Assembly: GCA_009387755.1 (NCBI GenBank)
Contig: GG697237.1
Coordinates: 36,657 to 100,656 of the forward strand
Direction of reading: 5' to 3'
From: Candidatus Micrarchaeum acidiphilum ARMAN-2
GTDB lineage: Archaea > Micrarchaeota > Micrarchaeia > Micrarchaeales > Micrarchaeaceae
DNA: 64,000 bases
The notes beneath the pieces were generated by a model. That model was not told the origin of the DNA, did not search any database, and saw only the letters and a program-made list of their open reading frames with translations. Within the stretch, counting starts at the first letter, position 1. The number at the start of each line of letters is the position of its first letter. Of this stretch, positions 1 through 64,000 are shown piece by piece. The position numbers and the translations under genes were made by a program.

Positions 1-215
1 CCTGAACTCAGGGCCTGGTTTATGTGCCCAGCTATATCTTCGGATATTAGCTGCACCTCTGAATATTGCTGCTGATAGAGCGTTGCCGCCCTCTGGCTTG
101 CAATAAGGGCGAAAAGCACCAGGAATATGAGCAGCACTACTGTATATACTATGAGGAATTCAAGCGCTATCTGGCCCCTTCCCTTCCTTGCATGCAAAAT
201 GCTACCCTGAAACAT
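1..215 (-). CDS. Type IV pilin-like secreted protein, 3' part cut by window edge
   Basis: The first 71 codons of a reverse-strand gene are present and the rest lies beyond position 1. The N-terminus is a short basic stretch (about 13 residues, HARKGRG) followed by GQIALEF and then a hydrophobic run of about 20 residues. This is the layout of an archaeal class III signal peptide, in which prepilin peptidase cuts before Q and the Q-x-x-x-E-F block starts the pilin helix. The protein is probably a pilin or pseudopilin-like surface protein. The ATG at 215 gives the expected short leader. The specific role cannot be told from the fragment. Confidence 0.7.
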   Translation of the reverse strand, partial: MFQGSILHARKGRGQIALEFLIVYTVVLLIFLVLFALIASQRAATLYQQQYSEVQLISEDIAGHINQALSS

Positions 216-386
216 CGCATCAGCTTTGTTATTAAAATAGATAGCAAAGATTAAATAAATAATCAGATTCTCCTTCCTAGAAATAAACTTCAATGCACGC
301 CCGCAAGCACGCGCGGATTGTATCTCATTCCGCATTCGCACAAAACTATTTAAAATGCAAATGGGAATAATCTTAGCGTGGTAATT

Positions 387-1694
387 ATGTCCTATACTTA
401 TACCTCTTCGGTCCCAGAATATGTCGGAAAGAAGGTAAAGCTGCGCGGCTGGATATACAGGAAAAGAACAAGCGGCGGAATCCTGTTCTTGGTCATAAGA
501 GACCGCACCGGCATAGTGCAGGCTGCGGCCAAGAAGGATTCCATAGACAAAAGATCATGGGATGCTGCTGAAAAGGCAACAATAGAGTCCAGCATAGAAC
601 TTTCGGGCACGGTCAAAAAGGACGAGCGCGCACCCACTGGCTTTGAGGTGTCGGTTGATTCCTTCAAGCTTACTGGCCTGTCAGAGCCGTTTCCAATAAC
701 AGAATACCAGAGCACGGAGTTGCTGCTCGACAAAAGGCATCTCTGGCTTAGGAGCATGAAAATGATAAGCATAATGAAGGCAAGGTCCTACATATTCAGG
801 TACCTGCGTGAATTCCACGACAAGAAAGGTTTCTACGAGATAACCCCTCCTCTGATAACAAGCGTGGCCGGGGAGACCGGCGCCGACATGTTCAAGGTAG
901 ACTATTTCGGCCAGGAAGCCTTCCTTACAGAGTCCTCGCAGCCATATGCCGAGGCCATGGTGTATGCACTGGAGAAGGTGTATTCGTTTGCGCCATCATT
1001 CAGGGCCGAAAAGTCCAGGACGACAAAGCACCTCGCAGAATACTGGCACCTGGAAATGGAGGCTGCGCATTACAATTTGAAAAAGCTTATGGACTTCGAA
1101 GAGAGGATGGTGGGCAGCGTAGCCCAGAAGCTCGCTGATAAGAACCAGGACATACTGGCGCAGCTTGGCGTGGACCCTGCTTTGCTCAAGAAGATAAAAC
1201 CGCCATTCAAGAGGCTGACCTATGAGCAGGCGATAGACCTGCTGAACCAGAAGGGCAAGAGCCTGAAATGGGGCGACGACCTAGGGGTCGAGGAAGAGAA
1301 GCTGCTAACCGAAGAAGAGGACAAGCCAGTCTTCGTAATGTACTGGCCAAAAGAGCTGAAGCCTTTCTACTCGCCGATAAACCCGAAGGACCCGCGCACC
1401 ACCTTGAGCGTAGACCTCCAGGCTCCGCACGGTCATGGAGAAATAATAGGCGCCAGCGAGAGGGTCTGGAAATACGACGAGCTCATGGACAGGTTCCACG
1501 AAGTCGAGGCCGCAAAAGGCGTCAAGTTCAACATCAAGAACTACGAGTGGTACATAGACCTGAGAAGATACGGGAGCGTGCCACATGCCGGGTTCGGGCT
1601 TGGCACAGAGCGCCTTATAAAATGGCTGCTTAACCTAGACCACATCCGCGACGCCATACCTTTCCCGAGGATGGTGAACAGAATTGCGCCGTAG
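387..1694 (+). CDS. asnS: Asparaginyl-tRNA synthetase
   Basis: Class IIb aminoacyl-tRNA synthetase of 435 residues that charges tRNA-Asn. An N-terminal OB-fold anticodon-binding domain (KLRGWIYRKRTSGG...FLVIRDRTG) precedes the catalytic core. Motif 2 is visible as FRAEKSRTTKHLAEYWHLEME and motif 3 as GFGLGTERL. The KRTSGG.LFL pattern and the core fit archaeal AsnRS better than AspRS, and a separate AspRS lies at 19417-20709. A TATA-like box (around 348) sits upstream. GTG at 378 is also in frame, but ATG at 387 gives the usual N-terminus. The C-terminus lies 16 nt from the end of the convergent histone gene. Confidence 0.93.
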   Translation: MSYTYTSSVPEYVGKKVKLRGWIYRKRTSGGILFLVIRDRTGIVQAAAKKDSIDKRSWDAAEKATIESSIELSGTVKKDERAPTGFEVSVDSFKLTGLSEPFPITEYQSTELLLDKRHLWLRSMKMISIMKARSYIFRYLREFHDKKGFYEITPPLITSVAGETGADMFKVDYFGQEAFLTESSQPYAEAMVYALEKVYSFAPSFRAEKSRTTKHLAEYWHLEMEAAHYNLKKLMDFEERMVGSVAQKLADKNQDILAQLGVDPALLKKIKPPFKRLTYEQAIDLLNQKGKSLKWGDDLGVEEEKLLTEEEDKPVFVMYWPKELKPFYSPINPKDPRTTLSVDLQAPHGHGEIIGASERVWKYDELMDRFHEVEAAKGVKFNIKNYEWYIDLRRYGSVPHAGFGLGTERLIKWLLNLDHIRDAIPFPRMVNRIAP

Positions 1695-1710
1695 CGAGCA
1701 GCGGCATAGC

Positions 1711-2052
1711 TCAAGCAATTCCGTGATCTGCCGTGCTGCCTGCATCTGCGCGTGCATGCGCCAGGCTGCGCGCCTTTCCTTTAGCCTTGGCATGCCTGAA
1801 TTTACGCCTCCTGCCGCTTATCGAATAGGTCTTTATCTTGATGTGCCTTGCAAGGTCTATGTCAGAGCCCCGTATCAACTTTTTCCTGCCCGCATAGTTC
1901 GCATAGATCTTGGCCTGCTCGACCAGCTCGTCAAGCATGCACTCCAGCTCCTTCTCAAATTCAAAAACCGCGTTCTCGTTTATCTTTTCGGCGCCCGCCT
2001 CCTTAAGAAACTGCTCTATGTCGTAAGGACTAAACCCCCTCTGTTTTGACAA
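1711..2052 (-). CDS. Archaeal histone with long basic C-terminal tail
   Basis: About 75 residues form a histone fold: helix 1 (YDIEQFLKEAGAEKI), a long helix 2 (FEFEKELECMLDELVEQAKIYANYAG), the loop RKKLIRG, then helix 3 (DIDLARHIK). Unlike ordinary archaeal histones of 65-70 residues, it continues for about 40 residues rich in Arg, Lys, Ala and His. The first ATG-like start is poor. GTG at 2064 is possible, but TTG at 2052 follows GGTG by 5 nt, the spacing used throughout this window, so TTG is preferred. Two TATA-like boxes lie at about 2083-2104. A second, tail-less histone is at 32958-33155. It should bind and wrap DNA; the tail's function is unknown. Confidence 0.8.
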   Translation of the reverse strand: MSKQRGFSPYDIEQFLKEAGAEKINENAVFEFEKELECMLDELVEQAKIYANYAGRKKLIRGSDIDLARHIKIKTYSISGRRRKFRHAKAKGKARSLAHARADAGSTADHGIA

Positions 2053-2146
2053 TATAACACCCACAGAAAATGTAAATATTCTTTAAAAGAAAGACTTTTA
2101 AATACAACTCAACTATAGCGAATAGCGGCAGTCATGCGCAAGGTTT

Positions 2147-3112
2147 CTAAAGCCCTGCCAGGTAAAATGCGCCCAGCAGCACAGAAAGGAGTATGTTGTC
2201 GTCTACGTGCCGAAGTTTCAAGCTTTCTGCTATGCCGAGCGCTATACCAAGGGCGATGCCTGCATATCCCAGCAGCCCGTAACCGAAAATACAGGATACC
2301 AGCACAAAAGCCAGCGTGCCTGCAACTGTCTTGCCCTTGTTATAGTAAAGTTTTGTCCTGCCGAACTTTATTCCGAATATTGTGGCCGCAGAATCAGAAA
2401 AGAAAAGCACCACCATTGCAAACTCGACGAACCTCAGGCCTGTAACAATGCCTATTACAAGCATCGTGCCTATTGCCAGAAACATGGCACCAGAACCGTA
2501 GAAGTCCGCATCCCTCTCGAAGCTGCCTAAGAAGTCTGAGACCGCAGATTTCGGCCTGCCGAGCGCGAACGCGTTTACAGAATATCCAAGAAGTATAAGG
2601 GCGAAGGCAATCAGGAATCCCAAAGCTCCCCCAAGCCCGAAGGCAGCAATTATTATTATGCCGAACGTTATCTGAACGTAATCGCGCTTTACCTCAACCT
2701 TTTTGTTGTCTCTGGCCCGCGTGGTGCTGCGCTTCAGGTACTCCGGGAAGAATCCGACAAGGGTGCCTATTGCAAAAGGCAGCACGATATAGTGCTGGAA
2801 CCCCTGGGTCGTAGAGACCTCCAGAGCGCCGTAGACCAGCAGGAAAGCGAGAATTAGCCCGAACTTGCCCGCGCTCCTTAAATAATAATATACAAGTATC
2901 TCCGGAATCAGGAGTGCGAAGAGCAGGAATACTGAAATGGATACGCCCGGATATCCGTAAAGCCCAACAAGGAGGACCCAAACCGAGAGCAGTAAAAGAA
3001 TGCTTTTGGCTTCAACAGACCTGGATTTGCCCTTCATGAAGTAGACGTGGAAGCCTGCCAAAAGTCCGGAAGCAATGGCGAAAAGCGCCGCAAATATAAC
3101 ATAAATGCCCAT
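2147..3112 (-). CDS. Dolichol/phytol kinase-like polyprenol kinase
   Basis: Polytopic membrane protein of 321 residues. The C-terminal third carries the dolichol-kinase-type signature: SDSAATIFGIKFGRTKL, then KGKTVAGTLA, then a final VDDN in a hydrophobic context. The family transfers phosphate from CTP to a polyisoprenoid alcohol at the membrane. The N-terminal half has extra membrane segments without a recognised domain. ATG at 3112 follows GGTG by 6 nt, and that GGTG overlaps the stop of the preceding gene. It is the last gene of a uppS-DUF2070-kinase operon, which supports a role in making or recycling dolichyl phosphate. Exact substrate is inferred. Confidence 0.75.
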   Translation of the reverse strand: MGIYVIFAALFAIASGLLAGFHVYFMKGKSRSVEAKSILLLLSVWVLLVGLYGYPGVSISVFLLFALLIPEILVYYYLRSAGKFGLILAFLLVYGALEVSTTQGFQHYIVLPFAIGTLVGFFPEYLKRSTTRARDNKKVEVKRDYVQITFGIIIIAAFGLGGALGFLIAFALILLGYSVNAFALGRPKSAVSDFLGSFERDADFYGSGAMFLAIGTMLVIGIVTGLRFVEFAMVVLFFSDSAATIFGIKFGRTKLYYNKGKTVAGTLAFVLVSCIFGYGLLGYAGIALGIALGIAESLKLRHVDDNILLSVLLGAFYLAGL

Positions 3113-3121
3113 TCCCTGCAC

Positions 3122-4975
3122 CTATAAGTCGGATATAACTATCGCAGCAACAAGGAATCCAGCAATCACGATTATCGGTATTATGAGCTTGGCCAGCGCT
3201 ATCATCGAGCTGAGCGCAGTCATCACCTTGTCCCTCTGGTTCGCACCCCATACCCTGAACCTCTTTATTACCTGCCTGGAATGGCATACATCAACCGTCT
3301 CGGCGTCGAGGATTGCGGCTTCTACTGCCTTGTCTATTACGGGTGCGAGCTTCCTGTAGCTTGTCTTGCTGCCAAGCACGTTGCTGGCAGTGGATCCAAG
3401 TGAATTCACGTAGTGGGTGTCTGTGGTATACACCTCGCATCTAATCCCGAACTTCTCTTCGACATGCCTTATTATCGCAGACCTCAATTTCGGGGCCATG
3501 TTATTGGCGTTGAAATGAATCATTGCAAATCCAAGGTCTCCGAACTTGTAAAATCCCACATTGAGGTTTCCTGGTCCAAGGTCGTCAGGCATGCCCAGTG
3601 CGTGGTAAAGCTCTGTTTTTGCCGATCCGAAGATCAGCCTTTCCGTCTTCCTGCCTGCATCAGACATGCAGGCTTTCAGCGCCGCCGCATATTCCGCACC
3701 CGCAATGGAATTGGGCTTTACTGATGCGAGCTCTTCCTTCGGAGCCGACTCGTACCTGGAATTGTGCGCATCTATTAGTATCGGGTACCTGAAGCGCTCT
3801 TCCATCATCTTTCCAAACACTGCAGCCGCGCCTGCACCTATGTCCTCAGTCACCCTAGGCCCTCGCGTAAATGTGGCCATTGCAACATCGCCAAACGAAA
3901 ACATCTTTATCTCGGCGCTGCCTGACCTTCCCATAGCAAATGCAAAATGCTTTGCATGCACTGGCTCGCAGCTCCTAATTCCTGCGTCGAGCGCAGCCCT
4001 TACCTTTTGGTACTGGTCCGAAGATACGGCATTGTTGTCCTCGGTGACTGCGGTATGCATGACAAATCCTCCGCAGCCGTATCTGCTGTTTATGTACCTC
4101 TCAAGCATGTACGGAAAGTTGCTGCTCCCGAGCGTGCCAACAGGTCCGTAATGTATGTTAGGTATGAATAATATGGCCTTGAGCTTTTTGCCCGCCTTAA
4201 ATGCCACTACATCGGCATTTATGTCCGCGTATGCGTCCATGCCTGAGCCCCTGTCCTTTTCCGCCATCGACATGTTTATGGAAAATAGCCAGTTCTGCAG
4301 GAACCCTGAAAACATGTCTATGCCGCTGAATCCGAGGCTTTTCTTCAGCGGCGTATCAAGCACGTACATGATCATGTAGCTGATAAGGAGGAACACGAAT
4401 ATGCCTGCGTATAGCTTTATTATCAGCAGGTTGAGCGGCTCCCTCAGCACGAACACGAGGTTATTCGAAGGTATGAAAAACAGCACGTTGAGAGTGGGCT
4501 GTATGATTGCAATCGGCACGAGATTCAGCCTCTTGTTTATGAGCATCTTGTTGACGAACATCCACCACGCGAATATGGCTGCGTCGCCCAGCAGTATGAC
4601 CAGTATGTTAAAAGAGTAGATCCCGGTTATGAAGTATATCGAAGAAGCCAGCATGGCGAATATGGCGTATGTGAAAGAGGCTATGATGGTCACAAAAAGT
4701 ATGTACCTGACCTGTATATACCTTTTCAGCGTCTTTACCATCAGCATGGTCAAAGAGGCAGGGAGCATTATGGCTATGATGCCCCAGAGCAGGCCGCTTA
4801 TTATTATGTGCTCTGCAAGTGTCCCAAGCAGGTTGTAATGGAGGAGCACTGATGAAACTATGCCAGCCCCTATGGATATTAGGAAAAGGATAAGCACTAA
4901 TGCGCCGTTGCTGGGAAGGTTCTTGGAAAACAAGCCAATATACCTAAAAGGTCCCTCATAGGATTTGTCAGCCAT
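3122..4975 (-). CDS. DUF2070 family membrane protein
   Basis: 617 residues. The first 210 or so form six or seven membrane segments and the rest is a large soluble domain. Motifs such as NIHYGPVGTLGSSNFPYMLE and DAHNSR, and the overall length, match the archaeal DUF2070 family, whose function is not established. A last hydrophobic segment closes the protein at the C-terminus. It lies 21 nt after uppS and directly before the polyprenol-kinase-like gene on the same strand, so the three are probably one transcript. ATG at 4975 is preferred over GTG at 4981. Confidence 0.8.
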   Translation of the reverse strand: MADKSYEGPFRYIGLFSKNLPSNGALVLILFLISIGAGIVSSVLLHYNLLGTLAEHIIISGLLWGIIAIMLPASLTMLMVKTLKRYIQVRYILFVTIIASFTYAIFAMLASSIYFITGIYSFNILVILLGDAAIFAWWMFVNKMLINKRLNLVPIAIIQPTLNVLFFIPSNNLVFVLREPLNLLIIKLYAGIFVFLLISYMIMYVLDTPLKKSLGFSGIDMFSGFLQNWLFSINMSMAEKDRGSGMDAYADINADVVAFKAGKKLKAILFIPNIHYGPVGTLGSSNFPYMLERYINSRYGCGGFVMHTAVTEDNNAVSSDQYQKVRAALDAGIRSCEPVHAKHFAFAMGRSGSAEIKMFSFGDVAMATFTRGPRVTEDIGAGAAAVFGKMMEERFRYPILIDAHNSRYESAPKEELASVKPNSIAGAEYAAALKACMSDAGRKTERLIFGSAKTELYHALGMPDDLGPGNLNVGFYKFGDLGFAMIHFNANNMAPKLRSAIIRHVEEKFGIRCEVYTTDTHYVNSLGSTASNVLGSKTSYRKLAPVIDKAVEAAILDAETVDVCHSRQVIKRFRVWGANQRDKVMTALSSMIALAKLIIPIIVIAGFLVAAIVISDL

Positions 4976-4996
4976 TACCACGCGCCGCGAGAAACG

Positions 4997-5752
4997 TCAT
5001 TTTCCATATCTCCTTTTTCTCTTTTGGAATTCCGTTAGCGCTTTTTTGAGGTCGTCAATTTGAAACTCAGGCCAGTACTTCTCAGCAAAATAAAGTTCAG
5101 AGTAGGCGGTCTGCCATGGCAGAAATCCGGACAGCCTCATCTCTCCCGAAGTCCTTATGACAAGGTCCGGATCAGGCACGGCGTACGTCCTCAGGCTGGA
5201 GCGCAGGACGTCCTCATTCACTGCAATCCGCCTGCCGATTTTCATCGCATGTGCATAAAACTTCTTAAATGCGTATATTATGTCGTCCCTGCCTCCGTAT
5301 CCTATGAGCAGGTTTATCTTGAAGCCCTTGTTGTTGCGCGTGTCGTGCTCAAGCCCCTTCAGCGCATTTCTAACCTTGTCCGGAAGCAGGTTCATGTTTC
5401 CTATTACCCTTATCTTTACCTTATTGTCTCTTATTATTCCGAGCGCCCTTTTATCCTTCGTCGTCTTTATGTAGAGCTTGTAAAGTGCGTTCAGTTCGTT
5501 CTTTTTCCTGTTCTTTATGTTCTCGGTAGAGAGCGCCCATACTGTTAGCGTTTTTGCGCCGAAATCCCTTAGCCAGAGGCTGAAGTCAAGAAACTTGTTT
5601 ATGCCCGCATCGTAGCCTCTAAGGAGGTCCATCTTGTGGGTCTTGGCCCATCGCCTGTTACCATCAGGTATCAATCCTACGTTTTCCGGTATTGCCTCAA
5701 TATTGCTCTCCATGCAATGCCCTTGTCTATGCAGTTGTGCTTCCAAAGCCAT
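4997..5752 (-). CDS. uppS: Cis-prenyltransferase (polyprenyl diphosphate synthase)
   Basis: Condenses isopentenyl diphosphate onto an allylic diphosphate in cis to make the long polyprenol carrier used for protein glycosylation. The family signature GLIPDGNRRWAK (catalytic Asp), the VWALSTEN block and the C-terminal DPDLVIRTSGEMRLSGFLPWQ...ELYF block are all intact over 251 residues. A TATA box (5773-5783) centred about 26 nt upstream of ATG 5752 suggests a leaderless transcript. Divergent from rfcL. It heads the operon with DUF2070 and the polyprenol-kinase-like gene. Confidence 0.93.
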   Translation of the reverse strand: MALEAQLHRQGHCMESNIEAIPENVGLIPDGNRRWAKTHKMDLLRGYDAGINKFLDFSLWLRDFGAKTLTVWALSTENIKNRKKNELNALYKLYIKTTKDKRALGIIRDNKVKIRVIGNMNLLPDKVRNALKGLEHDTRNNKGFKINLLIGYGGRDDIIYAFKKFYAHAMKIGRRIAVNEDVLRSSLRTYAVPDPDLVIRTSGEMRLSGFLPWQTAYSELYFAEKYWPEFQIDDLKKALTEFQKRKRRYGK

Positions 5753-5872
5753 AATTAATTAATATAATAAGATATTTAAATAGCAAAGTAAAATACCTGC
5801 CAAAAACCCCAAGAAAAGCCATTCCAGCTATTTGTGCATTAAAAATAAATTCCTGCCCCACCAAATATAAGT

Positions 5873-7093
5873 ATGGACTTCGATGAGCTTTTTGCCCTTG
5901 ACTCGATAGACCAAATTGTCGGGAACGCACCGTCGATGCGGAGCTTGGCAGAGTACTGCATTGAAGTAGAGAACGGCGGCTCTCCAAAACCTCTAATGGT
6001 CTACGGCCCGTCCGGCGTGGGGAAGAGCGCCGCCGCAAGGCTGCTCGCCAAGTCGAAGGGCTGGAACATCGTAGAAAAAAATGCAAGCGATTACCGCGAC
6101 AAGGACTCCATATCGAAGCTTATCGCATCAGCCGCAATATCGAGAAACCTGTTCGGAAGCAGGAACATAATAATAATGGATGAGATAGACGAGCTAAACT
6201 CCAGGTTTGACAAGGGCGCCCAGGCGGCCATAAGCGAGCTGGTAGCCAAGTCAAAGAACCCTATAATATTCATCGCAAATGATATGTGGGACCAGAGCAT
6301 ATCATTCCTCAGGGGAAAGACAACTCCTGTTCAGTTCAAGAAGTTGGCAAAGCCGGAGGTCGCGCTAGCGCTAAAAAACCTCAGGGCCAGGCACAAGCTA
6401 GACATAGACGATGATTTCATAGAAGCCATAGCTTCAAGATCCGACGGCGACGTCAGAAGCGCCATAAACGACACGATAGCGCTGCTTGGTGCAAAATCGG
6501 AAAGCGCTATGGACTCGATAGGCACAAGGGACAAAAAATACGACATATTCAAGGTTCTTGACTCCATATTCTTCTCGAATACGATGGCCATGCCCATGAA
6601 GTCCGTATCAAGTTCTGACGTGTCAATGGACATGCTGATAAACTGGATAGAGGAGAACATTCCAAGGAGATACTACGCTCAGGACATGCCAGGCGCGTTC
6701 GACTGCCTGTCAAAGGCGTCCGAATATCTGTCCAAGGCTACGCGCAAGCAGTACTACACCTACTGGAGATACGCAAGCGCGCTCATGAGCAGCGGCGTGG
6801 CGCTTTCAAAGTCGAGCTACCCGAAAAACTTCCAGCGCTACGAATTCCCTAAATCCATAAAGTACCTGAGCCAGTCAAGGCAGGAGCGCCAATCAAGCTC
6901 TAAGATAATAGCGAAGCTGCAGCGCAAGATAAAGACCAACCGCAGGACAATAGGGACGATATACCTGCCCCTGATAAGCTCTATGCTGTCGAACGAAATA
7001 AAGTCCGGCGCAAAGAAATCCGCTGTGGTAGAATCCGCGATGCGCACGTTTGGGCTGGACGACAAAGAAGCTGAATCCCTAGTTGCCGCGTAG
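5873..7093 (+). CDS. rfcL: Replication factor C large subunit
   Basis: AAA+ clamp-loader subunit, 406 residues. Walker A is GPSGVGKSAA, Walker B IIMDEIDEL, then a sensor region (FIANDMWDQ) and a helical C-terminal collar domain. The RFC large subunit, with small subunits encoded elsewhere, loads the PCNA clamp during replication. The N-terminus lies about 28 nt after a TATA-like box (5838-5848), so it is probably leaderless. At 406 residues it is a little shorter than many archaeal RfcL and lacks an obvious PIP box at its end. Confidence 0.9.
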   Translation: MDFDELFALDSIDQIVGNAPSMRSLAEYCIEVENGGSPKPLMVYGPSGVGKSAAARLLAKSKGWNIVEKNASDYRDKDSISKLIASAAISRNLFGSRNIIIMDEIDELNSRFDKGAQAAISELVAKSKNPIIFIANDMWDQSISFLRGKTTPVQFKKLAKPEVALALKNLRARHKLDIDDDFIEAIASRSDGDVRSAINDTIALLGAKSESAMDSIGTRDKKYDIFKVLDSIFFSNTMAMPMKSVSSSDVSMDMLINWIEENIPRRYYAQDMPGAFDCLSKASEYLSKATRKQYYTYWRYASALMSSGVALSKSSYPKNFQRYEFPKSIKYLSQSRQERQSSSKIIAKLQRKIKTNRRTIGTIYLPLISSMLSNEIKSGAKKSAVVESAMRTFGLDDKEAESLVAA

Positions 7094-7105
7094 CCCTCTC
7101 GGAGC

Positions 7106-7300
7106 TTACCGATAAATGGCTCGCATAGATGACGGAACGTATTCAGAAGGACGATTAAAGATTTGCTTCAGCATATAATGGGTATTATAAGAGGAGAATT
7201 CAGAAAGCGGTTTTTCGGTAGATAAAAGAATGCCTGGATGGAAAATATAGCAAAAAAGAACCGATAGAATTGACACTGCGATAAACAGTATTGCAACCAT
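7106..7300 (-). CDS. Possible small membrane peptide
   Basis: A 64-codon reading frame starts with about 20 hydrophobic residues (VAILFIAVSILSVLFCYIF) and then a short polar part. A weak GGT lies 5 nt before its ATG. It fills most of the gap between rfcL and the vapB promoter. No family is recognised and codon use is not convincing, so it may be spurious. Confidence 0.25.
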   Translation of the reverse strand: MVAILFIAVSILSVLFCYIFHPGILLSTEKPLSEFSSYNTHYMLKQIFNRPSEYVPSSMRAIYR

Positions 7301-7372
7301 CTATAACCTTTTCAGAGTTGGTTACGGATGACTTTTGTCCCAAAATTCGCACCATAAAAAGAAATAAATATG

Positions 7373-7387
7373 TATATAGTCTATATA
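7373..7387. promoter_or_regulatory. Palindromic operator of the VapBC pair
   Basis: A perfect palindrome, TATATAG-T-CTATATA, lies just after an A/T-rich TATA-like stretch (7361-7370) and 12 nt before the vapB ATG. Antitoxins of this class bind such palindromes to repress their own operon, so this is the likely autoregulatory site. The binding role is inferred. Confidence 0.55.
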
Positions 7388-7399
7388 TAGATTGATATT

Positions 7400-7618
7400 A
7401 TGAAGACTGTCATGCTAAGCGACGAGGCGTACAAGAAGCTTGCTTCAATAAAAGGTTCCAAAAGTTTCACCGAGCTCGTTTCAGAGCTTGTTGATAAAGT
7501 CAAGGGCGTAAAGCTTGCCGACATAGACAAATTTTTTGGAATAATCAGTAGCGATGAGGCTCGATCGCTTCAGATGAATGCAGCTAAGATCAGGAGGCGC
7601 TTCAAGGTGAGGGCCTGA
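7400..7618 (+). CDS. vapB: VapB-type antitoxin
   Basis: 72 residues beginning MKTVMLSDEAYKKLASIKG..SFTELVSELVDK, the N-terminal DNA-binding pattern of archaeal VapB (DUF217-like) antitoxins. The C-terminal half would wrap around and block the toxin. Its stop overlaps the likely start of the PIN-domain toxin, as usual for vapBC pairs. It probably represses its own promoter through the palindrome at 7373-7387. Confidence 0.82.
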   Translation: MKTVMLSDEAYKKLASIKGSKSFTELVSELVDKVKGVKLADIDKFFGIISSDEARSLQMNAAKIRRRFKVRA

Positions 7619-8016
7619 AACTTTTTCTCGACTCTTCAGCTGTGATAGAGTTCCTTAAAGGCAACAAACTAGTACGGGAAAAGATGAAAGAGGCGGAATC
7701 ATTATACACAAGCACCTTATGCGCGTACGAGGTCTTGCTTGGCGAAAAATATAATGAAGTCAAGGGCTTAAAGTCTTCTTACATACAGGTTTCGCTTTTA
7801 TTCGCGCAAATTGAAACAATAGCTCTCGCTTACGACGATGCGATTAAAGCATCGGAAATAGCCGCAAAACTCATCGGCAAGGGCAAGAAAGTAGATGATA
7901 TTGACATACTTGTAGCTGCGCAGGCATTGAAGATAGGGGCAACAGTACTTACAAGAGATTTCAGGCATTTTGAAATTCTTGGCAAGGAAACAGGCTTGCC
8001 TGTAGAGAGAATCTGA
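7615..8016 (+). CDS. vapC: VapC toxin, PIN-domain ribonuclease (CTG start)
   Basis: PIN-domain RNase that cleaves RNA when freed from VapB. The acidic metal-binding residues are visible: Asp in LFLDSSAVIEF, Glu in AYEVLLGE, Asp in KVDDIDILVAAQA and Asp in TRDFRHF. The first conventional start, GTG 7642, lies after the essential first Asp and would remove it. In frame, CTG 7615 gives (M)KLFLDSSAVIEF, the normal VapC N-terminus. It sits 5 nt after GGTG and overlaps the vapB stop in CTGA. So CTG is the likely start, giving 133 residues. A mutated ATG in a decaying gene is the alternative. Confidence 0.8.
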   Translation: MKLFLDSSAVIEFLKGNKLVREKMKEAESLYTSTLCAYEVLLGEKYNEVKGLKSSYIQVSLLFAQIETIALAYDDAIKASEIAAKLIGKGKKVDDIDILVAAQALKIGATVLTRDFRHFEILGKETGLPVERI

Positions 8017-8108
8017 TCTTAGAACTTCGCATTTCTGAGTATGGCGCGCGGCTCCCAAATGCGTAAAGTCATTATTTAAGCGCATTTGAGAATATCTGCT
8101 ATCTAAAA

Positions 8109-8189
8109 CTAGCCTCTGGGGCAGTATCTTACGTCAACAAACCTCTCAGGGCAGCCTGCAAGCGATTTGTCGAGTAGATAATATATCAA
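8109..8189 (-). CDS. Very short ORF overlapping the RHH gene stop
   Basis: A TTG at 8189 overlaps the stop of the upstream RHH gene (TTGA) and opens 26 codons ending DVRYCPRG. The four-base overlap is the arrangement used for translational coupling, and an AGGAGG lies upstream. No family is recognised. It may be a tiny partner, a truncated toxin remnant, or chance. Confidence 0.2.
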   Translation of the reverse strand: MIYYLLDKSLAGCPERFVDVRYCPRG

Positions 8190-8425
8190 ATACTCGATTT
8201 GGACCTCCTTAAATGGCGGATATGGTCTGAACCGACTGCACTTGGATTCACGTTTTCCTCACTTTCAGAATATTCCCTTGCCTTAATCAGAAACTTCTGA
8301 CAATCGGGTGAATTTCTTAACAAATCTTCTATAGTCCTAGATATGCTTGCGTCGTTTTTTGTTGAAGCTATTATTATGGCGCTATGTAGTTCAGGAGTTA
8401 TGCTTATTGTTATTTTATCTCTCAT
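8186..8425 (-). CDS. Ribbon-helix-helix DNA-binding protein
   Basis: 79 residues. The N-terminal MRDKITISITPELHSAIIIASTKNDASISRTIEDLLR fits the CopG/Arc ribbon-helix-helix fold: a short beta strand, then two helices. Such proteins are antitoxins or small repressors. The C-terminal part is polar and variable. No toxin-sized partner follows, only a very short overlapping frame (8109-8189). ATG 8425 follows GGGGAT; the frame is open further upstream but the family begins here. Confidence 0.65.
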   Translation of the reverse strand: MRDKITISITPELHSAIIIASTKNDASISRTIEDLLRNSPDCQKFLIKAREYSESEENVNPSAVGSDHIRHLRRSKSSI

Positions 8426-8452
8426 TCGAATCCCCTTTTCGGTCGCGTGCAC

Positions 8453-8928
8453 TTTCGCTGGCAGACTTTAAATGTCTTTTGTTGAGCAGGATACCTGTCG
8501 TAGTCCTGCGTCCAGATGTACAAAATACTATAATCAAATAGCAGCCTTATCTTTGCCTGCCGCGATCTTAGTCACTTCCGGAGTGGCGCAGACAGGCAAG
8601 TTCCTATTCCTTAAAAGCATGAAAATTTCGATCGCTTTATGTTTCCGAAAATAACATAGTAAACAATATGAAACTGATAAACGAACATCAGGGTCAAGCA
8701 CTACAGTCTAGAAAACGAAACTGCGAAAACAGAGATCATGGTGCAATTCAATATGTAATACCACGGAAAACGACGTGTCGCAGAGGTGCATGGAGCCTGC
8801 CATGGTGGGAGCGAGAATGCAGGCTTGTACAGTAAAGGAGGTCGAAGAGGAAAAGAGTGATTTTGTTTTACCATAAAGTCGAATAGATATGTCGCCCGGT
8901 CGCACTTTAGGGCTTTCCGAAGCTTTGC
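8453..8928. other. Intergenic stretch with at most tiny ORFs
   Basis: No protein of recognisable family is encoded on either strand. The plus strand holds a 28-codon frame at 8790-8876 (with an inner ATG at 8817 after GGTGGGAG) whose product ends VKEVEEEKSDFVLP. It ends 52 nt from the convergent radical SAM gene, so it could be a substrate peptide, but the evidence is thin. A reverse frame at 8708-8905 looks like its shadow. Confidence 0.4.
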
Positions 8929-10053
8929 CTATGGCATTGCCCCTGCAGGCTTTTTAAAGTGTGACATTTCTGCGGCAAATACGCAGGCGGGATCAGAGCC
9001 AAGCATATCTTTGTTATAGGAAAATGCCCTGGCACGGCTTCCGCCACAGGCATATTTATAATCACATTCTCCACACGGCCCTGAAAATTTTCTGCCCCGG
9101 ATACTTAGGAGATCTTTGTTTCCCCTATAAATGTCAATGATGCTGGAACTTTTTACGTTCCCCAGTACAACAGGTAGAAATCCGCCGGGACTGACAGCAC
9201 CGTCATGCGAAACAAATATTATACCATCTCCGTCAAGCGTGCCGCGCTGCAGTATCGAGGTCTTCCCTTTTGGTACGCCGCACCTTAAAAACAGCTCAGA
9301 GCGCATCGCCTCGTATATTTTGCTTGTCCAATATGGACCTTCTTCCTTCCTCTGCACGGCGATGCGTCTTATGAACGGGGCTTCAACGGTCCGAACCAGC
9401 ATCCCATATTGCGAGGCGTCGTACAAGAAATTGCACACGCTTTCGTAGTATTCGGGATCCATGTCACTGGCACTATTGCCCCTTCCTGTGGCTATTAGGA
9501 AAAAAACTTCCCAGATTTGCACGCCGAGACTCTTGATAAGCTGGAATATTGCAGGAAGTTCCAGCACATTCTGTTTCATCACCACAGTATTGATCTGCAC
9601 GCCTAGGCCTATCTCTAATGCATATTCAATCGCGTCTATTGTCCTGGCATATGTCCCTTTTACACCTCTTATCGAATCGTGTAGTTCAGCGCGGCTGCTG
9701 TCAAGACTCACAGATATCGAAGAAACTCCGAATTCTTTGAGCTGGTATAAGGCTTTTTTGTCCAGATTCTGCGATACTGCAGGCGCAACTGCGGATTTGA
9801 TACCTTTGCTTGAAGCGTAGGAAATGAGAGTGCCTAGATCAGCCCGCATCATTGGATCGCCGCCAGTAAAAACTATGATGGGTGGCGGATTTCCAAATGA
9901 CGCAATCTGGTTTATCAGATTCATTCCGGATTTGGTATCCATCTGTCCCTCGGCTGGCGAAGCTATAGCGTCTGCCCTACAATGGATACAACACAATGGA
10001 CATGCTTTTGTAAGCTCCCAGAATACGAGCATAGGCTTGTTCTCGAATGCCAT
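8929..10053 (-). CDS. Radical SAM/SPASM domain protein
   Basis: 374 residues. The SAM [4Fe-4S] motif CPLCCIHC (C-x3-C-x2-C) lies near residue 18 within VFWELTKACPLCCIHCRA, followed by VFTGGDPMMR. The C-terminal SPASM region has the cluster cysteines CGVP, then CGECDYKYACGG, and a final C. The sequence (PPPIIVFTGGDP, VQINTVVMKQN, FFLIATGRG) fits the TIGR04053-like branch. Relatives in the SPASM superfamily modify peptides, cofactors or haem precursors; the substrate of this branch is not known to me. It is transcribed alone from a TATA-like region near 10080. Confidence 0.8.
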   Translation of the reverse strand: MAFENKPMLVFWELTKACPLCCIHCRADAIASPAEGQMDTKSGMNLINQIASFGNPPPIIVFTGGDPMMRADLGTLISYASSKGIKSAVAPAVSQNLDKKALYQLKEFGVSSISVSLDSSRAELHDSIRGVKGTYARTIDAIEYALEIGLGVQINTVVMKQNVLELPAIFQLIKSLGVQIWEVFFLIATGRGNSASDMDPEYYESVCNFLYDASQYGMLVRTVEAPFIRRIAVQRKEEGPYWTSKIYEAMRSELFLRCGVPKGKTSILQRGTLDGDGIIFVSHDGAVSPGGFLPVVLGNVKSSSIIDIYRGNKDLLSIRGRKFSGPCGECDYKYACGGSRARAFSYNKDMLGSDPACVFAAEMSHFKKPAGAMP

Positions 10054-10102
10054 ATATGGAATTATAGGTAAAAGTATTTTAAAGTGATGATGACAGTGGG
10101 TG

Positions 10103-10585
10103 CTACATTAGCGTGGCAATCACGGTTATAAACAGCATTATGGCTAGATTGGTATATGATATAATGGTACTTTTCTTCCTTACAATAGCAAGCTTTTCCA
10201 GGTCCCCGGCCCTACCGTATTTGGCAATCTGCCGTCCGTAATACCTACCCGGACCATAAAGCAGGATTATAAGTATCGCAGTTGAGAGCACCATAGCTAC
10301 CGTAAGATACGCGCCTGCGTTGCCTGTAGCCGTTCCCTCCGGCAGGTACCAGAGCGCATTTATAATCCCGGTAATTATCAAAGTTGACAGGAGCATCCAT
10401 GTGAGCCTCGCAAACTTCTTGGATATCTTTGCCAGGAGTACGGTGCGCATGGCCTCGTCCTTTATCGCTTCTTTGGACCACGGTACGACGACAAGCCACA
10501 TGAAGAATGAGCCGCCTATGAACAGCATTGCACTGAACAGGTGTGCCCAGAGGAAAAAATATTTGAGGACGGCTAACGCAAACAT
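10103..10585 (-). CDS. CopD-like four-helix membrane protein
   Basis: 160 residues with four membrane segments. The pattern KYFFLWAHLFSAMLFIGGSFFMWLVVVPW, then FARLTWMLLSTLIITGIINA, resembles the CopD/putative copper-export family, including a conserved His in the first helix. Function in archaea is not established; haem or copper handling is the usual guess. ATG 10585 follows AAAGGAT; the frame is open 37 codons upstream, but that part does not resemble the family and overlaps promoter-like sequence. Confidence 0.55.
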   Translation of the reverse strand: MFALAVLKYFFLWAHLFSAMLFIGGSFFMWLVVVPWSKEAIKDEAMRTVLLAKISKKFARLTWMLLSTLIITGIINALWYLPEGTATGNAGAYLTVAMVLSTAILIILLYGPGRYYGRQIAKYGRAGDLEKLAIVRKKSTIISYTNLAIMLFITVIATLM

Positions 10586-10739
10586 TGTATCCTTTAATTG
10601 ATAAAAATCACTTAATAATAACTTTACTCTTTCCGACATTATTAAAATAAGGGTCCGTAATGTCACCGCCTTGGCGCTTATCTGGCGACAAAACATTGCC
10701 CGCCAAATTTATTCTGGCATGATCCCCAGAAGCCTGCCG

Positions 10740-11324
10740 TCACGATTCACTTTTTGAATTTATTATGCCCATAATTTCTTCAATAACCTCATTTCTGCTT
10801 TTGCCACGGGTTGAGATGATTGAATCGAATACCTGCATGTCCTTCTTTATGTCGAATCCGTAGACCCTTTTGAAAAGTTTTCTGGTGCCCTCGTCCTTTA
10901 TTCCTATTGCCTTTAATGCAGTTCTGTATGGGATGTGATCGCGCAGTGCCACCCGCCTTGCCCTTGTCGCTGCGTCTGCTTTCAGATAAATTTTTATGCC
11001 GACCTTGGCCAGCCATGGCAGGCTCCAACTGTCTATGACTACATCGCCCTTCTTAGCCTCCCGCAGGATTATCCTGTCAGAAGCAACATCGGGAGGCACC
11101 TTATCGTTTAGTCGGCCGATAAACATATCCATTCCTTCCGGACTCTCCCAGAAGCCTTCGTTATGCACAGTGTTTTTGGTATCCACTTCTCTTTTTTCAA
11201 TGATATTCCTCAGTATGCTCGAAGGGTGTATCACCCTGAGCTTAAGCAGTTCGCCAAGTGCGTTTGCGGCTGTTGATTTCCCAGATCCTGAAAACCCAAA
11301 TATTATAATTGTCTTGCCTGCCAT
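10740..11324 (-). CDS. cmk: CMP/dCMP kinase, archaeal type
   Basis: Phosphorylates CMP to CDP. 194 residues begin with a P-loop GFSGSGKSTAANALG. LID-like basic residues (ATRARRVALRD) and a NMP-binding region follow. The length and short N-terminus fit the archaeal Cmk family rather than adenylate kinase. ATG 11324 lies 5 nt after the stop of the HemN-like gene, so the two form an operon and are probably translationally coupled. Confidence 0.82.
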   Translation of the reverse strand: MAGKTIIIFGFSGSGKSTAANALGELLKLRVIHPSSILRNIIEKREVDTKNTVHNEGFWESPEGMDMFIGRLNDKVPPDVASDRIILREAKKGDVVIDSWSLPWLAKVGIKIYLKADAATRARRVALRDHIPYRTALKAIGIKDEGTRKLFKRVYGFDIKKDMQVFDSIISTRGKSRNEVIEEIMGIINSKSES

Positions 11325-11328
11325 TGTC

Positions 11329-12633
11329 TCACGCAGTTGCCCGGTATACGCTTTCCAGCGCCTCGACATTGCCTGAAAAGAACTGCCTTGCTATCAGATC
11401 CCTGAAGAGCAGGCCCTTCGGAGTTAATTTCAATTCGTTGCTCGTTTCGTATGCGCAGCCTGACCAAAGCATTTCCGTGTACAACTCCGGGAACGCCACA
11501 CCGAATTTTACTCCGAAAAGGCTGCCGAACTTGTACAGGTCAAGCGATTCTATATTTCCTATCGCATATCTCCGCATCCTTTCGTCTTCGGATAGGAAAA
11601 TGCCCGTTTCCACGGCTAAACCATCCGAATTTATTTTGCTTATATACCTGGAAATTGCGACCCTTCCATCTAAGCTGTCGGACGGGTTTCTATAATGGAT
11701 ATTCTGCGCATAGCTTCTTGCGCCAGCGCCCATGCCTATAAGGCTGGTGCCCCTGAATATCGTGTCTTCTTGCACATATCCGCCGTCCTTAAGCTTAGAG
11801 TACCTGTTGTGGCAGGACTGCAAATACCCTTTTTCCAAGAATTTTTTACGCGCTATTTCGTAGCATTCGTATTTCTGCCGGTTGCCCATAAGGCCTTCTG
11901 GTCTGCGCTTCCCTATTACCGTGCTTGGAATAACCCCTAGCGCGTATATCTCTACAGTATCGGGATCAAGGTCGAGCAGTGTGTCTACGGAATCCGAAAA
12001 TGTTTTTGTTGTCTGGCCCTCTATCCCTATCATCAGGTCGCAGACAACGTTGTCAAAACGTATCTCTTTCAAGGTCTTTATTGCATCTGATGATATGTTG
12101 CCTGCATTGTGCCTGCCAGACATTTTGATCTCGCTATCCGCAAAGGACTCAATCCCAATGCTTACGCGGTTTATTCCTAGTGCCTTGTACTCCATGAATT
12201 TGTCGTATTCCACCGATTCCGGAGTGGCCTCTATGCTGACCTCCTTTGCAGTGCCCAGCATGTTTCTGTTGGCTTTCTTCAGTGTGTCTATGATCTCGCC
12301 AAGCTCGTTTGGCTGCAGCAGGGATGGCGTGCCACCGCCTATATTTAGGGATATTACTTTCTTGGCGCCGAGGATGCCCGCATACATTTCAATTTCCCTT
12401 TTAAGGGCGGATACGTACTCCTTTCGCAGTTCCTCGGAATTCAGTGTCTTCAGATAGCCGCAAAAGGTGCAGAGCTGCCTGCAGAAAGGTATGTGCAGGT
12501 ACACATTAATCTCGTTCGTGAATTCCGGCTGAGTGATTGAGAATCCTTCCAGCCGTTTGTAGCACCTTGCAGTGGGATATGCGTACACCTCCGGCTGGAA
12601 TTCACAGTTTTCTATTTTTTCGCTCAGTTTCAT
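11329..12633 (-). CDS. HemN/HemW-like radical SAM protein
   Basis: 434 residues with YLHIPFCRQLCTFCGY: the C-x3-C-x2-C cluster motif in the HemN/HemW context, then NIGGGTPSLL and SIGIESF. The C-terminal HemN-type domain (EMLWSGCAYETSNELKLTPKGLLFRDLI) is present. Family members are oxygen-independent coproporphyrinogen oxidases, haem chaperones (HemW) or methylases; which applies here cannot be decided. ATG 12633 follows GGTG by 5 nt. It is divergent from a TrmB-like regulator and precedes cmk. Confidence 0.8.
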   Translation of the reverse strand: MKLSEKIENCEFQPEVYAYPTARCYKRLEGFSITQPEFTNEINVYLHIPFCRQLCTFCGYLKTLNSEELRKEYVSALKREIEMYAGILGAKKVISLNIGGGTPSLLQPNELGEIIDTLKKANRNMLGTAKEVSIEATPESVEYDKFMEYKALGINRVSIGIESFADSEIKMSGRHNAGNISSDAIKTLKEIRFDNVVCDLMIGIEGQTTKTFSDSVDTLLDLDPDTVEIYALGVIPSTVIGKRRPEGLMGNRQKYECYEIARKKFLEKGYLQSCHNRYSKLKDGGYVQEDTIFRGTSLIGMGAGARSYAQNIHYRNPSDSLDGRVAISRYISKINSDGLAVETGIFLSEDERMRRYAIGNIESLDLYKFGSLFGVKFGVAFPELYTEMLWSGCAYETSNELKLTPKGLLFRDLIARQFFSGNVEALESVYRATA

Positions 12634-12682
12634 GCCCTCACCAGTACATACTATTATATCTGTTCTCATATAATATAATCTG

Positions 12683-12700
12683 CTCTCCAATTAAGGAGAG
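12683..12700. promoter_or_regulatory. Inverted repeat between divergent genes
   Basis: CTCTCC and GGAGAG arms are separated by AATTAA, directly after a bidirectional TATA-like stretch (12669-12680) and 16 nt before the TrmB-like gene. The position over the likely transcription start suggests an operator for that regulator. This role is inferred. Confidence 0.45.
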
Positions 12701-12715
12701 TTATATGGTGATTAT

Positions 12716-13456
12716 TTGGACGAGGAACAGATGCTTGCCGAGCTCGGTTTTACTAACGCAGAAAGCAGGGTTTATATGGACCTTTTGAAGTTTGGAGATT
12801 CAAAAACCGGTTCCATAATGGCGCGCTCCGGGCTTTACAGCTCCGTGGTGTATAACAGCCTCAAGCACTTAATGGAAGAAGGTTTTGTCGCCTTTTACAC
12901 AAGGGGCAGGATAAAGTATTTTTCCGCGGCAGATCCGTCAAGGATTGTGGACGCAGAAAAAGAGAAGATGGAGCTTGCAGAGGCCATGGCAGGAAAGCTT
13001 TCGCTTATCCGGACGGCCACTGAAGGACGTAGCAGAGTTTTCATATTTGAAGGCAGGAAGGCAGTCAGGACCATATTTAACGATATTTTGAGCACACTTG
13101 GCAAGGGCGACGAGCAGCTCGTGATAGGCATCTCCGACACCGGCAGCGGAATGGGCGAATTCATAAGGAGGTGGGAGGAAAAAAGGGTGCGAAGCGGCAT
13201 AAGAAAAAGGGTGCTTGTATCAAACAAATCCAAGGAATGGCTTTCGTATTACGGCATGCAGAAATTGGTAGACATAAGGACCATATCGAACTCGCTTTAC
13301 ATAAACATGTCAATAAACATATATGACAGCAAGGTCGTTCTGATATTATGGGCCCGCGAGCCCACATACATATTGATAGAAGGCAAAGAGATTTCAAAAA
13401 ATTTCAGGAGTTACTTTGAAATGCTCTGGCAAAAAAGCAAAAGGCCGCGGATTTAA
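12716..13456 (+). CDS. TrmB-family transcriptional regulator
   Basis: 246 residues. The N-terminal winged helix (MLAELGFTNAESRVYMDLLKFGDSKTGSIMARSGL..SVVYNSLKHLMEEGFV) is typical of TrmB regulators, followed by a short coiled coil and a C-terminal ligand-type domain. The start is TTG 12716, 5 nt after GGTG; the next ATG (12731) has no such signal. It is divergent from the HemN-like gene and probably acts on the inverted repeat at 12683-12700. Its effector is unknown. Confidence 0.8.
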   Translation: MDEEQMLAELGFTNAESRVYMDLLKFGDSKTGSIMARSGLYSSVVYNSLKHLMEEGFVAFYTRGRIKYFSAADPSRIVDAEKEKMELAEAMAGKLSLIRTATEGRSRVFIFEGRKAVRTIFNDILSTLGKGDEQLVIGISDTGSGMGEFIRRWEEKRVRSGIRKRVLVSNKSKEWLSYYGMQKLVDIRTISNSLYINMSINIYDSKVVLILWAREPTYILIEGKEISKNFRSYFEMLWQKSKRPRI

Positions 13457-13586
13457 TCATAGACTCAGTTCGGCTCGACAATATCGATCCTGTTGCTTTA
13501 TGCGGATCGCCTCCTGTATAGTCTGCGGGATAAATAGATGGATGGAAAAGAGCGGGAGGCGTGGATTGGCATCGGGTTCTGCGAAC

Positions 13587-13961
13587 CTATATCCTTCCAT
13601 ATATTGTACTGAACTCCATCATCCTCTTTCTTATCTCCTTTGCTGATTTTTCATAGTCGGAAAGCGCCGTTGTGCCCTTTTTCGTTATCGAGTACTGCTT
13701 CCTGGTTTTTTCCGGCCTGTTCTCTTGGCTATCCGACTTTATGTAGCCGTTGCTTTCGAGCCATTCCAATGCAGGGTATATTGCTGCCGGGCCCGGCCTC
13801 CACATGCCTCCGGTCCTCTCAAATATCTGCTCCATGAGCTCAAAGCCGTGCATGGGTCTTTCTGACAGGAGCCTGAGCACAAGGGGCCTGAGCAGCCCCT
13901 TGGGCACTATGTCGACCCTGAACGGGCCGCAATTGCAGTAGCCTCTTGGCATTTTATTCAT
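13587..13961 (-). CDS. PadR-family regulator with N-terminal cysteines
   Basis: 124 residues. The PadR winged helix (LRPLVLRLLSERPMHGFELMEQIFERTGGMWRPGPAAIYPALEWLESNGYI) is followed by a C-terminal helix for dimerisation. The N-terminus has GYCNCGP, a C-x-C pair not normal for PadR, which could bind a metal or sense redox state. It starts 4 nt after the stop of the Met/His/Cys-rich gene, so they are one operon, and probably represses the palindrome at 14245-14266. Confidence 0.83.
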   Translation of the reverse strand: MNKMPRGYCNCGPFRVDIVPKGLLRPLVLRLLSERPMHGFELMEQIFERTGGMWRPGPAAIYPALEWLESNGYIKSDSQENRPEKTRKQYSITKKGTTALSDYEKSAKEIRKRMMEFSTIYGRI

Positions 13962-13965
13962 CCCT

Positions 13966-14244
13966 TTACTTGGATTCGGATGATCCCTTTTGAATCTCGT
14001 CTATGCGCTTTCCGATGAACTTTGCCTGCGCCTCCAGATCCTCCTTGTAGAGCTTGAGCTTTTCTACAAGCTTTTCCTTGTGCAGAGGACCCATCTCATC
14101 GACAGAGTCTTCCGTCCCAAAGCCCGGGCCCATGCCAGCCATGTGCATTCCCATGCGGCTGTGCATTCTCCCGTGCATGCCTCCGCGACCCTCGCCGCAT
14201 CCGCAGCCGCAATCCTCTTCATCTTCATTCATGTCGTTTTTCAT
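13966..14244 (-). CDS. Met/His/Cys-rich small protein with coiled-coil tail
   Basis: 92 residues. The N-terminus is acidic, then CGCGCGEGRGGMHGRMHSRMGMHMAGMG: a dense run of Cys, Met, His and Gly that looks like a soft-metal (copper-like) ligand set. The C-terminal 40 residues form a coiled coil. The layout resembles DUF5320-type small proteins often found beside PadR regulators. ATG 14244 follows GGTG by 7 nt, and that GGTG lies inside the operator. Metal binding is inferred from composition only. Confidence 0.72.
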   Translation of the reverse strand: MKNDMNEDEEDCGCGCGEGRGGMHGRMHSRMGMHMAGMGPGFGTEDSVDEMGPLHKEKLVEKLKLYKEDLEAQAKFIGKRIDEIQKGSSESK

Positions 14245-14266
14245 ATTATATCACCACTGATATAAT
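14245..14266. promoter_or_regulatory. PadR operator over the transcription start
   Basis: A perfect inverted repeat with 9-bp arms (ATTATATCA, then CCAC, then TGATATAAT). It lies about 20-25 nt after a TATA box (14279-14287, reverse strand) and touches the start codon of the first gene. A dimeric PadR bound here would block both initiation and the Shine-Dalgarno region. Prediction from symmetry and position. Confidence 0.65.
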
Positions 14267-14375
14267 TAGTTATATAGATATTTAAATGTTTGCAAAAAGA
14301 AAGGATACGCATGTGGCTAACCTGCACAAAAGCAATTTATACCTAACCTGACTATCCTCTCAATAGGCGACAGGG

Positions 14376-15017
14376 ATGGATGTGAGTATAGTCGACAGGG
14401 AAGAATTCGAAAAGAGCAGGAACGCTCTTGCCGGCTTCAGGCGCAATGAAGTCATGACCATAGACAATGCCATGTACAGGCTGGAGAGCTTCTACACAAA
14501 CACAATAATACTTAAGTACGGCGAATACAGGGAAAGGATCCTTACCTCAAAAAGGAGGCTGAATAAGCTGTCGAGACTGGACAACGAAGTGCTCGAGATG
14601 GAAGACGAGCTCAAGGCGGACGCGGCAGTCCTAAGTAAAAAAGAGTTTATAGAAAAGCTCAATAATTGCGAGGAAAAGCTGGACAGAGACAGGGAGATAG
14701 TGATAAGGCTTAAGAGCGAGGTAAAGAGCGCAGAGGACTGCATAAACGGCCTAGTAGTGAGCTTTGCGAACTTCGTTTTCGATAACTACCGCAGAGTAGC
14801 CTTCGGGCAGGGAGACGAACTTGTGCTGGATGTCGTAGACAGGCTTGCCTTGGGCGAGGCGTACCAGGATGAGATGCGCATGCAGTTCACCGAGTCGATA
14901 CTGGACGAGATAGCGCTGAGGGTGAACGATAATGCCGAGCTTACCAAAAAAGTCAACGATGTAAGGACCAGAGACTCCATATACGTAGACAAAATATTGC
15001 GCTCCAGGCAGACGTGA
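14376..15017 (+). CDS. Predicted coiled-coil protein
   Basis: 213 residues, almost entirely helical and charged, with a long heptad-like region (about residues 40-125, for example DNEVLEMEDELKADAAVLSKKEFIEKLNNCEEKLDRDREIVIRLKSEV). No membrane segment or catalytic motif is seen and no family is recognised. It stands alone, with a TATA-like box (TTTATACC) around 14337-14344. A structural or chromosome-associated role is possible but not shown. Confidence 0.6.
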   Translation: MDVSIVDREEFEKSRNALAGFRRNEVMTIDNAMYRLESFYTNTIILKYGEYRERILTSKRRLNKLSRLDNEVLEMEDELKADAAVLSKKEFIEKLNNCEEKLDRDREIVIRLKSEVKSAEDCINGLVVSFANFVFDNYRRVAFGQGDELVLDVVDRLALGEAYQDEMRMQFTESILDEIALRVNDNAELTKKVNDVRTRDSIYVDKILRSRQT

Positions 15018-15071
15018 AGGTTTTACTCCTGGCAGATGTTTCTGAAAAGCGCACGGAGCCTGGTGGAGGGC

Positions 15072-15098
15072 GGCGCAGCCTTCGGCGCCTTTTTATTT
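15072..15098 (+). terminator. Hairpin plus T-tract terminator
   Basis: GGCGC and GCGCC arms (within 15072-15089) are followed directly by TTTTTATTT. It lies 55 nt after the coiled-coil gene and is the clearest terminator-like element in the window. Confidence 0.5.
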
Positions 15099-15287
15099 AG
15101 AAAATATTAAATATGGTGCGCTCGTAAATTTATTGCGGGCATGCAGTATTGACCGTTCCGCTTTGTATTTATAAATTTGCGTTCATTATATATAATCATT
15201 AATTATACGTCTAAGGGCTTGGACTGCGCCATATGCAGCCATAAGCCTAGATTTATTTTTATAAAAGGTCAAAACAGAGAGATTGTC

Positions 15288-17447
15288 ATGGTAAACGGCA
15301 TAGAGCTTAATGTTGTAGGCGCGCTGGTAACTGATGACGGCAAGGGAATTGCCAGAATCGATTCTAAGGCCAGGAAGCTGCTCAACGTGATATCCGGAGA
15401 CATCATAGAGATAAAGGGCAAACGCAGGTCCACGGCTGCAATAGTGTGGCAGGCGCACCAGCAGGACGAGGGCTTGGACTTCATAAGGATAGACGGTTAT
15501 ATAAGGCAGAACATAGGCATAGGCATAGGGGACAAGGTGTTCGTGACAAAGGCGGAAGTATCAAACGCCGAGAAGGTTGTCCTTGCCCCGCCGCAGAACC
15601 AGCGCACTCCGCCGTATTCTCCGGATTTTCCGGAATATGCAAAAAGCAAGTTGGAGAACAAACCGTTGGTAAAGGGAGATGTTGTCCCTGTCGCCATGTT
15701 CGGGTATGTGTTCAATTTCGTGGTGGCGCAGGTGACTCCTCACGGGGTGGTCAAGGTCACGCGGGATACGGACGTGATAGTGAAGACAGAGCCTGTATCC
15801 GAATCCATGGTCAGGATAGGCGACGTGCATTATGAGGACATAGGCGGCCTGAAGAACGAGATACAGAAGATAAGGGAGATGGTAGAGCTCCCTATAAGGT
15901 ACCCAGAGCTTTTCGAGAAGCTTGGAATAGAGCCTCCGAAAGGGGTGCTGCTGTACGGGGCTCCTGGAACCGGAAAGACGCTGCTAGCCAAGGCGGTCGC
16001 GAACGAAAGCGATGCCAATTTCATAGACATATCGGGGCCTGAGCTTGTCAGCAAGTTCGTAGGCGAGAGCGAGGAGAGGCTCAGGAGCATATTCATAGAA
16101 GCCAAGGAGAAGGCGCCTACCATAATATTCATGGATGAGATCGACGCAATAGCGCCAAGGAGGGAAGAGGCGACCAACGAGGTGGAGAGGAGAATGGTTT
16201 CGCAGCTTCTGACGCTCATGGACGGAATGGGCTCGAGGGGCCAGGTCATAGTTATAGGCGCTACAAACAGGCCGGACGCGATAGATCCCGCGCTCAGGAG
16301 GCCGGGAAGGTTCGACAGGGAGATAGAAATAGGAGTTCCGGACAGGAACGCAAGGAAGGAGATACTCCAGATACACACCAGGAACATGCCGCTGGCTAAG
16401 GATGTCAACATAGACGACTTGGCGGACATAACGCACGGGTATACCGGAGCCGACCTTACCGCGCTGGCCAGGGAAGCCGCAATGGCGACGCTCAGGAAAA
16501 TACTTCCCGAAGTGCTCAACAAGAAGTCGATACCCAACGAGGTTCTTGTAAGCCTCGAAGTCAGCAAGGAGGACTTTGTCAGAGCCTTCAACAGCGTGCA
16601 GCCCAGCGCCCTGCGCGAAGTTTTCGTGGAAAGGCCGAACGTCCACTGGAGCGACGTTGGAGGCCTTGACCGGGTCAAAGAACAGCTTAAGGAGGCCGTT
16701 GAACTGCCGATAAAAAGCCCGGAGATGTTTACCAAGATGGGGATAAGGCCCATAAAGGGCGTGCTGCTCGTAGGGGCTCCTGGAACCGGAAAGACAATGC
16801 TGGCCAAGGCGGTCGCAACAGAGCGCGAATCAAACTTCATATCGATAAAGGGCCCTGAGTTCCTGAGCAAGTATGTCGGCGAGAGCGAAAAGGCAGTAAG
16901 GGAGGTCTTCAGGAAGGCGAAGATGGCCGCACCGTGCATAATATTCATAGACGAGATAGACTCCGTCGCATATTCCAGGGGGACTGACACTGGAGACAGC
17001 ATGGTAAGCGAGCGGGTTGTTGACACCCTGCTTACCGAGATGGACGGCCTGCAGGAGCTCAAAAATGTCATAGTGATAGCTGCCACGAACAGGCCGGACA
17101 TAATTGATCCGGCGCTGCTCAGGCCGGGAAGGTTCGACAAGATAATAGAAATTCCTATGCCGGACGAAAAGACAAGGATCAGCATATTCAACGTGCATAC
17201 TAAGCGCATGCCCCTGGACAAGGACGTGAACATAGAGCAGCTTGCCAAGGAAACCGAGGGCTACACCGGCGCCGAGATAGAGAACATTTGCAGGGAGGCT
17301 GGCATGAACGCCATAAGGACCAAGAAGGACAGGATATCTAAAGCCGACTTCGACTTCGCGATAAAGGAAATAAAGCCCGCAATCCCGAAGGAGATGGAGG
17401 ACAGGATAAAGAGGTTCAAGGATGAGCCCGAAAGCATGTACAGGTAG
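15288..17447 (+). CDS. cdc48: Cdc48/VCP-type AAA ATPase
   Basis: 719 residues, the full archaeal VAT/Cdc48 layout: an N-terminal substrate-binding domain (about 1-180), then AAA domains D1 and D2. Walker A GAPGTGKT occurs at about residues 224 and 496; Walker B is [12 protein letters not shown] in D1 and [12 protein letters not shown] in D2; arginine fingers lie in [10 protein letters not shown] and [10 protein letters not shown]. It unfolds proteins for degradation. ATG 15288 gives the family N-terminus. The frame is open 37 codons upstream, but that region holds a TATA-like box (15250-15265). Confidence 0.95.
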
Positions 17448-17472
17448 TTAGCGATTTATGTTAGGTGATTTA

Positions 17473-17868
17473 TTGAAACTGGTATATTCCGATAAGAAAA
17501 CGGGAAGGTCTGCTCAGATCGAATTGAGCAAGGATATGGAAGCGGCGCTCCTTAACCGCAAGATAGGCGACGTAGTGGAAGGCGCATTCGCGGGGCTGCC
17601 CGGGTTCAAGCTCAAGATAACCGGCGGCTCGGATAGCAGCGGCTTCCCGATGAAAAAGAATGTCACCGGAACCGCAAAGCGCAAGATACTGACACAGGCA
17701 GAGCCATCCGGAAGGAGCAAGGGCGAAAGAAGGAGGTCTACGGTGGTGGGCAACACCATATCTGCCTCGACAGCTCAGGTCAACGCCGCGATAGAGGAAT
17801 ACGGGGACAAAAGCCCCGACGAGATATTCCCTAAGAAGGAGGCCGAGAAGAAAGAGGATAAAAAATAG
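17473..17868 (+). CDS. rps6e: Ribosomal protein S6e (TTG start)
   Basis: Small-subunit protein of 131 residues. The family N-terminus MKLVYSDKKTGRSAQIEL is obtained only from TTG 17473, which follows GGTG by 5 nt. The ATG at 17458 would add five residues (MLGDL) and has no such signal. The central GFPMKKNVTG and GERRRSTVVGNTIS blocks are typical S6e, followed by a lysine/glutamate-rich tail. It sits between cdc48 and aIF2-gamma in one run. Confidence 0.9.
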   Translation: MKLVYSDKKTGRSAQIELSKDMEAALLNRKIGDVVEGAFAGLPGFKLKITGGSDSSGFPMKKNVTGTAKRKILTQAEPSGRSKGERRRSTVVGNTISASTAQVNAAIEEYGDKSPDEIFPKKEAEKKEDKK

Positions 17869-17890
17869 AAGGTAGATTCGGACGGAAGGC

Positions 17891-19099
17891 ATGAAACAGA
17901 GCATGATTAACATAGGCACGCTGGGCCATATCGATCATGGAAAGACGTCGCTGGTCAAGGCAATAACAAACATCTGGACCGACAGGCACAGCGAAAGCAT
18001 AAAGAGGAACATGACCATAAAGCTCGGCTATGCCGATGCAATAATAAAGAAATGCGAGCACTGCGAGGGCGCAGAGGCATACACCATAGGAGACAGGTGC
18101 GAGCACTGCGAGGGCGTGCCGAAGCCGGTGGTCAGGATTTCGATACTTGATGCGCCCGGCCACGAGACCCTCATGGCTACGGCAATCGCCGGCGCCAACA
18201 TAATAAACGCCATACTCTTCGTGATAGCGGCCAATGAGCCGTGCCCAATGCAGCAGACACGGGAGCATCTCATGATTATCAACCTTCTCGGCATAAAGAA
18301 TGTAATCGTAGTGCAGACAAAGGTCGACATTGTGGGCAAGGAGGCAGCGATAGCGCACTACAAGCAGATCAGGGAGTTTTTGAAGGGCAGCATAATAGAG
18401 AATGCACAGATAGTCCCGGTAATGACAAACAGGAACATAAACATAGACGAGCTGCTAAAGTTGATCGCAGAGATACCTCTGCCGAAGCATGACCTGTCTG
18501 CTGAGCCGCTCATGTACATTGCAAGGTCGTTCGACATAAACAAGCCGGGTACGCGGCCCGGCGGCATTTCAGGCGGGGTCATAGGCGGCACAATAGTCAA
18601 GGGCGTGTTCAGGAAGGGCGACAAGATAGAGATACGCCCCGGCATAAACATGTCGCACTCGTCCAAGAAGGAGACTTACAAGCCGATAGTGACAGTGATA
18701 ACCGGCATAAGCAGCGGAACCTCTGAGCTTGATGAAGCTGTGCCAGGCGGGCTGATAGGCATCTCCACGGAGCTTGACCCGTCGTATACCAAGGCTGACG
18801 GGCTGGTGGGAAACGTCGCGGGCCACATTGGCGGGCTTCCAGAATCTGCTTTGAACCTTGGCCTGAAATATTACTCCATGAACAGAAAGGACATTGAGGA
18901 AAAGGGATTTTCAGAGAACGAGCCGGTAATACTCAGCGTGGGCACGCTCACGGTTGTAGGATACGTCAGAAGCAGCAAAAAGAACATGCTGAAGGTTGAG
19001 CTGAAGCATCCGGTATGCGCAGAGCCGGGGTCAAAGATTGCCGTGATGCGCAACGTGTCGCAGAGATGGAAATTGACAGGCTACGCTCTTATGCAGTAA
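17891..19099 (+). CDS. eif2g: Translation initiation factor aIF2 gamma subunit
   Basis: GTPase that brings initiator Met-tRNA to the ribosome. 402 residues contain G1 GHIDHGKTS, G3 DAPGH, a TKVD-type G4 and a zinc knuckle with two CEHCEG pairs inside the G domain. Domains II and III follow. The S6e-aIF2-gamma neighbourhood is common in archaea. Confidence 0.95.
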   Translation: MKQSMINIGTLGHIDHGKTSLVKAITNIWTDRHSESIKRNMTIKLGYADAIIKKCEHCEGAEAYTIGDRCEHCEGVPKPVVRISILDAPGHETLMATAIAGANIINAILFVIAANEPCPMQQTREHLMIINLLGIKNVIVVQTKVDIVGKEAAIAHYKQIREFLKGSIIENAQIVPVMTNRNINIDELLKLIAEIPLPKHDLSAEPLMYIARSFDINKPGTRPGGISGGVIGGTIVKGVFRKGDKIEIRPGINMSHSSKKETYKPIVTVITGISSGTSELDEAVPGGLIGISTELDPSYTKADGLVGNVAGHIGGLPESALNLGLKYYSMNRKDIEEKGFSENEPVILSVGTLTVVGYVRSSKKNMLKVELKHPVCAEPGSKIAVMRNVSQRWKLTGYALMQ

Positions 19100-19151
19100 T
19101 AGCGACGCATGCCCTGCCGATGTTTTTATTTTGGAAATTTCCAGAATGAGT

Positions 19152-19310
19152 TCAGTTTTCTTCGGTAGGGAGTATCCTGTACGTATTTATTGACGGGCTC
19201 TTTGTCTCGTGCACAACCTTTACCTTCATGCCCATCAGCTTGTCGTTTTCAAGATACCTGTCCAGCTTTTTCCAGTGCTTTCTTACAAGCATGTTGCTTA
19301 CAAAATTCAT
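19152..19310 (-). CDS. Small basic protein, unrecognised
   Basis: 52 residues encoded between the convergent aIF2-gamma gene and aspS. It is rich in Lys, with a middle section MLVRKHWKKLDRYLENDKL and the end SPSINTYRILPTEEN. The gene has all the local hallmarks: a reverse-strand TATA box (TTATATAC) near 19340, GGTG 8 nt before ATG 19310, and codon use like its neighbours. No family is recognised. Confidence 0.6.
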   Translation of the reverse strand: MNFVSNMLVRKHWKKLDRYLENDKLMGMKVKVVHETKSPSINTYRILPTEEN

Positions 19311-19416
19311 AAATATTACACCTTACAATTTGTCCGCAATGTATATAAGGGTTTCTCCAATATAAATACTTTTCTTATTTTTAAATTTTTAAGCAAATAG
19401 TTTGATGGTTTGCAAA

Positions 19417-20709
19417 TCATGGGCTAACGCGTTTCCTGTCCCTCGGGAAAAGCGAGCATTCCCGTATGTTGCTTGATCCGGTTATCTTCATGACTATGCG
19501 CTCCAGACCTATGCTCCACCCCGCATGCGGAGGTGCGCCGCACCTGAAAGCGTTTATATAAAATTCGAAACTTTTGGGGTCCATCCCCTTCTTCTTTATG
19601 GCCTCAATCAGAAGCTCCGGCTGGTGTATCCTCTGCGCGCCGCTGGATATCTCGATGCCTTTGTATATGAAGTCATAGCTATTTGATATGTTTGGATTTT
19701 CGTCGTTCGGCATTGAATAGAAGGCCCTTATTGCAGTAGGGTAATCCCTCACTATGACCGCGTCGCCGAACAGCCTTGCTATGCCGACCTCGGCCTCCCT
19801 GGTAAAGTCCTGCCCAGCCTCGATCTGCACTTTGCCCTCGCTTTTCAGCGCGTCTACGGCTTCCTCGTATGTTACTGTCTTTATCTTCGGCACTTCAATG
19901 TCGACGTTGAGCTGGTTGAGCGCATGCTTTTCCTTTGATTTCACCGCTTTTATTATGTCGGTAACGGTTTCGGACAGCAGGGCTATCGCGTCGTTGTGGT
20001 CCGCGAACCCGATCTCTATATCCATCTGCGTTGATTCGTTAAGGTGGTAGACGTCGTTGGATTTCTCGGCCCTGTAAGCCGGCACTATCATGAACACCTT
20101 GTCCATGCCTCCGATTATTGCAAGCTGCTTATAAAGCTGCGGCGACTGAGCCAGGTATGTTTTGTATTCGAAATACTGCACGGGAAAAAGCTCTGCGCCG
20201 CCTTCGGTAGCCTCGGCAACTATGCCGGGAGGCCTTATCTGGCTGAATCCCCTGGCGTACATGCCTTCGGTGAACGCCCGGAGCACGGTGGACTCTATTG
20301 AGAATATCGCTGATGTGTTTAGCCTGCGCATGTCTATGTACCTGAAGTTCAGCCTGGTGTCTAACTCTACGGGAACCTTTCCGGTTACCTCAAAAGGGAT
20401 GTTTGTAGAAAGCGGGTTGAGATTCTCCACCTCCTCTGGAATAAGCTCAAAGCCGGCCTTTGCCTCCTTGTTGACCTTTACCTTGCCCCTTACCTTTATC
20501 ACGCTTTCTTTTGGCAGCGAAAGGTCCTTGATTATGGATTCGCCGACCACGCCGCGCTTCCCTATCACCTGTATTATCCCGGTGCTGTCCCTCAAGAGCA
20601 GAAACGTCAGGTTGCCGAGCTCCCTTACTTCGTGCACCCAGCCCGCCAGGGTTACCTCCTTGCCGTCCAGCGACTGGCTCAGGTCCTTTATGTAATGAGT
20701 CCTTATCAT
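19417..20709 (-). CDS. aspS: Aspartyl-tRNA synthetase, archaeal type
   Basis: 430 residues. An OB-fold anticodon-binding domain begins MIRTHYIKDL..., followed by the class IIb core with YRAEKSNDVYHLNE (motif 2) and GWSIGLERIV (motif 3), ending LFPRDRKRVSP as in archaeal AspRS. Residue 26 is His (GWVHEV), where discriminating archaeal AspRS has Trp, while the other specificity residue remains Lys (EAKAGFE). Whether it also aspartylates tRNA-Asn is therefore open, although an AsnRS is present. ATG 20709 follows GGTAAG. Confidence 0.93.
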   Translation of the reverse strand: MIRTHYIKDLSQSLDGKEVTLAGWVHEVRELGNLTFLLLRDSTGIIQVIGKRGVVGESIIKDLSLPKESVIKVRGKVKVNKEAKAGFELIPEEVENLNPLSTNIPFEVTGKVPVELDTRLNFRYIDMRRLNTSAIFSIESTVLRAFTEGMYARGFSQIRPPGIVAEATEGGAELFPVQYFEYKTYLAQSPQLYKQLAIIGGMDKVFMIVPAYRAEKSNDVYHLNESTQMDIEIGFADHNDAIALLSETVTDIIKAVKSKEKHALNQLNVDIEVPKIKTVTYEEAVDALKSEGKVQIEAGQDFTREAEVGIARLFGDAVIVRDYPTAIRAFYSMPNDENPNISNSYDFIYKGIEISSGAQRIHQPELLIEAIKKKGMDPKSFEFYINAFRCGAPPHAGWSIGLERIVMKITGSSNIRECSLFPRDRKRVSP

Positions 20710-20791
20710 TTACTTACCTTTACAACAAGATGCATTATATTTTTTGTAATACTATTTAATATTTTTGTTATTCATAAAATTATTTGATCGG

Positions 20792-21166
20792 ATGGCATCA
20801 AAACCTGCAGGCATAGAAGACATGATTTCAAAGAAGCTTGTTGCGGTGAGCCGCACCACAAGCGTAAGGAACGCAGTGGCGCTTGCAAAAGGCTCTAATG
20901 TTGACATGCTCCCGGTCCTTGACGGCGAAGTGCTTGTCGGAATAGCGCGGCTTGAAAAGCTGGAGGGGGCTGGCGAAGGAACGGTTGAAAAAGCGATGGA
21001 CAAGCCGGTTTTTGTGGAGCGTGACAGCACGATAGAAAACGCTTCGGTGGAGATAATCAATTCCGGCCTTGGCAGAATACCTGTGGTGGATTCAAGGTCG
21101 AGCATGAAGTGCATAGGGATAGTGGCTGCAACAGACCTGCTGGCCGCAAGAATTGGGAAAAAATAA
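20792..21166 (+). CDS. Two-CBS-domain protein
   Basis: 124 residues forming a pair of CBS motifs: KLVAVSRTTSVRNAVALAKGSNVDMLPVLDGEVLVGIARLEKL, then VFVERDSTIENASVEIINSGLGRIPVVDSRSSMKCIGIVAATDLL. Such pairs bind adenine nucleotides or SAM and usually act as regulatory modules. No partner domain is fused and the neighbours are unrelated. ATG 20792 follows a TATA-like region (20750-20760) by about 35 nt. Confidence 0.8.
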   Translation: MASKPAGIEDMISKKLVAVSRTTSVRNAVALAKGSNVDMLPVLDGEVLVGIARLEKLEGAGEGTVEKAMDKPVFVERDSTIENASVEIINSGLGRIPVVDSRSSMKCIGIVAATDLLAARIGKK

Positions 21167-21185
21167 AATAAGGGACGCACTGGGC

Positions 21186-21488
21186 CTACTTGCCCAGGAC
21201 TATCTGTATCGCACTGACTTTCGATTTCGTGCCATCCTCGTTGGTCAGCTCCTCAGAAGACGTCTTTATGCTCCTTTCCTTGACGTTGGGCATAAACTTG
21301 TTCTGCACGATTTCCTTAACGTCTACGGCCCTGGATATGGCATTGCCCCGCGCCTTTATCGTAACTTCATTCATGCCATTGTTGAACTGGGTCACTACAG
21401 CAAGCACATAGTTCATCGTCGGCTTCTTGCCTATGTATACTACGTTCTCCTTCTCCTCCTTGTTTACAATTTGTTCTTCTTCTGGCAT
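21186..21488 (-). CDS. albA: Alba chromatin protein
   Basis: DNA/RNA-binding chromatin protein. The Alba core [51 protein letters not shown] is intact, ending SAIQIVLGK. An acidic leader of 15 residues ([13 protein letters not shown]) precedes it if ATG 21488, after GTGAT, is used. TTG 21551 is also in frame and would add 21 residues. A TATA box at 21597-21606 fits either start. Together with two histones it makes the chromatin set of this region. Confidence 0.87.
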
Positions 21489-21641
21489 ATCTATCACATG
21501 TTTATTTTTTGATGTATCAGTGCCAACCTTTGAGACTTGAACCGCCGCCAAAATACGCTGATCAGCTCACTTTCGTTTTACTAATGGGTCTAAACATATT
21601 TAAATTTTTACTACGCCGGTCCGAGCCATGCGAAGCTGCGC

Positions 21642-22514
21642 CTACCTTGACGCCATTTTCAGTATCTTCGAGAGTTCGGCCTTCATGTCGAGCCTTATAC
21701 CGGCCTCCTCGAGCGAATGCAGAGGATATACAACGGCTATGGTCTTGAGCAGCTCCGCTTCGTTTGTTATTTTCGAAGCCTTTGCAATCTTCATTTCGCT
21801 GTTTATGGACGCCACGATGCGTGCAAGGAACTCTTCGCTCAGGTTAAGCATGTGGGCCTGGTCTTCCGTGCTCGCGATTATTCCGGCGGCGAGCTCCTCT
21901 CCCCTCTTTATTTCTGGAAATCCTTCCTTGAACGCCTTGCCGAATGTGCGCATGTATTCCGGAAGGACGGGATAAAAAGCCTTGTAGAATGGCATTCCGA
22001 ATGAAACCCCGTACGAGTACCTGAGCAGCATGTCCCCCGCAACAATCCTGTCGCTCCATTCCTGCAGCGTCTCCAGGTACGAGAAAACCTCGCGCATCTC
22101 CTTTGTGGGCTCTGCCGGCTTATGGCCCAAGCCGTCAAGGAGGTTCTTTATGGCCCTGGCGTGCTTCATCTGTATCTCCGCGACGCTGGTAAAATGCTGC
22201 AAATATTCGGGATTTGAATGGTCGCTGCTTTGTGCCCATCCCTCGGATATCCTGGCAAACTCCATGGTGCCGTAAAGGAACAGGCTGAGAAGGTGCACAA
22301 CGTTCTCCATCTTGAAGGTTATCCCGTTGGGCAGCCTGACGTACTGGGGGGTTACTTCGCCCTTTTTCCTTTTAACGTCTATGAAGCTGAGCGCGCGCCT
22401 TGCCGCGTTTATCGGGTCGCTTTTGATGTAACCTATCAGGAATGGCCTAAGCCAGTCCGGCAGGCCGTATTTTTTGAATATTGGATTCAATATCTTATCG
22501 TATGCGGATGCCAT
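21642..22514 (-). CDS. Helical protein of unknown function
   Basis: 290 residues, mostly helical, with no membrane segment. His and Glu pairs occur in the middle helices (AEIQMKHARAIKNLLDGLGH) and later (STEDQAHMLNLSEEFL), which is reminiscent of ferritin-like four-helix bundles, but the exact E-x-x-H pattern is not met. It is transcribed alone from a TATA-like region near 22565-22590. No family is assigned. Confidence 0.6.
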   Translation of the reverse strand: MASAYDKILNPIFKKYGLPDWLRPFLIGYIKSDPINAARRALSFIDVKRKKGEVTPQYVRLPNGITFKMENVVHLLSLFLYGTMEFARISEGWAQSSDHSNPEYLQHFTSVAEIQMKHARAIKNLLDGLGHKPAEPTKEMREVFSYLETLQEWSDRIVAGDMLLRYSYGVSFGMPFYKAFYPVLPEYMRTFGKAFKEGFPEIKRGEELAAGIIASTEDQAHMLNLSEEFLARIVASINSEMKIAKASKITNEAELLKTIAVVYPLHSLEEAGIRLDMKAELSKILKMASR

Positions 22515-22657
22515 TGAACCACAACCGCGCAGCAGGCAAGCCGCTGCACAACCTTAAGGGTAATTTATAACCGGATTATAAATTATTATACCTTTGCGGA
22601 ATCGCCGAATGCGGTCCGCGCACTGCCGGCGTGCGGATTTCCAGTGCTGATGCACCG

Positions 22658-24082
22658 TTATATCTTTCCGGCTTCTGATGTATAAAGCAGAAGGCTGTCG
22701 TACCTTCTGGATATCTGGCTTGCGCGTATGCCATATATCGCCTTTACGCCGTGCGAATACGCCAGTTCTATCAGCCTCTGTGTTATTATCCCATCGAATA
22801 CTATCGCATCTATGCCATCTACTTCCTGCACGCTCTGTATCAGCTCCCTTATTGGAATTTCTGATATCATCTTCATATCAGTTCCGTATAGCCTTCCGCG
22901 CAGCGTGTTCTTTAGCTCCTTGAGCGAATTAACATATTCGTCTTTGGGCGCAATGGCGTTCTTTTGGGGCGGCTCGGCAGGCCGCTTCTCCTGCTCTGAA
23001 TCATAGAATTCCACCTTTTCTATCTGGTCAGAGTCCGAAGGCGACGTGCCGCGCTCTTCGCGGCTTTCCGGATGCGTGTCTGCTTCGCGCCTCTTGTCCA
23101 TCATGTTGTTGGCTATCTCCGAAGGGCTCAGCACACTGCTGGGCTGCTCTTGGCCCGGCGGATTCTGCGGAGGGCCCCTCTGCCTCCTGAACCTGTCTTC
23201 CTGGCGGTGGAAGTCGCGCCTGTCATCCTGGTGGTTGTGCCCGTTCTTCGACAGCGCCGAGATCTGCTCGTACGGCACCTTTGACCTTAGCGCCTTTATT
23301 ATCTCCTTCCTTGTGAGCTCTTCGACCTCCTTGCCGTCCGGAGCCCTTGCTACGTAGTCTATTTCGGATACGTTCGACAGGCTCTTCAGTATCATGTCTC
23401 CGCCGTGGTCGCCGTCCAGGAACACAGTGACCTCCTTCTGCGCGCACAGGTCGGTTATGGTCTTCGGTATCTTCCCGGTTGCCCCGCCCACTGCTATGCA
23501 GTTCGCTATGTCGCTTTTCAGCAGGTTTATTACATCGGCCCTGCCCTCGACCAGTATTACGCTCTCGCTCTTGGCTATCTCCGGTCCTGCCGGAAGGTTG
23601 TCCGGGCCGTATGTTACTACGGTGCTGGATTTTACGTCAGAAGATACCAGTTCGCTTATCTCCTTGCTGTCCGGTATCACGTTGTTGAGCAGATCCTTGA
23701 CCAGCTCCTTGGCCCTCTTTATGACCTTGCTCCTCTTTTCGTTCCTAGTGTCCTCTACCTTGTCCACCTTGAAAACTGTTTCGAACGGGCCTACCCTGTC
23801 AACAGACTCTATGGCGGCAGCTATTATGCAGGTTTCGACTCTGCCCAGCGATGAGGGCAGCATGAGCTTTCCATATGTCTTGTTGTTGCTGCTTCCGCTC
23901 TCTATCTCAATCCTGCCTATCTTGCCGTTCTTCTGCAGCTCCCTGAGATCAAGGTCCTCACCAAGAAGTCCCTCGGTCTGGCCGAATATGGCCCCTATTA
24001 TGTCTGGTTTTTCAACCGATCCAGATATGTCGAATCTGGCTTCTATCATGTATTTTACTATGTCTATGTAAGTCTTTGCCAT
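22658..24082 (-). CDS. dnaG: Archaeal DnaG primase-like protein
   Basis: 474 residues. The central TOPRIM domain shows the catalytic Glu in ILVEGRADVINLL and the acidic DGDHGGD. It is flanked by archaeal-specific N-terminal sequence (VKYMIEARFDISGSVEKPDIIGAIFGQTEGLLGEDLDLREL) and a C-terminal part. A polar low-complexity insert (about residues 275-370, rich in Arg, Gln, Pro, Asp) sits after the TOPRIM domain. Archaeal DnaG associates with the exosome and may act as a primase. ATG 24082 follows GGTG by 5 nt. Confidence 0.93.
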   Translation of the reverse strand: MAKTYIDIVKYMIEARFDISGSVEKPDIIGAIFGQTEGLLGEDLDLRELQKNGKIGRIEIESGSSNNKTYGKLMLPSSLGRVETCIIAAAIESVDRVGPFETVFKVDKVEDTRNEKRSKVIKRAKELVKDLLNNVIPDSKEISELVSSDVKSSTVVTYGPDNLPAGPEIAKSESVILVEGRADVINLLKSDIANCIAVGGATGKIPKTITDLCAQKEVTVFLDGDHGGDMILKSLSNVSEIDYVARAPDGKEVEELTRKEIIKALRSKVPYEQISALSKNGHNHQDDRRDFHRQEDRFRRQRGPPQNPPGQEQPSSVLSPSEIANNMMDKRREADTHPESREERGTSPSDSDQIEKVEFYDSEQEKRPAEPPQKNAIAPKDEYVNSLKELKNTLRGRLYGTDMKMISEIPIRELIQSVQEVDGIDAIVFDGIITQRLIELAYSHGVKAIYGIRASQISRRYDSLLLYTSEAGKI

Positions 24083-24311
24083 ATAATCACCGTGTCCGCG
24101 CAGCGGACCGCGTGCTCTTGCAGAAATAGGCGCATTTAGGAATAGCGATTGCCGTAATGGCTGAATATGCCAGAATATATGATATGATTGTCTATAATAT
24201 TAGACATATAATTGCCACAGTGTTTTACACTATCCAAATGTGACTATTTCCGATTAAATGATTGATTACTTAAATATATAAACTTTTAGGGACCCTTGCG
24301 ACTCAGGATGC

Positions 24312-24755
24312 CTACGCATCTGCGAGCTCTGATGCGGCCGTCGCAGCCTCCCTGACTTGTGCGACGATTTCGCCTTTTATCAGGCTGCTCAGAGTCCTGT
24401 TTATGGCGGTTGCGGTCCTGCGCGTCACAGTGTAATTCTTCTTTGCCTTCTTCATCTCATCCAGCCTTATGAAAAACCATCCGCGGCCGTTCATCCTCCA
24501 CGCTATGAAGGTTTCCATACCGCTGTTGAGCTTCCATCTCTTCAGCTCTTCGAATTTTTCAACCTCTATAGAAACAGTTGACTTGTCCCATGCCTTGCAC
24601 TCGAATGCCATGCCCCTGGCGCCCTTGAACACGATTATGTCAGGGCTCAGCGAATTTACCCCGCTGCCGGCTGCGCGCATAACCGAGTAGTCGTTATTGT
24701 AAAATTCGTTTATCAGTTCCCTTTCGCTTCTGGCGCCCTTTACGTACCTGTGCAA
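24312..24755 (-). CDS. hjc: Holliday junction resolvase Hjc
   Basis: Cuts four-way DNA junctions. 147 residues with the archaeal Hjc nuclease core: Glu in GARSERELINEFY, Asp in SPDIIVFKG and the E-x-K of FECKAWDK. The start is TTG 24755, with GTGGT just upstream. The C-terminal 30 residues extend past the usual Hjc end. Near the Hef-type helicase gene (26081-27634), a plausible partner at stalled forks, though they are not adjacent. Confidence 0.88.
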   Translation of the reverse strand: MHRYVKGARSERELINEFYNNDYSVMRAAGSGVNSLSPDIIVFKGARGMAFECKAWDKSTVSIEVEKFEELKRWKLNSGMETFIAWRMNGRGWFFIRLDEMKKAKKNYTVTRRTATAINRTLSSLIKGEIVAQVREAATAASELADA

Positions 24756-24800
24756 TTGACCACATATTATTTTTGCTGCTAAAGATTAATAAACAGAGCG

Positions 24801-26075
24801 TCACGCCGCCGGCTTCTTTGGGGCACTGTCGTAATCGCGGTATGCAAAGAATATGCCTATGGTGGACACCACGTTGGTGAAGAGTATCACCATGAATATT
24901 GCGTCTAGGAATCCTGGTATGACTATCCCGGCGGCCAGCGGCAGCGTGGCCACTATCGATGGGGACAGTCCTCGCGCAACGTTGTATGATATGAGAGAAC
25001 TCTGCTTGCCTCTGTAGTGCGGGTCCTTGTCCATATAGCCTTTTAGCATAGGCACGAACGCGCTCCTGACCAGTATTATTATCAATGCGAGCATTACCGT
25101 CAGCAGCACGGCGAGCAAAGTCGCGCTGCTCACGCTGAATAGCATGCCTATGTAGACGAAGAAGAACGTGCTGGTAAACAGAGCTACCTCGCGCTGGTAG
25201 CTCTTGATATGCTCTACGTCGTCGGGCAGCGAGAGGTATTTCTCTGCGAACGACGGCTCGTGGGCCGGGCCAGCATTTGACGATGAGTTAGATCCGACCG
25301 CCGTGAATATTATTCCGAATACGAAAACAGTTATCAGCCCGTTCAGCCCTACAATCTCGGAAATTCCGTATGCTGCCAGGACCACGGCTATGGTGAGCAT
25401 CCAGCTGTATTCCCTGCTATAGGATTTGAACCGGTTCATGATGAAGAGCCATATTATTGCAGCTGCCACGCCGAATATTATAGAGCCGAATATCGTTGCG
25501 ATAACAAGCCCGAACACGCCTACTGGCGTAAGGTTGGACTGGACCAGTATCTCGAGAAGTATTATTGGTATTATGAGCTCAACGGTGTCGGATGACACAC
25601 TCTCGTATAAAAGCGTCGTCTTGAGGTCGTCAGGCGCCCTTATCACCTTTACCAGAGTGGGCACTATGATGCTGCTCGGCCCTGAAAGCGCGAAGCCGAA
25701 CATCATCGACTCGACGAGGTTCCAGCCAAACGTGAGGTATGCTATTGCGCCGAGCACTAGGCCCGTGCTTATTGCTGCTACAAAAGTGAACTTTGTGGCC
25801 GTGTAGAAAACTTTCCTCAGCCTTTTTGGGTCCATGTTCAGACCGACGTCGAAAAGTATGAACGCTATTGCAAGGGCGCTTATGTAAGGAGTAAGGGACT
25901 GTACCACGCTTCCGGGGCCGGTGTTTATTAGGTGCAGGGCTGGGCCTATTACGAGCCCTATCAGCATCAGCGGCAGTATGCTGGTTATCTTTATCTTGTC
26001 GAAAAGCGAGTTGAGTATGAAGCCCAGTATGGCCACCGCGGCCACGAAGACGAACAGTATGTTGACGTTTATCAT
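24801..26075 (-). CDS. Cation:proton antiporter, CPA family
   Basis: 424 residues with about 12 membrane segments. The first half has FILFDVGLNMDPKRLRKV and SGPSSIIVPTL, and later helices have SDTVELIIPIILLEI, the pattern of NhaP/KefB-type Na+ or K+/H+ exchangers. No C-terminal TrkA-N domain is present. It ends the operon that starts with the Hef-like helicase (5-nt gap). It would exchange sodium or potassium for protons across the membrane; ion choice is unknown. Confidence 0.85.
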   Translation of the reverse strand: MINVNILFVFVAAVAILGFILNSLFDKIKITSILPLMLIGLVIGPALHLINTGPGSVVQSLTPYISALAIAFILFDVGLNMDPKRLRKVFYTATKFTFVAAISTGLVLGAIAYLTFGWNLVESMMFGFALSGPSSIIVPTLVKVIRAPDDLKTTLLYESVSSDTVELIIPIILLEILVQSNLTPVGVFGLVIATIFGSIIFGVAAAIIWLFIMNRFKSYSREYSWMLTIAVVLAAYGISEIVGLNGLITVFVFGIIFTAVGSNSSSNAGPAHEPSFAEKYLSLPDDVEHIKSYQREVALFTSTFFFVYIGMLFSVSSATLLAVLLTVMLALIIILVRSAFVPMLKGYMDKDPHYRGKQSSLISYNVARGLSPSIVATLPLAAGIVIPGFLDAIFMVILFTNVVSTIGIFFAYRDYDSAPKKPAA

Positions 26076-26080
26076 CTATA

Positions 26081-27634
26081 TCACAGCTTCTTCTGCCGGT
26101 ACTGGCTCTGGCCATATGGGTTCCTGTCCATGCTCGCGCCCATCCTGCGCAGTATGTCGAACATCCTTTTTTCCTTTAGCCTTGAAACCATTAAATAGGC
26201 TTCGTCCTTCGTGCCTCTTGTGACGAGGATCATGACCTCTCCGAAGCGAAACCTCCCAGTCCTACCCTTGCGCTGTATGTTCCTTATCGCACTTGGTATG
26301 GGTTCGTAGAAGATTACCATGTCGACGCTGGGTATGTCAAGACCTTCTTCGCCTATCGATGAAGCTACAAGCACCTTGAACTTGCCCGACCTGAATTTTT
26401 CGAGCGTGCTGGACTGCATTTCCTGCGTTACCCCGTTGTTCTTGCCCACGAACGCCATGGCGCTTATGCCCTCGCCGTTGAGGATGTCAACGAGCTTCTT
26501 TATGGTGGAGCGATACTGCACGAATATTATTGTGCTCTTCGAAGCGCCCTGCTGCCGAAGTATGTCGGCTATCATCCACATCTTGGGATGCTCCTCCCCT
26601 GCTGCGGCTGCGTGCATGGCTATATCTATGGCCCTTTTCACCTCCGCATTCTTCAGCATGCTCTCGAGGCTCCTGCTCTTCTTTTCCCTAGACTGCAGCG
26701 ACTCGAAGTAGTTGAGGAAAGGGTATATGCCCTCGGTCGATATGAGGTCGTAGGCATGCACGAGATTGAGCAGGTAGACGTAGTTGAACATTGCGTTGAA
26801 CCTGTAGTTCTTTGCCTCTATCTTGCTTATGTTGTTGCCTATCTCTATGAGCTTGCCCTTCGGCATGTGCTCGAACTCCTTGAAGGGGCTCATGCCTATC
26901 TTGTACAGATTGTGCAGGTGTTCGTCTATTACCGGCTTAAGCACCGCAGTTATTGCCTTTATAGGTTCGCTTTTCTCCACGTAAACTGTCCTAGTGCTGG
27001 TGCCCATGACATAAGGTGATACGTCTTCGTCGAGGGAACTCCTGGCCTCTATCTTCTCTATACCGAGCGCGGCGACGAGCTCCCTTATCCGTTTCTGGTC
27101 GCTTCCGGGCGAGGCGGTAAGGCCCAGGACCTGTATGCCGCGCTCCTTGCACTCGTTGGCTATGTAGGTGTAGGAGTATTTTCCGACTGCCTTGTGGCAT
27201 TCGTCGAATATCACTATGCCGAAATCTGAGAGCGAAAGCCTGCCCTTGATCATGTCGTTGTATATTGTCTGCGGTGTCGCGACAACCACCCTTGACGCGG
27301 ACTCAAGCTCCTGCCGCTTTGAGCCTCTGACGCTACCGGTTGCCAGGAATATGTCCGTGGCATTTATCTTGAGCAGCTTAAGCAGGGAATCGTAGTGCTG
27401 CTCGCTCAACGGGCGTGTGGGCGCCAGCATGAGCGCCTTCTTGCCCTCGTAGAGCGACTTTGATATTGCAAACACTGCTATCAGCGTCTTGCCAAGGCCC
27501 GTAGGCAGCACTACGAGGGTATTCCTTCCTGCGTATATGCTCTTGAGTATGTTTATTTGGTAGGCTCTGGCATCCATGCCTGTAGTGTTGACTATGACAT
27601 TATAGGGGCTGATATCCTCCCAAGAGTAGTCCAT
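26081..27634 (-). CDS. Hef/FANCM-type DEAD-box helicase without nuclease domain
   Basis: 517 residues, a superfamily 2 helicase. Motif I is PTGLGKT, II DECH, III TASPGS, V near GEEGLDIPSVDMVIFYEP and VI QRKGRTGR. Between the RecA-like lobes lies the helical insert typical of Hef (about residues 225-345). Euryarchaeal Hef carries a C-terminal XPF-type nuclease; here the protein ends just after motif VI with a short basic tail. It presumably remodels forks with a separate nuclease such as Hjc. Confidence 0.85.
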   Translation of the reverse strand: MDYSWEDISPYNVIVNTTGMDARAYQINILKSIYAGRNTLVVLPTGLGKTLIAVFAISKSLYEGKKALMLAPTRPLSEQHYDSLLKLLKINATDIFLATGSVRGSKRQELESASRVVVATPQTIYNDMIKGRLSLSDFGIVIFDECHKAVGKYSYTYIANECKERGIQVLGLTASPGSDQKRIRELVAALGIEKIEARSSLDEDVSPYVMGTSTRTVYVEKSEPIKAITAVLKPVIDEHLHNLYKIGMSPFKEFEHMPKGKLIEIGNNISKIEAKNYRFNAMFNYVYLLNLVHAYDLISTEGIYPFLNYFESLQSREKKSRSLESMLKNAEVKRAIDIAMHAAAAGEEHPKMWMIADILRQQGASKSTIIFVQYRSTIKKLVDILNGEGISAMAFVGKNNGVTQEMQSSTLEKFRSGKFKVLVASSIGEEGLDIPSVDMVIFYEPIPSAIRNIQRKGRTGRFRFGEVMILVTRGTKDEAYLMVSRLKEKRMFDILRRMGASMDRNPYGQSQYRQKKL

Positions 27635-27728
27635 TCCAAAGCGCCACTGCTAGCAAAGCGGGTCTCGCCGCTTATAGAACTTCGGGATACAATATTTTTA
27701 TATATGTTTGATAAAAAGGATATAGCGC

Positions 27729-27828
27729 GCCGCTGTAGCTCAGTGGGAGAGCGTCCGGCTGAAGTTGCCGAATGCAGAATTCGGCATCAAAAACCGGAAT
27801 GTCGTCGGTTCAAATCCGACCAGCGGCA
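27729..27828 (+). tRNA. tRNA-Phe(GAA) with 28-nt intron
   Basis: The acceptor stem GCCGCTG/CAGCGGC, D arm GCTC..GAGC, anticodon stem TCCGG/CCGGA and T arm GTCGG/CCGAC all pair. The anticodon GAA is at 27761-27763. An intron (27765-27792) after position 37 forms its own hairpin TGCCGAAT/ATTCGGCA. Removing it leaves a 72-nt tRNA with a normal 7-nt anticodon loop and discriminator A. CCA is not encoded. A TATA box lies 27 nt upstream (27696-27704). Confidence 0.93.
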
Positions 27829-27919
27829 CATGCCAAATGCCCGGAAGTAGATCAATCGGCAGCAGGGGTTGCGGGTACAAATAAAGTATACAATCTTGAA
27901 CGCTTTGGAGGTGGATCCT

Positions 27920-28870
27920 ATGGCAATAAGAATACGCAGCGAGACCGACCGTGCCGAGATAAAAGAAGAGGTAGAAAAGGCACTATATGCGAAAGAACAT
28001 TTGGCAATGACATTCAGATCAAGCGTGGGATATGCAGTCAGAACATACGACGGTAAGATATATACCGGAGCCAATATAGAAACATATGGCCAGGACGGCG
28101 GCATTCACGCCGAAAGGATGGCAGTCTATAGGGCGCATTTGGATGGTTACAACGGCACTGACTTAAAGAGGCTTACCGGAGTATTTACGGATGCCGGAAC
28201 TAAAATTAACCAGCCAGTTACACCGCCTTGCCTGCCATGCCAGAGCATGCTGCTTGAATTTGCTCATCCTTACATCCAGATAGTAAAAGCCGACGCAGGA
28301 GGCAACGTAGTGTATGAAGCGCTGCTTGCGGACTTTTACAAGGAAAATCCTCTCACTACAATTTTTCCCACAGTAACTACAAGATTAGGTAAACCCAGGT
28401 CTAACATGGATGCAAAGCTTCCATTGAATCGGGAGCTTGAAGTATACTACATAAATGATAGCGCTTTCAGAATTGTTACAAATGGGATATTCCATGCGGA
28501 GAAGCCGCAATTGAGCATAAGCAGACTTTATGATAATATTTCAGAAGCATGGTCGGCCGAAACAAGCGCTGATCCGGAAAGATGGAGTAGAGACAATCCA
28601 GCATGGGGGCAGTGCGCCATAACTGCCGCAGTCGTGTACGATCATTTCGGCGGTAGAATACTGCGCACAGAAGTTCGGGGCGTTGAAGGCGTCAGCTCCC
28701 ACTATTATAATCAACTGCCGGATGGCAGGTTTGTAGATTTCACTAAGCAGCAGTTTGACAGCGGCGCAACATTTGAAAACGAGCAGGAGCGCACCAAGGA
28801 GTATATAATCTCATATCCAAAGACTAAGGAAAGGTACGATCTGCTTTTGAGGAGGATGGCCAAGGTGTAG
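27920..28870 (+). CDS. Cytidine deaminase-like domain fused to YunG-like domain
   Basis: 316 residues. The N-terminal half is a zinc deaminase fold: HAE in DGGIHAERMAVYRA and the zinc cysteines PPCLPC. The C-terminal half (about 190-316) has NPAWGQCAITAAVVYDHFGG, then GVSSHYYNQLPDGRFVDFTKQQF, resembling YunG-family proteins, with Cys, His and Asp placed as in a papain-like fold. The pairing of these domains is unusual. ATG 27920 follows GGAGGTG by 6 nt. The substrate is unknown; nucleoside or base salvage is a reasonable guess for the first half. Confidence 0.7.
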   Translation: MAIRIRSETDRAEIKEEVEKALYAKEHLAMTFRSSVGYAVRTYDGKIYTGANIETYGQDGGIHAERMAVYRAHLDGYNGTDLKRLTGVFTDAGTKINQPVTPPCLPCQSMLLEFAHPYIQIVKADAGGNVVYEALLADFYKENPLTTIFPTVTTRLGKPRSNMDAKLPLNRELEVYYINDSAFRIVTNGIFHAEKPQLSISRLYDNISEAWSAETSADPERWSRDNPAWGQCAITAAVVYDHFGGRILRTEVRGVEGVSSHYYNQLPDGRFVDFTKQQFDSGATFENEQERTKEYIISYPKTKERYDLLLRRMAKV

Positions 28871-28906
28871 TGCCAGTGCATCGTAAACCATTGTTGCGCT
28901 TGTATC

Positions 28907-29650
28907 TCATTCCTTTGCAGCCCGCCTCAGCTCATTCTGCATTCCTGCGTCTTGGAATGCCTTCGCGTCTTTAAGGTAGTCCAGCATTACATCCCTTTCC
29001 TTGGGCGCTAGCGCATCTCCAAGAAGGTTCACGATCTCCTCTAGCGTAAGGATAGAATGAAGCTCTAGCCCGAGCGCCTTTGCCTTTTCCTTGCCGAAGC
29101 CCCTGTCCACCACAACATATACTGCTTCGACAGCAATTCCGCTTAGCCGGCGCTTCTCGACCTCCATACTTATCTGGTTTATCGCCATCACCTTGCTTTC
29201 CATTGATGTCACGACGTCATCGAAAAGCATAAGCCTGTCGTTGTTTTTCAGTACGCCCTCAACCAAGGCATGCTGGCCATGGCTAGATATGTAACTGCCT
29301 ATTTCTTCCTTGGTACTTACCCCTTCGGGAAGTTTTCTTGTATAGAGCGAAGGCATTCCGAACCTTAACGAAACCCCGTTTGCCAGGGCTATGCCGCCCA
29401 TGGCTATGCCGACAGCCTTATGTTCGGAAATGGATATGCCGTTTTTATCCAGCATCATGCAGAATGCGTCTATTACCTTGGAGTACAGCCTTGGAAAGGA
29501 AGTTATCTGCCTTAGGTTTATGTAGAACGGGCTCCACGCGCCGCTTGCAAGCTTCCATCCTGATGGATTGTTTCTGTACCATGTCAGCAGCATCCCGTTC
29601 TCGTATATTCCGCCTGCTATCTCCTTCTTAAGTCTTTCGAAGTCGTCCAT
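28907..29650 (-). CDS. pyrE: Orotate phosphoribosyltransferase
   Basis: Makes OMP from orotate and PRPP. 247 residues; the PRPP loop is MLFDDVVTSMESK and the N-terminal region SGAWSPFYINLRQITSFP is characteristic. ATG 29650 follows GGTG by 5 nt. It ends an operon in which prs supplies PRPP and pyrF uses the OMP. The C-terminal 40 residues exceed the minimal enzyme. Confidence 0.85.
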   Translation of the reverse strand: MDDFERLKKEIAGGIYENGMLLTWYRNNPSGWKLASGAWSPFYINLRQITSFPRLYSKVIDAFCMMLDKNGISISEHKAVGIAMGGIALANGVSLRFGMPSLYTRKLPEGVSTKEEIGSYISSHGQHALVEGVLKNNDRLMLFDDVVTSMESKVMAINQISMEVEKRRLSGIAVEAVYVVVDRGFGKEKAKALGLELHSILTLEEIVNLLGDALAPKERDVMLDYLKDAKAFQDAGMQNELRRAAKE

Positions 29651-29693
29651 CTTAGCACCATTGATCGCAATTGATTATTGACTGCGGGCTGCG

Positions 29694-30590
29694 CTAGTCC
29701 ATGCCTGCGAGGAGGCTTTCGGATATCATGCCGGATACGTCAACCTTTGAATATTCATTATGCAGTGTGTTTGTTGAGATTATTTCGCTTGCACCGGCAT
29801 CCATGATCCTTTTTCCGGCGTTGTCCAGAAAAAGGCCGTGCGTGACCGCGACGGTCACGCTGCTTGCGCCCCTGCCTTTTATGATTTTCACCGCGTTCGC
29901 AGTGCTGTTTCCAGATACTATCATATCGTCGATTATTATTGCGTTCATATCCTTTACAGGGATTTCTGATGCATCGGTAGTTACCTCTCCAGTAACCCTG
30001 TCCCTGTGTTTTTCAAGCGAAAAGCACGGCGCAGAAAGCATTTTTGCCACAATCTGCGCGCGCTCTGTGCCTCCCTTGTCTGGTGATATTACCACAGGCC
30101 TTGGGGCTAAGCCGTTTGATACTATATAATCAGAAAGCAGTTTGGACGCCGAGAGGTTTTTGACAGGAATTTTGAACATGGCAAGCCCTGCGGCGCTGTG
30201 CATGTCGACAGTGGTTATGGATCCGACGCAGCAGCTCTGCAAAATGTCAGCCAATATCCCTATCGTGGCAATTTCTCCTTCCAAGAATTCGCGGTCCTGT
30301 CTCGCATAGCTCATATACGGCAGCACCAGATGTATTCTTGCGCCGTCTCTGCCTAGTTTCCGGCACAGCAGTAGTAGCTCAAGCGTCTTGTCGCCGGGAT
30401 TTGGAAAAAGCCTGTGCACCAAGACGACATTTTTGCCGTTCATGCCGGACTTTTCCAGCCTCATTTTAAACTCCCCGTCGTGGAAGCGCGTGATGTTCAC
30501 CCCAGAACTTTGAAGTCCGGACAGTTCTGCTATTCTTGCGCGGAGATCCTCGGAATCCTGGTCGCTTATTACAATATCGTAGGCTCCCAT
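29694..30590 (-). CDS. prs: Ribose-phosphate pyrophosphokinase (PRPP synthetase)
   Basis: 298 residues. The catalytic flexible-loop region PYMSYARQDREFLEGE, the metal/ribose-5-phosphate block SPDKGGTERAQ and the PRPP-binding loop IIIDDMIVSGNSTANA are intact. It provides PRPP for the adjacent pyrE product and other nucleotide routes. It starts 10 nt after the SDR gene. Confidence 0.92.
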   Translation of the reverse strand: MGAYDIVISDQDSEDLRARIAELSGLQSSGVNITRFHDGEFKMRLEKSGMNGKNVVLVHRLFPNPGDKTLELLLLCRKLGRDGARIHLVLPYMSYARQDREFLEGEIATIGILADILQSCCVGSITTVDMHSAAGLAMFKIPVKNLSASKLLSDYIVSNGLAPRPVVISPDKGGTERAQIVAKMLSAPCFSLEKHRDRVTGEVTTDASEIPVKDMNAIIIDDMIVSGNSTANAVKIIKGRGASSVTVAVTHGLFLDNAGKRIMDAGASEIISTNTLHNEYSKVDVSGMISESLLAGMD

Positions 30591-30600
30591 GCATACCAGC

Positions 30601-31290
30601 TTATCTCAGGTACAATCCGCCGTTGACATCTATCGTTGCCCCGGTCATATAAGTATTCTTTGGATTTAGCAGGTATTCGACCGCGACTGCCACTTCGGCG
30701 GGGCTGCCCTTGCGCCCCAGGAGTATCTTTTTCTTGTACGCCTCCACGTCCCTGGGATTCATGCGCGCAGACATCTTCGTTTCTATTACCCCAGGACACA
30801 CGGCATTTACCAAAATCCCTTTTTTGGCTAGGTTTAAAGCGAGGCTCTTCGTAAGGCCCAGCAGCCCGGCCTTTGAAGCAGAATATGCAAGATCCCTGCT
30901 GCCCACGTGCGCGGCACCCGACACTATCGTGACTATCCTGCCTCCCTTCTGTATGCGCGGCGCAAGCTCCTTGAATATTATAAATGCGCTCCTCACGTTT
31001 ACGCTGTGCACTTCGTCCCACAGCGCTATGCCATAGTCTTCGGCCGCCACGATAGGATATATTCCGGCTACATATATGATAGCCCAAAGATTCCCGGCGC
31101 TCTTTGCCTTGCGGCATGCAGCAAGGACTTCGCCCGTTGCACGCAGGTCGGTTTTGTAGAATCTGGAAAAGATATCTGTCTGCCCGGGCTTTTCCCTGTC
31201 AATGCCTATGAGCTCGTATCCACTATTATGGAGCTGCGCAGATATTTCACTACCTATTCCGCCAGAACATCCCACTATCAGCACTTTCAT
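30601..31290 (-). CDS. Short-chain dehydrogenase/reductase
   Basis: 229 residues, a classical SDR. The nucleotide-binding GCSGGIGSEI lies at the N-terminus, then catalytic Ser in SGAAHVGSRD and YSASK. VCPGVIETKM and TGATIDVNGGLYL follow as in FabG-like enzymes. Its ATG overlaps the pyrF stop (ATGA), so it is translated with the pyrimidine genes. Asp after the second strand (GIDRE) suggests NAD(H) preference. Substrate unknown. Confidence 0.88.
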   Translation of the reverse strand: MKVLIVGCSGGIGSEISAQLHNSGYELIGIDREKPGQTDIFSRFYKTDLRATGEVLAACRKAKSAGNLWAIIYVAGIYPIVAAEDYGIALWDEVHSVNVRSAFIIFKELAPRIQKGGRIVTIVSGAAHVGSRDLAYSASKAGLLGLTKSLALNLAKKGILVNAVCPGVIETKMSARMNPRDVEAYKKKILLGRKGSPAEVAVAVEYLLNPKNTYMTGATIDVNGGLYLR

Positions 31291-32228
31291 TTTTTATCGC
31301 CTCCTGCCTTGCGCTCCAGAGCTGAGTTTACATCTGCTATCATGAGCCTTGCCTTTTCGCGTATCTCTGCCATCGCATCCTTTCTTTCGAGCTCTGGCGA
31401 GCTCAGGCTGTAGGTTACGCTTCTGGAGGCGTTTACCACGGCGCCCAGGCCGTCTTCGTTAAAGCACTCCGCGGCGTCGGCTGCGGTGCCTCCCTGCGAG
31501 CCGTATCCTGGCACAAGGAAAATTGACCTCGGCAGCATTTTCCTGATACGCCTTGCCTCCTCTGGGAATGTAGCGCCTACTACGGCGCCCACAGAGCTGT
31601 AGCCGTATCTTTCGCCCACAAGCTTTTCCGAATACGAATTTATCATTTCTGCGACCCTCGCATAAAGTTCCCTGCCGTCAGCCATTTTGGCGTTTTGTAT
31701 GTCGGATGAGCCGGGGTTCGAAGTCTTTACCAAAACGAAAATGCCCTTCCCGTATTTCATGCATGCCCTGATGAAAGGCTCAATGCTGTCCATCCCCAAA
31801 TACGGTGAAACGGTTATGCAGTCCACGTCAAAAACGGGCGCGCGCTCGCCCATGACTTCGGATTCCCCAAGGAATGCGTTGGCGTATGCTTCTGCGGTCG
31901 AAGCTATGTCGCCGCGCTTGGCATCTATTATCACGACCATGCCATTCTCCTTTGAATATTTTATGGTGTCCTGCATTGCGGCAATGCCACCGATGCCGTA
32001 TTGCTCGTAGAACGCGCTTTGCAGCTTCACCCCCGGGACCAGGTCGTGCACCGCATCTATGATGCATTTGTGGTACTCAAAAATGCTGGACCTGACTGAT
32101 TCTTCTGGTGCGCCGCCTTTTGAAATTGCAAAGCGGGGCATGCCCCCCAAGCGCGGATCGAGTCCGACAATGCACGGGTTTCCCTTTTTGTTAACGGCTT
32201 CCAAGAGCCTGTCCGCATAGTTGTTCAT
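31287..32228 (-). CDS. pyrF: Orotidine 5'-phosphate decarboxylase, type 2
   Basis: Final step of UMP synthesis. 313 residues; the catalytic IIDAKRGDIAS and the phosphate-binding FLVPGYGSQGG belong to the longer 'type 2' OMP decarboxylases, better known from bacteria than archaea. ATG 32228 gives the family start; GTG 32264 is in frame but adds residues unlike the family. It is coupled to the SDR, prs and pyrE downstream. Confidence 0.9.
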   Translation of the reverse strand: MNNYADRLLEAVNKKGNPCIVGLDPRLGGMPRFAISKGGAPEESVRSSIFEYHKCIIDAVHDLVPGVKLQSAFYEQYGIGGIAAMQDTIKYSKENGMVVIIDAKRGDIASTAEAYANAFLGESEVMGERAPVFDVDCITVSPYLGMDSIEPFIRACMKYGKGIFVLVKTSNPGSSDIQNAKMADGRELYARVAEMINSYSEKLVGERYGYSSVGAVVGATFPEEARRIRKMLPRSIFLVPGYGSQGGTAADAAECFNEDGLGAVVNASRSVTYSLSSPELERKDAMAEIREKARLMIADVNSALERKAGGDKK

Positions 32229-32260
32229 GCTATCGACACTTACGCTGCAAAATGCGCAGG

Positions 32261-32647
32261 TCACGAGTAGGGTATATTCGATCCTGCCTTGCTCACGTTT
32301 GATACCGTGTTCGAGACTGCGTGGGACACTCCGAGTATCTCTTTAAGGAAGCTGACAATCCCTCCTATGAATCCCGATACGCCGCTAAGCGTCAGTGCTC
32401 CGGTGGTAAAGAAACTGTATGCAACAGAAGCAAGTATGAACAGGACTACGAATATGAGTATGGTCGTGAGAACGTTCTTTATGAACTTTATGCCTATCGC
32501 GACCACGGCTATTATCAGTATAATTGCGACGATAAGGTTGTAGGGCTGCGGCACCTTGTACTGCTGGGTGGTTATGGAGGAATTAAGAGCGGTGAACATA
32601 ACCAGCAGGAAAAATAAGGCCGAGTACACTCCAGTTCTGCCGTTCAT
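32261..32647 (-). CDS. Small membrane protein, unrecognised
   Basis: 128 residues with three or four hydrophobic segments and a Ser/Thr/Val-rich C-terminal half ending GVSHAVSNTVSNVSKAGSNIPYS. It heads the pyrF operon on the same strand, 32 nt upstream. A TATA-like box at 32680-32688, shared with the divergent RNase P RNA promoter region, fits ATG 32647. GTG 32674 is also in frame. No family is recognised. Confidence 0.6.
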   Translation of the reverse strand: MNGRTGVYSALFFLLVMFTALNSSITTQQYKVPQPYNLIVAIILIIAVVAIGIKFIKNVLTTILIFVVLFILASVAYSFFTTGALTLSGVSGFIGGIVSFLKEILGVSHAVSNTVSNVSKAGSNIPYS

Positions 32648-32715
32648 CCAAACCAAGATAATTACAGCCACCAAAGTTTAAATAATTATTTATATTTTGC
32701 ATGGAAAATATAGGC

Positions 32716-32950
32716 TGGTGGCAGGCGGGCAGCCTACCGAAAGGAGGAAGCTCCTCTCATGCAGAGCGTATAATGGCACAATGCCTGATTCGGAACAGAA
32801 ACGATACTGCAATTGCGCACAAGCTATGACACAACGAGCGCGCATGCGCAGGTGAAACGCGCCGATGCATTACGCAGTGAGCATGCAAGGCTAAACGCCG
32901 CTCAGTCGAATGCTGCCTAAAACAGAAAGAGGGCTACGGCCTGCCACTGC
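32716..32950 (+). ncRNA. rnpB: RNase P RNA, compact archaeal form
   Basis: P1 is a 9-bp helix, 32718-32726 with 32939-32947. P4 pairs AGC-T-CCTCT (32749-32757) with AGAGGGCT (32928-32935), leaving the universally conserved bulged U at 32752. Conserved blocks appear in order: GAGGAAGCTCC (CR-I), ACAGAAAC (32795-32802, CR-II), GGTGAAAC (32851, CR-III), GCAAGGCTAAA (32885-32895, CR-IV), ACAGAAAGAGGGCTA (CR-V). A TATA box is centred at 32693. At about 235 nt it is short for an archaeal RNase P RNA. It processes pre-tRNA 5' ends. Confidence 0.88.
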
Positions 32951-32957
32951 CTTATTG

Positions 32958-33155
32958 TCACTGGAAGGAAAGCTTGACGTCCGATTCCTCCACAGTCTTT
33001 CTTTTGGCATGCTTTGAAAGCTTCACTGAATTCGATGCGGCCTTCAGGGCGATTTTCTCGAGCTGCTCCTGGAAGTACGACAGAGCAGACTCGCTCACCC
33101 TTGTTGCGCCTGCGCCCTTCAGCATCTTCTTAACCGTAGACTTAGTTATGTACAT
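32958..33155 (-). CDS. Archaeal histone, canonical length
   Basis: 65 residues covering one histone fold: TKSTVKKMLKGAGATRVSESALSYFQEQLEKIALKAASNSVKLSKHAKRKTVEESDVKLSF. Residues of the usual DNA contacts (GATRVS, AKRKTV) are present. ATG 33155 follows GGTG by 6 nt; upstream in-frame starts lie before that signal. It converges on the RNase P RNA. Its partner gene at 1711-2052 is a longer, tailed histone. Confidence 0.92.
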   Translation of the reverse strand: MYITKSTVKKMLKGAGATRVSESALSYFQEQLEKIALKAASNSVKLSKHAKRKTVEESDVKLSFQ

Positions 33156-33232
33156 TATAAGCACCAATGTTCGCCTTTTAATATTATTACATATTTTTAG
33201 CTTTATCTAAATTATCGCGATTAGCGGAATTT

Positions 33233-33808
33233 TTATGAAATGGATATGTCCTGCTGCACGAATTCCTTTGATAATATGGCGAGCAGCACATCGTCTACAA
33301 GGCTGCCGCCTTTTATACCGTTCTCCCTGAGCCTTGCCTCCTCCTTCATGCCGACGGACTGCATCATGCGTATCGATCTTTCGTTGCTTGCGAAGGCTAT
33401 TCCATATATCCTGTTCAGGCCGAGCCTTGCGAAGCCGAATGCCAGCATAAGCCGCAGCGCAGCTTTTCCGTATCCCCTGCCCCAGAATTTTCTCCCTATC
33501 CAGAATCCGACCTCGGATTTCTTACTGTGCATGTTTATGTAGCTCAGTCCTATGACTCCGACGAGCTCGTCAGTTTCAACGCAGAATATCCCCATGTGCA
33601 GCCCTATGCCGCTTGCCGCTTCCTCGGAGGCGCGTTTTATGAAAGACAGCGCGTCCTCCTCCGAATAAGGGTGCGGAAAGGTTCCTTCGTCGGATATGCT
33701 TTCCGCTATCTCCTTGTCGTTCGCGTTGGCTGCGATTGCCGCGGCGTCCCCGTATTCCAGAGTTCTCAGGTACACCTTGGCATTGGCCGCGCTTATCCTT
33801 ATGTGCAT
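33233..33808 (-). CDS. GNAT acetyltransferase, RimJ/RimL type
   Basis: 191 residues. The acetyl-CoA-binding FWIGRKFWGRGYGKAALRLML and the C-terminal NERSIRMMQSVGMKEEARLRENG mark the RimJ/RimL branch, which acetylates N-termini of ribosomal or other proteins. ATG 33808 lies about 27 nt from a TATA box (33825-33835), suggesting a leaderless transcript. Divergent from the phosphate-transporter fusion. Confidence 0.85.
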   Translation of the reverse strand: MHIRISAANAKVYLRTLEYGDAAAIAANANDKEIAESISDEGTFPHPYSEEDALSFIKRASEEAASGIGLHMGIFCVETDELVGVIGLSYINMHSKKSEVGFWIGRKFWGRGYGKAALRLMLAFGFARLGLNRIYGIAFASNERSIRMMQSVGMKEEARLRENGIKGGSLVDDVLLAILSKEFVQQDISIS

Positions 33809-33874
33809 CACCGCAAATAATTTGAGATGTTTTTTAAATGTTGGCTCAAATTTATTAACTGTTTGGTTGGTTTG

Positions 33875-35866
33875 ATGGGGGTAAGAGAATACCTTGACAA
33901 TTCAAAACTTAGCCGTGGGCATTGGCGCATAACCCTGATATCCGGGATGAGCTTTTTTACTGACGCGTACGACCTGTTTGTAATAGGCATAGTACTGCTC
34001 ATGCTAAGACCTATATTCAACCTTACCCCTGCAGGGATCGGAATAGCGGCCAGCGCGGCGCTGTTCGGCGCGGTGGTGGGACCGCTGTTCTTCGGTTTTG
34101 TAGGGGACAAGCTCGGCAGGAAGTCCGCCTACTGGATCACTGTAAGCATACTTATAATAGCAGCCTTGGGCTCGGCGACTTCCGCCAACCTGATACAGCT
34201 GATAATATGGAGGTTTGTGCTCGGAATAGGAATAGGCGGGGACTATCCGCTGAGCGCAACCATAGTCGCAGAATACGCGAACAAAAGGGACAGGGGCAAA
34301 CTCATATCGTCGACCTTTGCCATGCAGGGATTCGGGCTGATAGCCGGAATAGCAATTGCCTTCCTGCTGCTTTATACCGGGCTGCCTACGTCGACCATTT
34401 GGAGGCTGCTGCTCGCCATAGGCGCTGTGCCTACAATGACCATACTCTATGCCAGGACAAAGCTGCTAGAAACACCTCTGTACAGCGAATACCTTGGAAA
34501 CGAATCCAAGGCTTCTGACGCCCTTGGGATAGTTTCTGCTAAGGGCAGGACAATAAAAGCAGAGACTGCCGAAGGTACCAACATATTTTCAAAAAGCAGG
34601 ATAAACAGCATGGAATTCCTGCGCAAAAGATGGCGGATTGTGTTTGCTACTGCCGCCAGCTGGTTCATACTCGACGCCTCTTATTACGGGACTGCCATAT
34701 TCACGCCGTACCTGACAACCTTTCTAGGCTTCAGCGGAATTTTCGGGCCTACAGAGGCATCGGCCCTGATACTGCTGCTGGCAGCAGTGCCTGGATACTG
34801 GGTTGCCGTGGCGCTTATTGACAGGCAGGGAAGGAAGTCCATGCAGGCAGTTGGCTTTTTCATGATAGCAATGTCGTTCATAGTGATAGCTCTGTTCGGC
34901 AAGGCCATGCTCGCATATTCGGTGCTTCTGTTCTTTTTCATTTACGGGCTGTCATTTTTCTTCAGCAATTACGGCCCAAACACAACCACATATGTGTACC
35001 CGGTCGAGCTTTATCCGACCCAGCTCAGGGCAAGGGGCCACGGCATCGCTGCCATGTCGGGCAAGTTCGGGGCGGCCATATCCACACTGTTTTTCCCGCT
35101 CCTGATAGCCGCGATAGGGCAGTTCAGCCTTCTCGGCGCGCTCGGAGTTCTTGCCTTGCTCGGGTGCGTGATAACTATCGCGCTGCTTCCCGAGACAAAC
35201 CAGAAATCGCTTTCTGAGACTTCAGCAGAGACAGAGTTCGTAATAATAACTGAAGTGATGGGCTCAGAATTTTCCAGGCTGATGGGCAATATAGTGAAGG
35301 GCGCTGATCTGATAGCCGAAACAGAAAAGGACATGTCAAAGAGGAAGGCCAATTTTAAAAGGATGCGGGAGCTCGAGCACGAGGCGGACCTTAACGTCAA
35401 GTTCATAATGGAGAACATAATAAACCTGAAGGCAAACGGCACTGCATACATGGACGTGTCGCACCTCGCTTCCAGCCTTGACGACATAATGGATGCAGAG
35501 GAAGCCGTGGCTGCAAGGTTCGTGATATTTGATATAGAGAAGGCGGATGGAAGCATGCTTGAAATGATGAATGAGACAAGGCTGTGCATAGACAGTGTAT
35601 ACAAAAGCCTCGTTGCCCTGAGGGACCTTCAGACAGATTCTAGTGTCATGCAGCGCCTCTCAAGTCTTCACGAAGAAGGCGCAAAATACGAGAACAGAGT
35701 GGACAACATGCTCAGGGAGGCGCTTGCCTCGGCAATGAAGATGAGCAATGCCAAGACGATAATAAAGTATAAGGAAGTCTATGAGAGGATGGAGATGATA
35801 AGCGACAGGTGCATAGACGCGCTTGATGCGATAGGGGATGTGGCGCTTAGGTATGCATACAGGTAA
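33875..35866 (+). CDS. MFS phosphate-type transporter fused to PhoU-like domain
   Basis: 663 residues. Residues 1 to about 440 are a 12-helix MFS transporter. The block GIGIGGDYPLSATIVAEYA and FFGFVGDKLGRKSAYW place it with phosphate:H+ symporter-like and sugar-porter-like MFS proteins. The last 210 residues are soluble and helical (EFSRLMGNIVKGADLIAETE..., RMRELEHEADLNVKFI), matching the PhoU/DUF47 fold normally separate and linked to Pit or Pst transporters. This suggests a self-regulated phosphate importer. ATG 33875 is near the leaderless position of a TATA box at 33848-33858. Confidence 0.85.
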   Translation: MGVREYLDNSKLSRGHWRITLISGMSFFTDAYDLFVIGIVLLMLRPIFNLTPAGIGIAASAALFGAVVGPLFFGFVGDKLGRKSAYWITVSILIIAALGSATSANLIQLIIWRFVLGIGIGGDYPLSATIVAEYANKRDRGKLISSTFAMQGFGLIAGIAIAFLLLYTGLPTSTIWRLLLAIGAVPTMTILYARTKLLETPLYSEYLGNESKASDALGIVSAKGRTIKAETAEGTNIFSKSRINSMEFLRKRWRIVFATAASWFILDASYYGTAIFTPYLTTFLGFSGIFGPTEASALILLLAAVPGYWVAVALIDRQGRKSMQAVGFFMIAMSFIVIALFGKAMLAYSVLLFFFIYGLSFFFSNYGPNTTTYVYPVELYPTQLRARGHGIAAMSGKFGAAISTLFFPLLIAAIGQFSLLGALGVLALLGCVITIALLPETNQKSLSETSAETEFVIITEVMGSEFSRLMGNIVKGADLIAETEKDMSKRKANFKRMRELEHEADLNVKFIMENIINLKANGTAYMDVSHLASSLDDIMDAEEAVAARFVIFDIEKADGSMLEMMNETRLCIDSVYKSLVALRDLQTDSSVMQRLSSLHEEGAKYENRVDNMLREALASAMKMSNAKTIIKYKEVYERMEMISDRCIDALDAIGDVALRYAYR

Positions 35867-35871
35867 CCGCT

Positions 35872-36504
35872 TCACTTCCTGAGCAGTATCTTCCATACCT
35901 CAACTACATCTTCTCCGAACATCTTCGAAGGGGTTTCCATGTACGTGCGCAATTCTACAAATCCGTTCGTCATGCGCTCGGACTGGTTTTCTATGGTTTG
36001 ATAACTTTTTATGCCACCTGTTTCGCCCACTGTTTCCTTGTCCATGCGGCTCATATAGAAAAATCCGGAAGTGAGACCGTACATTATGGAATTGTTCTCC
36101 TTGAAAAGCCTTTCATAAAGCTCGTAAACGTCATTGGCAGGATAGCACGCCTCTATCGAGAACAGGCTTACGAATGCATTGGGCTTGTACGGCACCATCT
36201 TGGCTACGTCTTGGGATGCATAATCTGCCTTTATGAAGTTTTTTACAGCACCAGTGTCATTAGAGTCTATCCCGACGTACTTCGAGTAATGGCCATATCT
36301 AGAGTATTCGCCTAGGCCGCAGCCGAGATCCATCACCAAAAACCCGCTTTGCGGAGCTAGCCTCTCGAATATTCCAAACATCAAGTCGTGATTTGCGCGC
36401 ACTTGCGGTTCGACCAGGTAGTCGCGATACATGTCGTAGAATCCCTTAGTGTATCCTGCATTTTTGCTCCCTGGCGCTGAGACTTTTGCCTTTTCAATAG
36501 TCAT
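35872..36504 (-). CDS. SAM-dependent methyltransferase
   Basis: 210 residues, class I fold. Motif I is LVMDLGCGLGEYSRYG, then YVGIDSND and a post-II segment FVSLFSIEACYP. ATG 36504 follows GGTG by 5 nt; the frame continues upstream without support. The acceptor is unknown. It ends 6 nt from the MFS fusion gene (convergent) and starts downstream of tRNA-Gly on the same strand. Confidence 0.8.
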   Translation of the reverse strand: MTIEKAKVSAPGSKNAGYTKGFYDMYRDYLVEPQVRANHDLMFGIFERLAPQSGFLVMDLGCGLGEYSRYGHYSKYVGIDSNDTGAVKNFIKADYASQDVAKMVPYKPNAFVSLFSIEACYPANDVYELYERLFKENNSIMYGLTSGFFYMSRMDKETVGETGGIKSYQTIENQSERMTNGFVELRTYMETPSKMFGEDVVEVWKILLRK

Positions 36505-36595
36505 AGAAACACCGTCTGCTTTTGCATTGCATGTGCATATGGCTGGCCCTTTCAGATATAAAATGGTATCGTGCCAGTAAACTGCAAGCGTCAAG

Positions 36596-36668
36596 TGCGA
36601 TTGCCGGGATTTGGACCCGGGTTACCGCCTTGGCAAGGCGATGTCCTACCAGGCTAGACTACAATCGC
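36596..36668 (-). tRNA. tRNA-Gly(GCC)
   Basis: 73 nt. Acceptor GCGATTG/CAATCGC, a short D arm, anticodon stem CGCC/GGCG with loop TTGCCAA (anticodon GCC), and T arm CCGGG/CCCGG all pair. The discriminator is A and CCA is not encoded. No intron. Confidence 0.93.
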
Positions 36669-36797
36669 AAATAGCAATCAGCCGAAAAAGCCGCAATGCA
36701 GAGTTATTGATTAAAGAAATTATAAAAACATTTTCATTGCCAGAGGGCATAAGAAGCAGGCGCTGCGGCCGGAGTTCCCGGACGCAGCATGTTGATA

Positions 36798-37715
36798 TTA
36801 CACGACTACCTTTTCTCCAGGCACACGCCTGAATACCTGCACGTCGCCCACGTGGTCTGCGGCAGTCATAAACCTGGTAAGGCGCTCTATCCCAAAGCCT
36901 GCGCCTGCCGAAGGTACAAAACCCTTCTTGAGCTGCTCTATGTAGGCATCGTATATGCCAAGCTCGAGCTTGTCCCTGCTCATTCTCTTCATTATTCTGC
37001 CGTATTCATATTCGCGCTCTCCTCCAGAAAGGGCTTCCCCATAGCCCTTCGGGTATATCAGGTCGTAGTTGAGGTAGTGCCCGGGTTCCGAATCGTCCTC
37101 CCTTTCATAGAATTCCCTTTTGTGGCACAGAGCCCAGAATGGCTGGTCGTGCGACATCGACGCCTTTGACTCCCAGTCCTGCCCGTATTTCGCCTCTAGT
37201 TCATGGGTGGTGTATCTTTTGAAGGGCGGTCTGAATTCGAACGGCTCAACCCCAAGCCCAGAAAACACGCCTGCGGCTCTTGAATCAGCCTTTATCGCTG
37301 CGCCGAGCTTTCCTAGAAAGCCTTCCACCACCCGTATGACATCGTCCATTTTCGCGTCCTTGATCTCGAAATCAAGCTGCGTAAACTCGAAGAGGTGCCG
37401 CCTTGTGCTTCCCCTTTCTGGGCGCTCAAGCCTTATGTTCGGCGAGAGTATGAATATCTTCTCAAGATCCTTCACTGCGATCTGCTTGTGCAGTATCATT
37501 GAGTTCATCGTGTACAGCCTTTCGCCTCCGTATTCTATCTCCGGCGTCTTCACTATCGAAGAGCCTGGATCCGGCCCAAGAGGGTCTGTACTTTTTCCGA
37601 GAACTACAGGAAGCAGCTGCACGAAGCCGCTGTCGTGAAAATAATCGACGGCAAACCTTATTATGGCGCTCTCTGCAGTCACTCTCAGCTTTAGCTTTTT
37701 GTCCATACCTTCCAT
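36798..37715 (-). CDS. Archaeal asparagine synthetase of the AsnRS/AspRS fold
   Basis: 305 residues: a class II synthetase catalytic core without the N-terminal anticodon-binding domain. Motif 2 reads IRLERPERGSTRRHLFEFTQLDFEI and motif 3 GAGFGIERLTRF. Such stand-alone archaeal proteins (AS-AR, characterised in Pyrococcus) make asparagine from aspartate and ammonia. Distinct AsnRS and AspRS genes are elsewhere in the window. ATG 37715 or 37706 is the start. It is divergent from an Lrp/AsnC regulator, which suggests control by that protein. Confidence 0.82.
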   Translation of the reverse strand: MEGMDKKLKLRVTAESAIIRFAVDYFHDSGFVQLLPVVLGKSTDPLGPDPGSSIVKTPEIEYGGERLYTMNSMILHKQIAVKDLEKIFILSPNIRLERPERGSTRRHLFEFTQLDFEIKDAKMDDVIRVVEGFLGKLGAAIKADSRAAGVFSGLGVEPFEFRPPFKRYTTHELEAKYGQDWESKASMSHDQPFWALCHKREFYEREDDSEPGHYLNYDLIYPKGYGEALSGGEREYEYGRIMKRMSRDKLELGIYDAYIEQLKKGFVPSAGAGFGIERLTRFMTAADHVGDVQVFRRVPGEKVVV

Positions 37716-37794
37716 GCAATCACGCACAGATAGTGCGGTTTGTGCAATAAATACTTTTTCCTTAATATGCTGGAATTTTTGCAGTATTTTTAGG

Positions 37795-37810
37795 AACATA
37801 TTTATATGTT
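37795..37810. promoter_or_regulatory. Inverted repeat over the Lrp-gene TATA box
   Basis: AACATA-TTTA-TATGTT is a perfect inverted repeat that contains the TATA box of the regulator gene, centred 26 nt before its ATG. An Lrp-type dimer bound here would block TBP, as in known archaeal autorepression. Inferred from position and symmetry. Confidence 0.5.
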
Positions 37811-37828
37811 ATTGGAAAAAATACAATC

Positions 37829-38260
37829 ATGGATGCAATTGACGAGGACATAATATATGCCATAGATTCCGGCAGCATAAGATATTCTCGGATAGCGAAA
37901 AAACTGGGCATCCCGCTTTCTACTGTTCATTTCAGGGTAAAGAGGCTTGAGAGGGACGGCATAATAAAGGGTTACAGGGGCGATATAGACTGGAGGAAGG
38001 CCGGCCTGGGCCTCAATGCATTCGTATTTATAAATATAGATGTGAGCCTGCTGAAGCGGATAGGAAAGACGCAGGACAAGCTTCTCAAGGAGCTGCTCTC
38101 CATCAAGTATGTAAGGGAGGGATATGTGGTAACCGGCGACTCAGACATACTGCTCAGGGTCATGGCGAAGGACACTGCGCATTTCAAGGAAATCCTTCTT
38201 AACCACATAGACACGAAGGAGGGCATCGTAAAGACCGATACCATAATGATTTTGGAGTAG
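37829..38260 (+). CDS. Lrp/AsnC-family regulator
   Basis: 143 residues. N-terminal helix-turn-helix (RYSRIAKKLGIPLSTVHFRVKRLERDGIIKGYRGDIDW) and a C-terminal RAM effector domain (VREGYVVTGDSDILLRVMAKDTAHFKEILLNHI). It senses small molecules, commonly amino acids. Divergent from the asparagine synthetase and upstream of the 2-oxoacid dehydrogenase operon, it could regulate either. Probably leaderless. Confidence 0.88.
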   Translation: MDAIDEDIIYAIDSGSIRYSRIAKKLGIPLSTVHFRVKRLERDGIIKGYRGDIDWRKAGLGLNAFVFINIDVSLLKRIGKTQDKLLKELLSIKYVREGYVVTGDSDILLRVMAKDTAHFKEILLNHIDTKEGIVKTDTIMILE

Positions 38261-38321
38261 GCGTCCAATGCAAAATGCAAATAAGTAAATAATTTTCAAT
38301 TGATTGTTATGCGGTGCTGGA

Positions 38322-39395
38322 ATGATAAAGGAAGCCTTCACTGGTAAAATATATTACATGCAGGTGATGGATGAGGAGGGCAACGTCGACCTTTCGCTGA
38401 TGCCGAAGGAACTCGATGACAAAGCACTTCTGAACATGTACATGCTAATGAGCAAGGCGCGCAGCCTTGACGCTAAGCTGCTCAGCCTGCAGAGGCAGGG
38501 CAGGGCCCTTACCTATGCGCCGCTTGTCGGCGAGGAAGCCACGCAGATAGGATCAGCCCTCGCATTGCGAAAAGAGGATTTCGTCGTCCCTAACTTCAGG
38601 CAGCATGCAGTATACATGACGATTGGCGTTCCAATAGAGAAATTTATGGAGTACTGGAAGGGTTATGAGGAGGGCGATGTAATGCCAGAGGGAGTAAACG
38701 CCACTCCAGTCATCGTACCTGTAAGCACGCAGATGCCGCATGCGGCAGGCATCGCCTATGCATACAAATACAAGAAGAAAGATGGCGCCGTGCTCACATA
38801 TGTGGGTGACGGAGGCACCTCCGAAGGAGATTTTTATGAGGCCATAAACTTTGCCGGAGTGTTCAAGGCTCCCCTTGTTGCCATAATAGAGAACAACCAG
38901 TGGGCGATATCTGTGCCAAGGTCCAGACAGAGCGCGGCGCAGACTCTGGCGCAGAAGGCTATTGCCGCAGGCATAAAAGGGCTGCAGGTTGACGGCAACG
39001 ACGTGATTGCGGTATACAAAGCCACCAGGGAGGCGCTTGAAAATGCAAAGGACGGTCCGACATTGATAGAATGCATAACCTACAGGCTAAGCATGCACAC
39101 GACAGCAGACGACCCCGAAAAGTACAGGGATGACAGCGAAGTCGAGAAATGGAAAGCCAGGGACCCGATACTCAGGCTGAGGAAATACCTTGAGAAAAAA
39201 GGCTTGTGGGACGACGCAAAGGAAAAGGAGATGAGCGACAGGCAGTCTAAGGAGATAGACGAGGGCGTGGCCGCGGCGGAAGCGTTCAAGCCGGATCCCA
39301 AGGCAATGTTCGAGAATATATACAGCTTCATGCCTCAAGTGCTCAAGGACGAGGAGGACGAAGCCCTGGCAGCAGGGTTCTGGGAAGGGAAGTAG
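38322..39395 (+). CDS. pdhA: 2-Oxoacid dehydrogenase E1 component, alpha subunit
   Basis: 357 residues. The thiamine diphosphate motif GDGGTSEGDFYEAINFAGVFKAPLVAIIENN is intact, with the PdhA N-terminal region (LVGEEATQIGSALAL...VPNFRQHAVYM). It decarboxylates a 2-oxoacid with the beta subunit. ATG 38322 follows GGTG by 6 nt. First gene of a four-gene operon; pyruvate or branched-chain substrate cannot be decided. Confidence 0.92.
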   Translation: MIKEAFTGKIYYMQVMDEEGNVDLSLMPKELDDKALLNMYMLMSKARSLDAKLLSLQRQGRALTYAPLVGEEATQIGSALALRKEDFVVPNFRQHAVYMTIGVPIEKFMEYWKGYEEGDVMPEGVNATPVIVPVSTQMPHAAGIAYAYKYKKKDGAVLTYVGDGGTSEGDFYEAINFAGVFKAPLVAIIENNQWAISVPRSRQSAAQTLAQKAIAAGIKGLQVDGNDVIAVYKATREALENAKDGPTLIECITYRLSMHTTADDPEKYRDDSEVEKWKARDPILRLRKYLEKKGLWDDAKEKEMSDRQSKEIDEGVAAAEAFKPDPKAMFENIYSFMPQVLKDEEDEALAAGFWEGK

Positions 39396-39403
39396 GTGAA
39401 AAC

Positions 39404-40369
39404 ATGAACGTCAATATGGTGGGCGCTATAAACAATGCCATTGAACTGTGCATGAACGAGAACAAGGACATGGTCCTGCTCGGAGAGGACATTGCAAAGG
39501 ACGGCGGGGTGTTCAGGGTAACTGACGGCCTGCTGCAAAAATTTGGCGAAGACAGAGTGATAGACACGCCGCTTGCGGAATCAAGCATAATAGGCGCATC
39601 GATAGGCATGGCCCTTGCAGGAATGCACCCGGTGCCAGAAATACAGTTCGCTGGATTCATGTTTTTGGGATTCAGTCAGCTGATAAACCATGCCGCAAGG
39701 TACAGGGCAAGGACAAGGTCTTCTATGAAGGTGCCCATGATTGTGAGGACCCCGGTAAGCGGCGGGATAAGGACATTGGAGCACCATTCCGAGAGCCCGG
39801 AGGCCTTCTACGCCCACGTAGGAGGGCTTATCGTGGTAGAGCCTTCGAACCCGTATGACGCCAAGGGCCTTTTCATGAAGGCCGCGCATCTTGACGATCC
39901 GGTGCTGTTTTTTGAGCCCACAAAGCTCTATAGGCTTTTCAAGCAGGAGATTCCTGAAGGCCCATACGAAGTAGAGATAGGCAAGGCAAACATGGTAAAC
40001 AGCGGTGACAAGCTTACGATAATCACATATGGGACCATGGTCAGCGAGGTAATGGACGTGGTAAACGAGAGAAAGCTGTCTGCAGACGTGATAGACCTGC
40101 GCACGATAAACCCGCTCGACGAAAAGACCATACTCGAAAGCGTAAAGAAGACGAAAAGGGCCATGATAGTGCACGAAGCGCCGCTGAGCTTTGGAGTCGG
40201 GGCCGAGATAGCCGCGCGCATATCCGAGAAAGCCATGTACGACCTTGACGCCCCTATACTCAGGGTCGCCTCGGACAGCTTTCCATATCCGTTCCCGGGC
40301 AACGAACAGCATTATATACCTAACAAGAAAAAGATATCAAGCTATATTGACAAGCTGCTTTCTTTTTAG
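39404..40369 (+). CDS. pdhB: 2-Oxoacid dehydrogenase E1 component, beta subunit
   Basis: 321 residues. Transketolase pyrimidine-binding region (MVLLGEDIAKDGGVFRVTDGL, then DTPLAESSIIGASIGMALAGMHPVPEIQF) and the C-terminal domain (DVIDLRTINPLDEKTI...HEAPLSFGVGAEIAA). Forms the alpha2-beta2 E1 with the preceding gene. GGTG is 5 nt before the ATG. Confidence 0.93.
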   Translation: MNVNMVGAINNAIELCMNENKDMVLLGEDIAKDGGVFRVTDGLLQKFGEDRVIDTPLAESSIIGASIGMALAGMHPVPEIQFAGFMFLGFSQLINHAARYRARTRSSMKVPMIVRTPVSGGIRTLEHHSESPEAFYAHVGGLIVVEPSNPYDAKGLFMKAAHLDDPVLFFEPTKLYRLFKQEIPEGPYEVEIGKANMVNSGDKLTIITYGTMVSEVMDVVNERKLSADVIDLRTINPLDEKTILESVKKTKRAMIVHEAPLSFGVGAEIAARISEKAMYDLDAPILRVASDSFPYPFPGNEQHYIPNKKKISSYIDKLLSF

Positions 40370-40380
40370 CGGTGCTCGAA

Positions 40381-41619
40381 ATGAATGAGATAAAATTTGT
40401 TGATGTCGGAGAAGGCATTACAGAGGGGCACATACAGAAGTGGCTGGTCAAGGACGGGGATGAAGTCAAGGAAGACCAGCCCGTTGCGCAGATAGAGACC
40501 GACAAGGCTGTTGTTAACATTCCTTCTCCAACCTCCGGGAAGATAAAGATAAACGCCAAGGAAAACACCGACGTGAAGGTGGGCAGCACGCTGGCTTATG
40601 TGGGAAACGCCGATGAGCTGACGAAGATTTCTGGCGCTGCTGCTGAAAATCCGCCTTCGCCAAAAGAGCCTGCAGAGGCGGCGCCAGTTGCAAAGTCTGT
40701 TGCTCCGTCCGCTGCAGAAAGCGGCGCTGCAAGGGAGATACTCGCGGCGCCCTCGGTGAGAAGGCTGGCTGAGCAGCTCAAGGTCGACCTATCAGCAGTG
40801 ACCGGTACGGGGCCCCACGGAAGGATACTTGAAAATGATGTAAGGGCCGTGGTTTCTGCAGCGCAGCCAAAGGCTCCGTACAAAAAATTTTCCGAAACGC
40901 TTGAAGAAAAGCACAGGGACATGATAGAGCGGGTCCAGCTGTCGCAGACCAGGAAGGCCATATCCAGGAACATGGAAGCGTCTTGGACCATACCGCGGGC
41001 TTCGCACATGGACCTTATAGATGCTACAAGCCTTTACGGCATTGTGTCTAAGGAGGCGCAGAGGGTAACGAAGGAGTTTGGCATCAAGCTTTCCTTCCTT
41101 CCGTTCATAATAAAGGCGACCATAGAGGCATTGAAGGAATATCCCAACTTTAACGCGAGCTATGACCACGAGACTTCCGAGGTCCTTGTAAAAAGGTACT
41201 ACAACATAGGCCTCGCCGCGGAGGCCGCGGACGGGCTGAAGGTCATAGTGCTCAAGGACGCCGACAAGAAAAGCATTGTAGAAATAGCGAAGGAAACGGA
41301 CGCGCTGCACAAGAAGATTCTTGACAATACGATAAGCGTCGAGGAGATGCAGGACAGCACCTTTACCATAACAAACGTTGGCAGCCTTGGCGGAGGATTT
41401 CTGTCCGTGCCTATGATAAACTACCCTGATGTTGCAATACTGGCTGTGCATCTGATAAGGGATATGCCAGTGGTAAAGGACGGCGCAGTTGCTGTCGGCA
41501 AGGTGTTGCCGTTTACCATAACTTTCGACCACAGGGTGGTTGACGGTGCAGATGCCGTGAAGTTCGGCAACGCCCTGAAGGGCTATTTGGAGGATCCGGA
41601 GTTCCTTGACATGATTTAG
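40381..41619 (+). CDS. pdhC: 2-Oxoacid dehydrogenase E2, dihydrolipoyl acyltransferase
   Basis: 412 residues. One lipoyl domain (lipoyl-lysine in ETDKAVVNIPSP), an Ala/Pro linker, a peripheral subunit-binding domain (APSVRRLAEQLKVDLSAVTGTGPHGRILENDV) and the catalytic core with DHRVVDGADA. It carries the acyl group to CoA. ATG 40381 follows GGTG by 6 nt; GTG 40372 is part of that signal. No lipoate ligase is seen in the window. Confidence 0.94.
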   Translation: MNEIKFVDVGEGITEGHIQKWLVKDGDEVKEDQPVAQIETDKAVVNIPSPTSGKIKINAKENTDVKVGSTLAYVGNADELTKISGAAAENPPSPKEPAEAAPVAKSVAPSAAESGAAREILAAPSVRRLAEQLKVDLSAVTGTGPHGRILENDVRAVVSAAQPKAPYKKFSETLEEKHRDMIERVQLSQTRKAISRNMEASWTIPRASHMDLIDATSLYGIVSKEAQRVTKEFGIKLSFLPFIIKATIEALKEYPNFNASYDHETSEVLVKRYYNIGLAAEAADGLKVIVLKDADKKSIVEIAKETDALHKKILDNTISVEEMQDSTFTITNVGSLGGGFLSVPMINYPDVAILAVHLIRDMPVVKDGAVAVGKVLPFTITFDHRVVDGADAVKFGNALKGYLEDPEFLDMI

Positions 41620-41627
41620 GTGGTAGA

Positions 41628-42992
41628 ATGGTAATGGGCTCGCTTCCAGAACGGGTTGACCTGGCAGTTGTGGGAGGAGGAGTAGGAGGATATGTGGCAG
41701 CTATACGGGGAGCCGAACTTGGGATGAGCGTCGCGATAGTCGAAAAGGAGAAAATGGGCGGGCACTGCCTTAACTATGCGTGCATACCGTCAAAGACCCT
41801 CATACACATCTCTGACATACTGGAAGAGATAAAGGGTTCTGCCAAGTTCGGTATATCTGTGGAAGGCGCAAGGATAGACCCGAAAATCATGTATAACTGG
41901 CGCATGGGAGTTTCGGAAAAGCTCGAAAAGGGCGTCGAATTCCTGTGCAAGGCGCACAAGATAGAGGTGATAAAGGGCAATGCGTCGTTTGCCTCGAGCA
42001 CCCAAATACAGGTAAGCAACGGCGTTTCGTTCGATTTCAAGAACGCGGTAATAGCCACGGGCTCGGAGCCGGCAAAACTGGGCGGATTTGATTTCGACGG
42101 GAAAACGGTAATAGACTACAAGAAGGCGCTAATGCTCGATTACATACCGCACACAATGGCAATAATAGGCGCGGGCTACGTTGCTGTAGAGTTGGGCATG
42201 CTATACGCCAAGATGGGCACAAAGGTTGACATAGTCGCAAGGTCTGATATTTTGTCAAGATTCGACCAGGATGCGGTGGCTCTGGTCAAGAAACGGATGG
42301 AAGCGCTCGGCATAAAGATTCACAGGGGCGTGCTTCCAACAGCATTGGAAGGAAACACGGTAAAGCTGAGCGACAATTCCGAGATCGAATCCGAGCTTAT
42401 AGTGGTGGCAGTGGGCCTCTCCCCGTTTACCTACGGCCTTGGGCTGGAGAATACGAAGGTAAAGCTTGATGAAAAGGGTTTTGTGAAAGTCGGCGCGGAC
42501 CTGAGAACTGACGACACGAACATTCTGGCCATAGGCGACGTGATAGGCGAGCCCATGCTTGCCCATAAGGCGATACGGCAGGGTGTCGTGGCTGCAGAAA
42601 TAGCATCGGGGCAGGCCACGCGATACGAGAACAAGGTGGTGCCTGCAGTTGTATTTTCAACCCCGGAGATAGCCATAGCCGGAAGCGTGGCGCAGACCAA
42701 GGATGTAAAGGTTACTAAATTCCCGCTGTCTGCCCTGGGCAGGGCCATCGCTCTCGACACCGAGGACGGATTTGTTAAGATTGCATACGACGAAGAGGGT
42801 GTGGTGAAGGGGGTTGAAATCGTATCGCAGGACGCGAATGCAATGATATCCGAGGCGGCGCTGGCCATAGAGATGGGCGCCACCATAGAGGACATAGCAG
42901 ACACGATACACCCGCATCCCACGTACAGCGAAGCGGTGCAGGAGGCCGCCGAGGCGGCTTTCGGAAAGCCGGTGCATTTCTTTTACGGTTGA
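41628..42992 (+). CDS. lpdA: Dihydrolipoamide dehydrogenase (E3)
   Basis: 454 residues. FAD-binding VVGGGVGGYVAAIRGAE, redox disulphide GGHCLNYACIPSK (C-x4-C), NAD-binding IIGAGYVAVELG and C-terminal active-site HPHPTYSE. It reoxidises the E2 lipoyl group with NAD+. GGTG precedes the ATG by 5 nt. Last enzyme of the complete complex operon. Confidence 0.95.
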   Translation: MVMGSLPERVDLAVVGGGVGGYVAAIRGAELGMSVAIVEKEKMGGHCLNYACIPSKTLIHISDILEEIKGSAKFGISVEGARIDPKIMYNWRMGVSEKLEKGVEFLCKAHKIEVIKGNASFASSTQIQVSNGVSFDFKNAVIATGSEPAKLGGFDFDGKTVIDYKKALMLDYIPHTMAIIGAGYVAVELGMLYAKMGTKVDIVARSDILSRFDQDAVALVKKRMEALGIKIHRGVLPTALEGNTVKLSDNSEIESELIVVAVGLSPFTYGLGLENTKVKLDEKGFVKVGADLRTDDTNILAIGDVIGEPMLAHKAIRQGVVAAEIASGQATRYENKVVPAVVFSTPEIAIAGSVAQTKDVKVTKFPLSALGRAIALDTEDGFVKIAYDEEGVVKGVEIVSQDANAMISEAALAIEMGATIEDIADTIHPHPTYSEAVQEAAEAAFGKPVHFFYG

Positions 42993-42999
42993 TTGCAGC

Positions 43000-43734
43000 A
43001 TGAACTACGAAAAGGACTTCGAACAATTCTACACGGATACCTCCTTTGGAAGGATACACGGCATGGTGCACAGGGGAGAGGGAAAGCCGGTTGTGTTTCT
43101 GCACGGACTCGGCGCGTCGGCCAGGGCATGGAAGAAGCTCGTCGAGTTCCTGCCATCCGACTTTTATGCATGCCTTGTAGACCTTGTCGGCCACGGGCTT
43201 TCAGACGCCCCGGATATCAGGTACACGGTTGACATGCAGTCGCGCATGTTAGCAGAGCTTTTTTCCGGGCTAGGCATAGGCAACCCGTACCTTTTCGGAA
43301 ATTCCTACGGGGGCTGGATAGCGGCCTATTACGCCTCGTCGAATTCGGGGTACAGGGGCCTTATACTTGAGGATTCGGCAGGAGTGTTTCCGGACGATGC
43401 GGCCGATAGAAATCACAGGGAAGCGGCGGTTGAAAGCATGCGCAAGTACATAATGGAATCCGCAAATATAGACGTAGTCGAACAGATACTCAGGAACAGT
43501 GCAGAGGAGAAAAGCGCTTGGTTGACTAAGGAAAGGCTCTCCAAGATCTCGAAAAGAACAATGATACTGTGGGGTGGCGAAGACAAGATATTGGACAAGA
43601 AGTTCGCATACGTGTTGGGAGAGGGCATACCAGGCAGCATTGTGCATATAGTTGACGGTGCAGGCCACGTGCCGCACTACACTAATCCCGGCGAGGTTGC
43701 CGAGCTTCTGCTGAATTTTATAAGTTATAAATAA
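43000..43734 (+). CDS. Alpha/beta hydrolase
   Basis: 244 residues. VFLHGLGASARAWKKL forms the oxyanion region, the nucleophile Ser lies in FGNSYGGW and the catalytic His in GAGHVPHYTNP. It begins 7 nt after lpdA, so it is co-transcribed with the dehydrogenase complex. Related hydrolase domains are fused to E2-like proteins in bacterial acetoin operons, which hints at a linked thioester or diketone reaction. Substrate unknown. Confidence 0.83.
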   Translation: MNYEKDFEQFYTDTSFGRIHGMVHRGEGKPVVFLHGLGASARAWKKLVEFLPSDFYACLVDLVGHGLSDAPDIRYTVDMQSRMLAELFSGLGIGNPYLFGNSYGGWIAAYYASSNSGYRGLILEDSAGVFPDDAADRNHREAAVESMRKYIMESANIDVVEQILRNSAEEKSAWLTKERLSKISKRTMILWGGEDKILDKKFAYVLGEGIPGSIVHIVDGAGHVPHYTNPGEVAELLLNFISYK

Positions 43735-43795
43735 GTTTGCTACAAAATTATGCTGCGGAAAAGTTTAACCGCATCTTTTGACATCGTGTGATATT

Positions 43796-44530
43796 ATGGC
43801 AGATAAAGTTTACCCGTTGAGCTCTAAAGTGTACTATATAACAGAAAGCGATACCGAGACGCCGGAAGTGCAGATCGTGCGCATGAAGGCAAAGGACGGT
43901 ACAGCGCTGGATTTTGACGCCGGCATGTTCGCCATGATATCGGGAATTGAAAAAGGCACGGGCAAGCAGCTTGTGGCGCGCGCGTATTCCATAGCGTCCG
44001 AGCCCAAAGCCGAGTACCTGGAATTTTACATAGTAAAGGAGCACGACGGACACAAGTCCTACTTTACGGTAACAAAGCCCGGCGACGAGTACCTGGTCAA
44101 GGGCCCCTACGGGCAGTTCAAGTTCGTGCCGGAGCAGGAGAGCAAGGTCCTGTTCATAGCCGGGGGCACGGGCCTGGCGCCGTTCATGTCAATGCTCAGG
44201 CACATCAAACTGATAAAATCTAACACGGACGCCATACTGCTTTACAGCGTAAAATTCCCTACAGAGATAATAAGGAAAAGCGAGCTCGAGGCTCTCGAGA
44301 GCGAAATAGGCATGAAGATGATCGTCACTGTAACAAGGCCCCAGCAGGGCGACGGATGGACCGGCCAGACCGGCCACATAAATGCTGATATGATAAAGAA
44401 TTACGTTGCCGACCTGCAGGAAAGGACTGTCTACATCTGCGGACCGCTTGCATTTGTCAAGGCGGTAAAGGACGCGCTTGCTGCGCTCGGAGTTCCAAAC
44501 GAAAAGGTAAAGGCGGACGTGTGGGGCTAA
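43796..44530 (+). CDS. FAD/NAD(P)-binding oxidoreductase, ferredoxin reductase-like
   Basis: 244 residues. FAD-binding RAYSIAS, then a nucleotide-binding lobe (KVLFIAGGTGLAPFMSMLRHI) and YICGPLAFVKAVKDAL at the end. No iron-sulphur domain is attached. Relatives move electrons between NAD(P)H and ferredoxin, flavodoxin or oxygenase partners. ATG 43796 follows GTGATATT. Confidence 0.85.
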   Translation: MADKVYPLSSKVYYITESDTETPEVQIVRMKAKDGTALDFDAGMFAMISGIEKGTGKQLVARAYSIASEPKAEYLEFYIVKEHDGHKSYFTVTKPGDEYLVKGPYGQFKFVPEQESKVLFIAGGTGLAPFMSMLRHIKLIKSNTDAILLYSVKFPTEIIRKSELEALESEIGMKMIVTVTRPQQGDGWTGQTGHINADMIKNYVADLQERTVYICGPLAFVKAVKDALAALGVPNEKVKADVWG

Positions 44531-44584
44531 CCAGCCGGCCAGCGCCTTGCCTTATTCCTAATAAAAACAAAAAGTCCGGTGCTC

Positions 44585-45277
44585 CTATATCTTTTTGAGC
44601 CTGCTCTCAATTTCATCTATCGAAAGCTTGGTTGTAAGCAGCGGTATCTTTTCTATCTGCGCTATCTTTACCGCAAGCTTGTCTATGGTAGTCACATTAT
44701 GCACCAAAACAACTTTTGGCTTTATCGGCGCAACCCTTATTACAACCATCGGAGACCTGCCTGTGGAGACATGCTCGAATATGAAAACGCGCTCTGTTGT
44801 AGAGCCGAAAAGCTTTGGATACTCGGGAGGCGACATCTCCAGTATTACGCGCAGGCTGTCTATCTTTGTGTAGCCGAACAGGTTTATGGAGTCCAAGTAG
44901 TTTGGGTTCGCTATGACCTTGCCTTCCACTATCCTGTTCAGGTCTATGCCGCTTAGCGGGGATGTGAAATCGTGTACATAGTATGGGAGGGACTCCTCCT
45001 TGTTTTCCCCGACGAACTTTGACAGGCTTTGGCGCACCGAGCCGCCCGAGTTGCTGTCTATCTTGAACAGGGCTTCTACAAAGCGCCTTATCACGCCAAC
45101 GCCCGGGCTGAGACGCCTGTTGCTCTCGTAGTCGCTTATGGTTGAAGATGATATTTTTATTACCTTTGCAAGGTCGGCCTGGGTTATCCCGAAAAGTTCA
45201 CGCCACTTCTTCATGACGCTGCCGGGACTGTCAGAAAGAGTTATCTCGCCTGCAATCTTCTCTTCTAGTTCATCCAT
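44585..45277 (-). CDS. XRE-type archaeal transcriptional regulator
   Basis: 230 residues. An N-terminal helix-turn-helix (WRELFGITQADLAKVIKISSSTISDYESNRRLSPGVGVIRRFVEAL) is followed by a 130-residue archaeal C-terminal domain (ERVFIFEHVSTGRSPMVVIRVAPIKP...). This resembles the conserved archaeal COG1709 group. Target unknown. It is 15 nt downstream of a surface-protein gene on the same strand. Confidence 0.82.
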   Translation of the reverse strand: MDELEEKIAGEITLSDSPGSVMKKWRELFGITQADLAKVIKISSSTISDYESNRRLSPGVGVIRRFVEALFKIDSNSGGSVRQSLSKFVGENKEESLPYYVHDFTSPLSGIDLNRIVEGKVIANPNYLDSINLFGYTKIDSLRVILEMSPPEYPKLFGSTTERVFIFEHVSTGRSPMVVIRVAPIKPKVVLVHNVTTIDKLAVKIAQIEKIPLLTTKLSIDEIESRLKKI

Positions 45278-45292
45278 TCAATCAGCTTAATA

Positions 45293-46144
45293 TTATCTGT
45301 GTGAATTTTTATTCTTAACGCTTTTGCCGCGGCGGGGCAGTTTCTGCCTTTTTGCGCCTTTTTGGACACCGCGCTTTCTTTCTATTTTGTCATATACCTT
45401 GTTTATTTCTTCATCCGACATCGCGGACGGTGCGCCATCTTCGAAGATGCGGACTGTTTTACCTTCACTGCCTTTGGGCCCGCGCTTCAGCAGCCCTATG
45501 ATCAAAAGCACTATTCCGGATATTATTGCAAGGACGGACACAGTGCCGCCTGCAACTACTGTGTATCCGTAGGATCTGAGGCTCGAGACCTTTATGTCCG
45601 GGCTGTAGATTAGCATCGTAGTGTTTACCGACGAATTATGCGATGCGCTTCCGAAGGTGTTGTCCGCCACCACGTAGTATTTGCCATGCGGAAGCTCGCC
45701 TATGCTGATGTTTGACGAGTTTGACTGATAGTATGGGCCCGATATTGCGTAGGTTGAAATGTACGGCATCGTCACGTTGGTTGCATTGCGGAATATTGTA
45801 ACCGCACCTTTGCCGACAAGGCCTTTGGCATACGCAAAGCCGCTCGCGTTGGCAGCCACGCTTGTATTGCTGCCCATGTAGGACGCCCACTCGCCGAAGG
45901 TAGAACTGTTAAGGAGGTAGAAGTTAAGCGGCCTCTTTGATGATATCAGTGCAAGCACTATGTAGCTGCCGTTGGCGACAAAGCCTGAGTAGTAGTACGA
46001 GTTGCTGCCCACGGTAAAGTTAACCACTTTTAAAATGCTTGGAGGTGCCTGTGATACGGAACTGACAGTATCGAATACGATAATTATAGAAACTATGGCT
46101 ATTACAACGAGCACAAGACCCGCATATATGAATCGTTTGTCCAT
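45293..46144 (-). CDS. Membrane-anchored surface protein, unrecognised
   Basis: 283 residues. An N-terminal membrane segment, then about 170 extracytoplasmic residues with many N-x-S/T sequons (NFT, NGS, NSS, NTS, NAT, NVT), a second membrane segment (VSVLAIISGIVLLIIGLL), and a basic cytoplasmic tail (KRGVQKGAKRQKLPRRG). Possibly heavily N-glycosylated. GGTG lies 5 nt before ATG 46144. No family recognised. Confidence 0.7.
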   Translation of the reverse strand: MDKRFIYAGLVLVVIAIVSIIIVFDTVSSVSQAPPSILKVVNFTVGSNSYYYSGFVANGSYIVLALISSKRPLNFYLLNSSTFGEWASYMGSNTSVAANASGFAYAKGLVGKGAVTIFRNATNVTMPYISTYAISGPYYQSNSSNISIGELPHGKYYVVADNTFGSASHNSSVNTTMLIYSPDIKVSSLRSYGYTVVAGGTVSVLAIISGIVLLIIGLLKRGPKGSEGKTVRIFEDGAPSAMSDEEINKVYDKIERKRGVQKGAKRQKLPRRGKSVKNKNSHR

Positions 46145-46287
46145 GCTTCCACCGCAATAAACTCGAATATCCTTTTGATTTATATATATTAAGCGTTTAC
46201 TTTATATTGCCTTTGGCGTGTGCAGCATATCCTGATATGTGCGAAAGGATTATAGTAGTTTAAGTAAATGCTTTTATAGGTGTTTTA

Positions 46288-47010
46288 ATGGGCGGCGAGC
46301 AATTGAACAGGGTAAAGACAAACATAGACGGCCTAGACGACATGCTTTATGGAGGCATACCTGAAGGCAACCAGATAATAGTTGCGGGCGGACCTGGAAC
46401 TGGAAAGTCCCTGATGTCGTTCGAGTTCCTGTATCGCAAGGCAAAGGAAGGCGTCAACAGCGCGTTCATAGCCCTGGAGGAGAAGCCCGACATGCTTATC
46501 AGGAACGTGAAATCTGCTTTCGACTTCGAGGACCTTGACAAGCTCATCAAGAGCGAAAAGCTGATAATCGGGGGCGAGAGCACTGCAACGCGCCTCGCCG
46601 CAGAGGGGAACAGCGGCTCGTATTCGTTCGGAACTGTGGTAAGCGACATGGAAAGCATAATAAAATCTAACAACGCCAAATGCGTGGTGATTGACTCTCT
46701 TTCACTGCTGAAGCTCATATTTGAGGACAACACAGAATACAGAAGGTCCATAGTTTCACTGCTCGCAGATCTGAGAAGGATGGGCGTGACCTCGATAGTG
46801 ACTGTTGAGATGGAGCAATCAGACAGGGATTCCCTGAAATTCGGAACCGAGTTTTTCGTCTTCGACGGCATAATAATATTTTACGAGATGGGAGAGGAGA
46901 ACAAGCGGATGCTCACTTCCGAAATCGTCAAAATGAGAGGCACAGACCACAGCTGGGCCCTTGTGCCGTACGAGATATCTAGGGAAGGTTTCAAATTTTA
47001 CACTGTTTGA
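46288..47010 (+). CDS. KaiC-like RecA-fold ATPase
   Basis: 240 residues, a single KaiC/GvpD-type domain. Walker A is GGPGTGKSLMSFEF, catalytic Glu follows in FIALEEKPD, and Walker B is KCVVIDSLSLLK. Archaeal single-domain KaiC homologues are signalling ATPases of mostly unknown role. GGTG is 5 nt before the ATG, with a TATA-like TTTATAG just upstream. It precedes a Cys-repeat surface protein and a DHH phosphoesterase in one run. Confidence 0.85.
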   Translation: MGGEQLNRVKTNIDGLDDMLYGGIPEGNQIIVAGGPGTGKSLMSFEFLYRKAKEGVNSAFIALEEKPDMLIRNVKSAFDFEDLDKLIKSEKLIIGGESTATRLAAEGNSGSYSFGTVVSDMESIIKSNNAKCVVIDSLSLLKLIFEDNTEYRRSIVSLLADLRRMGVTSIVTVEMEQSDRDSLKFGTEFFVFDGIIIFYEMGEENKRMLTSEIVKMRGTDHSWALVPYEISREGFKFYTV

Positions 47011-47027
47011 TGGCATGAAGGATTCGC

Positions 47028-48050
47028 ATGTTCGGAATACGTAGGAAGCGCGTTCAGGAAGACGCTGCCGCTAGCGAAAAGGCAGGCAGGCTTGACGCGC
47101 TTAGCCACGAGGAAAGGTTTATACTGATGAGCATAGTTACTGTAGGGCTCATGCTGGCCGCCATCTATGTTCTTCTGCTTTCGAATCCGTATAACACCTC
47201 CACGCTCAAAGGCTGCGACGGATTCGCAGCCAATTCGACAAGGTACCAGTGCATAACAAACCTGGCAGAGCAGACAGGCAACCTGTCCATGTGCTCGGCG
47301 CTGCCTTCGCAGCTGGGCGGCAGCTGCATATCCTATATAGCTTACTCTACAGGCAACTACAGTATCTGCAAAGGGATAACGGACCCGCAGCAGGAGCAGG
47401 ATTGCATTTACAGGTTTGTGGGTACTTACAACACTTCGTTAATCTGCTCAGCGCTGTCCAATGCGACACTCGGCTCCAACTGCTATTACCTTTACGCAAG
47501 CAGGAGCAATTTTGACAATCTGACAGAGTGCAGCAGCATACCGGAAAGCGGACTTAGGCTGAACTGCACAGACATATATTATTTCAACAAGGCTTCCGAT
47601 ACGCTTAACGCGTCTTACTGCAACGCACTACCCAATTCAGGGAAAGAAACTCCGCTATACCTTTTTCTAAATGACAGCGCGGCTTTGTCAAATACGAGCA
47701 GCATAAACATCAACCCGTTCGCATACAGCCTCTACAATATAACAGACAGGAGCTACTGCTATTACAGCCTCGAGAAAAAGACAAACAACACCGCTCTGTG
47801 CGCATATGTGCAGGGCGATCTGGCTTACGACTGCGCGGTGAACAGCAGTATAAACCTGTACGGGATGAATTTGAGCAGGGCGGAGGCAATATGCGCATCC
47901 GCACCGTCGTATGTTGGCAGCGACTGCGTCGATGGGCTCCTCATAAGCGCGGCGGTAAAATACCACAACACGACATACTGCGGCTACATAACCAATTCAA
48001 GCATGAAGAGCCTATGCTACAAGGACGAAGGCAGCTATAACCAAAGCTAG
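47028..48050 (+). CDS. Anchored surface protein with Cys repeats and N-glycosylation sites
   Basis: 340 residues. A basic N-terminus and one membrane segment (FILMSIVTVGLMLAAIYVLLL) precede an outer region made of about eight degenerate units of 25-30 residues. Each unit has two Cys, with an N-x-S/T sequon just before the first (GNLSMC, GNYSIC, YNTSLIC, DNLTEC, LNASYC, NNTALC, HNTTYC). It looks like a disulphide-bonded, glycosylated rod. No family recognised. Co-directional with the KaiC-like and DHH genes. Confidence 0.72.
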   Translation: MFGIRRKRVQEDAAASEKAGRLDALSHEERFILMSIVTVGLMLAAIYVLLLSNPYNTSTLKGCDGFAANSTRYQCITNLAEQTGNLSMCSALPSQLGGSCISYIAYSTGNYSICKGITDPQQEQDCIYRFVGTYNTSLICSALSNATLGSNCYYLYASRSNFDNLTECSSIPESGLRLNCTDIYYFNKASDTLNASYCNALPNSGKETPLYLFLNDSAALSNTSSININPFAYSLYNITDRSYCYYSLEKKTNNTALCAYVQGDLAYDCAVNSSINLYGMNLSRAEAICASAPSYVGSDCVDGLLISAAVKYHNTTYCGYITNSSMKSLCYKDEGSYNQS

Positions 48051-48060
48051 GAGTGTTTAG

Positions 48061-49479
48061 ATGAAGGCAGTTGTCACATCGATAAAGACGAGCGGATTCG
48101 GCAATAGGAGCATACTTTACAATATAATAGATGAAAACGGCATTCCGCACTGCGCAGAATCGGCATACAAGTTTTTGCCTTTTGAGATAGTCGAAGCAGA
48201 AGAAGCAGGCAGTGCGGTTGAAATCAGGGACGGCAAATCGTACGGCACTGCGGACAGAAAGCGTTACTCTGAGTTTGTGGACAGGGCGGTGGCAAATATA
48301 ATGGCTCTTGGACCGGCACAACCAAGCGCCTTCGGAAAGGCGGAATTACGCAGGGCTGTTGATTCGATGAGAGATTCACTTGCCGCAGCTGCACGCAAGT
48401 TCTGCACAGCATTGGCCACAGGAACTCCGGTAATGGTCAGGTTCCATGGAGACGGAGACGGTGCAAGCGGCGCAGTGGCGATTTACAGGGCCGTTGAGCA
48501 GGTTGCAAGCAGCAATGGCATGGGGAATGCCTGGAAATCTTGCATATTCTGGAGGATAAACAAGGGGATTGCCTATACATCTTCAGATTTGCATTCGGAC
48601 ATGCTGATTTTCGATGCATACGACTGCACGGAAAAGCCGCTTGTGATGATAATTGACTTTGGCACTTCTGAAGAAAGCAAGGACGCAATTGTCAGTGCGC
48701 AGGGAAAGGTAGATCTTGTATGGATAGACCACCATCCGATCTATGACGGGTTTCCCGCAGATCTCATAGGAAATTATGTCAATCCCTGGGCATACGGATT
48801 TGATTCTAACACAACGGCAGGATTTCTGGCATGCGAAATGGCCGAGACGATTTCTGGCATAGACGCAGCCCTGCTCAAAGGGGCCTCGCTTTCAAGCGAC
48901 CACAGCGCATACGCTGACAGCTCAAAAGAGTTTGTGGATGCAGGGATTGTGATCGACGCCATAACGCTTAATGAGACGCACGGCTATGAGAGGTCCAACG
49001 TAACTCCAAAGTACATAGATTCCATACTCAATTCAAGGCAAAGGTTTGAGGAAGTGCTTCACAGCGCAAGCGGGCAGCTCGACGAGGCAATCGGCATTGC
49101 GATGAAAAAGCTGAAGCGCTATGCAGGCACCGGAGGCCTTGAGATCTTTGCATTCAACTATGAGCATGTCGCAAAGCTCGAATTCGAGTATCTCAAACCA
49201 GGCAAGTTCGGCACCAAGCTCTACGACAGGATAGAATCCGAATACGGGCATAACACGCTGCTTGCTCTTTATTACAGAAATTACATTATACTAAGGGTCA
49301 GCAGGCTTGTTTCCAAGGAAGTTGGGCTGCTTAAGATAATAGGCGACCTTAGAGAGCTTACAGATTACGTGATAGACGGAGGCGGGCATAACGAAGCTGC
49401 CAGCATACGCGTATTGCAAGGCGAGGCAAGGCAGGTGCTGAACCTTCTTCTGGGCAGCCTTGGCTACAAGCCCGGATAG
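48061..49479 (+). CDS. DHH-family phosphoesterase
   Basis: 472 residues. Metal-binding motifs of the DHH superfamily: FHGDGDGASGAVAIY, FDAYDC, IIDFGTSEE, WIDHHP, and the C-terminal GGGHNEAASIR of a DHHA1-type domain. The N-terminal 60 residues look like an OB-type domain. Relatives include RecJ-like nucleases and cyclic-dinucleotide or oligoribonucleotide phosphodiesterases; the activity here is not decided. Last gene of the KaiC-Cys-repeat-DHH run. Confidence 0.85.
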   Translation: MKAVVTSIKTSGFGNRSILYNIIDENGIPHCAESAYKFLPFEIVEAEEAGSAVEIRDGKSYGTADRKRYSEFVDRAVANIMALGPAQPSAFGKAELRRAVDSMRDSLAAAARKFCTALATGTPVMVRFHGDGDGASGAVAIYRAVEQVASSNGMGNAWKSCIFWRINKGIAYTSSDLHSDMLIFDAYDCTEKPLVMIIDFGTSEESKDAIVSAQGKVDLVWIDHHPIYDGFPADLIGNYVNPWAYGFDSNTTAGFLACEMAETISGIDAALLKGASLSSDHSAYADSSKEFVDAGIVIDAITLNETHGYERSNVTPKYIDSILNSRQRFEEVLHSASGQLDEAIGIAMKKLKRYAGTGGLEIFAFNYEHVAKLEFEYLKPGKFGTKLYDRIESEYGHNTLLALYYRNYIILRVSRLVSKEVGLLKIIGDLRELTDYVIDGGGHNEAASIRVLQGEARQVLNLLLGSLGYKPG

Positions 49480-49615
49480 GGCACGGCCTGGGGCTTAAAA
49501 TATTAGGAAAATGGTTCTGAGAAGCTTCAAAGTACTTGCTATGCCTATCCATTACGTCTTTGCGAAGGTGCAAGAAAATGCGCCATTATAAAATTATATT
49601 ACTAAGTAACAAAAA

Positions 49616-50065
49616 TTACCCTCCTAATGCTTTAACTTTCTCCCACGATTCTATTTTTCCAGGATGTGAAAAGAAAATCTGGTTAGGCACGCCCTTTTTT
49701 ATATCCGCTATCCTGTTGTAATATTCCTGCGAGCGGTTCTTTAGCTTAAACTTTAGGGGCTCCAGTTCATAGTCAAGCTGCCCTTGCGATACAGGAATTT
49801 TGATGCCTTTATCAACTATGCTATATCTTATCTTTTCGGAATCAAAGCCAAATCTCCGCCTTTTTGCCTCCTCAAGCACGCGGTATAGGTAGGTTTCTAT
49901 CGATGCCAAGGGATTCTTGCTGCCTTTAAATCTTTCAAGCTGTGGATGGTTTACATAGCCCACTGTCTTTCCTTCAAGGACGGCCCTCGCTAATAGAGAT
50001 TCCCTCCAAAGCGCCACCAGGCCTATGCTGTCGAGCCACTCAAGTTTTATTGACCAGATTCTCAT
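49616..50065 (-). CDS. Pyrimidine dimer DNA glycosylase-like protein
   Basis: 149 residues. MRIWSIKLEWLDSIGLVALWRESLLARAVLEGKT.GYVNHPQLERFKGSKNPLASIETYL matches the Pyr_excise (T4 endonuclease V-type) family, which removes UV dimers. The frame is open 21 codons upstream but the family begins at ATG 50065. The family is often carried by mobile or viral regions, which fits its place at the edge of the accessory segment. Confidence 0.82.
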   Translation of the reverse strand: MRIWSIKLEWLDSIGLVALWRESLLARAVLEGKTVGYVNHPQLERFKGSKNPLASIETYLYRVLEEAKRRRFGFDSEKIRYSIVDKGIKIPVSQGQLDYELEPLKFKLKNRSQEYYNRIADIKKGVPNQIFFSHPGKIESWEKVKALGG

Positions 50066-50171
50066 TGTGTGTCGGCTTGTCTCAATGTACTTAAAATTTA
50101 TTAACCTTCGCGCACTGTAATGCAGCATCTACCCATTTATGCCATCTGCCCTGATTTGAGCCCATTGAGAT

Positions 50172-50369
50172 TTAGCGGGCGAGCTTGTCTGGCCGGTTCG
50201 CCATCATGCATCCTAAATCAATTATTTCTTTCCTTGCCAGGTAAGCGAGTGCTTTTATAGTTTCCCGGGAATGTCTATAAATTAGGTTTTCAGTATTCAC
50301 GAAGCCCGTGAAAATCCAGAAGCTTTTAGCGTGTTTCGAAATTTGATTCTTGCTGGTTATTATACACAC
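50172..50369 (-). CDS. Possible small protein
   Basis: 65 codons from GTG 50369, ending HSRETIKALAYLARKEIIDLGCMMANRPDKLAR. The helical C-terminal half looks protein-like, but there is no clear start signal and no family match. It may be a remnant in the gap between two reverse-strand genes. Confidence 0.3.
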   Translation of the reverse strand: MCIITSKNQISKHAKSFWIFTGFVNTENLIYRHSRETIKALAYLARKEIIDLGCMMANRPDKLAR

Positions 50370-50426
50370 TTGTACATAGAGGAATCGGCCAATGTCTCCC
50401 TTGACCTGAACGAAGCACCATAAAGC

Positions 50427-51011
50427 TCATTGGGAGAATGAATACTTTATACTGTGGTCAATATTGCCTAAGTTCAACGCATGCGCATCATATATCCTCA
50501 ATTCTAACGGAAGATTGTTGCTCACGCAAAGTACGGCTTTCTTGTTGGATTCGTTAGGTAGCTCGAATATGAAAAATTCCTGCGGAGGCGCTGCCCATCT
50601 CCTATCTTCATAGGCTACCAACTTGGTTGTCAGGATTATTCTTGGATCCAACTCCAAGATATTACCTAACCCTTTTTTATCAGCAAGCTGCCTTGCAAAG
50701 GTTTTGTAATCATAGTCATATGTTTTGCTTTCTGCCGGGGTATGTATCTGGCATCCCTCCTTACTGAATTGGATGACGATACGGTAATCACGGCTCAAAG
50801 GAAGGTATGGATCATCTATGGCTCCGAATGTGTCTTTGGTTAAAAGATTTTCAAAGACCCCTTTTATTCTTGCTTTTCCATTTTTGACGTTTTCCGCACT
50901 GTCTTGCCCATAGTCAAACCCCAAATCTCGCAAGCTGACGGTTTCAGGCATTCTGCTACCTCTCAAGCTAGCTCCAAAATTCTTTATATTAGATCTTGTA
51001 ACATTCGGCAT
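50427..51011 (-). CDS. Hypothetical protein
   Basis: 194 residues with mixed alpha/beta character and no membrane segment or recognised motif (FGAIDDPYLPLSRDYRIVIQFSKEGCQIHT; ELPNESNKKAVLCVSNNLPLELRIYD). ATG 51011 follows GGTG by 6 nt, a good local start signal. Stands alone within the accessory region. Confidence 0.6.
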   Translation of the reverse strand: MPNVTRSNIKNFGASLRGSRMPETVSLRDLGFDYGQDSAENVKNGKARIKGVFENLLTKDTFGAIDDPYLPLSRDYRIVIQFSKEGCQIHTPAESKTYDYDYKTFARQLADKKGLGNILELDPRIILTTKLVAYEDRRWAAPPQEFFIFELPNESNKKAVLCVSNNLPLELRIYDAHALNLGNIDHSIKYSFSQ

Positions 51012-51266
51012 TGTATCCACCCTTACTTAATTTATAATAAACTTTATTAAAACTTTATATTGACCTGAGCAGGTTCGTTCTGATTACGCCATTTACTTAT
51101 GCCCTAGTTTCATAAATTCATCGAGTGCAACTTGTAGTTCTGCATACTTTTTAAAGTAAGCATATCGTTATTCAAATAAATTATATAAGGGCTTTGACCT
51201 TGCAAACCTTTGAGAATGGGCACTTTGCCAAAAGATAAACAATTATCTTTTTCATCGGTCCCATAT

Positions 51267-51500
51267 TTATTTGCCCAGCAGCATCTCTTCTTTTAGCTGC
51301 CTTGCGATGTTGCCAAACAGGGGTTCGCCGCTCTTTGTTTTGAGCAGGTCGTTTACGAACTCTTTGGGGTTGTCTTTATAAGCAAGGAACCTTTCAAGGT
51401 GCTTTTCGAAGGTCCTGATCTGCTGGCCTTTTTCCTGCGTAAGGTCAAGCTTCCAGTCAAGCTTGTCCGTATTGATGTTGCCTCTGAGGCATACGAAAAG
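51267..51500 (-). pseudogene. C-terminal fragment of a lost gene
   Basis: A reading frame with no start encodes about 77 residues, beginning after a stop at 51501-51503 and ending KEEMLLGK. It is strongly helical and protein-like (DLTQEKGQQIRTFEKHLERFLAYKDNPKEF). Base use is like the core genome rather than the AT-rich neighbours. The 5' part is missing, and the promoter of the class V aminotransferase gene lies immediately beyond. Looks like a truncated gene left by rearrangement. The rest of 51021-51573 shows no gene. Confidence 0.5.
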
Positions 51501-51573
51501 TTACAGCGTAATTTTGCAGGCAACCATCTATTTTTATAATAGTGTTTCTATAATAGCATGTTCTGGTGTTAGA

Positions 51574-52737
51574 ATGGCAGAAAAAACGGATGCCATTATA
51601 AAGCATTACCTTAACAATGCTGGAGCGGGCTTAATGAGTCCAGAAACTATGAGCACCGTTGTCAATTATCTAAAACTAGAAAGAAAAGTTGGTGCTTATC
51701 GAGCCGCACGGGAGTCGAAGAAGGAGATGGAAGCATTCTATGAAAGAGCCGTGCGAACAGTCGCCGGTTCAGACCCCAGCCAGATCGCGTTTGCCGACAG
51801 CGCAAGCCGTGCTTGGAACATGGCGCTTTACGGGATGAAATTTGAGAAGGGCGATCGCATTGTAACGCTATCAAGCGAGTTCGGAACAAATTTGCTATCC
51901 CTATTTTATCGCGCCAGCCAAGTTGGGGCTTCCGTAGTGGTCATCCGGGCAGACGAAACGGGAGGGTTTGACATCAACGATCTGGCCAAAGAAGTGGAAA
52001 AGGGCGCACGCGTCGTTGCAATCAGCCACGCTGCAGCTCAAAGTTCCATAGTCAACCCGGTGAAACAGATTGGACAAATCGCAAAACGGAACGGTGCGCT
52101 TTATGTGGTTGACGGCTGCCAGGCCGTTGGGCAGATTCCCGTAGATGTCAAATCGATTAGGTGCGACGCGTACACGGCAACGGGGCGCAAGTGGCTGCGC
52201 GGGCCGCGAGGAACAGGATTCCTATATGTCAATCCCTCCTCGCAGCTAAAGGCCGAGCAGATAGATCTGTCCGCCGCGGATTTTGTCCTAAATAATAAGA
52301 CAAGGGCAGCGGGCGTAAAAGTGCGCAAAGACGCCAGGCAATTCGAACTCTGGGAGCGAAGCGTAGCCGGGATGCTGGGACTATCCTCTGCAATGGACGA
52401 ATTTCTTAAGAAGAAAGTCAGCAGCATCAACAGGCGCATAAGTGCTTACGCAAACAGGATAAGAAAAGAGGTTTCGGCGAATGATAATCTCAACTTGCTG
52501 GGACAGGCCAAGTCTGAATCAGGAGTGGTAGGATTTTATGCCAGGGATGCCAGAAAGGAAAAACTTCTCCTAGAGAAATTCGAAAAAGAAGGCATAGAGA
52601 TCTCAATAATGCATGACTGGGATTGTCCTCTCTATTTTCCCAGAACTGGGGTAACATCTATATTTAGGCTGTCCCCGCATTACTACACGCCAGAATCAAG
52701 CATAGACGCCGCCTGCGAAGTCATTTCCAAGGCGTAG
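51574..52737 (+). CDS. Class V aminotransferase-fold PLP enzyme
   Basis: 387 residues. The PLP-lysine lies in TATGRKWLRGPRGTGFLYV, preceded by VVDGCQAVGQIPVD; AISHAAAQSS fits the cofactor phosphate region. The LRGPRGTGF context is typical of the isopenicillin N epimerase/EgtE-like lyase branch rather than cysteine desulfurase, and no desulfurase active-site Cys loop is seen. ATG 51574 follows GGTG by 5 nt. Its substrate is unknown. Confidence 0.78.
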   Translation: MAEKTDAIIKHYLNNAGAGLMSPETMSTVVNYLKLERKVGAYRAARESKKEMEAFYERAVRTVAGSDPSQIAFADSASRAWNMALYGMKFEKGDRIVTLSSEFGTNLLSLFYRASQVGASVVVIRADETGGFDINDLAKEVEKGARVVAISHAAAQSSIVNPVKQIGQIAKRNGALYVVDGCQAVGQIPVDVKSIRCDAYTATGRKWLRGPRGTGFLYVNPSSQLKAEQIDLSAADFVLNNKTRAAGVKVRKDARQFELWERSVAGMLGLSSAMDEFLKKKVSSINRRISAYANRIRKEVSANDNLNLLGQAKSESGVVGFYARDARKEKLLLEKFEKEGIEISIMHDWDCPLYFPRTGVTSIFRLSPHYYTPESSIDAACEVISKA

Positions 52738-52821
52738 CCCTGAGAGGCTTGTCGCCGTAAAAATGCTGTCCCAGAGGCTATTTCGAGCGAAAATATACTC
52801 AAATATGTTTGAATATACGTT

Positions 52822-53172
52822 TTATTCATTTAGAAGCCGAATGTGTATCCCAACAACGCCATACTTTTTCTCTTCCTCCTCGCTGTAATAAGCCCTTTGC
52901 ATTTGAATTTCTTTTTCTATGCTTAAACCTCGATCGTGACCAAATTTTGATTTGTCAAAGTTTGAAAATAGGTCACGAAACGACTTGAAGATTGAAAGAC
53001 CCAATACTTCAACTTTAATTGTTTCCGTGTTATCTGGTAGCTTGTGAAAGACTATAATATCGCCAACCTTGACTTTCTGCCTCTTTTCATCATACAAACG
53101 TATTTCTATAGTTTTCTTTCCTGACTTGATCTTTTCGAACGGTTCAGGATAAAGATGCATTTCGTGTATCAT
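52822..53172 (-). CDS. ASCH-domain protein
   Basis: 116 residues: MHLYPEPFEKIKSGKKTIEIRLYDEKRQKVKVGDIIVFHKL fits the ASCH (PUA-like) domain, with the conserved Lys and Glu-x-Arg placed as usual. Members bind RNA, and some are small ribonucleases or amidohydrolases. ATG 53172 follows GGTG by 5 nt. No obvious partner. Confidence 0.78.
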   Translation of the reverse strand: MIHEMHLYPEPFEKIKSGKKTIEIRLYDEKRQKVKVGDIIVFHKLPDNTETIKVEVLGLSIFKSFRDLFSNFDKSKFGHDRGLSIEKEIQMQRAYYSEEEEKKYGVVGIHIRLLNE

Positions 53173-53354
53173 TTATACACCTAGTCTCGCAAGATCTGCA
53201 ATAAATATTCGGCAGTATAATTTCTAAAAAGCTTTTTAACCATAAAGCAAAAGCCCTGAGAGGGATCGCCTATAAATTAATCGCTTCACCAACGCTATAC
53301 AACACCATACAACATCGTACTTTTTATGCGGTTTACAATACTATTTCGATAAAT

Positions 53355-53501
53355 TTGGCACTTATAATTGTATGTGAAGCGCACAAATTAATTAAAAACC
53401 AGCCAGAGGGCATAGATGACCTTAAGAAACTGCGTATCTGTATAAACAAACCGTATGAATGCATTTGCAATTATTTCTTTGAAGTTGTGGATAAAGATTA
53501 G
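53355..53501 (+). CDS. Possible short ORF or gene remnant
   Basis: 48 codons from TTG 53355 encode a cysteine-containing helical stretch (LIIVCEAHKLIKNQPEGIDDLKKLRICINK...). It is more protein-like than chance, but lacks a ribosome site and ends 8 nt before a convergent gene. Possibly the 3' remnant of an older gene. The remaining part of 53173-53354 holds nothing recognisable. Confidence 0.3.
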   Translation: MALIIVCEAHKLIKNQPEGIDDLKKLRICINKPYECICNYFFEVVDKD

Positions 53502-53509
53502 CTACTTTT

Positions 53510-54196
53510 TCAACCTTTAGACCATGCAGACTTACTCCTTTTGCCATACTCAAACAGAATCATGTCGATTATCTTTGCCTTTGTATAATAAATATTGGTA
53601 GACTTCTCCGCAAAATCTAATATCTTGTGTCTGCTGCTTTCTTTGTTTATTTCTGCTTTGTTTGCTTCATAAACTTCTTCCACCGCATCGATGTTTTTCA
53701 AGAAACTGCTATGACTGCCTACACCAGCTTTTCTAAGTCCACTTTTTACATTTATATCGAAAGCAGGCGTGCAGCCAAAGATCCCAAGCATTATCTTTGT
53801 AACGAGCGTCTCGCTAGGCCATTTGTTTAAAATTTGCTTCATTTTACCTTTTATTAGCTCATGCAGTTTACTTAAATTTTCTCTATTTTTGCTGTAATTA
53901 CCTACATCAATTTCCCATGCCTTTCTATCTTGGTTAGCTATTACCCCTTTTATCAAAGGCTCATAAACCTTGAAAGAAGACCACAAAAGCGTGGTAGAAC
54001 CCCTATACATACCCCAGCTTGCAAGGTAAAAACCGAGATGAAGGCAACTCTTTTCAATGTTCTGCTTATTTGCAAGCCATTTCGCGTCTTTGCGATGGTC
54101 ATAAAAGTAGCCATAGCAATAATCAAAAGAGGTATACCTGTGATATGCAGGATTACTGCTATTTTCTCTTATCTCTTTGCTCCATTTTTCAAGCAA
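53510..54196 (-). CDS. Conserved-looking hypothetical protein
   Basis: 228 residues, soluble and helical. The segment HLGFYLASWGMYRGSTTLLWSSFKVYEPLI looks like a conserved core and I have the impression of a scattered family in mobile regions, but no function is known to me. The start is uncertain: TTG 54196 is the only standard start in frame. AT-rich composition. Confidence 0.6.
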   Translation of the reverse strand: MLEKWSKEIRENSSNPAYHRYTSFDYCYGYFYDHRKDAKWLANKQNIEKSCLHLGFYLASWGMYRGSTTLLWSSFKVYEPLIKGVIANQDRKAWEIDVGNYSKNRENLSKLHELIKGKMKQILNKWPSETLVTKIMLGIFGCTPAFDINVKSGLRKAGVGSHSSFLKNIDAVEEVYEANKAEINKESSRHKILDFAEKSTNIYYTKAKIIDMILFEYGKRSKSAWSKG

Positions 54197-54316
54197 ATGC
54201 CTTAGAGCAAGCTTTTTGACTATTTCCTCTCATCCATATCTTGTTGTCTAGCATAATTTAATAGACTAGCAAAGGTTAAATATAAATAAGTCAACTTTGT
54301 GATATAGCTAGGGGCA

Positions 54317-54366
54317 TGTAAAAGAAGAGGAAAAGATAAAGGTTTATAGCAAGGTTATTGGTAAAA
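54317..54366 (+). repeat. Leader repeat shared with the next paralogue
   Basis: The leader of the 232-residue gene (around 54317-54366) and that of the 347-residue gene (55166-55218) share about 45 nt in order: GTAAAAGAAG-like, then TTTATRGCAAGGTTATNGGTAAAA. The duplication therefore included upstream sequence, which may carry the promoter or a regulatory site. Confidence 0.55.
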
Positions 54367-54377
54367 TAAGTGAATAA

Positions 54378-55076
54378 ATGAAGTTACCGAGTTTCTTTGG
54401 TTTTATTAAAAGCAACAAAAAAACAGTAAATGCCACACAAAAACAAGGTGCAGTTGACTTACCGAATATAGCGACTGACACTTGGATTGATACTTATTTT
54501 AAAGTTTTCTTTACTCCGTCTAGTGAAAATTGGACTAAACAAACTTCAGAAACTTATATGGCTAATATAAGGTTAAATATCGCCAATAATATCCTTCGAA
54601 ACTACCCACTTCACAGAATTGCTAACGTTAAAAGTTCAATAGTAAATAAAAAAGTAGAATTTCTTATCCGATTTAGAGAAAGAAGCATACAAGAATTACG
54701 GGACCCCACATATGGACTACTACTTGATCCAATCTTTGGATATTCGCCAATTGATTTTATCTTAGATAAACAGAAATTTGTTGAACTTGATAAAGCACTT
54801 TGTGAACAGTTTGGTATACCATATATATTTCTGCCAGTTACTACGGGTAAATTTAATAAACAAGGTGAACCAATAATCGAATTTAGGGTGAAAACATTTT
54901 TTACTTCACATCGTGTCATAGATGAACTTGAATTGTATTCAAAATGCCCAGAAATAGCTGAATCTTGTTTTCCGAATAAGGGAATTGTTAATTTTATAAA
55001 ATTAGATGAAACAAGAATAAAGCAAGATAAGAAATGGCTTAGAGCTGTTGATAATTTATTAGATAAATATTTTTAG
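54378..55076 (+). CDS. Paralogue 1 of an unrecognised family
   Basis: 232 residues without a recognised domain. It shares ordered blocks with the next gene: IATDTWIDTYFKVFFTP (IATATWISIYYRILFTP in the other), FLIRFRE, GYSPIDFI, FVELDKAL..., HRVIDEL..., PEIAESCFPNKG. It lacks the N-terminal zinc finger and a central insertion of the paralogue. AT-rich, like the surrounding segment. No membrane segment. Confidence 0.65.
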   Translation: MKLPSFFGFIKSNKKTVNATQKQGAVDLPNIATDTWIDTYFKVFFTPSSENWTKQTSETYMANIRLNIANNILRNYPLHRIANVKSSIVNKKVEFLIRFRERSIQELRDPTYGLLLDPIFGYSPIDFILDKQKFVELDKALCEQFGIPYIFLPVTTGKFNKQGEPIIEFRVKTFFTSHRVIDELELYSKCPEIAESCFPNKGIVNFIKLDETRIKQDKKWLRAVDNLLDKYF

Positions 55077-55220
55077 AAATAACAGGCACTATTGCAAATA
55101 TTGATGGGGGGTTTAATAGGCAAACATGTGATTATCAAAAAGGCACGTGTTTAGGTTGAAGAAAAATATAAAAGAAGGGAAGAGAATCAAGATTTATGGC
55201 AAGGTTATGGGTAAAACCAA

Positions 55221-56264
55221 ATGGCGTTGTTTATGAGCCTATTTGATAGATTCAAAGAAGTTGACGAGTTTATTGCTAAGCTTCCAAAGGGCTTATTTAA
55301 GTGCAATGTATGCGGCATGCTTAGTAAAAACCAGTCGGCTATGCGGGAACATGTAATAGGATTTCACAAGGAGTATGTGGTCTACAAAAATAAATACAAA
55401 AAGATACCAGAGATAGCAACAGCTACTTGGATTAGCATTTACTATAGAATATTGTTTACACCACCTAAAGAATGGTCTAACGAACGAATAAATTCACACC
55501 TTTATTTAACTAGAACACAAACACTGCCGTATATAATAGGTAGTATAAAAAAATTATCTAGCAATGGGAAATTTATAGGATACGTTAATCCTATTTTAGG
55601 TGTAAATCCTCTTTTTAACTCAACCCATTCTTCTGATCGGCATATGTATGGTCTTTTAAATCCATTTGGCAGTAACGTTTTTCCAGTTTCCAGAGAGGTT
55701 TTTGAAAGTCTTGAAAAAGGGAATGTTTCACAATATACCTTCCATAGAGTTTCCACTATTAAAAGTACACCATTAAATGATAATCAAAAGCAGGTTGAGT
55801 TTTTAATTAGATTTAGAGAAGGAGGCTACAACGGCCGCACACTTGAGGATACGAAAATATATAATAGTGAAATAAGCCCTACAGAAAAACTAACTTATGG
55901 TTATTCACCTTTAGATTTTATTCCTGATGCAAATATGTTTATTGAGCTAGATAAAGCCTTAAAGAAGGCTTTTAATATTGTAGATTTCAAATCCTCTACA
56001 GTAAAGGTCTTCTTTAATGAAAACGGCGAACCTTGTGTTCAGGCCAGGATTGGTGGAACCCTATACTTAGAACACCGCATAATTGATAGAATTAAATTAA
56101 CAAAAGAGGCACCAGAAATAGAAAAAGCATGCTTCACAGATAAAGGATTGGATGATTTTATCGAATTTGAAAAAAATTATGTAAAGAAGAATAAAGGAAA
56201 AGATACAGAAACAATTAAAGAATGGCTAAACGAAGTGAATAAAATTATGAAGGTAAAAGCCTAA
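55221..56264 (+). CDS. Paralogue 2, with N-terminal C2H2 zinc finger
   Basis: 347 residues. Residues 25-50 form a C2H2 finger (FKCNVCGMLSKNQSAMREHVIGFH). The rest parallels the previous gene but has an extra segment of about 70 residues in the middle (VNPILGVNPLF...). The domain order suggests a nucleic-acid or protein-binding finger attached to a common core of unknown function. Start ATG 55221 or 55233. A tandem duplication, including the leader, best explains the pair. Confidence 0.68.
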   Translation: MALFMSLFDRFKEVDEFIAKLPKGLFKCNVCGMLSKNQSAMREHVIGFHKEYVVYKNKYKKIPEIATATWISIYYRILFTPPKEWSNERINSHLYLTRTQTLPYIIGSIKKLSSNGKFIGYVNPILGVNPLFNSTHSSDRHMYGLLNPFGSNVFPVSREVFESLEKGNVSQYTFHRVSTIKSTPLNDNQKQVEFLIRFREGGYNGRTLEDTKIYNSEISPTEKLTYGYSPLDFIPDANMFIELDKALKKAFNIVDFKSSTVKVFFNENGEPCVQARIGGTLYLEHRIIDRIKLTKEAPEIEKACFTDKGLDDFIEFEKNYVKKNKGKDTETIKEWLNEVNKIMKVKA

Positions 56265-56298
56265 ATCTCTCACTTTTGTAAGGTAGGCAATGGCCCAG

Positions 56299-56412
56299 CT
56301 ATCTAATCTTATTGTAACCCTTACCAGAAATACCTGGACCGGGTATAAACATATCGTAATATTTCGAATTCCAAGGATGCACACCAGTAACAACGACTGC
56401 TACATACTTCAT
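56299..56412 (-). CDS. Possible short ORF
   Basis: 37 codons from ATG 56412: a hydrophobic start (MKYVAVVVTGVH) and a Gly/Pro/Tyr-rich end (YYDMFIPGPGISGKGYNK). Looks protein-like but has no ribosome site or known family. It may be a remnant. The rest of 56265-56496 shows only the promoter of the next gene. Confidence 0.25.
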   Translation of the reverse strand: MKYVAVVVTGVHPWNSKYYDMFIPGPGISGKGYNKIR

Positions 56413-56496
56413 AGTAGAATTAGATAATACGTGCCATAGTGTATTAGCATAAATGCTTTATAAAGTTTGAAAATTAACAAATGAAAGTATCTGTCT

Positions 56497-58041
56497 TTGA
56501 ACTGCGGAGCATATATAAAATTTGACTATCTAAACCTAACTGTGAAAATATTTGGATTAACCTTTGAGTGGAAACCAAAAGAGGGAACGGAATACCTTAC
56601 ACATAACACTGTACATCAGAGCGTTGTGGGCCAGAAGGTTTATATCCCAACCAGAGTTATAAATAGAACTGTAAAAATAATTATAGATGGTAAGATTTTT
56701 CAAGGAAGTTTTTCTGTTTCTAAAGGAATATGCACGATAAGGGCAAAATTAGATAAGGAACATAGATTTTTAACATCTATAACGAATGTAAAATTTGATA
56801 AGAAAGTGACCAATTCAGAAAAAAAGATAGACTATTATGGAAAGAAATTCAAATACCCTGTTGTTTCTATAACATACACAGCAGAAGTAACAGATACCAA
56901 GAAAATGAAGGACATTACAGAAGATCTTAGTGGCTATTCGAATCTGGAAATAATGAAAAAGCTGTTCAAAGATGAGGTAATAAAATCAAAGGAGCCCGGT
57001 TTTATCTACGAAACCCGGCCAAAGGCCAAATTTGCAGAGTTTTCTAGGATAGAAGGAATGCTACTCGGCATAGCCATAGGCGACTCGCTCGGTAATACCT
57101 CTGAGAGTATGACACCAGAACAGAGAAAACAGGAATACGGTCTGATTACGGACTATCTCCCAAACAAGCATGCACACAATAAGCCAATAGGGCTGCCTAG
57201 TGATGATACCCAGCTTTCTTTTGATACTCTTGAAGTAATCCTAAACAAAGGAAGATTAGACATGGAAGAATTGGCCAAAGTGTTCTCATCGCACAGGATT
57301 TTCGGGATAGGTAAAACAGTCAAAGAGTTTCTTAGAAATTACAAAGATTATAAAGATCCATGGTATATGTCTGGGGTAGTGGGTGGTGCTGGAAATGGAG
57401 CACTGATGAGGATTGCACCTGTCCTCATTTCCTCCCTTGCAAACAAAACCGAGAACCCCAGGGCTGATACGATACTAGCTACTATGTTGACACATAACAG
57501 CCCATTAGCAATTGGTTCGTCCGTTGCATTCGTGAATATGTTATATGAATTTGTTTCTTTGAAAAAAGGAAGTCCAGATCCTGACAAATTGATTAAAGAA
57601 TTTGTAGAGATTCTTGAAGCCTTTACAGGCGAAGCTAGGTGTAATATCAGAAACACCAAAATAAAATCCAAATTTTCTGGCTCTGCCCCAACCTTTATAC
57701 GAGAAGCATTACAATTCGGGTATGAAAATAACATGACAGTAGAGCAGTTTGGCGAATACTTCGGTTCTGGAGCTTACGTCTTGGAAACAGATACAGTACT
57801 TCTTTACATATTATCAAAATACCTAAATGACCCAGAAGAGGCAATAATACAAGCAGTTAATTACACAAAAGACAATGACACGATGGCTTCAATAGTTGGT
57901 GCTGCAATGGGCGCATTATACGGAAAAGCTAGGTTTAAAGAAAGTTGGATAACTAAATTATCAGGAAGGATAAGAGAAAATGATGATGGAAAAATCTTTG
58001 AGATGATAGATAGGACAAAAGAATTTCTGAGCGGTAAATAA
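56497..58041 (+). CDS. ADP-ribosylglycohydrolase with unrecognised N-terminal domain
   Basis: 514 residues. From about residue 185 it is a DraG/ARH-type hydrolase: GMLLGIAIGDSLG, metal ligands in SDDTQLSFDT, GGAGNGALMRIAPV, and DNDTMASIVGAAMGALYG. This family removes ADP-ribose from proteins or nucleic acids. The first 180 residues are beta-rich and unrecognised. The start is doubtful: TTG 56497 opens the frame, but a TATA box (56455-56463) points to ATG 56481, which is one frame off and would join if one A in 56516-56519 were absent. Confidence 0.8.
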   Translation: MNCGAYIKFDYLNLTVKIFGLTFEWKPKEGTEYLTHNTVHQSVVGQKVYIPTRVINRTVKIIIDGKIFQGSFSVSKGICTIRAKLDKEHRFLTSITNVKFDKKVTNSEKKIDYYGKKFKYPVVSITYTAEVTDTKKMKDITEDLSGYSNLEIMKKLFKDEVIKSKEPGFIYETRPKAKFAEFSRIEGMLLGIAIGDSLGNTSESMTPEQRKQEYGLITDYLPNKHAHNKPIGLPSDDTQLSFDTLEVILNKGRLDMEELAKVFSSHRIFGIGKTVKEFLRNYKDYKDPWYMSGVVGGAGNGALMRIAPVLISSLANKTENPRADTILATMLTHNSPLAIGSSVAFVNMLYEFVSLKKGSPDPDKLIKEFVEILEAFTGEARCNIRNTKIKSKFSGSAPTFIREALQFGYENNMTVEQFGEYFGSGAYVLETDTVLLYILSKYLNDPEEAIIQAVNYTKDNDTMASIVGAAMGALYGKARFKESWITKLSGRIRENDDGKIFEMIDRTKEFLSGK

Positions 58042-58052
58042 TATAAAATCTC

Positions 58053-58190
58053 TTATTCTATAGTTGGTATGTCCTTAAACCACCCTAATGAACCATTCAT
58101 TATCTGACCAGATTCACCACAGAGTATCGGCTTTGTGATTCTCAAGGCTTCCTGCGAGGCTATACCTAGCGTAATACATAAAGTAAACAC
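58053..58190 (-). CDS. Possible short ORF or remnant
   Basis: 45 codons from GTG 58190 encode a protein-like stretch (ITLGIASQEALRITKPILCG, ending GWFKDIPTIE). There is no supporting start signal and a stop lies just upstream, so a 3' remnant of a lost gene is plausible. The rest of 58042-58262 shows nothing else. Confidence 0.3.
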   Translation of the reverse strand: MFTLCITLGIASQEALRITKPILCGESGQIMNGSLGWFKDIPTIE

Positions 58191-58262
58191 TCAAGTTAAA
58201 GTGTGGATAAGTGACGAGGCCACCATGCACTTTCCCTATGGCCATATACCATAAGGTAGGTA

Positions 58263-58562
58263 TCATCTTTTTATGCCCCTGGATTTCTTTGATCTGCGCC
58301 TGATAAAGTAAACATATTCCAACTCGTTAGAACTCTCAGTCATAAGAGCTCTCTTGAATACTCTGTTCGAACCTTCGCATTCATGGAATAGCCTAAGCAG
58401 CCCTTTAGTATGCTTTGGTATTTTGTACCATGCAATATAGTAGCTTCTTACTTCTTGGCCTCTATATATTGGTCTGCGACCCAACTCTTTGTGGCTGATA
58501 ATCTTCACATAGATTCGCCTTCCGCATACTTTACAACGTACCTTTAGAGCTCTTGGAAGCAT
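58263..58562 (-). CDS. Small basic zinc-ribbon-like protein
   Basis: 99 residues, strongly basic. A CKVCGRR pair near residue 10 and later HECEG suggest a zinc ribbon; the C-terminus is RRRSKKSRGIKR. Possibly nucleic-acid binding. Its ATG follows the stop of the membrane zinc-finger gene by one base, so it is in the same operon. No family recognised. Confidence 0.6.
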   Translation of the reverse strand: MLPRALKVRCKVCGRRIYVKIISHKELGRRPIYRGQEVRSYYIAWYKIPKHTKGLLRLFHECEGSNRVFKRALMTESSNELEYVYFIRRRSKKSRGIKR

Positions 58563-58563
58563 A

Positions 58564-58869
58564 CTATCCCTTTTGTTTAGCCCCGGCGGTCTTTTTCTTA
58601 GCCTCTTTGAAATGCTGAGAGAAGGCTTCTGGAGAGGCTGCGATGTGGTTTTTCCTTATATGATCCCTCATCTTCTGTTCTGAGGCTGATTTGAAACCGC
58701 ACACCTTACATACATATTTAGGATGAGATTTATCCCAGAGCCATGCACCTATTCCCGCTATAAGAAATTGTGTAATAACGCCTAAAAGATTTATGCCGAA
58801 TAGTCCGTAGCCTATAATCCCCCCGGCAACTATCAAAACAAAAACAACAAATGCGAGTAAAACATTCAT
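58564..58869 (-). CDS. Membrane-anchored C2H2 zinc-finger protein
   Basis: 101 residues: one or two N-terminal membrane segments, then YVCKVCGFKSASEQKMRDHIRKNH, a classic C2H2 finger facing the cytoplasm, and a Lys-rich tail. A membrane-tethered finger is unusual. The finger resembles that of the paralogue at 55221-56264. The start overlaps the stop of the upstream gene in ATGA. Confidence 0.7.
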   Translation of the reverse strand: MNVLLAFVVFVLIVAGGIIGYGLFGINLLGVITQFLIAGIGAWLWDKSHPKYVCKVCGFKSASEQKMRDHIRKNHIAASPEAFSQHFKEAKKKTAGAKQKG

Positions 58870-59102
58870 CCAATCATTTCTCCTTTAATCTTTTGTGTTG
58901 GCAAAGGATTTACTTCTTTCTTTTGGGCCTGAGCGGACATGCTCTCTAAGAATGCCCAGTTAACAAGCGGTAAAGTTAATGAACTATCCCAGTTTATTAA
59001 CTTAAGTTCTGCGGCTACGCATGCCCAACTTCTCACTTGGAAGTTGAAGGAATAGGGTATATGCCCCCAGTCAAGTATATCGCTATTGCATTTGCCAACC
59101 AT
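58866..59102 (-). CDS. Small hypothetical protein, operon head
   Basis: 78 residues. Trp- and Asn-rich middle (DWGHIPYSFNFQVRSWACVAAELKLINWDSS) with a polar end. No family recognised. It is translationally coupled to the membrane zinc-finger gene (4-bp overlap), making a three-gene operon. Confidence 0.55.
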   Translation of the reverse strand: MVGKCNSDILDWGHIPYSFNFQVRSWACVAAELKLINWDSSLTLPLVNWAFLESMSAQAQKKEVNPLPTQKIKGEMIG

Positions 59103-59246
59103 AGCATACTAAGGCCCTTAATGTTGTACGGCTTTATGTCCCCAATTTTCACCCCTTCCTCGAAGCATGTAAATGGGGGGGCAGGATAATCGCCCATAAA
59201 ATATTAGTAATACGCTTTCTTATAACCTTCTTGGGAAGTTATATTT

Positions 59247-59648
59247 ATGACAGACTTTCTGACAAACTCTCAGAGAAGCTTCAACATGTCAAAAATACGG
59301 AGTCGTAATACGGTTCCAGAACTTAAACTAAGACGAGCTCTTAGAAAATTAGGGTTTATATACCAGCCAAAACACATATTTGGCAAACCAGACTTTGCTA
59401 ACAAAAAATCTAAAATTGCTGTTTTCATAGATGGCTGCTTCTGGCATGGCTGCCCCTACCACTATATAACACCAAAAACTAACTCTGCCTTTTGGTCACA
59501 AAAAATAAAGAAAAATATAGCAAGAGATAGAAAAGTGGGAAAAACACTTAAGAAAGAGGGATATAAAGTATTCAGATACTGGGAGCATACTGTAGAAAGA
59601 AATCCAGATAAAATACTACTTACTTTATCTCACGCTGTTCAGAAATAA
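59247..59648 (+). CDS. vsr: Vsr-type DNA mismatch/patch endonuclease
   Basis: 133 residues: SFNMSKIRSRNTVPELKLRRALRKLGFIYQ, KPDFANKKSKIAVFIDGCFWHGCPYH and FRYWEHTVERNP are the Vsr blocks, with the catalytic Asp in KPDF and the zinc-site residues in CFWHGC. Classical Vsr nicks T:G mismatches formed by deamination of 5-methylcytosine. Its 3' end overlaps that of the cytosine-5 methyltransferase gene (convergent, 10 bp), the usual functional partner. Confidence 0.92.
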   Translation: MTDFLTNSQRSFNMSKIRSRNTVPELKLRRALRKLGFIYQPKHIFGKPDFANKKSKIAVFIDGCFWHGCPYHYITPKTNSAFWSQKIKKNIARDRKVGKTLKKEGYKVFRYWEHTVERNPDKILLTLSHAVQK

Positions 59649-60625
59649 TTCAAAAGGTTTTCTGCAATTCTTCTAGCAAGAAGTGGGGGCACAGCATTTC
59701 CGACTTGCGTGTAAATCTCTCTTTCAGAGCCACAGAACTTGTAGTTTTTGGGAAAACTCTGCAGCCTAGCGCATTCAGATGGTGTGAGACGTCTTATCTT
59801 CTTATTAGAATACTTTACCAGTGCTTCTGCGCCGTCTTTCCAGTATCTTGCGGATATTGTATTTGACGGCTTCGAGAAATCCAAAAACTGCCAGCCGAAT
59901 CCAATGTTTCTTTCTGCATTCTTTTTTTTACGCCTTATAAATCCGTTAATCATTCTTTCAGAATAATAGAATCTCTTACTGACTTTTTGCGGAGGCAATA
60001 AAAATTGCTTTGAAGGCACCCAAGGTTTCAGACCATTTGTCGGATGCTCTGAATGCGTCGGTACTGGGGGCAATATCGCTTTTTCTGCTTGCCTACGATT
60101 CACCCCGATAAAAAATATCCTTTGACGTTTTTGTGGAACGCCGTAGTTTGCGGCATTTAAGGTGTGTATTGTTGTTCTGTATCCAATACTATTGAAATCA
60201 TGAAGTATTTTCTCGCCAAAAGTCATTTTGCTATCAACTAATTTGAGTGAGAGAAGTCCACGTACGTTTTCCATGACAAAAAAATCGGGGGCCATCCCTT
60301 TTACAATTCTTATGAACTCCCTGAAAAGAGAATTCCTAGGATCTGCTGGATTTCTGTTGCCTCCCATGCTAAAACCTTGGCATGGCGGGCCACCTATAAC
60401 AACATTCACTTTTGCTTCTGAAACTAGAGTTTTTAACTGCCCAACAGTAAGTGACCTCATATCAGCTTCAAGCCCGATGCTTTTTTTGTGATTGCGCGAG
60501 AATGTATCAACAGCAGGCTTCCAGTTATCTACTCCCGCAAGTATCGAGTAGCCAGCCTCTTTAAATCCCTGACTAAATCCTCCTGCCCCGCAGAAAATAT
60601 CTATAACTGTCGGCTGTTCTTTCAT
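59639..60625 (-). CDS. DNA (cytosine-5) methyltransferase
   Basis: 328 residues. Motif I DIFCGAGGFSQGF, IV GGPPCQGFS (catalytic Cys), VI FVMENVRG, VIII PQKRQRIFFIG, IX RRLTPSECARLQSFP, X QVGNAVPP; the variable region sets sequence specificity. ATG 60625 follows GGTG by 7 nt, 16 nt after the double-GHKL gene on the same strand. No adjacent conventional restriction endonuclease is seen. Confidence 0.94.
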   Translation of the reverse strand: MKEQPTVIDIFCGAGGFSQGFKEAGYSILAGVDNWKPAVDTFSRNHKKSIGLEADMRSLTVGQLKTLVSEAKVNVVIGGPPCQGFSMGGNRNPADPRNSLFREFIRIVKGMAPDFFVMENVRGLLSLKLVDSKMTFGEKILHDFNSIGYRTTIHTLNAANYGVPQKRQRIFFIGVNRRQAEKAILPPVPTHSEHPTNGLKPWVPSKQFLLPPQKVSKRFYYSERMINGFIRRKKKNAERNIGFGWQFLDFSKPSNTISARYWKDGAEALVKYSNKKIRRLTPSECARLQSFPKNYKFCGSEREIYTQVGNAVPPLLARRIAENLLNYF

Positions 60626-60641
60626 TATAACTCACCATATA

Positions 60642-62846
60642 CTATTTGAAAACTATCTCAAAAGCAACATTTCCGTATTTCTCCTTTGTTCTCTTCTCAT
60701 CGACTATTCCTATTGTTGCACCATACTCTTTAAGTATCTGGGCAGAGATATACATTCCGAGTCCTCTCCCTTCAAACTTCCTTGACTGGAATGGAATCCA
60801 GAATAGTGATGTCTTGAGACTTGGGTCTAGTGCCTGACCGTTATTCCCTATAACCAGTCTTTTGGCATCACCCTGAACATCAATATACAGTTCTCTTTTT
60901 TTGTCCTTGTTTGTTCTTTGCGAAAGCCAGTATATTGCGTTACATATTACGTTGTCAATCACCTGTGCAAGCGCAGATTTCCGCATTTTAACCTTGAAGT
61001 CTGAATTTCTGTATTTTACAACCTCTATGCCCTTTTCTTTTATCTCTTCATTGTGTCCTTCCAAGACCAATTTAATTGTGTCGTATACTGATATAATGTC
61101 TTCACTGCTTTCACTCGTTACGAACCTGAATACGTCCATCAGCTTTGTTTCGTTCATCATTTTGTTTAAGATAAAAACAAGGTTTTGCAGGCTGTCTCTG
61201 ATATCTGGATTCCCAGATTCTCTGACATTTTCATCAAGTTTTTTCATGTAATGGTTTAGAGCAGATACTGAGATGTCCACTTCGTGTGTAAATCTTTCCG
61301 AAGCAAGACCCATTCCTAGAAGATGATAGAAAATTGCTGACTGCTCCTCTCCAGCATCTTTAAGGTTGTCATATAAAATCTTCCATGCCCTCCTAGAGTC
61401 CTCGAATGCCTTGTTAGCAAGCTGAGCTTCTTCTTTAAGCTTAGAGAGTTCCTGCTTTTGTATGACTACCTGATCTTCTCCGAGTTTGAACTGTTCTTCT
61501 TTTGGTTTTTCAAATGTCTTTTCAACTTTTTCCAGTTTTTTTTCCAATTCCTTTAGTCTTTTCTTTGTAGTTGCTTCAGCTTCCTCTTGCTTCTTCTTGG
61601 CTGCGCTTTTTTTCTCATCACTTATCTTTGTTCTCTCTGCTTGGCTCTGACTTTCCAAGAGATCCACTGCACCAAGCACAAAGTTCCTGAAGTCGCGATA
61701 TGCAGTATTGTTAAGTAGACCTTCACGGTTCGTCTTATCCTTGAGCTGTGGATTGCCAAGCTGATCTATTTCAATAAGTCCTATCATTTGGCTTCTGTCA
61801 AATCTTCTTCCCGGTGAAAGCACTCTTCTTTTGTCTAAGCCGAGCCAGTCATCATCTTCATCACCATAAGGCAGGACTCGAAAGTTGTCTCTATATACGC
61901 TGACACCTGCCAGCGCATTAAGCCTGTCCGCATTAAGCCCGTATTGTTGCAGCGCCTGGGGATCTTTTAACCAAGCAAACAGGGTTCCTTTAAACGGACC
62001 ACACGATGGAGTAGTCTCCTCCCATTCCTTTGGATTTATCTTTGACCAGAGAAGTTCCTCGTTGGTTGACTTCTCCACCGTATTGTCTGCATTCCGCTTG
62101 TAAAAAGTGTATTTGCATCTGCCTTCTTCATTTATGCTGAAATCCAGTTTGAACATATATTTTTCCAGTATCTGTTCGAGCTTCAGGTTCTCATATTGTC
62201 TGTACTCTGGTATTGATAAAACAACTCTAAAGTCTTTGTTTTCCCTTGTAGGAAGAAGCATTCGTATAAGTGCTGTCTGGAGTCTTTCCAAATCTTTTAT
62301 ACTCCAAGCGTATTTAGATCGTGACATCTTCAGTAGCGTGCCTCCATTTTTTCCAGTAAAGTACTCTGGTTTTCTACTCTCGATGTCTATATTAATATCA
62401 TCAACAAATACGTCTTCTTTGTCCCAGTCATCCCAGTTTATTTTTGTATAAAACTCCGTATCGCTGCCCTCAGGTTTCGTTATCATTTCAAGGATTCTGC
62501 CAAGTCGCTGTGCAGCAAAACGCCCAACACCTTTTTCGCCTAGCGGCAGGCGTTCTTTTTTAGTTCTCTTCTTAGATTGCTTCTGTTTGTCCTTCACTCC
62601 TGTTGCTATGTCGAGCCAAGGGCCACGGATTGTTTCTTCACTCATTCCGACTCCGTCATCCTCCACCGTGATGACGGTCTTTTCTGGGTTTTTCAGGTTC
62701 TCGAGAGAAACTTTTACCTCATCGGCATCAGCGTCATAACCGTTTTTTATAAGTTCGATAAGACCTACCGTATTGTCTCTTATCGACTCCTCACCAAGTA
62801 TCTGAATTATCCTTGCCTTTGCCCTGAAAGAAGACCGCTTCGCCAT
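60642..62846 (-). CDS. Large ATPase with two GHKL domains
   Basis: 734 residues. The N-terminal GHKL ATPase has ELIKNGYDADAD (N box), EDDGVGM and GEKGVGRFAAQRLG. A middle domain and a long coiled coil (about 395-470, AAKKKQEEAEATTKKRLKELEKKL...) follow. The C-terminal part looks like a histidine-kinase ATPase: QVIDNVICNAIYW, a G1-like VIGNNGQALD and FEGRGLGMYISAQIL. So it is MORC/Hsp90-like at one end and kinase-like at the other. ATG 62846 follows GGAGG and lies next to the HerA stop. Probable genome-conflict protein. Confidence 0.82.
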   Translation of the reverse strand: MAKRSSFRAKARIIQILGEESIRDNTVGLIELIKNGYDADADEVKVSLENLKNPEKTVITVEDDGVGMSEETIRGPWLDIATGVKDKQKQSKKRTKKERLPLGEKGVGRFAAQRLGRILEMITKPEGSDTEFYTKINWDDWDKEDVFVDDINIDIESRKPEYFTGKNGGTLLKMSRSKYAWSIKDLERLQTALIRMLLPTRENKDFRVVLSIPEYRQYENLKLEQILEKYMFKLDFSINEEGRCKYTFYKRNADNTVEKSTNEELLWSKINPKEWEETTPSCGPFKGTLFAWLKDPQALQQYGLNADRLNALAGVSVYRDNFRVLPYGDEDDDWLGLDKRRVLSPGRRFDRSQMIGLIEIDQLGNPQLKDKTNREGLLNNTAYRDFRNFVLGAVDLLESQSQAERTKISDEKKSAAKKKQEEAEATTKKRLKELEKKLEKVEKTFEKPKEEQFKLGEDQVVIQKQELSKLKEEAQLANKAFEDSRRAWKILYDNLKDAGEEQSAIFYHLLGMGLASERFTHEVDISVSALNHYMKKLDENVRESGNPDIRDSLQNLVFILNKMMNETKLMDVFRFVTSESSEDIISVYDTIKLVLEGHNEEIKEKGIEVVKYRNSDFKVKMRKSALAQVIDNVICNAIYWLSQRTNKDKKRELYIDVQGDAKRLVIGNNGQALDPSLKTSLFWIPFQSRKFEGRGLGMYISAQILKEYGATIGIVDEKRTKEKYGNVAFEIVFK

Positions 62847-62847
62847 T

Positions 62848-64000
62848 TTAATCCTCCGCATGTCTTCTCTTACTTGAACATATTCTTATATCGCAGAATA
62901 TTGGCTGGTTCTTGAAGTACGAGCTTACCAGCAGGCAGTTACCCTGCCCCAAAATGGGCACTTGGCTCCACACATTTTCATTCACAGAGCCCGTGGAGCT
63001 CTTCAGTGCATTGAGATTCTGCTGGCCCGTTGTCTGGTGTATGAACTTTGTATTGCAAAGCTCATATATTTCTGGTGGAAGATGTGAGGGCTGTTGCGTT
63101 ACAAAACACAGACTTACCCACCTCTTTCTTCCTCTTCTTGTTATCTCTCTGATTGCATTGAGTGTTTCCGTCATTTTCCCTGAAGTATCTCTGCTGACAA
63201 GAGTATGGGCTTCCTCTATGACAATCAGGATTTTGTGTGCAGCCCCCTCGAATTCCTTACCTTTCTTCAGCCCGAATATACCACGAAGTAGATGCATAAT
63301 GACAATATTATTTACCCAAGGACTGAAAGCACCACTCAGATCTACTACGCTCACCTTCTGTGGTTGGAGCATTTCTTTAAAGTTAAGGTAGTCCCCTTTG
63401 TCAAATATTCCGTAGCTCTTCAGACGGTTAAGTTTTCTGATAAGGGCATAGTAAGTGCTCTTCGGACCTTCGATTTTCTTCTCTGAAAGTTTGTCACGGA
63501 TTCGTTGTATGACTTCCGTAAGCTGTACACCCACTGCAGGCCCTATATCTTCATCACCTGCCACAAAGTCGATTGCGGCGACCTTTGCCTTCGCGTTATC
63601 CCCTGTTCTGCTTTCTTTTTGTTCTTCGATGCTTGCTGTTATCTCAAGAAATCTGTCCATCTGTGGATCGCTCAAATCCATAATTTCTCCAAGTATGAAC
63701 GGCTCTAGATCACTAAATCTCACGCTGAATGGTTTTGAGTCGCTGCGTGAGCTTTCATTTCCGATAGTGTGGTACACTGAAAGATGGTCAACCCCCTCTG
63801 GCTCTATCCCAAACCTCTTAAAGATGCCGCCGTGTGACACGGTCTGCTCTGATTTTTTGTCCATGTCGACATACTCACCCTCGACATCCAACACAACCAC
63901 CGACCAACCGCTTTTTACCGCTTCTTCTATGAGTACTTGGCTTGTGTTAGTTTTGCCGGAACCCACAGTGCCAAAGATCCCCACATTTCTGGGCAGACCA
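62848..64000 (-). CDS. HerA-type DNA-translocating ATPase, 5' end beyond window
   Basis: 384 codons are present and the frame is open to the right edge (GLPRNVGIFGTVGSGKTN). Walker A is GTVGSGKTN and Walker B ILIVIEEAH; arginines in ITRRGRKRW and the sensor FVTQQPSHLP fit HerA/FtsK-like hexamers. The N-terminal barrel lies outside. It is directly followed by the double-GHKL ATPase and cytosine methyltransferase in one operon. No NurA nuclease is seen in the window. Confidence 0.88.
   Translation of the reverse strand, partial: GLPRNVGIFGTVGSGKTNTSQVLIEEAVKSGWSVVVLDVEGEYVDMDKKSEQTVSHGGIFKRFGIEPEGVDHLSVYHTIGNESSRSDSKPFSVRFSDLEPFILGEIMDLSDPQMDRFLEITASIEEQKESRTGDNAKAKVAAIDFVAGDEDIGPAVGVQLTEVIQRIRDKLSEKKIEGPKSTYYALIRKLNRLKSYGIFDKGDYLNFKEMLQPQKVSVVDLSGAFSPWVNNIVIMHLLRGIFGLKKGKEFEGAAHKILIVIEEAHTLVSRDTSGKMTETLNAIREITRRGRKRWVSLCFVTQQPSHLPPEIYELCNTKFIHQTTGQQNLNALKSSTGSVNENVWSQVPILGQGNCLLVSSYFKNQPIFCDIRICSSKRRHAED

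Follow-up and report, generated by a model that had tools for sequence, protein, structure and literature searches.

The DNA that we analysed (a stretch of 64,000 nucleotides, hereafter 'the window') comes from an archaeal genome of 1.01 Mb assembled in eight contigs, and the RNaseP_arch profile for archaeal RNase P has a match within it. Its right-hand end carries a minus-strand operon of three genes, facing a single gene on the opposite strand:

59247..59648, plus strand: Vsr, the T:G mismatch very-short-patch endonuclease, 133 aa, convergent to the operon (TIGR00632, 3.3e-37; PF03852, 1.9e-24)
59639..60625, minus strand: C5-cytosine DNA methyltransferase (DCM), 328 aa, the last gene of the operon (PF00145, 4.3e-70)
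60642..62861, minus strand: double-GHKL ATPase, 739 aa (734 aa if translated from the ATG at 62846), containing HATPase_c_3 and HATPase_c domains
62848..63999, minus strand: HerA hexameric translocase, C-terminal 383 aa, 5' end open (PF01935, DUF87/HerA, 8.5e-19)
63949..63972, minus strand: HerA Walker A motif, GTVGSGKT, seen directly in the translation

Both the coordinates and the family matches bear out the arrangement given in the preliminary description of this DNA, in which a plus-strand Vsr gene faces the DCM gene of a minus-strand HerA-GHKL-DCM operon. The spacings given there (1 and 16 nt, with overlapping Vsr and DCM 3' ends) are also correct: the DCM and GHKL genes are 16 nt apart, Vsr and DCM have 10 nt in common where their 3' ends meet, and HerA ends 1 nt from a GHKL start codon at 62846 (or overlaps the GHKL gene by 14 nt if the ATG at 62861 is used). 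The Vsr and DCM genes lie to the left of position 60642, where that description placed the start of the feature. The GC content of the operon DNA is approximately 0.41–0.45, as compared to 0.47 for the window. Position 64000 is exactly the end of a contig (C4), and the HerA gene consequently lacks its first ∼164 residues; the remaining fragment, with its Walker A motif intact, is 58% identical to residues 165–544 of a HerA protein from Thaumarchaeota.

We examined whether these genes occur together in other genomes by scanning genome contigs with an alignment of the GHKL family and scoring the flanking open reading frames against the four window proteins. The best relatives of the GHKL protein, which are 32–41% identical to it over their full length, include five that are each linked to HerA, to a DCM gene and to an unannotated protein of ∼360 aa (which we refer to as X) directly upstream of HerA:

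L038, Thaumarchaeota MAG: X-HerA-GHKL with DCM
L039, Ignavibacteriae MAG: X-HerA-GHKL with DCM
L040, Bacteroidetes MAG: X-HerA-GHKL with DCM
L042, Hydrotalea flava: X-HerA-GHKL with DCM
L045, Ignavibacteria MAG: X-HerA-GHKL with DCM

In all five, 1–5 nt separate the HerA orthologue from the GHKL gene that follows it, HerA is itself directly preceded by X, and the DCM gene is upstream of X (immediately next to it in all four bacteria; in L038 an opposite-strand glycosylase gene intervenes). The HerA-GHKL grouping, found in the same order in five genomes besides that of the window, exceeds chance, and the possibility raised in the preliminary description that these families are never neighbours elsewhere can be dismissed. 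HerA is full-length (544–545 aa) in four of the five relatives; the fifth set is divided between two contigs (L039 and L212) that both end inside HerA. In a tree of the GHKL proteins, the six HerA-linked members all fall within one clade of nine rows (SH-aLRT 99). The other three members of that clade are found beside DrmA, DrmB and DrmC (L041 and L044, with PADLOC scores of up to 1416 bits) or with an HNH_2 endonuclease (L043). Among these close kin, X accompanies the GHKL protein in five of five loci with HerA and in none of the three without it.

An orthologue of X is present in the window's own genome, on a second contig (C3):

C3:618-1712, minus strand: X open reading frame, with a match to the relatives' X at C3:624-1694 (399.7 bits, E 3.7e-120)

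A HerA-like start, MPEPVGYVDFDDVGMKDGELLVRIPANEMNSVRRGQ, is located 4 nt downstream of X. HerA is distributed in pieces, with ∼36 N-terminal codons on C3, the C-terminal 383 residues on C4 and ∼125 codons on neither contig. Beyond those ∼36 codons, and as far as base 1, C3 corresponds to the antisense of an open reading frame for a trypsin-like protease (Trypsin_2, 1.5e-34), part of which is encoded on the other strand by bases 1 to ∼505. We considered whether the tip of C3 might encode further HerA sequence, based on a weak match (35% identity to residues 6–69), and rejected this beyond approximately residue 36, the remainder being the antisense of the protease frame. A search for overlapping contig ends found no k-mers shared between the end of C4 and the other contig ends, and the adjacency of C4 to C3 rests for that reason on gene content and orientation, both of which are compatible with the order C4 then C3. 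Assignment of the locus to MADS, suggested by a mad8 match, appears less likely, as other HerA profiles score higher.

The tip of C3 may represent an assembly chimera, or HerA may be truly interrupted or rearranged in this genome. The latter case would make the window's locus a decaying copy, with HerA broken by a rearrangement with the protease gene and the system functional only in its relatives. The passage from a HerA start directly into protease-coding DNA agrees with that scenario, as does the GC content of the protease tip (0.51, versus 0.41 for X). We nevertheless regard decay as unlikely: the open frames of X, GHKL, DCM and Vsr are intact and retain their conserved motifs, the junction falls at the tip of a contig (a frequent site of chimeras), and a second MAG carrying the system, that represented by L039 and L212, also breaks inside HerA. 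Decay in this one genome would in any case be compatible with our main interpretation of the family.

Neither Pfam (searched to E 1) nor PADLOC (to E 0.1) gave a convincing match to X; nor did the sequences in the PDB, where the only match was discarded as chance. The NurA profile PF09376 likewise matched none of the X orthologues (E up to 1) and nothing in the whole of the window genome. An AlphaFold2 model of X, generated from a seven-sequence alignment (pLDDT 77, pTM 0.76), found the NurA of S. solfataricus as its best Foldseek match (5e-8), and the eleven matches under 0.001 were all NurA chains plus TdpB. Alignment of the model with VIA-align gave Z scores of 16.5–17.5 for NurA (the five top rows) and 14.6 for TdpB, against an EndoV and Argonaute background of ∼9–11. 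The model thus points to a NurA fold in a protein that lacks a sequence match to NurA. An aspartate that is invariant among X sequences, Asp85, is located in the first core strand (GIDGT) and, judged from the topology of the model, probably corresponds to a catalytic residue, Asp49, in the NurA of T. kodakarensis (PMC12977600). One further genome has a diverged X ahead of HerA, beside an amino-methyltransferase gene and without a GHKL gene, which argues that X and HerA form a module in their own right.

The X protein is sporadic. In the window's phylum it was found in one of 290 genomes (the window's own), in the phylum of H. flava in two of 395 (one of them H. flava, the other carrying a distant homologue), and among 349 genomes of the phylum to which the Thaumarchaeota MAG belongs in that MAG only; a search of plasmids and viral contigs found none. 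This distribution bears on the possibility that the genes constitute an operon for DNA repair and recombination with no role in defence, in which HerA and the NurA-like protein process DNA ends while Vsr and DCM handle mismatches. End resection is the classical assignment of archaeal HerA-NurA, and since a PF09376 search of the window genome detected no NurA elsewhere, X and HerA could serve such a function. Presence in a single genome of 290 in the phylum, the lower GC content of the operon relative to the window, and the presence of the same GHKL clade beside DISARM genes all weigh against this assignment, and we consider it very improbable.

The double-GHKL protein combines a MORC/Hsp90-like GHKL domain and an S5-like module with a coiled coil/DHp region and a C-terminal ATPase domain resembling that of histidine kinases:

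62415..62762, minus strand: N-terminal HATPase_c_3 domain, residues 34–149 (PF13589, 7.2e-19)
61284..61286, minus strand: histidine H526 of DHp-like type, within FTHEVD, unchanged across the 166 sequences of the alignment
60690..60977, minus strand: C-terminal HATPase_c domain, residues 629–724 (Pfam)
60843..60845, minus strand: codon 673, encoding Asn in place of the G1-box Asp that contacts adenine (alignment of 166 sequences)

The structure model comprises an N-terminal ATPase of the MORC/SMCHD1/Hsp90 type with its S5-like module, long helices, and the histidine-kinase-like C-terminal half. Foldseek matched the N-terminal part of the model to MORC2 (2.4e-11), SMCHD1 (2.2e-11) and MORC3 (2.4e-10), and to MORC4 as well, while the C-terminal half matched HK853 and ZraS. 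The HEF_HK profile (PF19191) is not called in the window protein, and the L042 protein scores 20.8 bits, under the cut-off of 24.1. The E-box Glu and N-box Asn of the N-terminal domain are invariant in the same 166 sequences. The C-terminal G1-box Asp is retained in 160 of them, with Asn at this position in the window protein and that of L038 (both archaeal and HerA-linked), as well as in three sequences from viral contigs. Viral contigs were searched with the GHKL family alignment after a scan with the single sequence had found no relatives, since the patterns are not conserved. By analogy with other GHKL ATPases, replacement of this Asp by Asn weakens ATP binding, and the archaeal protein therefore probably runs on its MORC-like ATPase only.

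A response-regulator-like gene lies 3' of the GHKL gene in all four bacterial HerA-linked loci, and no response regulator homologue was detected in the window genome or in that of the Thaumarchaeota MAG. The correlation between the missing response regulator and an altered kinase-like ATP site comprises these two archaeal cases. The bacterial arrangement, together with the histidine of the DHp region (invariant in 166 of 166 sequences), would suit a regulatory element of the paraMORC/HEF_HK type residing on a restriction-modification island, with the GHKL protein acting mainly as a two-component-like histidine kinase that controls expression; HEF_HK and response-regulator proteins occur in linkage with islands that contain DCM and Vsr (PMC8011034). 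In the archaeal members, however, the lack of such a response regulator from both genomes and the Asn in both proteins indicate that the kinase-like half is unlikely to provide the sole function here. We accordingly give little credence to a purely regulatory role.

The DCM contains FGG-, PCQ-, ENV- and GNAVPP-type motifs by visual inspection, and is 49% identical to a DCM from a genome of the same order. Its identity to the DCMs of the HerA-linked relatives that we compared is only 24–32%, and its position also differs, being downstream of GHKL in the window genome and upstream of X in the five others. By those two measures the window's DCM may be an independent neighbour of the system. Linkage to a DCM is conserved across the loci while the enzyme itself is swapped, as would be expected of the specificity modules of restriction systems.

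An independent DCM would divide the locus into two units, a NurA-HerA-GHKL defence that is indifferent to methylation (in the manner of DUF4297-HerA) and an unrelated, solitary DCM-Vsr pair. Such a division accommodates the differences in DCM position and subfamily between the window genome and the other five; in L019, from the same order, DCM and Vsr moreover accompany a single-GHKL protein while no HerA was detected, and HerA-DUF4297 degrades phage and host DNA alike (PMC11291478). Despite the swaps, however, DCM is linked to X-HerA-GHKL in six of six loci, and DCM or amino-methyltransferase genes are linked to most of the GHKL relatives. We judge the division into two units rather improbable, and favor a single system that includes the methyltransferase.

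Vsr scores 127.4 bits against TIGR00632 (NCBIfam cut-off 97.85), and its KPDF and FIDGCFWHGCP motifs can be recognised by eye. Genes for Vsr are found near the L042 and L045 loci, and genes for HhH-GPD base-excision glycosylases near L038 and L040; L039 has a frame that resembles them. The presence of such a glycosylase in the place of Vsr in some relatives fits a repair role for Vsr, and Vsr was rejected as the effector on these grounds. The preliminary description had proposed that the effector is either Vsr or a gene beyond the edge; the second proposal held, in that X is found on C3 next to the start of HerA. Searches of the operon with Pfam and PADLOC found no ordinary type II restriction endonuclease (a weak PADLOC REase_II match of the GHKL protein falls on its ATPase part), nor does one appear to lie just outside the window, where the adjoining nuclease is the HerA partner with a predicted NurA fold.

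We propose that what is seen of the locus belongs to a methylation-linked system of five genes against invading DNA, consisting of a NurA-like nuclease, HerA, the double-GHKL protein and DCM together with the convergent Vsr, and we hold this interpretation with moderate confidence. DCM would methylate a cytosine motif on host DNA, thereby marking it as self. The MORC/paraMORC-like GHKL protein would act as an ATP-driven dimeric clamp that licenses HerA-NurA on recognising a trigger, for which unmodified sites, DNA ends and replication intermediates are candidates. The HerA hexamer would then pump double-stranded DNA into a dimer of the NurA-like nuclease, leading to degradation of foreign DNA. 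Vsr (or an HhH-GPD glycosylase in some relatives) would repair the T:G mismatches created by deamination of 5mC, a step that we include because of the known chemistry of Vsr. In the bacterial members, the response-regulator-like protein would pair with the kinase-like half of the GHKL protein, a partner that the archaeal members, with their altered ATP site, appear to lack.

Precedents exist for several of these steps. HerA-DUF4297 is a proven anti-phage system that needs both of its activities (PMC11291478), and the same is true of VcSduA, a GHKL-nuclease protein of the Shedu family in which both activities, including the GHKL ATPase, are required (PMC12137116). T. kodakarensis HerA-NurA pumps double-stranded DNA and degrades both strands, and an antiviral role has been suggested for it (PMC12977600). 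For restriction-modification systems, Iyer et al. (PMC2292703) proposed that paraMORCs form a DNA loop between the site of recognition and that of cleavage. Gene order, family assignments, linkage and the predicted NurA, MORC-like and histidine-kinase-like folds come directly from the present analysis. From these precedents and the linkage described above we infer a role in defence, feeding of the NurA-like nuclease by HerA, licensing by GHKL, and discrimination of self from non-self by methylation. Sensing by the GHKL protein is the weakest step of the proposal.

A more far-reaching interpretation, which we put forward tentatively and with somewhat less than even confidence, is that these loci constitute an undescribed class of modification-dependent immunity. 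In such a class, the MORC-like double-GHKL protein would read cytosine methylation and switch on HerA-NurA to shred DNA, members of its clade could combine with HerA-NurA or, alternatively, with the helicase core of DISARM, and archaea would have discarded the kinase/response-regulator arm. The system as proposed would join three separate stories: the role of HerA-NurA, prokaryotic MORC-like ATPases and methylation-guided restriction. The cellular role of HerA-NurA in archaea is disputed (PMC12977600), and a HerA-NurA pair wired to a methylase would make the idea of 'defence, not resection' directly testable. The occurrence of one GHKL clade in both DISARM-like and HerA-NurA loci points to GHKL as an exchangeable sensor or licensing part, which bears on the action of eukaryotic MORC proteins at methylated DNA.

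The closest known systems each share a portion of this architecture. In the HerA-NurA pairs of archaea and Deinococcus (T. kodakarensis; PDB 9x1l-9x1p, PMC12977600), a HerA gene lies beside a nuclease gene, as it does here, and the nuclease has the fold predicted for X. Unlike NurA, X is missed by PF09376 and by every sequence profile tried, and unlike the housekeeping pair it keeps company with DCM, Vsr and a MORC-like ATPase. TdpABC couples phosphorothioation to HerA-like TdpA and NurA-like TdpB. It (PDB 8wfd) resembles the present system in joining a DNA modification to a motor of the HerA type and a nuclease with a NurA fold; here C5-cytosine methylation takes the place of phosphorothioation, the double-GHKL protein and Vsr are additional, and TdpB is a weaker structural match to X than is NurA. 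HerA-DUF4297 and HerA-SIR2 (PMC11291478) likewise employ a HerA hexamer to drive a partner effector against phage, a function that is presumed here, and differ in that the partner is a PD-(D/E)xK or SIR2 protein rather than one with a NurA fold, with no methylase and GHKL attached.

The paraMORC/HEF_HK-Response_reg_2 restriction islands (PMC2292703, PMC8011034) share the combination of HATPase_c_3 and HATPase_c domains, with a putative HEF_HK-like region, beside DCM and Vsr. The passages considered describe SF2 helicases or ordinary nucleases, the term HerA is absent from PMC2292703 and DUF87 from PMC8011034, and the archaeal form described here differs further from the HEF_HK-Response_reg_2 systems by having no response regulator. 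DISARM is also a multi-gene defence linked to DCM, and close kin of the GHKL protein adjoin DrmA, DrmB and DrmC, in the place of which the present loci contain HerA-NurA; none of the three Drm proteins was found among the window neighbours with PADLOC, the neighbours on C3 being covered by Pfam only. Type II restriction-modification is represented by a C5 methyltransferase of the cognate type (the PF00145 match of 4.3e-70), with an adjoining nuclease of predicted NurA fold. The statement in the preliminary description that this exact set is not a named system agrees with PADLOC, Pfam and the literature examined, with the qualification that its ingredients were already familiar from paraMORC/HEF_HK-DCM-Vsr islands and HerA-nuclease defence. 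What is new is a conserved, presumably defensive variant of modification-linked immunity, unnamed in PADLOC or in that literature and built from known parts.

Near the island, in DNA of low GC content, the window encodes an ADP-ribosylglycohydrolase (56497-58041) with an N-terminal extension of ~185 residues. On contig C3 (locus L013), which carries the same genome's copy of the NurA-fold protein X, a Trypsin/HtrA-like protease fragment (C3:1-~505) abuts the start of HerA, on the opposite strand; its GC content is unlike that of the island, and it represents either a contig chimera or a rearrangement. The DUF4145 protein encoded upstream of X (C3:2943-3557) possibly belongs to the same island as X. 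A short way downstream of the Thaumarchaeota operon lies an AbiV-type HEPN gene (L038:11813-12586), possibly an additional defence gene.

At L019:2002-5647, in a genome (G033) from the same order as that of the window, a DCM gene adjoins one for a short single-GHKL paraMORC protein (566 aa). The Vsr frame of this locus, at 82 aa, is apparently truncated, and a small frame resembles a PD-(D/E)XK nuclease on reading, with no Pfam match. A diverged NurA-like-HerA pair is found without GHKL at L211:7806-13934 (genome G673), where HerA is split into two frames and the pair is adjoined by amino-methyltransferase, sigma-like and ImmA/IrrE-like genes.

Double-GHKL proteins are further encoded in two plasmid islands, L024 (Polaromonas pPNAP02) and L029 (a Chlorohelix plasmid), beside genes for FtsK/SpoIIIE (DndH-like), PAPS-reductase and DUF4007 proteins; these islands are of the phosphorothioation type. 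Near kin of the window's GHKL protein are present in two DISARM-like loci containing DrmA, DrmB and DrmC (L041:3090-11657 and L044:1343-12458), the latter additionally with a glycosylase and a DCM fragment, and these loci possibly constitute a GHKL-containing variant of DISARM.
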